From Micropterix aruncella (Eukaryota > Arthropoda > Insecta > Lepidoptera > Micropterigidae), in assembly GCA_944548615.1 (NCBI GenBank), contig OX155972.1, positions 13,264,614-13,328,613 of the forward strand: a DNA stretch of 64,000 bases, read 5' to 3'. Position numbers and translations under genes: made by a program. Shown here piece by piece: positions 1 to 64,000 of this stretch (positions are counted from its first letter, which is position 1; the number at the start of each line of letters is the position of its first letter). A model generated the notes under the pieces. The model had not been told where the DNA came from and did not search any database. It saw only the letters and a program-made list of their open reading frames with translations.

Positions 1-1501
1 TCTTGAATAAAAATAATATATCTAGAATAATATCTTTCAGAACAAAATTGTGTTGTAACCAAAATCCATTAATGAAATCACACCTTTAGGCTTAACGACT
101 CGGGACACTGAAAACCTAATTAAGGAAACAGTTCCTAAGTGCATTTCATAAAATTTTTGCTTTCTAATACGGAAACGCCAGCTGTGCTCATTAGCAAGTC
201 TTATAACGATAGGTTACGGTAAATTCCAAAACAAACGTGTTGCGACATCCACGCCTGCTTACTACTGTTCATGTGCTTCAGATTTGCATAACGGATCACT
301 GGACCTGCAAAACTATCTTTGTATATATATTGTTTACTTATATTAAAAAACCTTTAAGATTATTCGCTTATTTCTAAGTGGAAGCGTTAGTAAAGTAGGA
401 TTAAAATATAAAAGAAGATATGTACATTAAAATAGGCTCTTATAATATACCGTAGAATACCATTATTACTATCAATCTCATTAATGTATGTTTTGATTAA
501 TAATTAAGCTTCATAATGTATAATTTTAAGAATTATAAATATGTTTTAGAAATAGAAATATAAATTAGAAATATAAGCGACCACTATCGGTCAATATCGA
601 AAACACGGCCAAGCCTCTTAATGACTAAGCTCATTAAGCCGGCCAATCGTAGCAATACGAGCCGTTGAATTATATCCCCACTCCTCATTAAACGGCTATG
701 AGCCCCACCTCGACCCGCTGGCTAGGTAGCCGAGGTCCCGGGAGGGGAACGGGTCAGTGGTTAACAACAGCCCGTACGGTCAACATCACCGAGAGTGACT
801 AATATCAACTTTGTGCGCGTCATACAATTGTAAACATTCTTTATGTCACCCGGTTATTAGTCTTGTGTAAAATAACCTTAAGTTCGGCTTTATTTAAAAA
901 CCGTTAGTAAATAAAATCGAAATTGCGCCTCAAAACGCTAGTTTTATTAGCAAATATCACAAAAACATCTCCGAAAAGCCATCTGGAGTCCTGCCGCCCG
1001 ACGAACAAACCTTGACCGATCCCGCATAATAACCGGCCCGATTCAAGTTGATCTCCGACCTGCAGCGACGACAAGACCCTTCATCGAGAGACCAAGGTGA
1101 GCGTTTTTCTATTAAAACTGCATCACATGTACCTACGACTGCCACAACAAAGCCAATAAGTTAGATTTATTGGGCAAAGAACTTCAGCGAGCAAAATCCA
1201 CATCAAAACTGGGAACAACTGTGACCGGATTTACGCCCGGTTCACACCCAACTGCCACAGTTTCGAACCACACGGAAACTGTACGGTGACTGACAGGATC
1301 GCCGTCGAAGCGAACGAACTAAAATTTCGTTTCTTCCCGTCGTTGATCTGGCCGATCGCGACGGCAGCCTGTGGACCCTCGACCACAATATTGAGGCATT
1401 CCACCAACTAGTCTGCGACAACCATCGCAGAACTGCCGCGGTGTGTGTACTTAACCGACCCATCCCGAGACTTAAAGAAGTCCCGACGATTTGCCGGCAC
1501 A
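1..1501 (+). repeat. 5' LTR of the BEL/Pao element (5' end outside window)
   Basis: Matches 7326-8826 base for base except at 1310. The LTR ends in GGCACA at 1501, after which the two copies diverge. If the LTR starts directly after the polypurine tract, as expected, its first 66 bases lie left of the window and the full LTR is about 1568 bp, long for this group. I see no convincing gene inside it; short minus-strand frames occur identically in both LTRs. Confidence 0.95.
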
Positions 1502-1512
1502 TACCATAAAGC

Positions 1513-1531
1513 TGGTCCTTCGAGACGGATT
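1513..1531 (+). promoter_or_regulatory. Primer binding site, complementary to tRNA-Tyr 3' end
   Basis: TGGTCCTTCGAGACGGATT starts 11 bases after the LTR. From memory of insect tRNA-Tyr, whose 3' end reads TCGAAGGACCA, this site pairs with one mismatch over 19 bases. It is the expected start point for minus-strand DNA synthesis. Confidence 0.75.
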
Positions 1532-1577
1532 TTGAAAAAGCGAAAAATAGACCGCTTGCAAAATCGCTGAATAAGAT

Positions 1578-4500
1578 ATGTCGACGAAAAATACGCCGTC
1601 CAGAAAAAGCCAGCGAATTGCTGACAAGAAGATGGACGGAGGCGCGGAAGCAGCTCGCGACCGAAGCACAGAATCGGTAGCGACCTCAAAACGACCGTCA
1701 TCGCGGGCGACATCGACTACCAGTCGCAGATCATCAAGATCCAGCGCGACTACGGTAGCAAGACGGCAGCTCGAAGCAGAATTACAAGCCGCCGACGAAC
1801 GGGCACGCCTGAAGGCCGACGCCGCCGTGACCGCAGCGAAAGCAGAAGCAGCCGCCGCCGCCGCCGCCGCCGCCGCCATTGAACAACAAATTAAACTGGA
1901 GTTGCTGGAGGAAAAATTGGCGCTTAAAAAACTGCTCATCGAAGCAGAAGTCCAAGGAGAATTAGACCAAGAATACGACGACGGCAGCAGCGTCTCCGAA
2001 AGCCGGATAGCACCGCACATCAGGATTGCAGCATCGAAAGCGTCCGTTCGCCGCACCACGGCGTGGCTGAACACGCAGTTCGAACCTCATCCAACGCAGC
2101 CTACCCAGCCGACAGAGGAAGAAGAAAAAATAGAACAGTGTCAGGACGAAAAAATAGTGCAGTGTCAGGACGAAAAAATAGTGCCGTGTCAGATCGAAAA
2201 AATAATGCCGTGTCAGTACGAAAAAATAGTGCCGTTTCAGAACGAAAAAATAGTGCCGTGTCAGAACGAAAATATAACGCCATGTCAAAATGTTAATTTT
2301 AGTACTGTGCCCCATCCGTCAATGACATATCATGCCCGAGCAAACTTGCTTAAAGACCTCCCGAAGTTCGCAGGTGATAGTCGAGAATGGCCAATCTTCG
2401 TGGCGCTCTATGACCAGGGGACATCCGCGTGCGGCTTTAGCGATGCGGATAACCTCGTCCGACTGCAGCAAAGTTTGCAAGGCGCGGCACGGGAAGCGGT
2501 GCGAGCGATGCTGATCGACCCGCGAAACGTGCCGGACATCAGACGCGCGCTGGAGCGTCGATTCGGCCGACCAGGTGCCCGAATTACCGAACTCCTGGAC
2601 GAGGCAGCGAAAACACACACCATATCGGTAAGTGATCCGTTATGTAAACTTGTGGAGTTTGGTACAGTAGTCTGCAACGTGGTGCATTCTTTGAAAAATA
2701 TGGGACACGCAGCATATCTGACAAATCCACATTTATTAAAAGAACTTGTAAATAAATTGCCCCAGCATCTTCGTCTTCAATGGTTCTCAGCAGTAAAAAA
2801 CGAGCACCCGACATTGTTAGAATTTGCAAATTGGGTAGAAAATATAGTAGATGCAGCTTCGTTAGAAGAGTCGTTGCCGACCACTCAAAACATAAACAAC
2901 AATCGAAATCGTAATTTTTCGAACAATCGAAATCAGAATTTCTCGAAAAAACAAACATACGTCACAAACGAAAACAAGCCGCCCACCTGTTTTAAATGTA
3001 AAAAAGACAATCATACTACACCTGAGTGTAAATTTTTGCTTGCGCTGACCATCAATGAACGATGGAATTTTGTAAAAAAAGAACATTTGTGCATTAGATG
3101 CCTTCATAAAAGCCATCAGTTAAAAGACTGTAGGAAAAATAACAAATGCGGCAAAGAAGGGTGTCAACAACCTCATAATACGGTATTACACTCTCCCAAG
3201 CAAAAAACCTCCGAAAATAATAACACGTCATCGTCCGGGAGCCCAACTCCCTCAAACACGACCATGTCCGGGAGCCCATCTCCTACAAACGAAGCATCGA
3301 CTTCAAAAACAGTTGCTAATACATGGCACGATACAACTGAAATACTTCTTCGAGTGGCCAAGGTAGAAATTCGCGGCCCCAACGGGTGTTTCAGTACCCT
3401 AGCGTTATGCGATGAGGGTTCGTCTATCACCCTACTCGAAGAAACAGTAGCCGATAAAATCGGAGCCGATGGCCCTAAAAGTCCATTGCACTTGGTAGGC
3501 GCATCTGGCATGACAATTAAAAACGGGTCTACGCGCCGCGTAAATTTGGAAATTCGCGCCGCAAATAACAATAAATTTTATCCATTAAAAGATGTAAGAA
3601 CCGTTAATAAATTAGACCTTCCAATACAAAAATTCAGCGCTAAAGACATGATGCAAAGATGGCCGCATTTAAACAAGGTTCCACTTTGCGACGTAAACGG
3701 TCGTCCGACATTACTAATCGGTATTGACCACTGGGATCTCTTTGTACCTCGCACTATTAAGGCAGGTGCGCCAGACGGACCTATAGCGACATCGTCACGG
3801 TTAGGGTGGACTCTTGGCGGCGCCTCGGGTAAGGCCGGAGCCACACGCGACCACGCGACCCATTTAACTGCGTTAAATGAAGAAGAAAGAGTAGATGAGT
3901 TAGTCCGCGAATATTTCAATATCGAAGACCTAGGACCCCATTTACGAAAACATAAACAAGTAACAAACGCCCGCGCTGAACAAATTCTCCAGTCATCTGC
4001 CAATCAGGTTAACGAGCGCTGGGAAATCGGTCAGTTATGGAAATCCGACCATACCGACTTACCGCCGAGTCGCGACATGGCCGAACGCCGCCTACTTTCG
4101 GTAGAAAGGCGACTGGCAAAAAACGATTCTACCGCGCGACAATACTGCGATAAAATTACAGAATTTATAACGAAAGGTTACGCCGAGAAATTAACTAAAA
4201 ACGAATGTCAGCTAGAAAGCTCAAAAATTTGGTATTTGCCACACTTCCAAGTTGAAAATAAAAATAAACCGGGAAAATTGCGCCTAGTCTTCGACTGCGC
4301 GGCGAAATCAAACGGTGTCAGTTTAAATGACCATCTACTGTCAGGACCCGACTTATTAAACCCGTTAATGGGAGTTTTATTTAAATTGCGACAGGGAAAA
4401 ATAGGCTTTACCGCGGACATTCGGGAGATGTTTCTCCAAGTAAAACTAAAAAATGACGACTCGCAAAGTCAACGTTTATTATGGCGAGACCTAGACACCA

Positions 4501-7229
4501 ACAAAGAACCTGAAGAATACCGAATGAAAGTAGTACTTTTCGGCGCTACTTCTTCCCCATGCTTAGCTCAATATATAAAAAACCGTAACGCTGATCGTTT
4601 CGAAAGTGCCTATCCGGAAGAAGTAATAAATATAAAAAATAATTTTTACATGGACGACTACTTAGGTAGTACGGACAACGTAGAGTCCGCCGAATCATTA
4701 ATAAAAAACGTAACACACATCCATAAAACCGGAGGATTCGACTTAGTAAACTGGGCTAGTAGTAACCCACATACTCTCAAAACTATACCCATAGAACACC
4801 AATCGAAAGCCAGCGTCACGTGGACAAATCCCGAAGATAACGTCGAGCGCATTTTGGGCTTACGTTGGGATCCCAAATCCGACACACTTGCTTTCGACAC
4901 CAATTTTCGAAAAATACCCCCCAATTTAATAAACGGTGAAACAATGCCGACTAAACGCCAGACGCTTCAGATCATTATGAGCGTTTTTGATCCCTTAGGA
5001 CTACTGGGACCCCTTGCCGTAAAGGCAAAAATCTTGCTGCAACATATATGGTTGCAAAAGGTAGAATGGGACCAAGTAATTGGCGAAAGCGCCTTTACAA
5101 AATGGAAAGTGTGGCTCGCGGAACTCAAATACATCAAAAACTTTAAAATTCCAAGGTGCTACCAGGCCGAGGGCGATCTAATAGGTAGTACACAACTACA
5201 CGTTTTCGCCGACGCGAGCGAGAAGGCCTACGCAGCCGCGGCATATGTTCGTTATATTGCCGCAAACGGACAAACCTGTGTGGCCTTCCTAGCCGGTAAA
5301 AATAAAGTTGCCCCATTAAAAACAATGTCTCTGCCGCGGCTTGAATTACAAGCCGCTACACTAGCTAGTCGATTAGCCAAATTCGTAATTGAGCAACACA
5401 CGTGGAAATTTGATGAGGTGTTTCTTTGGAGTGACAGCAAAACCGTGCTATCATGGATCCGTTCCGACCCTCGCAAATTCCAAACCTTCGTTGCGCACCG
5501 GCTCGGTGAAATTGACCAGCTGACCCAACTTCGACAATGGCATTGGGTGCCGTCGAAGGAAAACCCAGCTGACTTAGCGACTCGAGACACGGTTAGCGAA
5601 GGTTTAACCAATATAACTCAGTGGACATCAGGACCGACCTTTTTAAAACAACCACCTAGCGAGTGGCCCCGCGACACCCAAAATCCTACTGAATTTGAAA
5701 CACAAGAAGAACTAAAACATACGGTACATGTGAGTAGGGAGCCTGCGCCGAAACCGCTTATCGATATAACGCGATTTTCACAACTTAACCGCCTCATTCG
5801 CAGTACCGCATGGGCGCTCCGTTTCGTAGATAGGTGTCAGAAAAAAGGTACGAATGAAAACTCCCTCTCCGCGTTCGAAATGACTCGCGCAGAACTTCAT
5901 TTGATAAAAGGTGCCCAATTAGATGATTTTAAAAACGAAATTACTGCTATACGGTCAAACATACCTAATAAGAAAAACACAAAATTACGCCATTTAAATG
6001 CATATCTAGATGACGAGGGCCTTTTGAGAGTAGGCGGACGCATAAACGCGATCCAAGGCGTGGCACTCCAGGTTAAAAAACCCCCCATCTTAGATGCCAA
6101 ACACCCCTTTACGAAACTTTTAATACAACATCAGCATGAGGCAGCTAACCATAAAGGACGAGAATTCGTAGCTAATGAGCTTCGCCAAAGCTACTGGATT
6201 CTTCGTCAACGAGGTGCTATTCGACAAGTCACTTATGACTGTCAAAAATGCAAACTCGACAGAGCCAAACCAGTTCCCCCAAAAATGGCAGATCTTCCCG
6301 GTCTGCGGTTAGAGCACCACATACGCCCCTTCACTAATATCGGCCTGGACTTCTTTGGACCGATTGAGGTGGCAGTCGGGCGACGTAAGGAGAAAAGGTA
6401 CGGTGCTTTGTTCTGCTGCAGGAGCACCCGAGCCGTCCATGTCGAAATCACCAATAGTTTGACAAGTGATTCGACTATGATGGCCATCAAGCGCATGTGT
6501 GCAAGACGCGGAGTACCTTCGACAATATTCTCCGATAATGGCACCAGTTTTCATGGGGCTAATAATGAACTAAAAACTGCTCTAAAAAACCTCGACTGGG
6601 ACGACTTAAAAAACCAAAATTCCATAAAACGAATCGAGTGGAAGTTCAACACCCCAGCCGCCCCTCACATGGGAGGGTTCTATGAACGTCTCATTCAAGC
6701 GGTAAAAAAGGCCTTTTATGCCACATTAAAAGAAAAGCTTCCCCGCGAAGAGACCCTTCTTACATTAATGGCCGAAGCGGAAAACTCCGTCAACAGTAGG
6801 CCACTATTGTACGTGTCTCTTGACAGTCAAGATGACGAAAGCTTGACCCCGAACCACTTCCTGATAGGATCATCATCTGGACGCCTCAATTTCGGCGTAA
6901 TAGACCCAGAGAGCTTCTGTCTGCGGAAACAATGGCAGATTTCGCAGATTTTGGCCAACCATTTCTGGAACCGCTTCGTTAAGGAATACTTACCTACCCT
7001 AGCAAAGCGGTCCAAATGGCACGAGGAGGTTCCACCAATAAAGGAGGGTGATTTAGCCTTTCTGGTAGACCCGCAATTCCCTCGTAATACATGGTTGAAA
7101 GGTATTATAACAAAAACGTTCCCAGGGAAGGACGGGCAAGTTAGGACTGTGACAATACAATGCCGCGGGAAAAGCTATCAACGACCCGCGACGAAAATAG
7201 CTATTATTAACACTCCCGAAAAACGGTGA
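1578..7229 (+). CDS. BEL/Pao Gag-Pol polyprotein, 1883 aa, intact
   Basis: Encodes Gag, aspartic protease, reverse transcriptase, RNase H and integrase in one frame. Visible domains: low-complexity N-terminus with a poly-Ala run (about residues 90-100); an 8-residue tandem repeat (about 182-240); Gag core (about 250-450); two zinc knuckles CX2CX4HX4C at 471-484 and 505-518; protease with Asp612 in CDEGSS; reverse transcriptase with Asp947 and YMDD at 1024-1027; RNase H with Asp1212 and Asp1286; integrase with an HHCC region, Asp1591 (LDFFGP), Asp1653 (SDNGTSF) and Glu1703 (GGFYERL); and the C-terminal domain typical of Pao integrases (about 1790-1880). No stop or frameshift interrupts it, so it could be active. 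The start is the first ATG after the primer site, 47 bases downstream of it. Confidence 0.97.
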   Translation: MSTKNTPSRKSQRIADKKMDGGAEAARDRSTESVATSKRPSSRATSTTSRRSSRSSATTVARRQLEAELQAADERARLKADAAVTAAKAEAAAAAAAAAAIEQQIKLELLEEKLALKKLLIEAEVQGELDQEYDDGSSVSESRIAPHIRIAASKASVRRTTAWLNTQFEPHPTQPTQPTEEEEKIEQCQDEKIVQCQDEKIVPCQIEKIMPCQYEKIVPFQNEKIVPCQNENITPCQNVNFSTVPHPSMTYHARANLLKDLPKFAGDSREWPIFVALYDQGTSACGFSDADNLVRLQQSLQGAAREAVRAMLIDPRNVPDIRRALERRFGRPGARITELLDEAAKTHTISVSDPLCKLVEFGTVVCNVVHSLKNMGHAAYLTNPHLLKELVNKLPQHLRLQWFSAVKNEHPTLLEFANWVENIVDAASLEESLPTTQNINNNRNRNFSNNRNQNFSKKQTYVTNENKPPTCFKCKKDNHTTPECKFLLALTINERWNFVKKEHLCIRCLHKSHQLKDCRKNNKCGKEGCQQPHNTVLHSPKQKTSENNNTSSSGSPTPSNTTMSGSPSPTNEASTSKTVANTWHDTTEILLRVAKVEIRGPNGCFSTLALCDEGSSITLLEETVADKIGADGPKSPLHLVGASGMTIKNGSTRRVNLEIRAANNNKFYPLKDVRTVNKLDLPIQKFSAKDMMQRWPHLNKVPLCDVNGRPTLLIGIDHWDLFVPRTIKAGAPDGPIATSSRLGWTLGGASGKAGATRDHATHLTALNEEERVDELVREYFNIEDLGPHLRKHKQVTNARAEQILQSSANQVNERWEIGQLWKSDHTDLPPSRDMAERRLLSVERRLAKNDSTARQYCDKITEFITKGYAEKLTKNECQLESSKIWYLPHFQVENKNKPGKLRLVFDCAAKSNGVSLNDHLLSGPDLLNPLMGVLFKLRQGKIGFTADIREMFLQVKLKNDDSQSQRLLWRDLDTNKEPEEYRMKVVLFGATSSPCLAQYIKNRNADRFESAYPEEVINIKNNFYMDDYLGSTDNVESAESLIKNVTHIHKTGGFDLVNWASSNPHTLKTIPIEHQSKASVTWTNPEDNVERILGLRWDPKSDTLAFDTNFRKIPPNLINGETMPTKRQTLQIIMSVFDPLGLLGPLAVKAKILLQHIWLQKVEWDQVIGESAFTKWKVWLAELKYIKNFKIPRCYQAEGDLIGSTQLHVFADASEKAYAAAAYVRYIAANGQTCVAFLAGKNKVAPLKTMSLPRLELQAATLASRLAKFVIEQHTWKFDEVFLWSDSKTVLSWIRSDPRKFQTFVAHRLGEIDQLTQLRQWHWVPSKENPADLATRDTVSEGLTNITQWTSGPTFLKQPPSEWPRDTQNPTEFETQEELKHTVHVSREPAPKPLIDITRFSQLNRLIRSTAWALRFVDRCQKKGTNENSLSAFEMTRAELHLIKGAQLDDFKNEITAIRSNIPNKKNTKLRHLNAYLDDEGLLRVGGRINAIQGVALQVKKPPILDAKHPFTKLLIQHQHEAANHKGREFVANELRQSYWILRQRGAIRQVTYDCQKCKLDRAKPVPPKMADLPGLRLEHHIRPFTNIGLDFFGPIEVAVGRRKEKRYGALFCCRSTRAVHVEITNSLTSDSTMMAIKRMCARRGVPSTIFSDNGTSFHGANNELKTALKNLDWDDLKNQNSIKRIEWKFNTPAAPHMGGFYERLIQAVKKAFYATLKEKLPREETLLTLMAEAENSVNSRPLLYVSLDSQDDESLTPNHFLIGSSSGRLNFGVIDPESFCLRKQWQISQILANHFWNRFVKEYLPTLAKRSKWHEEVPPIKEGDLAFLVDPQFPRNTWLKGIITKTFPGKDGQVRTVTIQCRGKSYQRPATKIAIINTPEKR
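2120..2290 (+). repeat. 24-bp tandem repeat inside gag
   Basis: About seven imperfect copies of a 24-base unit encode the octad EKIVPCQx (variants EKIVQCQD, EKIMPCQY). The unit length is a multiple of three, so copy-number change keeps the frame. Most copies keep a Cys-Gln pair. Confidence 0.9.
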
Positions 7230-7247
7230 ATAAATAGGTTTATTCAC
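7226..7247 (+). terminator. Hairpin spanning the gag-pol stop codon
   Basis: GTGAATAAA, loop TAGG, TTTATTCAC: nine perfect base pairs. The arm contains the stop TGA (7227-7229), and the hairpin ends directly at the polypurine tract. A structural or priming role is possible; a classical terminator is not implied. Confidence 0.5.
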
Positions 7248-7258
7248 GGAGGAGGGAA
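7248..7258 (+). promoter_or_regulatory. Polypurine tract
   Basis: GGAGGAGGGAA is followed directly by TGTCGCG, a good LTR start. This argues that the 3' LTR begins at 7259 rather than at the later TG at 7320. Confidence 0.75.
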
Positions 7259-8826
7259 TGTCGCGTTAAGAATAAAAAAAATAAATAAAAAAGAAACGAC
7301 ACTTCTAAAAAGGTCAAAATGTCTTTCTTGAATAAAAATAATATATCTAGAATAATATCTTTCAGAACAAAATTGTGTTGTAACCAAAATCCATTAATGA
7401 AATCACACCTTTAGGCTTAACGACTCGGGACACTGAAAACCTAATTAAGGAAACAGTTCCTAAGTGCATTTCATAAAATTTTTGCTTTCTAATACGGAAA
7501 CGCCAGCTGTGCTCATTAGCAAGTCTTATAACGATAGGTTACGGTAAATTCCAAAACAAACGTGTTGCGACATCCACGCCTGCTTACTACTGTTCATGTG
7601 CTTCAGATTTGCATAACGGATCACTGGACCTGCAAAACTATCTTTGTATATATATTGTTTACTTATATTAAAAAACCTTTAAGATTATTCGCTTATTTCT
7701 AAGTGGAAGCGTTAGTAAAGTAGGATTAAAATATAAAAGAAGATATGTACATTAAAATAGGCTCTTATAATATACCGTAGAATACCATTATTACTATCAA
7801 TCTCATTAATGTATGTTTTGATTAATAATTAAGCTTCATAATGTATAATTTTAAGAATTATAAATATGTTTTAGAAATAGAAATATAAATTAGAAATATA
7901 AGCGACCACTATCGGTCAATATCGAAAACACGGCCAAGCCTCTTAATGACTAAGCTCATTAAGCCGGCCAATCGTAGCAATACGAGCCGTTGAATTATAT
8001 CCCCACTCCTCATTAAACGGCTATGAGCCCCACCTCGACCCGCTGGCTAGGTAGCCGAGGTCCCGGGAGGGGAACGGGTCAGTGGTTAACAACAGCCCGT
8101 ACGGTCAACATCACCGAGAGTGACTAATATCAACTTTGTGCGCGTCATACAATTGTAAACATTCTTTATGTCACCCGGTTATTAGTCTTGTGTAAAATAA
8201 CCTTAAGTTCGGCTTTATTTAAAAACCGTTAGTAAATAAAATCGAAATTGCGCCTCAAAACGCTAGTTTTATTAGCAAATATCACAAAAACATCTCCGAA
8301 AAGCCATCTGGAGTCCTGCCGCCCGACGAACAAACCTTGACCGATCCCGCATAATAACCGGCCCGATTCAAGTTGATCTCCGACCTGCAGCGACGACAAG
8401 ACCCTTCATCGAGAGACCAAGGTGAGCGTTTTTCTATTAAAACTGCATCACATGTACCTACGACTGCCACAACAAAGCCAATAAGTTAGATTTATTGGGC
8501 AAAGAACTTCAGCGAGCAAAATCCACATCAAAACTGGGAACAACTGTGACCGGATTTACGCCCGGTTCACACCCAACTGCCACAGTTTCGAACCACACGG
8601 AAACTGTACGGTGACTGACAGGATCGCCGTCGAAACGAACGAACTAAAATTTCGTTTCTTCCCGTCGTTGATCTGGCCGATCGCGACGGCAGCCTGTGGA
8701 CCCTCGACCACAATATTGAGGCATTCCACCAACTAGTCTGCGACAACCATCGCAGAACTGCCGCGGTGTGTGTACTTAACCGACCCATCCCGAGACTTAA
8801 AGAAGTCCCGACGATTTGCCGGCACA
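7259..8826 (+). repeat. 3' LTR of the BEL/Pao element
   Basis: Begins TGT after the polypurine tract and ends ACA at 8826, a TG...CA pair. 7326-8826 matches the 5' LTR with one visible difference. Confidence 0.9.
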
Positions 8827-10329
8827 CCATTATAAATTAAAGCTAATAAACAAAACCGGAAATATTAAAAATAGAATACAGAAAATAAATAATCGTGTTA
8901 AATAAAATAAAATTAAAAAAATGTCAAATGATATTAAACAATAATAACCAAAATTAATGAAAAAGAAATAGTAATAAAAAAGTCAGCGAAAATAATCAAA
9001 ATAATAATAAGAATTGTCAAGGATAAAATTTAATGATTGTTACAGGGAAGACATATTTATTTGTTTTCAGAATTAACAGTTTAACATTGTATTAAATAAA
9101 AATAGCACGTGGCCATTTAGATTTTTTTCCAACATTTTTTTAAATTAGTTTTTTACGTATTTACATGTATTTTTTTTATCTACATATTCAACAACCTTAT
9201 GTTTATGGAATATCCGCCCAAGCACAAGCTTTGCTTACTTGGGCGACATGGGACAGATGATTGAGTCAAATTTCTTACTGTGTTTTAGTTATATATTTTT
9301 TATTTTAAACTAATTAGTTAATAGGAATTCCTACACTTGGTTATGTCAAAAACTAACAAAAATAACAAGTATAATATTTAAATATATACCTATTAAGGTA
9401 TAAGGTATGAACGTCAGTATTGCAAGGTATGAACATTGAACATCCAAGCGCAGATTTTCTAGGTTATATAAAGGAAACAACATTTTCCAATATTTTCAAT
9501 CGAAATTCTTACATAATTTCGTAGAATTTTCATGTGGACAATAGCTCTAAATAATGAAACAAATATTGGATAATTTCACAAATTATCATATGGGAAGATA
9601 TTTTAAAGAAAAAACACAAATACAAACTAACAGTAATAATAATAATAGTCAATAGCCAATTGTTAGAAGGAAAAAAACGCAATTGTAAAATAGTAAATAA
9701 TAGAAAGAATAAGGAATAATAATAGTCAAGTAGGTCATAGAGCTGCGAAAAATTGATATTGTCGAAATCCTCAATGCTATAATTGATTATAAAGTGTGTT
9801 ATATGATATTTTATTTAAGGTTCCTTAATTGTAACTTGTACTATTTTTTTGTGAATTGCTTAAATTAAATTAAATTAATTAAAATTAAAATTAGAATTAA
9901 ATTTAAATTTTGAAAATTTTCTGTAAACATATTTCTATTTTTTTGTAGTAAATTTTAAGGATATTAATTTTTATACTGATACTTTTTTTGTGAACTTTTC
10001 AAATAAAGGGCACATAGGCAATTACTAATTAATCATGCGGAGTACGCATAAGATATTATAGGTTACCTACTCTAATTAAATAAAATGACATAAAAATGAT
10101 AGTGATATCTATATAAAAATGATAGTGATAATCTATGTATTATTAGAGTATTGTTTGTGTGTCAAATATACAAAATAAATAAATAAAATTTAAAAAATCA
10201 TTGTACAATGGTCAAATTTGAGATTGGAAACGTGGGTTAAGATCCACCATTAGAAAGTTGTATAGAAAATAACATTTCTTTATTTTCCACGCGTCTTGAA
10301 ACTTTGCATTATTTTTAGTTTTAGCTTAG
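8827..10329 (+). other. Intron sequence upstream of the first visible transporter exon
   Basis: AT-rich and without an open frame I can support. A short stem (CGCCCAAG at 9215-9222 with CTTGGGCG at 9238-9245) is the only clear structure. No exon of the transporter was recognised here. Confidence 0.6.
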
Positions 10330-28681
<18,352 letters not shown>

Positions 28682-28804
28682 CAACTACCTACACTATGTA
28701 CGTGGAGCCCGTCTCTGGAAATTTTATTTGTTTGTAACTTTTGTATTTATTTTGTAAGTTGATTAAAAAAAATACCGAATGAATAGATGGGATATAATTT
28801 ATAA

Positions 28805-29390
28805 ATGGGATACAAACGAATTTACCGCGTGAAATTTGTAGCACCCGACGTTTCGGTGACGTTGCAGCCACCGTTGTCTAGGGTAGACTAAAAGAGCTGT
28901 CAATCCGGTATTTTGCGGGTAGGCCGAATACCGGTGCTGCCACTGCATAGGTTATAACGGTGGTGGGTAGCCGGACTCGGAGCGCTCGAATTTTGAAAAT
29001 CCGTCTAGCACACAACACTCACTGTATCCTGTCTTACGTCCTTGCGTTCGGCATTCGGCGGTGGAAACATTTTAAGAAGAGGGTTCCACGTAGAAGAGTT
29101 TGTAACCATTGAAGTTTGGGGTTCTTATTTCAACGGCTTCCCGGATCATGAGAGGAAAGTACAATTGTTCCTTGGATAGCACAATGGGATTTTGAAATTG
29201 CATCCAGTCGTTACTTCCGCTATCCAATATATGTTCGCAGATCTTCGATTTTTCTCGGTATGCGGCCTACCCGCAAAACAACGGATTGACAGCTCTTTTA
29301 GTCTCTCTGGACAACGACGGCTGCAACGTCACCGAAACGCCGGGTGCTACAAATTTCACGCGGTAAATTCGTTTCTATGCTATTTATAAT
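28805..29390 (-). mobile_element. Penelope-like element, 3' fragment in foldback form
   Basis: 28805-29262 is a minus-strand copy of the 3' part seen at 46060-46500. 29263-29380 repeats the last part in plus orientation, so the two make an inverted pair around 29262. Non-coding as it stands. Confidence 0.75.
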
Positions 29391-29547
29391 GTCAAACAAC
29401 CGCGATAGTCTTCGATAGTCCGCGATTAGTCTTCGTTTCTTTGATTTTTGACGGCATTGAATTTTTTTTCTCATATATATTTTTTGAAAGTTTGAAAATT
29501 TTCTTTTTTTGAAAAATAGTATAAAAAGCGCTGAGCACGATGCGCTA

Positions 29548-29825
29548 TCTATCGGTAGGTAAAATATCGCTAACATTGTTTATTAGCAATATTTTACATT
29601 CCGCTAGATCAGAGGTTCCCAGACTTATTTTTCTCGTAGACCCCTTAAAAAGTTTACTTTTTTTTGGTGGACCCCCTGCTGCTTCATTTCTACCATATTC
29701 CCATACATTTCTAACATATTTTTCACTCCACTGTAGACCCCTGTCGAGTCTCCCGTGGACCCCTAGGGGTCCACCTGGACCAATTTGGGAATCACTGCGC
29801 TAGATGTAGGTAAAGTCTTGCACAA
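29548..29825. mobile_element. Palindromic MITE split by a hAT-type MITE
   Basis: Left half has GCTATCTATCGGTAGGTAAAAT; right half CGCTAGATGTAGGTAAAGTC. The 188-bp insert occupies 29610-29797. Confidence 0.75.
29610..29797. mobile_element. hAT-type MITE, 188 bp
   Basis: Ends CAGAGGTTCCCA and TGGGAATCACTG are inverted repeats. CGCTAGAT is duplicated on both sides (29602-29609, 29798-29805), the 8-bp duplication of hAT elements. Confidence 0.93.
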
Positions 29826-29874
29826 AAAAGTGCAGGAGTCTTGTAAAAGCTGATACTTTTAGATCAGATAGTAT

Positions 29875-30438
29875 TTTGACCATAGCATTCCGGGGTAGAG
29901 TCAGCAGGCCAGATTCTGGGACACCTGGCGCTGGCGTACTAGGAAAGGGGTAATTTTGACTAGTAGGTACCCCCAAAGTGTTTTGCAAAAGCTAAAAATT
30001 CATCAGTGTAACAGCTCGAAACAAATAGTCAGACTGCTTAACAATAGAATGCGTGGCATCAGCATTACTCCATATTATATGTCATACTATATTACGGATC
30101 TTCAAGCCTCAATCACATCGCAGAGCAGCTACATTGCCGATGACACAAAATTCTTCGCCAATCCTATTCTATGCAGTGGACAGCTTCAGCAAGATCTTGA
30201 CAAGATCAAAGCGTGGACGGAAGATTGGTTGCTTACCTTAAACGTTGAGAAATGTGTAGTGCTTCATATCGGGAAAAGCGACCCCAACAAACAATATTTT
30301 CTGGCAAACGCCCAACTAGAAGCAGTCAAGCAACAAAAAGATCTTGGAATTACAATTACTGATGATCTCAAATGGGAGAAACACTTAAGGCGCGCTCTTA
30401 TCGCAAATCACCAAATAGTACCATTTTTGAAAGTCTAG
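29875..30438 (+). pseudogene. CR1/L2-like LINE reverse transcriptase fragment
   Basis: 30120-30410 encodes IADDTKFF (the YADD site with Ile), WTEDWLLTLNVEKCVVLHIG and QQKDLGITITDDLKWEKHL. The stretch before it (29875-30070) matches 43630-43840 in inverse and belongs to a LINE tail, so two pieces are joined. No complete domain remains. Confidence 0.8.
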
Positions 30439-30727
30439 TGCGACGTGACAAAGTTAAAATACAACGCTGAAAAAAATACTGTAGATAGATAAATAAACTA
30501 AAAAGACTTATAAATGAAAAGAATTTTGAAAAGAAGTCTAGTTTTTCAACAAAAAAACGCACAAATAATCCCTCTATAAAAACTTTGACATCGAAACTCT
30601 CCCAATTTTTAAAGGCGACAACATTTTTTTTTTTACGAAATAAATAGCCTGACTGGAGTTCTAAACGTATCTGAAGCCACTTTTTTAATTTGGTTTGTAA
30701 ATTTTGAAATACACCAAAAATTGTCGT

Positions 30728-30734
30728 TATATAA
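30728..30734 (+). promoter_or_regulatory. TATA box candidate
   Basis: TATATAA lies about 200 bases upstream of the first ATG of the Mutator-YqaJ gene. A short upstream frame starts at ATG 30780. Confidence 0.4.
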
Positions 30735-30926
30735 GGTGCGCGCATCGCGTCGTCTCTTCAAACACCGAGCAACGCTCGGATGGGACGGTCGTCTCGGCCG
30801 CTCTGCATTAGCGTATTCTGGTCGCTATTCAGCGTATTTAATGGAAATAAAATCGCAAGCTGACGTGCACCTGGGCTTTTAAATAGTGCATATATTGTAA
30901 ATAGTGACGCTGTATCAGAATAAACA

Positions 30927-33900
30927 ATGGGGAATAAAAATAAAAAACTTCAAAAATCCTTCGTGAGAAAACGACAGGGACCTAAGAAAAATGATAGATC
31001 GTTTGGGTAAGTAAAGCAGGATAGTATACCTTAATCATATGAAATCAAAATTCTTTATTACATTTTTCAATAAGTACATTATTTATGTTAATAAGCCAAC
31101 CTAACTAGGCCTCGCCTGTACTAAGGTAGGTTTAAAGTTATTTATGTGGTGTAGTTTACGGTATAAAGAAGTCAATTTTTATTGATTATTGTATTGTAAA
31201 ATCAATGTGAATTTATCAGCATCTACTAAATTGAAAAAATGACTAGTTGCACTTTAATTGCTATAGATAGTCTACATTACACCGAGAACTAAAGGTTGAC
31301 TGGCACTAGTAAATGCAAAACTTGCAGATAAATTATTGTATGATACCGCATTTTTGTCATTTACCCATTTTATATTTCTCTTAGATCAAAGAAGCGCAAA
31401 GTCAGTGATACTGATATTGGCCAACCGAGTACCTCAGCGGAACTAGTGCACGGAGAGTAAGTATCAATCATTTTGTGAGATACCATATTATGTTTAGTCT
31501 ATTTAGTAAGATTCATCAAAATCGGTTTAGTAGTTTCGAAGATATGAACTATTATGTGTATTACCGGACATACTAGACAAGTGCCTAGTCAATCCATGGC
31601 GTATTTATGAGCAAATAACGACAAAATATGATTGTGATGTGATGTGATGTTGGTTCCCAAAAATATCGGAACCAGTTGGATCACCACTTCAAATCAGAAA
31701 TCCGGCAAGTTGTTGAGACCGTACGTGGTGCCGTACTTGGCGGATATTTTTATATATTTACGTATATTTACTTGAATCATGGCTTGGCTGGCTGACGAAA
31801 AGACGGCTGCTTGTATTCTATGGTTTATTGTAATTGCCTAGCACATGTTTTCCTTGACTATTATCGTCAGGATGGTGGTATACGTTATTTTTAAATTATC
31901 ATATCTGTCAGTTTGTCTTTCTATGTTTTTTTTTCATAATTTCCTCAAGCAGAAAATCCTTTTTTATAGAAATCCGGCTGGTGAAACATATTACGGGATT
32001 GAACCAGAACAAGAACATGACTACACATCTGTTTACGGAAGGAGAATCGTAAATATATTGTACTTTTTTACTAAGCTTAAAGATATTTCAAAACACAGCA
32101 GTCTTTTTAACTGTGGTATTCAATGTCTGAGTTTTGTGGGAGAAAAGAGAATCGGATTAATATCAAAGTTTAAATTTAAGTGCGACATGTGTGGCTTGGT
32201 TTTTTTTATTAACTCTGACAATCCTGCATGTACTGAAAATGTCGAGACAAATGTTGGTGCTGTAATAGGAATAGTATCTTCAGGAATAGCCTATTCGCAA
32301 TTTGAAGAGATATCGTCATCTATGAATGTACCTATATTTTCAGAAAGGTTCTTTGCTAAAACGCAAGATAAAGTATTCGATGAGTGGGAGACGACGGCTG
32401 TAGAGGAAATGGATGCTGCTGCAGAGCGTGAACGCCAGGCTGCCATCGCTGAGGGAAGAGTCAAAGATGGAATACCGATAATTGATGTATACGCTGACGG
32501 GTGTTGGAGTGCAAGGTCCTATGGAAGTAACTATAGGGCTTTATCTGGAGCTGCAGTAATTATTGGTCGCAAATTTGGGGAAGTTTTGTTTATGGCCGTG
32601 AAAAATAAATACTGTGTCATTTGCGCACGTGCACATAACAAAAACACCGTCCCAAAATATCATATCTGCTATAAAAATTACGAAGGATCTTCTTCGGGGA
32701 TGGAAGCTGAAATAATATGTGATGGTTTTCGGCATTCGATAGAAATGTATAACATCATTTATGGGAGGCTAATTGCAGATGGTGACTCGGCAACCTATGC
32801 CAAAATTTTAGCACAGAATCCATACCCAAACACGACTGTGGTAAAAATTGAATGCCGGAACCACATACTCCGTAATTTGTGTAATAAATTACGAGCAGTC
32901 TCAAAAGAAATAAAATACCCCTTAAAATTCAGAAAATTATTAAGTGACAAAAAAGTCATGACTGTTAGAAAGGTGGTAATTTGCTCAATAAAAGAACAAC
33001 GCATATTAATACAAGAAGGAAACATTACAAAAATGCAGGCAATACAGATTTTACACGCTGATGTACAAAATTCCCTGTTACATGCTTTTGGAGATCACAG
33101 AAGATGTAAAAATTATTACTGCCAGACAGAAAAGTCTTTGATGAGTGCCATGGAAGTTCAAAATTCAACGTTTTGGTTTAGATTGAAAGTAATAATAGGC
33201 ACTGTAGCTTCCAAATCTCAAAGCTTAGTAGAAGATGCCGACACCAACACGGCTGAACATTTTAATAGCATAATTGCCAAGATTGTTGGTGGGAAACGTG
33301 TAAATTTTTCCATGAGACGAGCTTACCAAGGACGGTGTGCTGCGGCTGTTGTTGCTTTTAATAACAAGCTGCCTAGGTACACTATTCAAAAAAAAATCTT
33401 GGGTAAAAGTCCAAAAGGTGTTTTAAAAAAGATGGAATTAAGACGATATAACAAAAGACTATGGAACCGAAACAATCCACATAAAAAGAACAGGCTACAT
33501 AAAATTAACCAAACAAAAAATGACTATGGTGCTAATAGTGCTGCCCCGGATATGATACCAGAAGTATTGGAAAGAGCAAAGAAAGATTTTCTTGAAAATT
33601 TAGCTGTGTTGACCAGCGATAAAGAACGAATTGAAAAGGAAACCAAGTTACAACGCGACTGCAGTGAATGGTTGGAGCTACGAAAAAATATGGTCACTGC
33701 GTCTAATTTCGGAAAAATAATAAAAAAGCGCCAAAATACGAGTAGTGCCAATCTAGTAAAAAATGTATTATACTCTGAAAATATTTCGCACGTAGCATCT
33801 ATTGCTCACGGTGTAGAAAACGAAAAATTAGCCCTGCAACAGTTAGAGCAGCAAGAAAAAATTATAATTGAACCCTGTGGGCTATTCGTTGACAGAAAGT

Positions 33901-34451
33901 ATGCATTTATTGGAGCAACACCGGACGGAATTATCGGAGAGGATACAATTGTTGAGGTTAAGTGTCCTGTAATGGCATTTAAAAAAGGCATAGAACAGGC
34001 GATTAAAGAAAACAAAATTCAAATATACAAATATGATAAAAAAAAGGATACATACAAATTAAATCGTAACAGCAACTGGTTTTACCAAGTCCAAGGCCAA
34101 CTCCATGTCTCAAATAGACAAAAATGTCTTTTTGCAATATGGGGTGGCCAAGGCCAAGACTTGAAAACAGAGTACATTGAAAGGGAGGACGATATCTGGA
34201 CAGAAAAAATGGAAAAAAAAATTGTCGACTTTTATATGCAAAGTATTCTCCCAGAAATATTGGACTCCAGACATATGCGTGGAATGCCGATACGCAACTG
34301 TTTCAGTATACCAACAGCGGCACCGCTACCACTTCTATCACCAATGCGATCAACACAATCACCACCGCTAGCACCACTAAATAATTCGCCGCATACGCCG
34401 ACACAATTTAAGAACATTCAGCCAAGAGTATTAGATTATTCCGAGTTTTAA
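30927..34451 (+). CDS. Mutator-like transposase fused to YqaJ-type nuclease, 877 aa, three exons
   Basis: Join of 30927-31006, 31385-31456 and 31970-34451, with GT-AG introns (G|GTAAGT, GA|GTAAGT; acceptors CTTAG and TATAG) and fitting phases. Exon 1 is basic (MGNKNKKLQKSFVRKRQG); exon 2 holds a nuclear-signal-like KKRKV. Exon 3 begins with the Mutator-like domain: Cys pairs, then DVYADGCWSARS (Asp223/227), IADGDSATY (Asp321/323) and TAEHFNS (Glu480), likely the DDE set. From about 610 follows a YqaJ domain, WLELRKNMVTASNFG, then ATPDG (Asp703) and VEVKCP (Glu713, Lys715), the PD-(D/E)XK pattern, and WFYQVQGQLHV. The tail is Pro/Ser-rich. Domains known singly: DNA transposition and 5'-3' exonuclease or recombination. 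No terminal inverted repeats were found, so it may be an element or a captured host gene. Confidence 0.85.
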
Positions 34452-34487
34452 AAAAATCTCCACAAAATAAGCAATAAAAAATATCAA

Positions 34488-34680
34488 TAGTGCATGATAA
34501 TATGTGTATAGTGTATGATAGTGCTATGTGAATACTGTTACGTGTATTGCTATGTGCTATGTGAATAGTGCTATGTGCTATGTGAATAGTGTATGGTGCT
34601 ATGTGAATAGTGATATGTGAATAGTGCATGATAGTGCTATGTGAATGTGTGAATAGTGCTACGATAGTTGTATGTGAATT
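34488..34680 (+). repeat. Minisatellite GTGCTATGTGAATA
   Basis: About ten imperfect units directly after the Mutator-YqaJ stop codon. Confidence 0.9.
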
Positions 34681-34726
34681 TTAGGCGAAAAAGTGCTACG
34701 ATAGGCAATAGTTTTTGGGAAACTAA

Positions 34727-34790
34727 GATGAAGCAAAGGCTTGTGGATTTCTATCAAACATGCCTTTTACCCGGAATAGTCGGTTAAAGA
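34727..34790 (+). pseudogene. Relic of a related YqaJ-protein C-terminus
   Basis: Reads KMKQRLVDFYQTCLLPGIVG, close to KMEKKIVDFYMQSILPEILD of the intact gene upstream (about 34207-34266). No more of the copy is recognisable. Confidence 0.55.
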
Positions 34791-34984
34791 AAATCCCGTT
34801 TCATGCCCCAGAGAGATACCACATTATAAATTCTTACGAATATCTTAACCGGCGCCGCAATATGTTTTTTCGATGTTTTCTGTTTTTAACATTCTTTTTT
34901 CACATTTTTTCCATATACCTACCGACATACCACTCGGGCGGGGTGCATGGCCAAGCTGATTTCTGGACGGTGTTTTTCATCTGA

Positions 34985-36480
34985 GTCATCATATTTTTTT
35001 TATGTATATGCTTATGATACTTATGTAAATTAGGATATTATTAAAGATAATATTATAATTACGGTATCTCCGGTCGTTTTTTGGAGGTTTCCTATCCGGA
35101 CTTAAACGCTCTCATTGATCAAGTGATTTCGTGTGACTTCATATTGCTTAAAATTCTTAGTTTACGGATTTTATATATTGTTGTTTTTAAATATGCACCA
35201 CAAATTAAGTGTAAGCGTTTAAGGCAATGGATACCGTTATTTCCTCCTCAATGAGTCATATTAACGTATACAATAAAGAAAAACCGACTCTTTTGCTGTT
35301 ATTTTACTGATCCTTCTACTGTCTTGTACATTGTGTTAACAGTCTTTTTCAAGTCTTTTTTGATGCCCGGGCTAGAAGATAATCTTTTGGCACTAATAGT
35401 CACCTTGTGTGATATTTTTAACTCATAAAATATCCATACTAGGAAGGTGCCCCTTAAAAACCGCTGTAATTCAAGTGCGATTCTAATGGAGTGACTGTCC
35501 TTTCGATGATCGTTAAACAAACGAAAAAGAGGCACGGTCTACATAATTATACCTGCTCTAGGAAATGGGTGTTACAAAACCCATATATCTACTAATAATG
35601 TGTTAAATGCCACGGTGGCAGTATTTTTTTTATATCCGTAAAAAGAAAAATCACTTCAATTAGAAGTAGATTTAGCAATATGGTGTTGTCGTGGTATTTT
35701 GGTATAAGATTTTGTGTACTGAATATTGTTCAATATGAGAAATTGAGTTGAAAGTTACATATTACTTTTTTTCGTTGAGGCCAAGGTTACCGTCAAAAAG
35801 CGGGTTTTATTTTCAACTTTCAGATCTTTTCAGAATGTGTAATATTTTTAACAATAATATTTTTTATATTGCATTTTTTTAATAATTTATCATAATTCCA
35901 TATTATCCTAACTGAGAAATCAACAAAAAAATATTTTCAATAGATAAATTTTCTATAAGCAGAATGAATGATGAGGTAGGATAGCTGTTATTTGAAAATT
36001 TCATCTAAAATCATTTCTATTTCTGTGCAGAACAACAGATAAGATAGTACTGATATCAGTTATAATAAAGCAGAATTATCCTAACTACACAAAATGCTAT
36101 TTAAAATAAACATTTTGCATATTAAATTTCATAAAAATAAAGCTTTTAATAAACTATTCAAACTATAAAAAAATCAACTCTTAAGAATTATTCATATTAA
36201 AGATAAAAAGAAAATAGAAGAATAGAGAAGGAGAATAAAGTTTAAAAGTGCTCTCCTGACAAATTTGAATAAATCGAGTTAGGCTAGTTCGGCAATTATG
36301 GGACGAATATATGTATGTGCGTAAGGTCCTATCTATGCATTTTATAAATGATGATGTTTCCCGAGCTCCCAGGCGCCTGTCTGCGGCCGCGCAGCGATTG
36401 TCCGTTGGTCGCAGTAGCATTCCAAACGGACAAAAATTGTACTATTTTGTGATGTTTCTGATTATTTATTGCGGTCAGAC
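34985..36480. other. Intergenic, no supported feature
   Basis: AT-rich. A minus-strand frame near 35299-35535 has no recognisable motif. Confidence 0.5.
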
Positions 36481-36489
36481 CGCGTCTTA

Positions 36490-37150
36490 ATTGCAATTGC
36501 TAAAAGAGCCAACTCTATTCTCTATCTAATAAGGAAGGCTTTCCAACATCTATCAATAGAGGTTTTTATCAAGATCTACAAGGCATATGTGAGACCTATT
36601 CTTGAGTATGGCTATCAGATCTGGAACCCTTAATTTTGCAAGGATGTAGATATCCTGGAAAAGGTACAGCGAAGGGCAACCAAAATGCCAGTGGGCCTGC
36701 AAAATAGGAATTATGAAGATCCCTTGAAATTACTTGGAATTACTACACTCAAACAAAGAAGACAAAGAGGGGACCTGATTGAGACATATAAAATTCTAAC
36801 ACATTATTACGATGTACCTGCACTGAATAATATTTACAAATTCAACGTCAATACAAATCTTCGAGGTTACAACAAAAAACTCAACCGTACAAAATTTAAA
36901 TCTAATCCTCGTTTGCCAAATAGAGTGATGAACGTTTTGCCAAATAGAGTGGTGGACATGTGGAATAAACTACCATTTGAAGTGATTAGTGCAATCTGTC
37001 AATCAATTTAAAAATAGACTCGATTTCTACCTAAAAACTTGTTAATATTGTTTATATTATATTGTTAATATTGTTTAGCTTTACAAGATCTGATCTGGAC
37101 GTATCAGCAGAGCTGCCTGTCCAGAATAAATAATAATAATAATAATAATA
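36490..37150 (+). pseudogene. CR1/L2-like LINE, 3' end with (AAT)n tail
   Basis: Encodes YKAYVRPILEYGYQIWNP, an in-frame stop, then [10 protein letters not shown] and [15 protein letters not shown], ending VVDMWNKLPFEV. It finishes in AATAATAAT repeats at 37128-37150. Same family as 59859-60705. Confidence 0.88.
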
Positions 37151-37559
37151 AGAACATAACGCGACTTAGATTTTTGAGTTGTTTTTTTTTACATTTATTT
37201 TCGTTTGTGGTTAACCTCAAAAAAGAGCAGTTTTGTTCAGTGTCTTATCTCACAGCCTTTAACATATCATGAATTTCCCGAGAATTTTTCCCAAGTTCCA
37301 CCAGAAATTTGATGTTAACTTGTTGTTCCATCTGTTCGTCAATCTCCATTGTTTTAACTCAAAGTCACCCGAGCAATGCAGTTTGCGTATTTAATGGACA
37401 GACCGTGTATTAAAATGACAGCAGAAATTCTTATGAAAATAAAACACCTCCTACATACGGGTGAGTTTTAATTTACCGGCATTCCTAAAGTGAGTGAATC
37501 AGTACGAGCAAACGAGGAACTTTCGATATTTTATTTTTGCAATTTTGAACAATTTGACT

Positions 37560-38310
37560 TTTAAATAAAAGTTTCATAAGTGTCGATCGAACGTGCTGCG
37601 TCATCTAGCGGTAGGTAAAATATTGCAAGTATTGTTTATGAACAATATTTCATCTACCACTACATGTTTTTCTTTAAAATCATTTTCAAAATTTAAAAAA
37701 AAAAAAGTTTTTTTTAAATTGCTTATTGCTTGTATTGATTCATCCACTTGAAGGATGCTGGTAAATTAAAACTCATTCTGTAGAAAGAAATACACTGCTC
37801 ACCCCAAGAAGTCTAATACTAATATAGTAATGGGCCTGACTGGTTGATGAACTATGCCATTTCCTATACTTTTTTCATCCAAATAGCAAACAAAAAAATT
37901 ATTTTATAATTCAATTTATTGTTATATTATTATTATTTTACCCTTGTACAGGATGAGTTTTTAATTAGTGACATCCTTGTAGTACGACATAATAAGCAAC
38001 TTTTGATTTTAAAAAAATGAGAAGAAAAAAATACTTTTTGATATTTTTTCTTTTTTTTTTTTTGGCAAAATTGTAAATTTTATTTATTGAAGAAAAGTTT
38101 GAGAAGCGTTAAGCGCGCTGTGCCACCTAGCGGTAGATAGAGCATCGTTTTCATAGCCTTTTATACTATTTTTCAATGAAAAAAAAAACGAATTTTCAAA
38201 AAACAAACACTTTAAAAAAAGCTTTTTTTTTTTTACAAAAATTCATATTGAAAGTTGCTTAGTTTGTCGTACTTCCCACTACATGTCACTAATTAAAAAC
38301 TCAACCTCTA
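37560..38310. mobile_element. Cluster of palindromic MITEs
   Basis: Two GTAGGTAAAATAT-type pieces (37588-37670, 38090-38160) bracket an inverted pair of the GTTGCTTA repeat (37715-37785, 37930-38010); another copy is at 38255-38310. The last copy follows the stop codon of the lipid-transfer gene by about 45 bases, so it probably lies in its 3' UTR. Confidence 0.6.
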
Positions 38311-38354
38311 GTAGTAGCTTAAAGTCTACAAAATATGTCAATTACATGAATAAT

Positions 38355-38444
38355 TTATGGTAAACCAGGGACACCCTCCAAGAAGTTGTCTATGATGTCT
38401 TCCACTTCTGCACTATCCCATAAAGTCATTGAGATGTCGCTTAT
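38355..38444 (-). CDS. Lipid-transfer protein, last exon
   Basis: Acceptor TTTCCAG (minus strand, plus 38445-38451); encodes [20 protein letters not shown] and a short Gly/Pro end before TAA. Phase 0. Confidence 0.75.
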   Translation of the reverse strand: MSDISMTLWDSAEVEDIIDNFLEGVPGLP

Positions 38445-41400
38445 CTGGAAATAAAAACAAGTTATTCTATCACAAAGAATTAGAAAAAGATCAAATATGC
38501 AGGAGGGTAAGCAGAGAGTTCGAGAGAGTTCGAGTCTTATCACGTTTCTATGCAGTATGACAAACTTATAGTCTTTAGTTTATTTTGGTGTGGCACATTC
38601 TATGTCCATCAAAAGTTTTTTTTTTACATTTTTAAACTGATGTTTAAGTTAGTGGCTATCCGCAATGTTCGCAAATCAGTGCAGTATTCTGAAGCGACGA
38701 TACGATATACGATTGTCGTCACTCAACGATATTTGAAATTTCGAATTTGTTACACGGTAAGTCGCTCTTCTTCTGGTTCATGAAAAAAACCGCAGACAAG
38801 AAGTTTTAGACATCATGGACGATATGGAATTCAATGTTGTATTGCATTCACGTATTGTATCGCCACTTCAGAATTCTCCAGCAGGTTAGCTCTAGAATAT
38901 TGCCTGTATGCAACTAAGCAAGCTCTTCTTTTCTATAATTGTATCCAGATGACTTAAAAATATATAAAACTATATGACCCAGTGAACTTCGTACCACCTA
39001 AAATTGATTTGATTGTAACTCTTCATAAGCGTTTATTAATCCTAATCAACCTTCCAAATCCAATTCATTGAAATCTATAATATGGCCGAATCATGTACGG
39101 TTTGAGTTTCGTTTGGTGATTAAATGAAAGTCGTTTGTAATTAAAATAAATTCAATGTATTTAATATATAAATGCTTTTTCGACTTTTCTGACTTATTCG
39201 ACTTTTTCGACTTTTTTGCATTTTTAGACTTTTTTGACTATTTCGATTTTTTTGACGTTTTCGTTTTTTTTTTACTTTTTTGACTCTTTTTACTTTTTTG
39301 ACTTTTTCGACTTTTTAGACTTTTTGACCATTTGAAATTTTACACAATCGCACGGAATGAATAACAGGCTGTCAAACAATAGGATCGCCGCGAACGCCAT
39401 TTATTGAAAGTGGCCCATTTCCCAAAATGACCAATTTCGATGTTTTCGATTTTCAGTTGTTTCTTTAAATTTTTCCTAAATATTTTTTTTTCTAAACCAC
39501 CCCTGAATCAAGGCAAACAAAACAAAAAAATAATAATTCAAATCGGTACAGTCATTTTCGAGATCCTGCGAGACTAACGCAAGGCGATTCATTTTTATAT
39601 ATAAGATTATTAAAACTGAAAACGATTGTGATCTCTTCCAGAAGGATCTAGAGTCTTTAAAAATATATTGTAACAAAAACAGGATAAAAATGAATGTAGC
39701 AAAATGTTTCCACATTCCTATCGCGACGTGCACTTCTATTAACCCCTTGAGTATGATACGACCAAATCTGGTTCTGAAACAATTATCCGTTGAGTATGAT
39801 ACGACCAGATCTGGTTCCGCGTTTTTTTCACTTCTTTGACGTTCTCATATTTATTCATAATTATCTAATTGTTTTACAAAATGATATTTCAATATTCTAT
39901 ATTCGAAATTTCAATGCAATCATTGTGCAGTTGTTCTTTTTATGATTGGTGTAGTAGTTTCGTAGTTATAGTACTTTAAGGTCGATGTCGCCGAAAATCC
40001 TGCAAAAGAGAGAGATGCATCCATGAAAATACCCATTTACTCCAAGGGTTAAGGACCTGGGTGTAGTTTTAGATGATAAAATAAGCTTTCGGGCACATAT
40101 TGCAGCTATTGCGGAAAAATCTATTTTACTAGATTTTTCGGCAATAGCTTGGCTTCATAATTCGCGCATCGAAACCATTCACCGATCCATTAATATTGAA
40201 GGTATTATACAATGCGTTTGTTCGATCTCACCTTGAGTTTGCTTCTCCAATATGGTCTCCCAGGTTCATATTAACAGACTACAAAGTATTCAAAATAAGT
40301 TCGTTCGATATTTAAATTTCAAGACGAAAAGTTATTGTAATACTACTAATGAGGCGGCCTTACTATTTAAAATAAATTCGCTATCTTATCGGCTCAAATT
40401 GAATGATGCTCTGTGCCTCTATAAAATAATGAATGGTATATTCGATTGCTCTGACCTGGTGGGCGAGATCAATATTAACGCCCCAATGAGGATCACACGC
40501 CAATTCGACCTGTTTCGATTGCCGCCTTTTAAAACTAATGCATCAAGGAATGGAGTGCTCACACGCTGCTGTGAGCTTTATAATACCCATTTAAATGGTA
40601 TTGATATATTTAATAATTCCATAATCACTTATAAATACTCCGTATATCAAACCCTAACCGATACAATAAACTGACTCGTATTAGCTATTTTTATTGATTA
40701 TTATTATTATTTTTATATTTTATATACGCCATTACTAATATCATACACGCTCACACTCCACACCCACACCCACAAAACACTCCCACAAACATATACACAC
40801 ACACCCTTAATACTAGACTCTTGTGTAGTACTAAAATTGAAGGTACATTAGTTTTATTAACCCTTGGAGTAAATGGGTATTTTCATGGATGCATCTGTCT
40901 CTTTTGCAGGATTTTCGGCGACGACCTTAAAGTACTATAACTATGAAACTACTACACCAATCATAAAAAGAACAACTGCACAATGATTGCATTGAAATTT
41001 CGAATATAGAATATTGAAATATATCGAATACAGAATATTGAAATATCATTTTGTAAAACAATTAGATAATTATGAATAAATATGAGAACGTCAAAGAAGT
41101 GAAAAAAACGCGGAACCAGATCTGGTCGTATCATACTCAACGGATAATTGTTTCAGAACCAGATTTGGTCGTATCATACTCAAGGGGTTAAGTAGTTTTT
41201 TTTAAACGTAATTTATGTAATTTTATTGAAATCCGTAACCGGTTTTATTTGTTGTAAATTTGTATATATTTTTTAATATCGTTATTGTAATACTGTGTGA
41301 TTTCTCAATAAGGAATAAAGAATAATTTAAGCATTTCTATTATTAGGTTTCTTACTTACTCATTCACTTACTCACTCACAGAACTCACTTTGGGCTACTA

Positions 41401-44400
41401 GCCCAGTGAGTTCTATCAGATCCAAAAGTCAAACTGCGTCTTTCAGATTTTACATAGATACCGCTGGCGCCCTATAGAGTATATATATATATATATATAT
41501 TTAATTTGTTGTGTGGGGCTTTTCTAAGGTCTTTATGAGCCTTGTAACACTGTGACCATTACTGATCTATTGTGTTCGCCACCTACTATAGTTCCGCGGT
41601 AAGACTCTAGTCATTTAAAAACAACAGGCTTTTGGCGCCAGATTGTTTTACCTCCTCAGGTTGGAGGTAATGACCACCCAAGTGGGTGTATCTTTTAAGC
41701 ACCAGCGGTCCACACTCGCACATGAGTTGCTGGGGAGTTTCCTCTGCCCCTTCGCAGAACCTGCACATTTTTGTGTCTCGGAGCTTGAGGTTGAACATGT
41801 GTTTGTTCAGGCCACAATGCCCCGTGAGCGCCCTCACCAGTATGCGTAGATTGTTCCTATTTAGCGATAAGGCCTCACGGGCCGTCTTACGGTCGTAAGC
41901 TTTAATTTAGCGCTTTGGAATGATTCAAACCTGGCGTGTTGTTGCAGTGGATGACGGATTGTTCTAATCATGTTTTTTTGATCATTAGGTTTGCAACGCT
42001 TTTTGGTACGCCACAGCAAGGTTCAGGGCCGTATAACGTTCCCTTTGCTCCCGTCTTAGGAAGTTCGTCAGCTTTTTCATTTTCCTCGATTCCTGCATGG
42101 CCGGGAACCCATCTTAGAATTAACGCTATTCGAATCGCCCAGGGAGTTCAGTAGTGATACACAGTTTTGCACCAGCTTTGAATTAATGGTATTCGAGGCT
42201 AGTGCCATAAGAGCTGCCTTGCTATCCGAGTGGATATAGATACGGTGGTTGGCGTAGTTATAGAGTATATATGAGTCATATAAATTAAAAGCAGGCATTA
42301 TAATATTTACCATGTGATGTCTGAGAAGACAGGGTGCGCAGACCAGCCGTGCCGTGTGACACTCGCAGCGAGTCGGTCTGATCCTGCAAGGTTGTGCCGA
42401 CAGGGCCAGCCTGGCCCCAAACACCGTCGACATTCGCCGCGCTCCAATTCTCTCACCCATGAGCTTATTCGCAGTGAAGATTGTACCTAGAAAATTACAC
42501 GAATTCCAATAAGTATTGTAACAATTTTCATTATTTATTACTTTTATCCCAAGAGCCAGCGATAAAAAAATGCAAGAGTTTTGCAACTATTACCTCATCC
42601 AGATGCTCTCAGGACATGGGTGCTATCGGGCCTATCTTCACAAGTTTCACCACGAGGATTCCCCGGAGTGCCCGGCCTGCGCAGGAGTCTCCGAAGATGC
42701 GGAGCATGTATTCTTCGTATGCCCGCGCTTCAACGCGTCCCGAAGCGCTTTCGAGATTGCAGTCGGAGGAAGGATCCAGCCTGAAAACCTGGCGGAAGCT
42801 ATGCTTTCGACAGAGTCAGCCTGGGAAGCAACCAGCACTTTTGCGGCGGAAGTCCTAAAGGACCTACGCCAAGCTGAACAGGAGAGAAACAAGGGCAAGA
42901 GGAAAAAGAACAACCACTAAGAGGAAGGAAGCAGTGACTTCGACCATCCGAAGGAAGAGCTAAGGCTTAATCCTCCCCCCGCGCTGTAATGCCTACCGGC
43001 GATCCCACGGGGAACAGGAGGCAGGTGGTAGAGGATGTTTTTTAGTCGGTACGGGTTGCATATTCGCCGAGCCAATGATACATGTCGGGTCTCACCAACC
43101 ACGGCGGCTCGTGGTCAATAAGACCTGGCCAAGCCCGACACTCCACCCTGGGAAACCCCATCCCGGGTGCGTACGTAAAAAGTATTTTTAAACCTCTACA
43201 TACAAAAAAAAAAAAAAAAAAACACACATATATACAAAACGTATCTACCTATATTCAATATATACTTTATATATACTTACATAATAATATATAAATAAAC
43301 AAAAATAAATAATTGCAAAAACTTTTCTTTTTTATTATTTTAAGACACAATTTCCATGAGCTGCCTTTCGCATTGGCCTCTACTTTTTCCACGTAACCAT
43401 TTTGTGACCTCAGCTTTGAAAGCGCTACTGGTTCTCAGCTTCTGCCCGTCGATGAGTGTCGCAAGGAATGCATCATACATCCAAGGGGCCAGAAACAAAT
43501 AATGTCTCTGGGCAAACCTTGTGTTCGTCCGAATTTGCTTCTGGGTTTGCTTTTTTCTTGTGTCGTGTTTGTGATCTCGGCTGGAATGCCAATCTGTGTC
43601 GTGGTGAAAATTGCAATGGAGCAATATGCTGACGCCTTGCGTTCGATTACGAAGCAGTCTGACCATATGTTTGGAGTTCATTATTGCATCCACTGTCTAC
43701 TGATAAATTTTCAGCTGTTCCACTTTGGGGGTACTAATTAAACTAACAACTTTCCTAGTATGCCAGTGCTAGGCATCCCAGAATCTGGCCTGCTGACTGT
43801 ACCCCGGCATTCTATGGCCAAAATACTTTTCTATCTGTTACCCACCAACCAATGAGGCGATGGCCCACCAACCAATGAGGAGAGAAAGTATCGTGAATGC
43901 GCTTTTTTTCCGAGATGACTGAGCTGAAATTCGGTACGCAGGCATCATTTGGTCATGGCAAGAGAGGAAAAGATTGTTGTTGAAATCAATCCACTCTAGC
44001 GCACTAGTCGTATATCAATCTTGATATATTGGACTTGGACACTTCAAATTTGGTACACAGATGCCTCGTTGGACGGAAATAACATTGTGAAATTTTGGTT
44101 AGAATATCTCATCTGCAAGCTACAATAATAATATTTAAATTCTGCCATACATATTAATCAAATATTAACCCTTGGAGTAAATGGGTATTTTCATGGATGC
44201 ATCTGTCTCTTTTGCAGGATTTTCGGCGACATCGACCTTAAAGTACTATAACTACGAAACTACTACACCAATCATAAAAAGAACAACTGCACAATGATTG
44301 CATTGAAATTTCGAATATAGAATATTGAAATATCATTTTGTAAAACAATTAGATAATTATGAATAAATATGAGAACGTCAAAGAAGTGAAAAAAACGCGG

Positions 44401-47400
44401 AACCAGATCTGGTCGTATCATACTCAACGGATAATTGTTTCAGAACCAGATTTGGTCGTATCATACTCAAGGGGTTAACTGCATCTGTTAGCGCTTGGCC
44501 CAACACCTCCCTTAGCCAAGAAACGAACTGCGACGCCCGAGTCGGTTGCAATGGAACACAACCGGGTTCGTCTGCCGGCTGCGAGAGGACGCTCATCTAT
44601 ATTGTTTATGAAATTATTATTGAGATAAAATAAGACCTTGACTACTTGCCGGAAAGTGTTTGGATGACACAACCGATTTTTTCAAATTATATTTTGTTGT
44701 AATAGATTTTACTTATTTATTTATTTTAAATATTATTCAGCTTTGTAGAAAAATCCATTTCACCCTTGAATATTAAATCTAGAATATACAAGTCCATAAT
44801 AACGGTCTTACGTAAGTAAGCTAATGCACAAATCACAAAAATATTAAATATAAAAACTAATTACAATAAAGTAACTATATATGATAAAAATGAGAAAGCT
44901 GGGAGATGCCTTTTCAGCTGCCAAAGTACTATCCAAAATATGTCTATCTCAGTGGTTAGGGAATTAAGAAGGGCTATAAACCTCCCCAATAAAGTTGTAA
45001 TAAGCGTTTCTATTTTCAACTTTCAGATGTTCAGATTTTTTTTCTCCTAAATAGACCTACCATTAGTTTCCATGGCTAGTGATGTGCATGTTCCCAGTTT
45101 TGCCTTGGGTAATTTTACTTGCTGCCTTAGCTGAGCGTCTCCCACCAATTCCCGGGCATCTTTCATGGAGTAAGCCAATAAATTATCCACACCTACGAAA
45201 AAAGACAATGAAAGAAGTTATTTTTTCCTGAGTGGCAGAACATTTGAATCAGTCTGTAACGAGAACTGGCATAATAGGCAAATAGAATATGGCAAATAGA
45301 AAAAGCACGAGCAGTATACTGCCATCATAGAAGAAAAGGTACAACTATAAGTTTTGCCAAATTTTACTTAAAATTAACAAAAAAAAAGGCCTGTATATTT
45401 TATATATTTAATAGTATTGTCACTTCTCCTCATCACTTTGACATCCAAAAATGGTAGGGAGCCTCACCTGTAGGGAGATTCACCTATGAAGTAGAGAAGG
45501 ACGGCTCTCTACCATTTTTGGATGTCAAAGTGACGAGGAGAAGTGACAATACTCTCGGACATACGGTATATCAGAAGCCCACACTAACGGACAGATATTT
45601 ACATGCAAGCTCACACCATCATCCCTACCATCTACGTTCAGTGTCGGACGTCCCTCGTGAATCGAGCACGCGATCAATGCGACGCTGAGCATTTTCCGAA
45701 GGAGATGGAACATGTCAATGATGTCCTTAGGAAAAATGGATACGGTAAATATCACGAGACACGCACACGATCTAATACAGACGAAACTCAGAAACCGAGC
45801 AGATCAAGAGTTATCTTACCATACGTCAAGGGCGTGACAGATCGAATAAGTAAGATGCTAAACAGATTCGATATAAAAACGATCTTCAAACCGACCCAAA
45901 ATATAGCTCGATTTTTGAGGTCTGTAAAGGATGTAATACCACTGCAAACCCTGGGTGTGTATAAAGTCGAATGCAGTTGCGGTCTAGCCTACGTTGGACA
46001 AACGAAACGGCCCATAGCCACACGACTGTCAGAACACAAAACGTTCAGCGAGAAAAATCGGCGATCTGCGAACATATATTGGATACCGGAAGTAACCACT
46101 GGATGCAGTTTCAAAATCCCATTGTGCTATCCAAAGAACAATTCTACTTTCCTCGCATGATCCGGGAAGCCATTGAAATAAGAAGAACCCCGAACTTTAA
46201 CAGAGACGACGGTTACAAACTCTCTTCTACGTGGAACCCTCTTCTTAAAATGTTCCCGCCGCCGAACGCCGAACGCAAAGACGTAAAACAGGATACAGTG
46301 AGTGTTGTGTGCAAGACGGATTATAAAAATTCCCGCGCTCCGAGCCCGGCCCCCCACCACCGTTATAACCTACGCAGTGGCGGAAGCGGTACGCGGCCTA
46401 TCCGCAGAACAACGGATTGACAGCTCTTCAATCTACCCTGGACAACGGCGGCTGCAACGTCACCGAAACGTCAGGTGCTACAAATTTCACGCGGTAAATT
46501 CGTTTTCTATCCTATTTATAATCATAAATCAATCATCATCAATCAATCATCATCAATCAATCATCATCAGTCAATCATCAACCAATCATCAATCAATTAA
46601 TTACGTCTATCTAACGTGACTCTGGTATAAAAGTGCAAAATTAGACATATTTAGTTAAAATTAAAAAAAATGTGCATCTGTCAGCTCCAACACTCCGACT
46701 GGAGTGTGATTCTCTCAGATTGCAATCTGCCAATTTGATATTTGTCTCATATCATCAATCGATAAATGTATGGTCATCAATCGATAAATGTATGGCTTGG
46801 CTTGGAAGCTGGCAAATTTCATCGAAGTTATGGTCTCCTGTTGGGTATTGTGACACTCTTTTCAATTTTCGAACTTTACTGACATTAAACGTAACTCTTG
46901 TTGGTAACTTTCGAACGTTCCATTTTACTATTCATCAAATTCTCATATCGGAGGCTTTAAATGAAATCGATTTTTAAAGAGTAAACTCCTATAAAAATGA
47001 TTTCATAAGTTATGTAGCTTAAGATGAAGACACATATTTTTTTGTCAATTTTTCGAAATCCACATTAAACATTGCATAAACGAAACTTTGTATACTCGGA
47101 AATACTCTAATACTCCAAAGCTGCTTCATGTTTTTTTTACATTGCAGCTAATACTACTTTCAAAGGATGGGAGAGATCATTTACAGCTTTCCTATTTATT
47201 ATTCGATTTATCAGTAGTGCCCGAGTCATAAAAAATACTACGATGAAAGGGGGTAATTGATGGGTATTGATGCTCATATTCTTCTGACCATTTTCAAAAT
47301 ACAAGTTTTAAAGAAAATCCAGCCAAGCCCTAACTGCTGGAGATTATGATAGGGTGACTTTTAAAGCAACTTGTGTGGCCATATTGGCCATATTATGATT

Positions 47401-50400
47401 TGTGAGCTGCAGTTGCATTGGTTAAGATTAGTCAACCCAGAGACTACGATTACATAACTAATAGATTCGTTTAGTGTTGAGTTGAATTGGGCTGTGTGAA
47501 TTTTTCACTATATATGTGATTGTCTCAGCGGCCCGTCGTTTAGCGGTACAATAAGAAGAGTAACAAATAAATACGTTTTGTGTTGTATTTTGTCTTCGTG
47601 TTCTGTGTTGTGATCGTGCGTTCGACTGTGCTGAATCCCAGGAGGTACAGTAGGTAAATAACTTTATTTTCTATTATTTCTTGTCGTGATCGTCGTTTAA
47701 TATGCCGTTAAAAACAAAATTGGGGAATAAGACGCTGAAATCCCAGACAAGGGAATTAATATGAAATATTTACCATTTCATGAAAGATAAAGCGAAATTC
47801 GGAATAACAATTGAATTGCAAGCGGTCTTAAAAAGGCTTTCTGCTGCTAGTAAAATATCTATCGCGTCAATAAAAAGAGTTTTAGCCGAAAAGAAAAAAA
47901 ATATTAGATTCTGACCAGCCGACGTCATTTTCTACGCCTACGCCATTTTCATCCTAAATCATGGACATCTAGTCCGACAAAAGGCCTTAAAATGCCTATT
48001 TCCAAGGGTCAGCGTTTGATAGTGGTTCACGCTGGAGGTAGTGATGGGTTTGTACCTAATGCAATGCTGATATATAAATGTTCTCAAAAATGTGGTGATT
48101 ATCACCACGACATGAACTTCAGTAATTATGAGAAATGGCTTAAAGAAAAACTTATTCCGAATTTATAACCTAATTCTGTTGTAGTGACTGATAATGCACA
48201 CTGTATTATAAACCAAACTAATTATCGATATTACATCATGGACGGTTATGCATGTAATGCATAATCGTTCATGTGTTAATCGCTAATGAACATTTAATTT
48301 ATAGTAGTCATTCTCTAAAACATTACTGCTAGGATGGCTAGTCGATTTTGTACGTCGAAATTAAGTTTTTTTTATTTTGTATGTCATCACTTCAATATTT
48401 ATTTATTTTTTTATTTTATTTGATTAAAAAAATTACACCGTTTGTAGTAACAAATGCTAGTTGCGTCGCTCCTAACTAGGCATAGCCGATCTATTTTGAA
48501 TATTTATATTTTATTGTGAAATTACTTGTTTTCTGCCTGTCTTTTTTCTTTCTGTTTCATGTCTTCAATTCACGGGAACATCGATGAAGTGAATACATGG
48601 ACCGAGGACATGACATATTTTTGAATTATTGATTATATATAAATTATGGACAATAATAGTACCAAAAAAGCGGTCACTGGTTTTCTTTGGCGGTTCTTTC
48701 CAGTGGAATCTTACTTGTAGAACTCGCCGGAAAAAAATAGGAAAAAGTACAATTACTGTCTTTTGACGTTCAGTATGTGTGTATTATGTATTTACATTGA
48801 ATAAACATATTCGAAATTGAATTTCAAAATTGAATTTCAATTTGTTATTTAGACTATAAAAGCTAATTTTAAATTTTCAATACATCATCACGATATCAAA
48901 TATTCTGTCGTTGGCTGTACATGCCTTGGTTTTAAGAAAGCCGGCGAAGTCCGTTACATATAGCGGCTCTAGTCTAGCACGAGGCCATTTGATTTTCTTT
49001 CTCATGTGCAGTTTTGACGAGGTTGTGTTTAATCTGTGTAAGCATTTTTGAGACTGTGGTCGAGAGCTCAAGAAGATTGCAGCGGAGTGTATGTGTGCAC
49101 TTATTCCTATCTTTTACTCGTATATTTCTCATACACTTATTTTAAAGCAACTATTTGTATTACTTTTTTGTTTTGTTGTTTTTTTAATTATTTCCTTATG
49201 TCTAGAGGAATTTTGTTGAATAAACAATGAATAAGACACTTCAATCCTTTTTCTATAAAAGTTGTGAAAAGGAGGGACGAGAAGTTGTTTATTTTGTATC
49301 TCCTTAGTGGTTAGAGAAGTTATGTCACATAAATTCTGAATTGGTTACCTATCCTGTGTAGAGGCAAAACACAGAATGCTTAATTTAAGTAGTACATTTA
49401 TTCATTCATTCTTACATTCATACTCACATTCTTACATTCATACGCAATGTATCAACGATGAATATTTTTTTATTTCATTTGATTTGATTTAGGCTAAAGA
49501 GTTATTCAGAAATAAAATTAATGAAAGAAGGATCCAGTCAATCAGAAATAATCTTACCATAAAGTGTTTTGGCAACCCTCCTTTTTGAAAGCATGAAATC
49601 TTCACTCATTAGAATATGAAGAGTCACCGATGAATCCATGAGAACTTGATGTACAACAGAGTAATCCAGCTAGAAAAAAATATATAGAATTATCGGATTT
49701 TCAATGGCGATGTTTACTGCCTTTTTCCCTTCGTTCGGCTACTTAATTCTTGAAAAGTGAGTGATAAATTGCGCGAGCGATATAGATAGATAGATCTTTA
49801 TTGTAGAACTGTATGTTAGAAGTACAGATGTTTTGGTACGAAATAGTTCGATACTGTTTTCGATACTTCGAAAATTTTGGGTAGAATGATTGTCTTCCGA
49901 AAGGTTAAGCCTCTTCAGACTCTTTAAAGATTTTTGTCTCCCCAGGAAGATAATCAACTCCTTCCTAGAAAAATCATCTAAAACTGCGATTTCCACATCT
50001 CAAATGCTATGGCTTCGAAGGGGGGAGTGAATGGATGGTAAGAAGAATGGTCACATTTGGCAAGATAGCTGTCCTAAACCTACCACAGCCGGTCGAACCG
50101 ATGATAGGCCCGACTCCGGTCGGTGAATTCTATGGTAGCTTCATTTGTATTTCATTTATTGAAAAGTTGACAATACTTCACATTTGTCTATAATGGCACT
50201 ACCACTGTCTATAATGGCAAAGCTTCTATATGGAAAGTCAAGTGCAGGTGATAACTGGTAACGTACCTTCATAACCAAGAAATCGCACTTCGTACAAGGC
50301 AGTAGAATGAAAGTTTTGGAAGCACCAGGTCTAAAGGATAGATCTGAGGCGTAGCTCAAGGCTCCGAAGGCGTCAGCATTTTCTGTACAGTTGTCCTTGC

Positions 50401-53400
50401 AGGGTCTATTTTTATATCCTGGAAAAAATGTATTTTAAAACAAAGAAGTGTTGGTTCCGCCACGAAGGGTTCGCTCTCCTCGTACGTTCGAATCCCTCGT
50501 GTGAACACTAGTTACCGCTTGATGACCACATACAATAGTCGATTCGAAGATATCGACATTTTTTACTTGAATCAACCTAAATTCAGCGAGGCTGTCCTTA
50601 GCTCACTAGGCGTCTAGGAAGTGATTACATAGTGAGTATAGAAATCGTTTCAAAACAGAGCGAAAATGAGAATAGCAAAGAGTATAATTTGAATACCTAT
50701 ATCCTATCCTACATATATCCCATCCCTCTCCTTTCCTATCCTTGCAATAGTTCAGTTGTAATTTAATTTAATTTAATTTAGTGCAATGCAACTTTTGATT
50801 TACCGTATAGGAAAATAATGCAGGAAACAATTAATCGGCCAGCGAAACACTGTATTAGAATAATTAGTAATAATTAATGAAGCGCTGTATGTTTCCCGAA
50901 AATAAAATAAATAAATAAATCCAAAGCGTGGTCAATTTTTTTAAGAAGCAACACTGAAACTCACCGACAAACAAATGATCAAAATGTTCAGGTATCTCCG
51001 AAGGCGGACTGAAAATCTTGTTATTTATATACAAAGCTCTCGGTGTTTTGTACATGCCAGAATCACCGAAACCGACAACGGAGTACCTGAAAAATGGTAA
51101 ATTTTACAATAAACAGTTTTCTGCAAACGGAAGTATTGTTGTCCTGAAGTATACCTGTTGTCGGTAAGTCCAGCTTCAGCCAGCTTCACCTCTAGTACAT
51201 TTATAAGGACGTCGATGTTTTTGACCTTCCTTATGTCCTTGTTGCACTCGGAAACCTCTACTACGAAAACTACGTCAGTCGAATTTGGCACTTGTGGAAG
51301 CTCGTAAAATGTTCCTTCTTCGACTATATCTCCATTTGGAGCTGTGCATCTGAAATACAAATTAAGGTAAAAATGGCAAACGAGTAACGAATCATACCAC
51401 GTATTCCAGGTGACTAGTCTACATAGGACTTAACCCTTCGAGTAGCGGCATAATTTCATGGCAGACCGTGGCATATTGGAATTCCTTGCAATATCGCCGC
51501 GCTCGACAAAAAGTACTATAACTATGAAACTACTATAACAATCATAAAAATAATAACTGTGCAATGATTGCATTGAAATTTTGTATATAGAATATTGAAA
51601 TCTCATTTTGTAAAACTAATAGATAATTATAAATAAATATGAGAAATTCGAAAAAGTGAAAAATAAACTCGGTATTTCTCTCTTGTACTTGTCTTACGGA
51701 TAAATACGGAACCCTATTTAGAAATTGTAAATACTATCGTGATCTTTATTAGATTATCTATCCAAAGTAATGTTCCGTTTTGCTTATTTACATACAAAAA
51801 TATTTAGATATTAACTCATAAAAACCAATAAAAATTTTGATTGCTCAAAAAAAAAAAAAATGATGTTTGACAATGGAATTTTACCAGAAATATCCGCAAA
51901 ATGACGCGCGAAATTATTCTAGCGTACGTCTATGTATCTATGATCATAATGAGATATTTGGTATGTGAAGCCGCCATTTTTTTGTGTTGAAGATGGAAAT
52001 ATCCATTTTGAACCAACCCCTCTCCCCAAGACAATTAAGACCATTTTCAGACTGAAGTCTGACTGTGTGTCTATGTGTCTGTGTATGTGTATTTCTCTAC
52101 GATATCGCCCAAACGCTTCATGCGAATGAGCAGAAATTTGGCATGCAGGCATCATTTATCATGACAAGAGTTGAAAAGATTGTAGTTGAAATCGATCCAC
52201 CAGGGGGCGCACTAGTCGTACTTCAATCTTGAAATATTGGACTTCAAGACTTGAAATTCTAGTTGGAATATCTCTTACACCGACTCAATTTTCAATTTTC
52301 TGACAGAGGAAAGCATTGTGAAAGCACTTCCGTGTGCCTGTGTGTATTCCTCGACGATAGCGCCCAAACGCTTCATCCGATGGAGCTGAAATTTGGTCAC
52401 CAACCGAAGTCGGGTTGGTGGCCATCATAATACTATTTTTAAACTTCTGGGTAGTGAGCGGTGGATTTTGGACCAACGACAGGCTGTGGTAGGTTTAGTA
52501 CAGCTGTCGTGCCCCATGTGAGCGTCCACCTTATCACCCATTCACTCCCCCTTCGAAGCTATAGAATTTGAGAATCTTAAGAGATTGTTAGAAAACTTTT
52601 CTAGGAAGGAGTTAATTATTTTCCTGGAAAGACCGAGATCTTTAACCCGTAGTTTTAAAAAAAGTATGAGGAATACCCTCAATTTGTTTTGCTTATTGTT
52701 TACGAATCGCCGCAGTGATAGTTTGACAGTGTTTCGGTGCATAGATAATTATTTTATTATCATAATTCCGAAGTGCTTTTCTATTTTGATTATTAGCGTA
52801 ATTAACTTTCACTATGTCTTCAAAACGGTAAGTGTTTACAAATAAGCTTGTGATTGAAATTTATTTTATGCACGTTTTTTATAAATTTATGACCTAGATA
52901 GATAAAGATTATATAGATAGATAGATAATAAAGCCTTTTTCATAGTAATAACTGTGTTTCTTTAATTTAAAATAGGATACAATCGATAAAGTAGTAGTTA
53001 TATGAGCATTAACCTACCTACCTGCCTATTACTACTGATCGTTAAAACGATCCGCATTTTCCGAGCTTTGCAGAAAACTCAGTTTTTTTTTGGTATTTTT
53101 CCATGTTTACTTTATTTATCAAGGTGCTACTAAAAAACTACTGTGATACGAGATAAAAAAAAGTTTCAGTAACAACTGGGTTGAAACTGCCAGCCAACTG
53201 CCAGCCAAACCTCCGTTTCACAAGAGGCGAACGGAGGTTTGGCTGGCAGGCCACAAGCGCCAACTTTCACCGCGTGAAGGTAAACAGTGAAGTCATTCCT
53301 GGTGAAAGGATTTATGAGATCATAGTATTTATTTAGTTTTTACTCATGGTGTTTTGGGATATTTGATTCCCATGGAACAATTATTTCTACGATAAGGGCC

Positions 53401-56400
53401 ATCTTCCGAGATATAAAGTCATATTTGGAGATTATATATAGAGGAGGGCTGTGCATCCGAGACTTTAGGAAATTATACTGCTTAGAGACCGAATCAACCT
53501 CCAGAACCCAATTTGAAACTGTCTTGATTATTGAGAAAGGTTTTGTGTGGAATGTATTTTTGCATTTAGAGCTATCCTGCACAAACTGTATTGGAGGTTG
53601 GGAGGGTACTGACAAACTTTTGTTGGCACGAGCCAATTTATTTATTTATTTATTTAAGAATTAATTACTATAAAACATTGATTTGCTTACAAAAATAACA
53701 GGAACCGAATGGCAAAACCATAACCTTTTGCTTATTTGATTCTGTCACCCAACAAGTTTGCTTGATTGCTTGATTGCTTACAGATGTATAAGTTTTAGTA
53801 AAAAGCTAATAACACTAAATTACCCTAAAATGTAGTCTTCAAAAAAAAACTAAAAAAATAATAATAGTAATAAAAAACATTAAAAGATAATGTAATAAAT
53901 AAAATGCAATTCCATTATATAATCGGCAATAATATAAAATTCGATTAAATAATATAAATAAAATTATATGTGAGAAAAGAAAGAAACAGTCATTAATATT
54001 TAATATATGTTAAGTAATAAAGGATTTAATATGAAAATATCTAGGAAAAAAAAAAAATTCATTGTCAAAATAATATATATACCAACAAAGTCAAATAATT
54101 TTTGGTAGTTAGTTCAATGTTAAAATATATTTAACATACATGTTGAAAAATATGTTTAAATTTGTGCACCTACGTTTTATTAAACTATTATTTCTAACAT
54201 TTGATGTATGGTTAGTCTGTCATGATTCGATAACCATTTCTTTAATTTATTTTTGAATTCCCTAAATGTCAAATTCATTTTTATTTCCATATTGATCAGA
54301 TTGTAAAATCTCGGCGCAATGAAAGAGTAATGTCTTTGTCCAAACGATGTTTTCATTCTGGGTATTATAAGGCTATTTTGTATAGGCAATGAGAGGCTAA
54401 TAACCTCGCGAATAACAGCAAGGACTTTGTCGTGCCGGTAAGTGTACCGTCCTTGATCTAAGGCCACCTTGCAGTCATCTAGAATATTGCTACAAGGGGG
54501 ACATTAACTATACTCAGTATAACAAAATCATTAATCAAATCTGTTTATTATGAAAATAGTTAATCTGTAAAATAAGTAATCTGTTTATTATGAAAATAGT
54601 TATTCCCCTCTCATCTTTTGTATTTACATAACTTATTCCTTTTTTCTATTTTTCGTTGTCATAAAATGTGTCATTACATAATTATATATTTTATTTTCTT
54701 ATTACTATCTATTCAATAATTAATTCATTTATTACAATATTAATATACATGTTTATGAATCTATTTACTGTTTTTTTTCTGCTCTATTTCCGTTATATTT
54801 ACTCTTTTAATACTTTGGACTGTTTAGTAACTTAGCAATTAGGTACTTTTCACAATATTTTGTTTATTTAAAAACCCCTAATAATTTCACTTTAAAAAAT
54901 GCTTGTATATTTTAAACTTTTCTTTTATATAGAATAACGCACTATATGACCGTTTAATTGGTGGAAACATATTATCTAAAACCTCGATTTCTGCATCTCA
55001 AATTCTATGGCTTCGAAGGGGGAGTGAATGGGTGGTAAGGTGAACGCTCACATGTGGCAAGACAGCTGTCCTAAACCTACCACAGCCGGTTCGTAAGTCC
55101 GGAATCCACTGCTCACCCCCCAGAAGTGTAAAAAAAAAAAAAAAAATAGTATTATGATGGGCCCGACTCCGGTCGGTGAATTCCATGGCAGCTCCGTTTG
55201 TATGTTTGTTATATTTTGATTAAGTAAATATGTCTTTTGTACTGTCTGTTTCCTGAATAAAAATAAAAAAAATAAAATCATAAGGGCCATCTGTCGTGAT
55301 ATGGAGTAAAGATTATATCTCGAAGGAGGGCTGTGCATTTGATACTTTAGAGGAGTCGATATTTCTTAGAGACCGAACCGATCTTCAGAATCCAATCTGA
55401 AGCTTCAATATATAGAATTATTAGTTACTGTCTTAATCCTGTCCTGTCCTGTGAAATCTCAATCCTGGGATTAAAGAGATATAGAAAACCGGCTGGGATC
55501 CTGGGATCCGAAATAGATTGTTTCTGCTACTCCCCACTAAGTATCAACTTGATAATATTCAAAGGATTGATAAAAGCAAAAGCCAAGTGAATTAATATCA
55601 GCATTAAGAAATATAAAAAAATCTTTAGATAAGGTCTAAGAATATGAAGAAAAGTAGACAAGTTAGGTTAATACATACTGTGTACATTGTTCGGGTATAT
55701 GGATGGCGACGTGATCCGCTGCACAAAGCTCTAAGTATCCACTAGCTAGAGAACATGGATTAGCACCTCGGAGACACTCTCGGTAGAATGATTTAGTATC
55801 AACCTGTACATAATAATATAAACATTTAATTTACGGGTCGGCGGTACATAAATATACAGTCAAAAGTAGTCAATCATGGAATCATGGTACATAAAAATAC
55901 AGTGTTTGTTGTTTTTAGATTTTCATGATTATTCAGTTAGTTTTTTGTCCTAATAATAATGTTTTCTTTCAAAGAATTATTCATAATCTATAAATACATT
56001 TGACAGTTCGCTGCCATTGAGTTTTTCAACAAACATATAGCAGTATGTCTATGTTGCAATGTTACCATATAAAAAATGAAAAAGAAAAATAAGTATAAAA
56101 TAAAATAAATTTACATAATTAACAGACTTTATTTACATTTTTGTTTTATGACATAAAGCAAAAAAAACTTTTTTTTGCTTGCTGGCTAGGCTTAGCTTCG
56201 CCCGGCGACATTCGTCTTTTAAGATGGCAAGTGGGTAACATTAGTAATAATAATTAAACACTAACAGTGTTATTAAATAGATTTCCTTAATCCGCAGACT
56301 ATCCTCGGAATACTAAGTCCGCGTATTATCTCTTAATTCGGGTGTTAAAGCAATGGTATTAATAAACCAGGTTTAAACCTAGACTAGTTAGTCGGCGGAT

Positions 56401-59400
56401 TAGAGTGAAAACATTTTTTTCCATATAGTAACACTGTCATATTCGGTTCGTTATGTTGTCAACTTGGCTAGAATTAGGTCTCAGCTGTCATTCGAACTAC
56501 GACATAACCTCAATTCGCAATACCTCTGTTGCGTCGGCTGCTTGGTTTTTATAAGTAAAATGAAAGAATATTTATGCACTTACTAATTCTTTATTTATTA
56601 TTAAGGGCAACCATAACCTTGTTGATCAAAAAATAGTTTTATCGGTTGTCATAGTTTTGTCCAGCTTCTCCGCCGACTCTTGGGATGCAAAGATAGGTAC
56701 AGTCGATAACCTAGGTCTGCGCATTAAGCTTGAATCTGAAAGTAAAACGCAATAACATATTACTAAGTATAGAAATATATAGAAAGAAACAAATTACAGA
56801 GACACTAACCTTATTACAACCAACTGATTGCCGCGGCGACTTGCAGCTCGGGCTTCACGTATCCACCTTTTTTGTCGCCTCGAATCTCAGGACGTACCAT
56901 ATTCAAAATTTTTAGAATACTCACCTTCCAGAAACGATAATTTTTGCGAAATTCCTTATCCGGCAATTTGACATATTATGGGTCGAAGCGCCTTTTGTAA
57001 AATTTCGGCATTCGGAGCCTAAAAACGCGCAAACGTTGACGGTACGAAAATAATTCACTTCATCCATTTTCTCACGGAATATCACGAATAACGAACGCAA
57101 AATCTGAACAAATCGCTGGTATGTCGCAAAATACGCAACTGTTCACCGCTATTCCTTCACTATTCCACCTCACACTACGGACTAAACTGACAGTAGATAG
57201 TCTAGTAGTAATAGCGACGGAATAGTGCTATTCCAGGTTTATTAATGGCACTTTCGTTTATTCCGAGGATTACGCGCGGAATAGGAATTAGTCTGGGTTT
57301 ATTAATAACACTGTAAGAGCATACTAAGCAATCAAAATATAGCCAGTTTAAGCAACGAGCCCGCGGGGCCAGTTGTGACCGTTGAGTCGAATGAGATGGC
57401 CGCCTATGGAAAATAGGTCTGGCTGCTCCGACATTCGCTTGTCGCGCTCTGGCTGCCGAGCACAACTCACGTTCCTGGCTGCCGCAGTCAGGAATTCTCG
57501 GCTGCCTAGTGCACGGGCTGCAATGAGTCGTCATATGTCGGATTGGCTGCCGCAGCCAGGCTGTCTAGTGCGCGGGCGCTCTTAGATACTACAATTACTG
57601 TTTTTTGAAAGATCCCTACCCTTTTTGCAATAACGGTTGGCCTGCATTTTCCTGTTCCCTTCAAAAACTATAGATAGAGGTTTCAATGTACTCTTAAAAA
57701 ATACTGACCACGGAGAAACACTGGTATAGAGGAGACACTTTATTCATGAAGAACAAGCTGCAAAGTGTTGCGTTGACATCCGGTAATGGTTTGGCCGCTT
57801 CCTTAGAAATATCCTGGCGAACCCTCCAAGCGACTGCCAGCTGTTCGGGAGACTTGGTTAGCACATTCTTTGGAGTCTGCATATCATCGTAGATCTCATT
57901 GTTCATAGTGCCGAGCAGTCCACCAACGCAGCCAAAGTAAAAACCTGAAATATAGAAGAAACCCAATCGGTGTTGCAAGCAGTAAAAAAATTGGTTGTGT
58001 CACCACAAGACTTTCCCGGAAAAACTTCTCAGAATCAACAGAATCAACAGTAACTGTCAATAATATTGGAAGATGCGTTATCTTAGTAAACAACATTGGA
58101 ATTTATAACCATAATATTATTTTTTTCTTTGTTTTCATTGTAACCATAATATTTAATTTATTAGGTTCTTTTCTGTACTTTCATATACATGGTTCATATA
58201 CATATTTATATTTATTAAAATATAAATGTCCGTGTTAGGCTACTGTCTAGTTAGCTCTGACATTAAATAGAATCACTAGCAACAGCTTTTGGCATATTAT
58301 GTTATGAGTTATTGCTATTGATTTTTTGGTTTATGACATTTTAATTGTATATGTTGTCCATTTTACTGTAGATTAATGTGAATTACAAATTAAATTTAAA
58401 AAATACGGTGTTCAGAAAGACAATAGCAGAAATGAATACTAAAATTGATCACTTACCATTAAGATTCACGGTACAGGTCTTGAATAGGAAGCTGCATTTT
58501 ATCCTTACTCCGACGTTGTTCTGGATAATTATGCTGTCATACTCTCTGTCCAAAATCCAGTCGTCCACGGCGGATGGCAGATTTAGGGCTAGTTCGCTCC
58601 CGACAGTCACCAGCTGAAACATTTAGGTTTAGATTTGTTGAGACGGGACTGATCTCCAGCTAAACTTTAGGGAGCACATATCCCACTCCTCATTTAAACT
58701 CCTTGCTCTGGCATAACTTGAATGGGTTGGTCGAAAGAAAAATCTAATTATGAGATTTGGACTTGATATGATATGCCTTGCCCGTGCAATACGGTGAATT
58801 TCTCCTCTCTAGCCAATCAGAAAAAATTGTATGGACCATACGGGTTATAACTCAGGAAATAGAGTGTATAGAGAATATGTCAGTACTGACAGGGAGTTGT
58901 CAGTACTGACATATTCGAGCTGAAGAGTGATTGCAGATGCTTAAAAATGTGGTTTTCCACTGCTGAGATACTGCATTGAACTCTTGCGTTAGGTGGCCAT
59001 TAGCTGATGAAGCCGGTAAACATGTAGACACAAAGAATGGATTTTTATATAGGCAGGAGAGTTGTATACGGACGATAGTGTAACGGTTAGCAACATATCT
59101 AATTTTGCGACTACCAATTAATTTACACGATAACATTTTTTGCAAGAATTCTGTCTGACCTAATTTATAACATAATTAATCAGAATTCATAAACGTGTCT
59201 GCCGCGCTCAGCATTTTTTAAACGTTTCTTTCAATATACGAATGTACAGTACAGCCTGACGTCATTCTGAACTTTTTAACGTGAAAATGTTGGCTTTATA
59301 AACTGCAATGTTTCATTTATAAAATCACTCTTTCACTGGCATCGACTACTCTGGTAAGCGTCTCTCTATATGTATTAATCGATTATTAAATTGTTCAAAT

Positions 59401-62400
59401 ACTAATGTTTGTGTTTCTCTACTCTCTTGTCCGCTGAGGTATAAATCGACGTAAGATTGGAAGCCTGGTTTCCGCACACCATCAGAAAGAGCGACCAGGC
59501 ACTCTTCCAATAATAGAATATAAGCACGGCTTGAAACCTCGACTCGAACCGCCAACAGCGCAAAACTCGTCGGAAGCCCACTTACACATATACTTACAAC
59601 TACTGAGGTGAACTCTACTGTAGTGTTGTAATCGGACCATTAGAAACAAAATGGGATTAACGAGTCACTTCCGCGCGCATCTTCGAAGAAGTCCTATCAA
59701 CCAAGAGGTCGCCGCCGTCGGATCACGATGAGAAGGACATCATCGTCATCAGAATATACATAAGGAAATAAGAAGGAAATAAAAGCCCGCAGATTACAAG
59801 ATAAAATTAAATTTCCAACGGATTTCTCCGAACCACAAACACTATTCTTATCCACATCGTGCAATGGACTAAGGATTGGCTTCTCACACTAAACGCAGAT
59901 AAATGCACCGTACTGCATATAGGTCCCAAGAATCCGCATCACAAATACACGATCGAGGGAACCCCTGTACACACAGTTACCACACAGAAAGATCTTGGAG
60001 TAATTGTGTCCCAGGACCTCAAATGGGAACCGCATATAGTAGAAGTTGTAAAAAGAGCAAACTCACTTCTTTACATGATTAGGAAAGCTTTCTCCTACAT
60101 AAACTCTGATTTGTTCCTCAAACTCTACAAAACGTATGTCCGCCCTCTCCTCGAATACTCTTACCAGGTGTGGAACCCTTACTTCATAAAAGACATTGAA
60201 CTGCTGGAGAAAGTGCAAAGGCGGGCAACCAAGATGGTTCCATCCCTAAGGAACGAGCCTTATGAAAACCGCTTGGCTGCACTGGGTCTTACTACACTTG
60301 AGCAAAGAAGACAAAGAGGGGACCTCATCGAGACGTTTAAGATTCTGAATGGTCATTATGATGTAGCCAACCTTAATGCAATGTACACAATGAACACCAA
60401 CGAGAAACTCCGTGGACATTCCTTAAAACTAAACCGAAACAGTTTTAGTTCCAACCCAAGAAAGTACTTTTTGACTAACCGAGTGGTGGACTCTTGGAAC
60501 AAACTACCACAAGAAGTGATAAGTGCTATCTCAGTGAATGGTTTTAAAAATCTACTAGACAAACATTTAGTAAAAATGGCAATTAAAAAGTGTAAGGAAT
60601 AAAATAAAATAAAGACAAACAGTACACTCAACACGTGAAGTACACGCAACAGCTGCAAAAGCTGCTAGTGTATATAAATAAATAATAATAATAATAATAA
60701 TAACCCTTACGATGCCAAAAAAGATGATCGGCATTTTACGGTGGTTGATAGATCGGCGCGTGGCCATTTTGGCCGGCCTCCCTATATATTATATAATTAT
60801 ATAATACACATGACTAACAAGATGATTTATTAGTCAAAAAGAGAAAATTTATCAAAAAAATTATATTGTTAGTATTTATATACAAAATTGACCAAAAAGG
60901 TGCGGTGGCGTTTTTGCACGCAAAGGCTGGCTTCCGAACGGTTAAAGTATCTTTAACCGCTGGAATGCTAAAACCACCGATCGGTGGTATTTTCGCAGCG
61001 ACAACTCGCGGGCGGCCGATCTCCATATTTATGCAATTATGTATATGCGTAATAAATAATACACAAAATTTTAAGAAAAAAAAAACTGACCCCGATTTTT
61101 TTTATAAGTCCAGCAGCCATGACATGGTGATACTTAGAACGGGCTATCATAATTAAATGCATTTACAAAATGTGTCTGTGCTGTTAACCATTGAGGAGTT
61201 CCCTTGTGCCGCAGTCCTGTCTTGGTGAAACTTAGAACGGGCTGTCATAATTGAATGCATATACAAAATTTCGTGTCTGCTCTGTTGACCGTTAAGGAGT
61301 CTCCTCGTCGGGAGCCAACCCTGGGTGCAGCAGCCATGTCATGGTGAAAGTTAGAACGGGCTATAATAACTGAATAAGTATACAAAATTTTGTGTCTGTG
61401 CTGTTGACCGTTTAGGAGTCCCTTCGTCTGGAGCCAACCTAGGGTGTATATTCAGGTTATGCTTACCATAAAAAATATACATTGTCATCGGAATTGAATC
61501 ACCATGTACACTTTCGAATTCATATGATAATATTTGAGGAGTTCCCTCAATCCCTCATAGATCCCATCATCAGAAAAGGATTTCAAATAATAAAAAAAAA
61601 ATCCCAATCGGTTCATAAATAGCAGAGTTCTAAGGTAACAACATTAAAAAAAAATATACAGCCGAATTGATAACCTCCTCCTTTTTTTGAAGTCTGTTAA
61701 AAAGTCGCCTTTATTGAATAAGCCACCGTTATACATTAGCTTGCGTGCACTAACACCCCCTCCCCTACAAATCAATTTTCGAGGGTTGAAAACATGCCGT
61801 CGTGAGTTTCATTCCCACGGTCAGCTTTCGAAGGGTTAACATATTATCAGACCAAAACAAAAGACTACTAACCTCATTATACAGATCGATATGAATCAGC
61901 CTGGTCTTCGCGAGTAAGACCAAGTTGTATCTTCCCGTTTTGTCATTAGATTCCATTAATATGGAAAAGTTGTCGCTCTTGTAGTCTTTGCTGAGGAGGA
62001 ATGTGCCTCGCTGGCTGATAGTGTAGACCTCGCGGTCGAAGGTCACGAGAGTTCCGTCTCCCATCATTATAGCGTGACCTGTTTAGTTAAAGTACTGTAA
62101 GTGGATTTTGTGAATGAAGAATTTCCACTTGTCTTTCCAGGCAGTGGGGTCAGACTGGGTGCAGGCAGAATTACTGAAGTTATTAGGCAATAACCGGATT
62201 GTGACTTTCAACAACTTCTCAATAAAATAAAGTCTGCACCAATTGCAGCTTCAAGACTAGCTTGAAGCTTCAGCATCTGGAGGTAAGAGGGAGTGTTTTG
62301 AGATGGATTACAAGACTTTTTTACTAATCGCACCTTTTAAATAAGGGCGGAAGTGGCTTTATCAGACTCATAATATAATGTCCTCAGTGGTGAACCGCAG

Positions 62401-63326
62401 GGATCCGTTTTGAGGCCAGTGTTATTCATCCTATACTTGTCAGACCTACGAGCTAGTATGTCATCAAGCATGAGTCTCTATGCAGACGATACGAATAATA
62501 AATAAATACAAACAGAGCTGCCATCGAATTCACCGACCGGAGTCGGGCCCATCATAATACTATTTTTTACACTTCTGGGGGGTGAGCAGTGGATTCCGGA
62601 CTAACGACCGGCTGTGGTAGGTTTAGGACAGCTGTCTTGCCACACGTGAGCGTTCACCTTAACATCCATTCACTCCCCCTTCGAAGCCATAGAATTTGAG
62701 ATGCGCAAATCGCGAAATAAATCAGAAAGATTTCAGGGAATACCAATATACTCACAAATGACTATCCTAATTGGATATTTTTTCTGTAATATATAAATCA
62801 ACTTTTCTGAAAAATGCTTTGATCATATAAGTTCATAACTTCCTTGTGTTCATAACTCATAGTTTCCTGTAGCAGTTCATAAATTCCTGTAGCAGCACAC
62901 AAGTATGTCCAAAAATTAATATTTTATAAAATAATTTCTACCTGATGATTTATTGAAGTTGTTGATATGTGAAACGTTAACATGTTGAAGCGTTGATATG
63001 TTGATGAATAATAGCTGTTCCCAACATGTCGTTATAGATAAACGTAGAAACCTTGGTTAATTGCTAAGTAAACTGCTAACTTACTTGAAAACGGTGGCAA
63101 GACATTATGAATATCACTGTAAGGCTTGAAATCGTAGTAGTAGCTCCAGATAGATTTATTGGAGAATATCCAGTTGTCCATAGCGCCCCTGAACATCTTG
63201 TACTCTTGGATTTCGGAGAAATCCGGAGTTCTGTTGAAGGCGTGCCAAGACATGGGAAGTTTCTGTTCCAGGCTGATGATGCCCTTGTGAGGATCAAAGA
63301 CAAAGTTGGTTTTAGGCTCGCGGTGG
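38355..63326 (-). CDS. Large lipid-transfer protein (apolipophorin/apoLTP-like), C-terminal region, twelve exons
   Basis: Minus-strand exons, in order: 63326-63085, 62078-61873, 58613-58457, 57944-57709, 55803-55679, 51349-51155, 51086-50965, 50418-50267, 49669-49558, 45192-45061, 44571-44480, 38444-38355. All phases fit; about 620 residues. The second to fifth exons form a vWF D domain ([33 protein letters not shown]) with a Cys-rich end. The sixth to eighth form a vWA-like fold ([42 protein letters not shown]) lacking the DxSxS metal site. A tail with [12 protein letters not shown] and LAMETNG follows. This order fits the C-terminus of secreted insect lipid carriers. The N-terminal lipid-binding part lies right of the window. 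Confidence 0.8.
38900..40680 (+). pseudogene. Jockey-like LINE remnant with two insertions
   Basis: DDLKIYK (38949) marks the mutated YADD site; text resumes at 39598 with [15 protein letters not shown], is broken by the MITE at 39743-40048, and continues with [16 protein letters not shown] and [14 protein letters not shown] to a stop at 40674. The insert at about 38975-39597 includes a (GACTTTTT)n tract at 39175-39340. Confidence 0.75.
39743..40048 (+). mobile_element. piggyBac-type MITE, copy 2
   Basis: TTAA at 39739-39742 and 40049-40052; same length as copy 1 and nearly identical. It splits the jockey-like coding region. Confidence 0.92.
40861..41187 (-). mobile_element. piggyBac-type MITE, copy 3, with internal duplication
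   Basis: TTAA at 40857-40860 and 41188-41191. It is 21 bases longer than the others because of a tandem duplication around 41005-41045 (AGAATATTGAAATAT). Confidence 0.9.
41500..42480 (-). pseudogene. LINE 3' half: RNase H and Cys/His tail
   Basis: Minus strand encodes an RNase H region ([14 protein letters not shown], then [11 protein letters not shown]) followed by the tail [20 protein letters not shown], as in 11620-11926. Frameshifts break it. An (AT)n run at 41479-41500 follows the 3' end. Confidence 0.85.
42570..43222 (+). pseudogene. R1-like LINE 3' end with poly(A)
   Basis: The frame 42570-42920 contains [12 protein letters not shown] and [21 protein letters not shown], the zinc-like tail of R1-type elements, then a stop. 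A GC-rich 3' UTR ends in an A run at 43203-43221. Confidence 0.85.
43340..43840 (-). pseudogene. LINE tail fragment
   Basis: Minus strand: [14 protein letters not shown] and [18 protein letters not shown], ending near 43343. The upstream part matches 29875-30070 in inverse. Confidence 0.65.
43915..44120 (+). repeat. Dispersed repeat, same family as 12470-12660 and 51990-52280
   Basis: GAGCTGAAATTCGGTACGCAG, GGCATCATTTGGTCATG and AATCTTGATATATTGGACTT blocks are shared. No coding capacity seen. Confidence 0.6.
44169..44474 (-). mobile_element. piggyBac-type MITE, copy 4, at a splice donor
   Basis: TTAA at 44165-44168 and 44475-44478. The right TTAA overlaps the T of the donor GT of the exon ending at 44480. 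Confidence 0.92.
44480..44571 (-). CDS. Lipid-transfer protein, penultimate exon
   Basis: Bridges phase 1 to phase 0 exactly: two bases plus 30 codons ([20 protein letters not shown] and [10 protein letters not shown]). Acceptor GGCAG; donor GCA|GTTAAC. The donor is weak and lies at the MITE edge. Confidence 0.65.
45061..45192 (-). CDS. Lipid-transfer protein, tenth visible exon
   Basis: Encodes [32 protein letters not shown] and LAMETNG, a block I associate with insect lipid-carrier C-termini. Acceptor TTCGTAG, donor G|GTAGGT. Confidence 0.82.
45413..46510 (+). pseudogene. Penelope-like element, reverse transcriptase end and GIY-YIG endonuclease
   Basis: 45480-45600 encodes [20 protein letters not shown], the end of the reverse transcriptase. 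45800-46050 gives [20 protein letters not shown] and the endonuclease motif [20 protein letters not shown]. Frames change near 45610 and 46040. 45413-45467 is an inverted copy of 45505-45555, a foldback at the 5' end. After the 3' end comes (ATCAATC)n at 46520-46600. Confidence 0.88.
46601..47700. other. Intron sequence without a supported gene
   Basis: Contains an ATCGATAAATGTATGG duplication near 46758-46793. Otherwise nothing recognisable. Confidence 0.4.
47702..48230 (+). pseudogene. DDE transposase pseudogene (Tc1/mariner-like)
   Basis: Starts MPLKTKLG and keeps [40 protein letters not shown] and VVVTDNAHC, the second-Asp region of this transposase type. At least three in-frame stops or shifts break it. 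Confidence 0.75.
48231..49557. other. Intron sequence without a supported gene
   Basis: AT-rich; short frames only. A basic minus-strand frame at 48877-49071 has no recognisable motif. Confidence 0.4.
49558..49669 (-). CDS. Lipid-transfer protein, ninth visible exon
   Basis: Encodes [20 protein letters not shown] and [17 protein letters not shown], the end of the vWA-like region. Acceptor TTTCTAG, donor G|GTAAGA. Confidence 0.85.
49780..50160 (-). mobile_element. Short dispersed element, copy
   Basis: Shares GGAATTCACCGACCGGAGTCG, CTGTGGTAGGTTTAGGACAG and CACTCCCCCTTCGAAG blocks (inverse) with 52390-52950, 55005-55205 and 62505-62705. GATA-rich tails occur at 49785 and 52900, so this copy and 52390-52950 are the longest pair, in opposite orientation. 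Confidence 0.75.
50267..50418 (-). CDS. Lipid-transfer protein, eighth visible exon
   Basis: Encodes [20 protein letters not shown] and [16 protein letters not shown], the helix and strand after the presumed metal site of the vWA fold. Acceptor TTTCCAG, donor AAG|GTACGT. Confidence 0.88.
50965..51086 (-). CDS. Lipid-transfer protein, seventh visible exon
   Basis: Encodes [20 protein letters not shown] and [14 protein letters not shown], central vWA-like strands. Acceptor TTTCAG, donor G|GTGAGT. Confidence 0.88.
51155..51349 (-). CDS. Lipid-transfer protein, sixth visible exon
   Basis: Encodes [20 protein letters not shown] and [18 protein letters not shown], the first strand and helix of a vWA-like domain. 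VEVSE replaces the usual DxSxS. Acceptor TTTCAG, donor AG|GTATAC. Confidence 0.88.
51434..51965 (+). mobile_element. piggyBac-type element, truncated relative of 25560-26228
   Basis: TTAA at 51430-51433 then CCCTTCGAGTAG; similarity runs to about 51965 and the right end is missing. Confidence 0.7.
51990..52280 (+). repeat. Dispersed repeat, same family as 43915-44120
   Basis: Contains CGCCCAAACGCTTCATGCG, GGCATCATTTATCATGACAAG and TCAATCTTGAAATATTGGACT. A second partial copy starts near 52300. Confidence 0.6.
52390..52950 (+). mobile_element. Short dispersed element, copy
   Basis: Inverse relative of 49780-50160; includes TTTTCTAGGAAGGAGTTAAT and a GATA tail at 52900-52930. Confidence 0.7.
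53198..53249. repeat. 20-bp perfect hairpin
   Basis: CTGCCAGCCAAACCTCCGTT pairs with its exact inverse at 53230-53249; the loop is 12 bases. It lies in an intron. Confidence 0.85.
53388..53530 (+). repeat. Dispersed repeat, pair with 55270-55420
   Basis: AAGGGCCATC, GAGGAGGGCTGTGCATC or GAAGGAGGGCTGTGCAT, and TTAGAGACCGAA are shared in the same orientation. Confidence 0.7.
54180..54470 (-). pseudogene. LINE tail fragment
   Basis: Minus strand: [19 protein letters not shown] then [20 protein letters not shown] and KLKKWL. A partial plus-strand copy is at 63478-63575. The reverse transcriptase is absent. Confidence 0.65.
54480..55000. other. Intron sequence, AT-rich, nothing supported
   Basis: Includes a short duplicated block TAATCTGTTTATTATGAAAATAG at about 54536-54600. 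Confidence 0.4.
55005..55205 (-). mobile_element. Short dispersed element, copy
   Basis: About 200 bp from TCTCAAATTCTATGGCTTCG to GGTGAATTCCATGGCAGCTC, with an A run at 55130-55146. Confidence 0.75.
55679..55803 (-). CDS. Lipid-transfer protein, fifth visible exon
   Basis: Encodes a Cys-rich stretch ([20 protein letters not shown], then LCAADHV and IPEQCT) that ends the vWF D module. Acceptor TGTACAG, donor CA|GTATGT. Confidence 0.85.
55810..56264. other. Intron sequence, nothing supported
   Basis: AT-rich; no repeat unit or frame I can support. Confidence 0.4.
56265..57313. mobile_element. Harbinger-type non-autonomous element, 1049 bp
   Basis: Ends CAGTGTTATTAA and its inverse; TAA is duplicated at 56262-56264 and 57314-57316. 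ATTAATAAACC-type motifs recur near both ends. No transposase frame is visible. Confidence 0.7.
57320..57600. other. GC-rich intron block with GGCTGCCG repeats
   Basis: CTGGCTGCCGCAGCCAGG and relatives recur; no gene supported. Confidence 0.4.
57709..57944 (-). CDS. Lipid-transfer protein, fourth visible exon
   Basis: Encodes [20 protein letters not shown] and [19 protein letters not shown], the CG-L-G-NN...D signature of vWF D domains. Acceptor TTTCAG, donor GTG|GTCAGT. Confidence 0.9.
58457..58613 (-). CDS. Lipid-transfer protein, third visible exon
   Basis: Encodes [20 protein letters not shown] and [18 protein letters not shown], central vWF D strands. Acceptor TTTCAG, donor G|GTAAGT. 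Confidence 0.88.
58614..59800. other. Intron sequence, little supported
   Basis: A duplicated block TGTCAGTACTGACA-like occurs at 58878-58912. A B-box-like GGTTCGAGTCG on the minus strand near 59550 may be part of a tRNA-derived SINE, but no A box or tail was confirmed. Confidence 0.4.
59859..60705 (+). pseudogene. CR1/L2-like LINE, C-terminal reverse transcriptase with (AAT)n tail
   Basis: 247-residue frame: [70 protein letters not shown] and [12 protein letters not shown]. This is the region after the YADD site; it stops at 60602 and ends in AATAATAAT at 60684-60705. 5'-truncated but otherwise open, so fairly young. Confidence 0.9.
60939..60988. repeat. Two adjacent perfect palindromes
   Basis: CGGTTAAAG-TAT-CTTTAACCG (60939-60959) and ACCACCGATCGGTGGT (60973-60988). 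Confidence 0.85.
61108..61447 (-). repeat. Tandem satellite of about 120 bp, three units
   Basis: Inverse of the units at 27486-27885; contains CATGGTGAAACTTAGAACGG, ATGCATATACAAAATTT and GGAGCCAACCCTGGGTG. Confidence 0.9.
61873..62078 (-). CDS. Lipid-transfer protein, second visible exon
   Basis: Encodes [20 protein letters not shown] and [20 protein letters not shown], the start of the vWF D domain. Acceptor AAACAG, donor GAG|GTTAGT. Confidence 0.88.
62300..62505 (+). pseudogene. LINE reverse transcriptase palm fragment
   Basis: [20 protein letters not shown] and [10 protein letters not shown]; then cut by the short dispersed element at 62505. Frameshifts upstream. Confidence 0.8.
62505..62705 (+). 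mobile_element. Short dispersed element, copy
   Basis: Best plus-strand copy, from AAATACAAACAGAGCTGCC to CATAGAATTTGAGATGC. Confidence 0.75.
63085..63326 (-). CDS. Lipid-transfer protein, first visible exon
   Basis: Acceptor TTGTTTCAG (plus 63327-63335), donor CAA|GTAAGT at 63084. Encodes [40 protein letters not shown] and HNVLPPF, the segment just before the vWF D domain. Two bases of its first codon come from an exon right of the window. Confidence 0.85.
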
Positions 63327-63477
63327 CTGAAACAAGAAAGGGGGGGTGTTAGATCAAGGGACAAACTGTATCCTGTAGTCCAATGGGTGGATCGTGCTAT
63401 AAAAAGACTTCTCCAAGGCTTTTGATAAAATAAATGATGACATGAGACAAGTTTTAGAAAATAGCTAAATAATACCC

Positions 63478-63600
63478 AGAAGGAAAACATCATTTGGACA
63501 AAGACATTACTCTTTCATTGCGCCGAGATTTTACAAACTGATCAATATGGAAATAAAAATGAATTTGACATTTACACTCTTACCAATAAAATTATCTTAT
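63478..63600 (+). pseudogene. LINE tail fragment, partial copy of 54180-54470
   Basis: [20 protein letters not shown] in plus orientation; ends abruptly near 63575. Confidence 0.65.
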
Positions 63601-63700
63601 AACCGCGTTAAACCCTTGTTATTGTTATACCCGGTATAGCCGAGTTATAACGAAGTTGTCAAATCGTGACCAATAAATCAGTTATAACGCGGTTATAACT
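63596..63700. repeat. Inverted GTTATAAC motifs
   Basis: TTATAACCGCGTTAAA, CGAGTTATAACG and GTTATAACGCGGTTATAAC occur within 100 bases and may be an element terminus. Confidence 0.5.
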
Positions 63701-63829
63701 ACTCCCTGAAACCAAAGACAAGTCATATTTCTAGCATGGCAACGCCCGCTTGGAAGCAGTGTGGCCAACTGAAGCAACATGAAATGCACATGAAATGTCA
63801 CTTTTTGTTGTCAGAAAGCCCTTGCCCAT

Positions 63830-64000
63830 TGTTTTGTTACGCGAATGCTGATCGAATTTATAGTGGTAGTTTGCAGGTCAGCTCTCAGGATATCGATGAT
63901 TCTTGCGGCGTATGGCTTAGTGAAACGATATTTAGTTTTAAAATTGTAATCATCCAAATCGAACGGGTCGTATCGCAATTTGTAAATTTTTGGTCGCCTA
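63830..64000 (-). pseudogene. HARBI1-like Harbinger transposase fragment, cut by window edge
   Basis: Minus strand reads DPFDLDDYNFKTKYRFTKPY, then IIDILRADLQ, resembling the N-terminal part of HARBI1-type nucleases. The frame stops near 63830; the DDE region is absent from the window. Confidence 0.5.

What the first reader, a model, noticed from the sequence alone, without database searches (positions are those of the whole stretch)
30927..34451. Mutator-like transposase and YqaJ nuclease in one spliced protein
A DDE transposase-type domain (Asp223/227, Asp321/323, Glu480) is followed in one frame by a PD-(D/E)XK nuclease of the YqaJ/lambda-exonuclease type (Asp703, Glu713, Lys715), with a nuclear-signal-like KKRKV in a small upstream exon. 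YqaJ domains usually work in viral or phage recombination. A transposase that brings its own exonuclease could process ends or use single-strand annealing. Both active sites look kept and the frame is intact. Each domain is known; how widely the fusion occurs is unknown to me.
Basis: partly seen in the sequence, partly recalled or inferred. Interest (0 to 1): 0.85.

Follow-up and report, generated by a model that had tools for sequence, protein, structure and literature searches.

The report
Young jumping gene with built-in exonuclease
This is a complete, recently mobile insect DNA transposon of the Kolobok superfamily (lineage KolobokE), whose single protein carries both a cut-and-join enzyme and a lambda-exonuclease-like nuclease; the lineage is already named, but what its nuclease does is untested as far as we could find.

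Summary
Three exons (30927-31006, 31385-31456, 31970-34451) join in frame into an 877-aa protein with a PF20700 transposase domain (E 6e-92) and a PF09588 YqaJ nuclease (E 7e-16); both active sites are kept. "Mutator-like" follows Pfam's name, but the element behaves as Kolobok. It spans 30389-36486 (6098 bp), is flanked by TTAA, and interrupts a LINE frame that becomes continuous when the element and one TTAA are removed. Of 31 copies looked at in the host assembly, both ends were located in 20, and 19 of those have TTAA on both sides; 9 of 12 full-length copies keep the ORF. Termini GG...TC, CxxH, two zinc-finger motifs and a downstream lambda-exonuclease-like domain match what Kojima & Bao (2022) call KolobokE. 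The fusion is common: 89 of 115 listed homologues have both Pfam domains. So it is a new member of a known lineage, recently active, neither a domesticated gene nor a MULE. Open question: what the tethered nuclease does. My best guess, with low confidence, is 5'-strand resection at transposition breaks.

The parts
30385..30388 (.). left TTAA target-site duplication
   Evidence: LINE frame restored on removal
30389..36486 (+). whole KolobokE-type element, 6098 bp
   Evidence: in copies with both ends, similarity ends at or within a few bases of the TTAA
30389..30429 (+). left terminal inverted repeat region: GGCGCG... terminus plus inner 23-bp arm 30407-30429
30927..31006 (+). exon 1, start codon
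   Evidence: GT donor in 12 of 12 full-length copies
31385..31456 (+). exon 2, with KKRKV
31970..34451 (+). exon 3: transposase and nuclease
32037..33122 (+). PF20700 transposase domain (DDE, CxxH, two zinc-finger motifs)
   Evidence: (residues 66-427 of the frame from 31842); residues; ISCth4-like fold
33666..34118 (+). PF09588 YqaJ / lambda-exonuclease-like domain
   Evidence: (residues 609-759 of the frame from 31842)
34668..34826 (+). decayed relic of a second KolobokE protein C-terminus inside the element (one in-frame stop)
36431..36486 (-). right terminal inverted repeat region: inner arm 36431-36453 plus terminus ...CGCGTC
36487..36490 (.). right TTAA target-site duplication
29899..30388 (+). 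upstream half of the interrupted LINE reverse-transcriptase frame
36491..37011 (+). downstream half of the same LINE frame (holds one older stop)

Best explanation
A complete, recently mobile KolobokE DNA transposon. Its one protein is predicted to bind the short terminal inverted repeats, excise or copy the element with its DDE site, and join it into TTAA (shown: TTAA duplication, copies at many sites, deleted copies sharing the ends; inferred: the chemistry). The C-terminal lambda-exonuclease-like domain stays tethered to the transposase and most likely digests 5'-ended strands at DNA ends made during transposition, leaving 3' single strands. That would steer the broken donor site to homology-directed repair from a copy that still holds the element, refilling the site and raising copy number, with abandoned repair giving internally deleted copies (inferred; not shown).
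Confidence: 0.55

Rival explanations
1. Same KolobokE transposon, but the nuclease acts inside the transposition reaction: it cuts or trims the second strand, or opens hairpin ends, as a TnsA-like partner of the DDE site.
Against: The nuclease is nearest lambda exonuclease and LHK-Exo. Related DDE groups excise without such a domain (general knowledge).
Confidence: 0.2
2. Domesticated host gene: a former transposase kept for a host role, not mobile.
For: Intact long ORF with introns.
Against: Many near-identical copies at different TTAA sites, ends intact, deleted derivatives sharing ends, insertion inside a LINE.
Confidence: 0.02
3. A true MULE (Mutator superfamily, e.g. Phantom) as Pfam's name and the reader suggest.
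For: PF20700 is named Mutator-like transposase; MuDR, Kolobok, P, hAT and Dada share C/DxxH (PMC9587614).
Against: 4-bp TTAA duplication in 19 of 20 copies and in a copy of a second family, against 8-11 bp for MULEs (passage); zinc-finger motif between D2 and E, said to be absent in MuDR.
Confidence: 0.03
4. The nuclease is cargo serving the element indirectly (for example against competing or extrachromosomal DNA), with no role in strand processing.
For: Other Kolobok lineages carry unrelated accessory enzymes: DnaQ-type exonuclease, His-Me nuclease, RecQ helicase, KolX, so accessory choice is loose. Four rows end at query residue 692-694, before the QxQxQ motif of the nuclease, at four places in the genome (whether these moved as such was not tested).
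Against: Fusion to the transposase and residue-level conservation. The truncated copies could be moved in trans by intact ones.
Confidence: 0.15

Closest known systems
KolobokE lineage of Kolobok DNA transposons (Kojima & Bao 2022, PMC9587614)
   Different: No clear difference seen.
ISL2EU (PHIS superfamily; PMC4482050, passages)
   Same: A YqaJ exonuclease accompanies a DDE transposase; TIRs usually begin GG
   Different: YqaJ in a separate ORF beside a DDE, HTH and THAP transposase; different target (A|AT|T)
KolobokD and KolobokP
   Same: Same superfamily, share the CCHC motif after the first D, each with a nuclease
   Different: DnaQ-type or His-Me nuclease instead of the lambda-exo type
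Lambda exonuclease / LHK-Exo
   Different: Here tethered to a transposase, with extra residues between the catalytic Lys and the QxQxQ motif; activity unknown
ISCth4 (IS256 family, recalled) and Hermes (hAT) transposases
   Different: No such nuclease domain and different target duplications (recalled)

Membership tests
Kolobok superfamily | 4-bp TTAA target-site duplication | tested here: met
   19 of 20 copies with both ends located; one copy of a second family too
Kolobok superfamily | termini 5'-RR ... YY-3' | tested here: met
   GG...TC in the window copy and the copies with both ends; second family GG...CC
Kolobok superfamily | C/DxxH between second D and E | tested here: met
   C295 and H298 in 72 of 72; over all 154 homologues C 148, H 148, one H to A, the rest gaps
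Kolobok superfamily | zinc-finger motif between CxxH and E, third position Cys | tested here: met
   H371, H376, C379 72/72; C384 70/72; metal binding not tested
KolobokE lineage | CCHC zinc-finger motif after the first D | tested here: met
   C215 71, C218 72, H231 72, C233 70 of 72
[quoted passage not shown]
KolobokE lineage | placement with reference KolobokE sequences in a DDE-core tree | not tested
   reference sequences not held
Xenopus-type Kolobok (XKol) | THAP DNA-binding domain | tested here: not met
   no THAP family among the three Pfam matches at E<=1 of the whole 877-aa protein. PMC6004289 (passages) calls THAP usual; the KolobokE description seen does not require it
MULE (Mutator superfamily) | 8-11 bp target-site duplication | tested here: not met
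   TTAA, 4 bp
MULE (Mutator superfamily) | match to Pfam's MULE domain | tested here: inconclusive
   one search lists PF20700 only (named Mutator-like), no other transposase family at E<=1; filters drop most weak matches
piggyBac | TTAA duplication with piggyBac-type termini and transposase | tested here: not met
   TTAA shared, but termini are RR/YY, which says separates Kolobok from piggyBac; no piggyBac transposase family listed
ISL2EU | YqaJ in a second ORF beside a THAP/HTH transposase | tested here: not met
   fused to PF20700 in one ORF
YqaJ / lambda exonuclease | PD-(D/E)XK residues in the lambda-exo fold | tested here: met
YqaJ / lambda exonuclease | 5'-3' exonuclease activity, ring-shaped trimer | not testable with these tools
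   needs biochemistry

The most novel reading that the evidence does not exclude
KolobokE transposases are animal two-nuclease machines in which the tethered lambda-type nuclease takes a direct, obligatory part in moving the element: it processes the 5' strands at the ends or forces donor breaks into homologous refilling, so that this transposon carries its own copy-number amplifier.
Probability: 0.25. Interest if true: 0.72.

Novelty: new member of a known kind. Interest (0 to 1): 0.4.

Why it matters
The lineage is named, but I found no functional study of its nuclease in the papers I could search. This genome holds near-identical intact copies (9 of 12 full-length ones), so it offers a ready test of why several DDE transposon groups (KolobokE, KolobokD, KolobokP, ISL2EU) each took up a nuclease. 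If the nuclease directs how the donor break is repaired, it would explain how a cut-and-paste element raises its copy number. It also shows that Pfam's name for PF20700 can mislead annotation: here the element is Kolobok-like, not Mutator-like, and insect proteins named for a 'YqaJ viral recombinase domain' that also hold PF20700 (such as P0009 and P0012) are probably transposases of this kind.

Tried and rejected
Domesticated gene: rejected by TTAA-flanked copies. MULE/Phantom: rejected by target-site length. Viral carriage: a scan of viral contigs with the family profile confirmed no relative (175 stretches matched a pattern, none by tblastn); this says little about the nuclease's origin. 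Rfam and tRNA scans of the window were empty. Selection among copies: 29 non-synonymous and 15 synonymous departures from the majority in 12 full-length copies, against about 3.2:1 expected; departures shared by copies are counted more than once and numbers are small, so no claim. Co-location of YqaJ and PF20700 matches in the host genome: 48 of 150 listed YqaJ hits have a listed PF20700 hit within 4 kb and 48 of 114 the other way round; both lists are capped (150 of 1203 and 114 of 1417 candidates scored), and even two 869-aa frames lack a listed partner, so the rest are undecided. TnsA is not among the rows shown; that is no test.

Full report
What is there. The window gene has three exons, 30927-31006, 31385-31456 and 31970-34451, which join in frame to 877 residues. 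The protein matches PF20700 (Mutator-like transposase, E 6.2e-92), PF09588 (YqaJ, E 7.2e-16) and PF01771 (viral alkaline exonuclease, E 3.5e-9), and nothing else at E<=1 (exon 3 frame alone). The best PHROGs matches are an exonuclease family and a RecE-like exonuclease family.

It is a transposon with exact ends. A LINE reverse-transcriptase frame is cut in two, 29899-30388 and 36491-37011. Removing 30389-36486 and one TTAA makes the frame continuous, and across the junction it aligns without a gap to a second LINE at 59811-60602 in this window. With the left flank fixed and the right flank shifted by -60 to +60 bases, the TTAA join scores best (726; next 717). One stop remains in the downstream half. 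So 6098 bp entered a TTAA site and duplicated it.

Copies in the host genome. Searching it with exon 3 gave 61 match rows (55 of 4134 candidates scored); 18 rows span the whole query and 13 of these have no stop. I fetched 30 further copies of this family (18 of the 20 loci, the other two being another family; 12, chosen because the left end matched without a listed protein match). With the window copy that is 31. Both ends could be located in 20, and 19 of those have TTAA on both sides; L029 has TTAA/GTAA. In the other 11 the right end was not found in the fetched stretch; 8 of them have TTAA on the left and 3 do not (L022, L032, L036). In the copies with both ends, similarity stops at or within a few bases of the TTAA.

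Recent activity. Twelve of the 31 are full length, about 6.1 kb (L017, 6334 bp and rearranged near its left end, is not counted). All 12 keep the four splice sites; 9 keep the 877-aa frame, two (L019, L020) have the same stop, one (L029) is frameshifted. The window copy differs from the others by 0.39-0.56% substitutions; L010 and L011 differ by one substitution; L019 and L020 have the same length and no substitution between them, although about 15.6 kb apart with different flanks and their own TTAA, so a copy with a stop was moved, presumably in trans. Internally deleted derivatives share the ends: L030, L033 and L034 have the same internal junction at three sites. The left 400 bp matched 40 places, all that were scored of 151 candidates.

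A second family. L027/L028 encode a 47% identical protein. The copy on C3 is 9633 bp, with perfect terminal inverted repeats of at least 14 bp and TTAA on both sides; the C21 copy has a damaged left end and lacks the full TTAA on the right. The PF20700 search shows further frames, for example of 763, 841, 918 and 920 residues, in several copies each (114 of 1417 candidates scored).

The protein. In 72 aligned sequences (the window and 71 homologues, picked by me from those annotated with both domains, which favours an intact nuclease), D270, D272, C295, H298, E429, E618, D652, E662 and K664 are present in 72 of 72, and D176 in 71 with one gap. Over all 154 homologues returned by the two searches, without that choice, the transposase residues are D176 in 141, D270 in 149, E429 in 151, and the nuclease D/E/K in 120/122/120. 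Nearly all the rest are gaps; in 29 proteins the alignment does not reach the nuclease Asp. Deviations at nuclease residues occur in 4 proteins (P0096, P0098, P0101, P0136) and at transposase residues in 2 (P0079, P0127). Of the 115 homologues, 89 carry both Pfam domains and 26 do not have PF09588. The named spider, damselfly and fungus-gnat proteins listed show PF20700 only.

What it is called. Kojima & Bao 2022 (PMC9587614; [quoted passage not shown] They describe a zinc finger between D2 and E whose third position is an extremely conserved Cys, and a CCHC finger after D1 in KolobokP, E, D and 5 and a few others. These features are met here; the tree was not tested. It is the only paper in the library that contains the word KolobokE. 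Searches for YqaJ with Mutator and transposase, YqaJ with transposon and eukaryotic (20 of 25 papers listed), Kolobok with exonuclease, transposase and nuclease, YqaJ with insect and transposable element and PF20700 (none) listed no paper that its title or abstract start shows to be a functional study of this nuclease; apart from PMC4482050 (passages) and PMC9587614 I saw only listings of those results. PMC6446971 and PMC6004289 were seen as passages. Most subscription journals are not held, and Repbase Reports were not looked up.

How it may work. Shown: insertion at TTAA, many recent copies, deleted copies sharing the ends. Inferred from families: DDE strand cleavage and joining; divalent-metal nuclease. 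Guess: the tethered nuclease resects 5' strands at transposition breaks and favours homologous refilling of the donor site. I put the filing as KolobokE at about 0.95, a direct role of the nuclease in transposition or donor repair at about 0.7, and the resection model itself at about 0.45; the 0.55 given for the best explanation is a blend. The presence of a YqaJ nuclease in ISL2EU (PMC4482050, passages) supports a general use, while the ISCth4 likeness leaves a copy-out route open.

Verdict. The finding is a well-preserved new member of a named lineage. Interest is moderate: the biology of the nuclease is open and testable, but the architecture is neither new nor rare.

Noticed in passing
34668-34826: Inside the element, after the main stop codon, a decayed piece homologous to the last part of KolobokE proteins (35-53 residues, 42-57% identical in the 25 best matches, one in-frame stop), just after a minisatellite: trace of an older duplication or recombination of the gene end.
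   Followed up: partly
34548-34679: Minisatellite with 7/14/21/33-bp units between the gene and the relic.
   Followed up: no
34422-34448: The extreme C-terminus ends PRVLDYSEF; 22 of 71 relatives in the alignment end in a similar hydrophobic/acidic tip (like R-x-L-D-F-x-E-F), against 5 of 4828 internal tail positions. The pattern was written after seeing examples. Possibly a docking motif.
   Followed up: partly
host genome G000: Many YqaJ frames without a listed PF20700 partner, above all 615-aa (26 listed) and 324-aa (9 listed) frames; they could be ISL2EU second ORFs or other elements.
   Followed up: partly
host genome G000: A PF20700 family with 918-aa frames in many copies of nearly equal score had no YqaJ hit in the capped list; whether it has the nuclease is undecided.
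   Followed up: no
L019 and L020 (C9, about 15.6 kb apart): Two 6100-bp copies without a substitution between them and with the same stop codon, with different flanks and their own TTAA: a very recent local jump of a stop-bearing copy.
   Followed up: yes
1575-7229: Uninterrupted 1884-aa frame of a Pao/BEL-type retrotransposon polyprotein (Peptidase_A17 E 4e-48, reverse transcriptase, integrase zinc-binding).
   Followed up: partly
28800-29388: Long imperfect inverted repeat (82-bp and 49-bp arms, 91-94% complementary), looks like a foldback or MITE-type element.
   Followed up: no
59811-60602: Second LINE fragment, used as yardstick for the interrupted one.
   Followed up: yes
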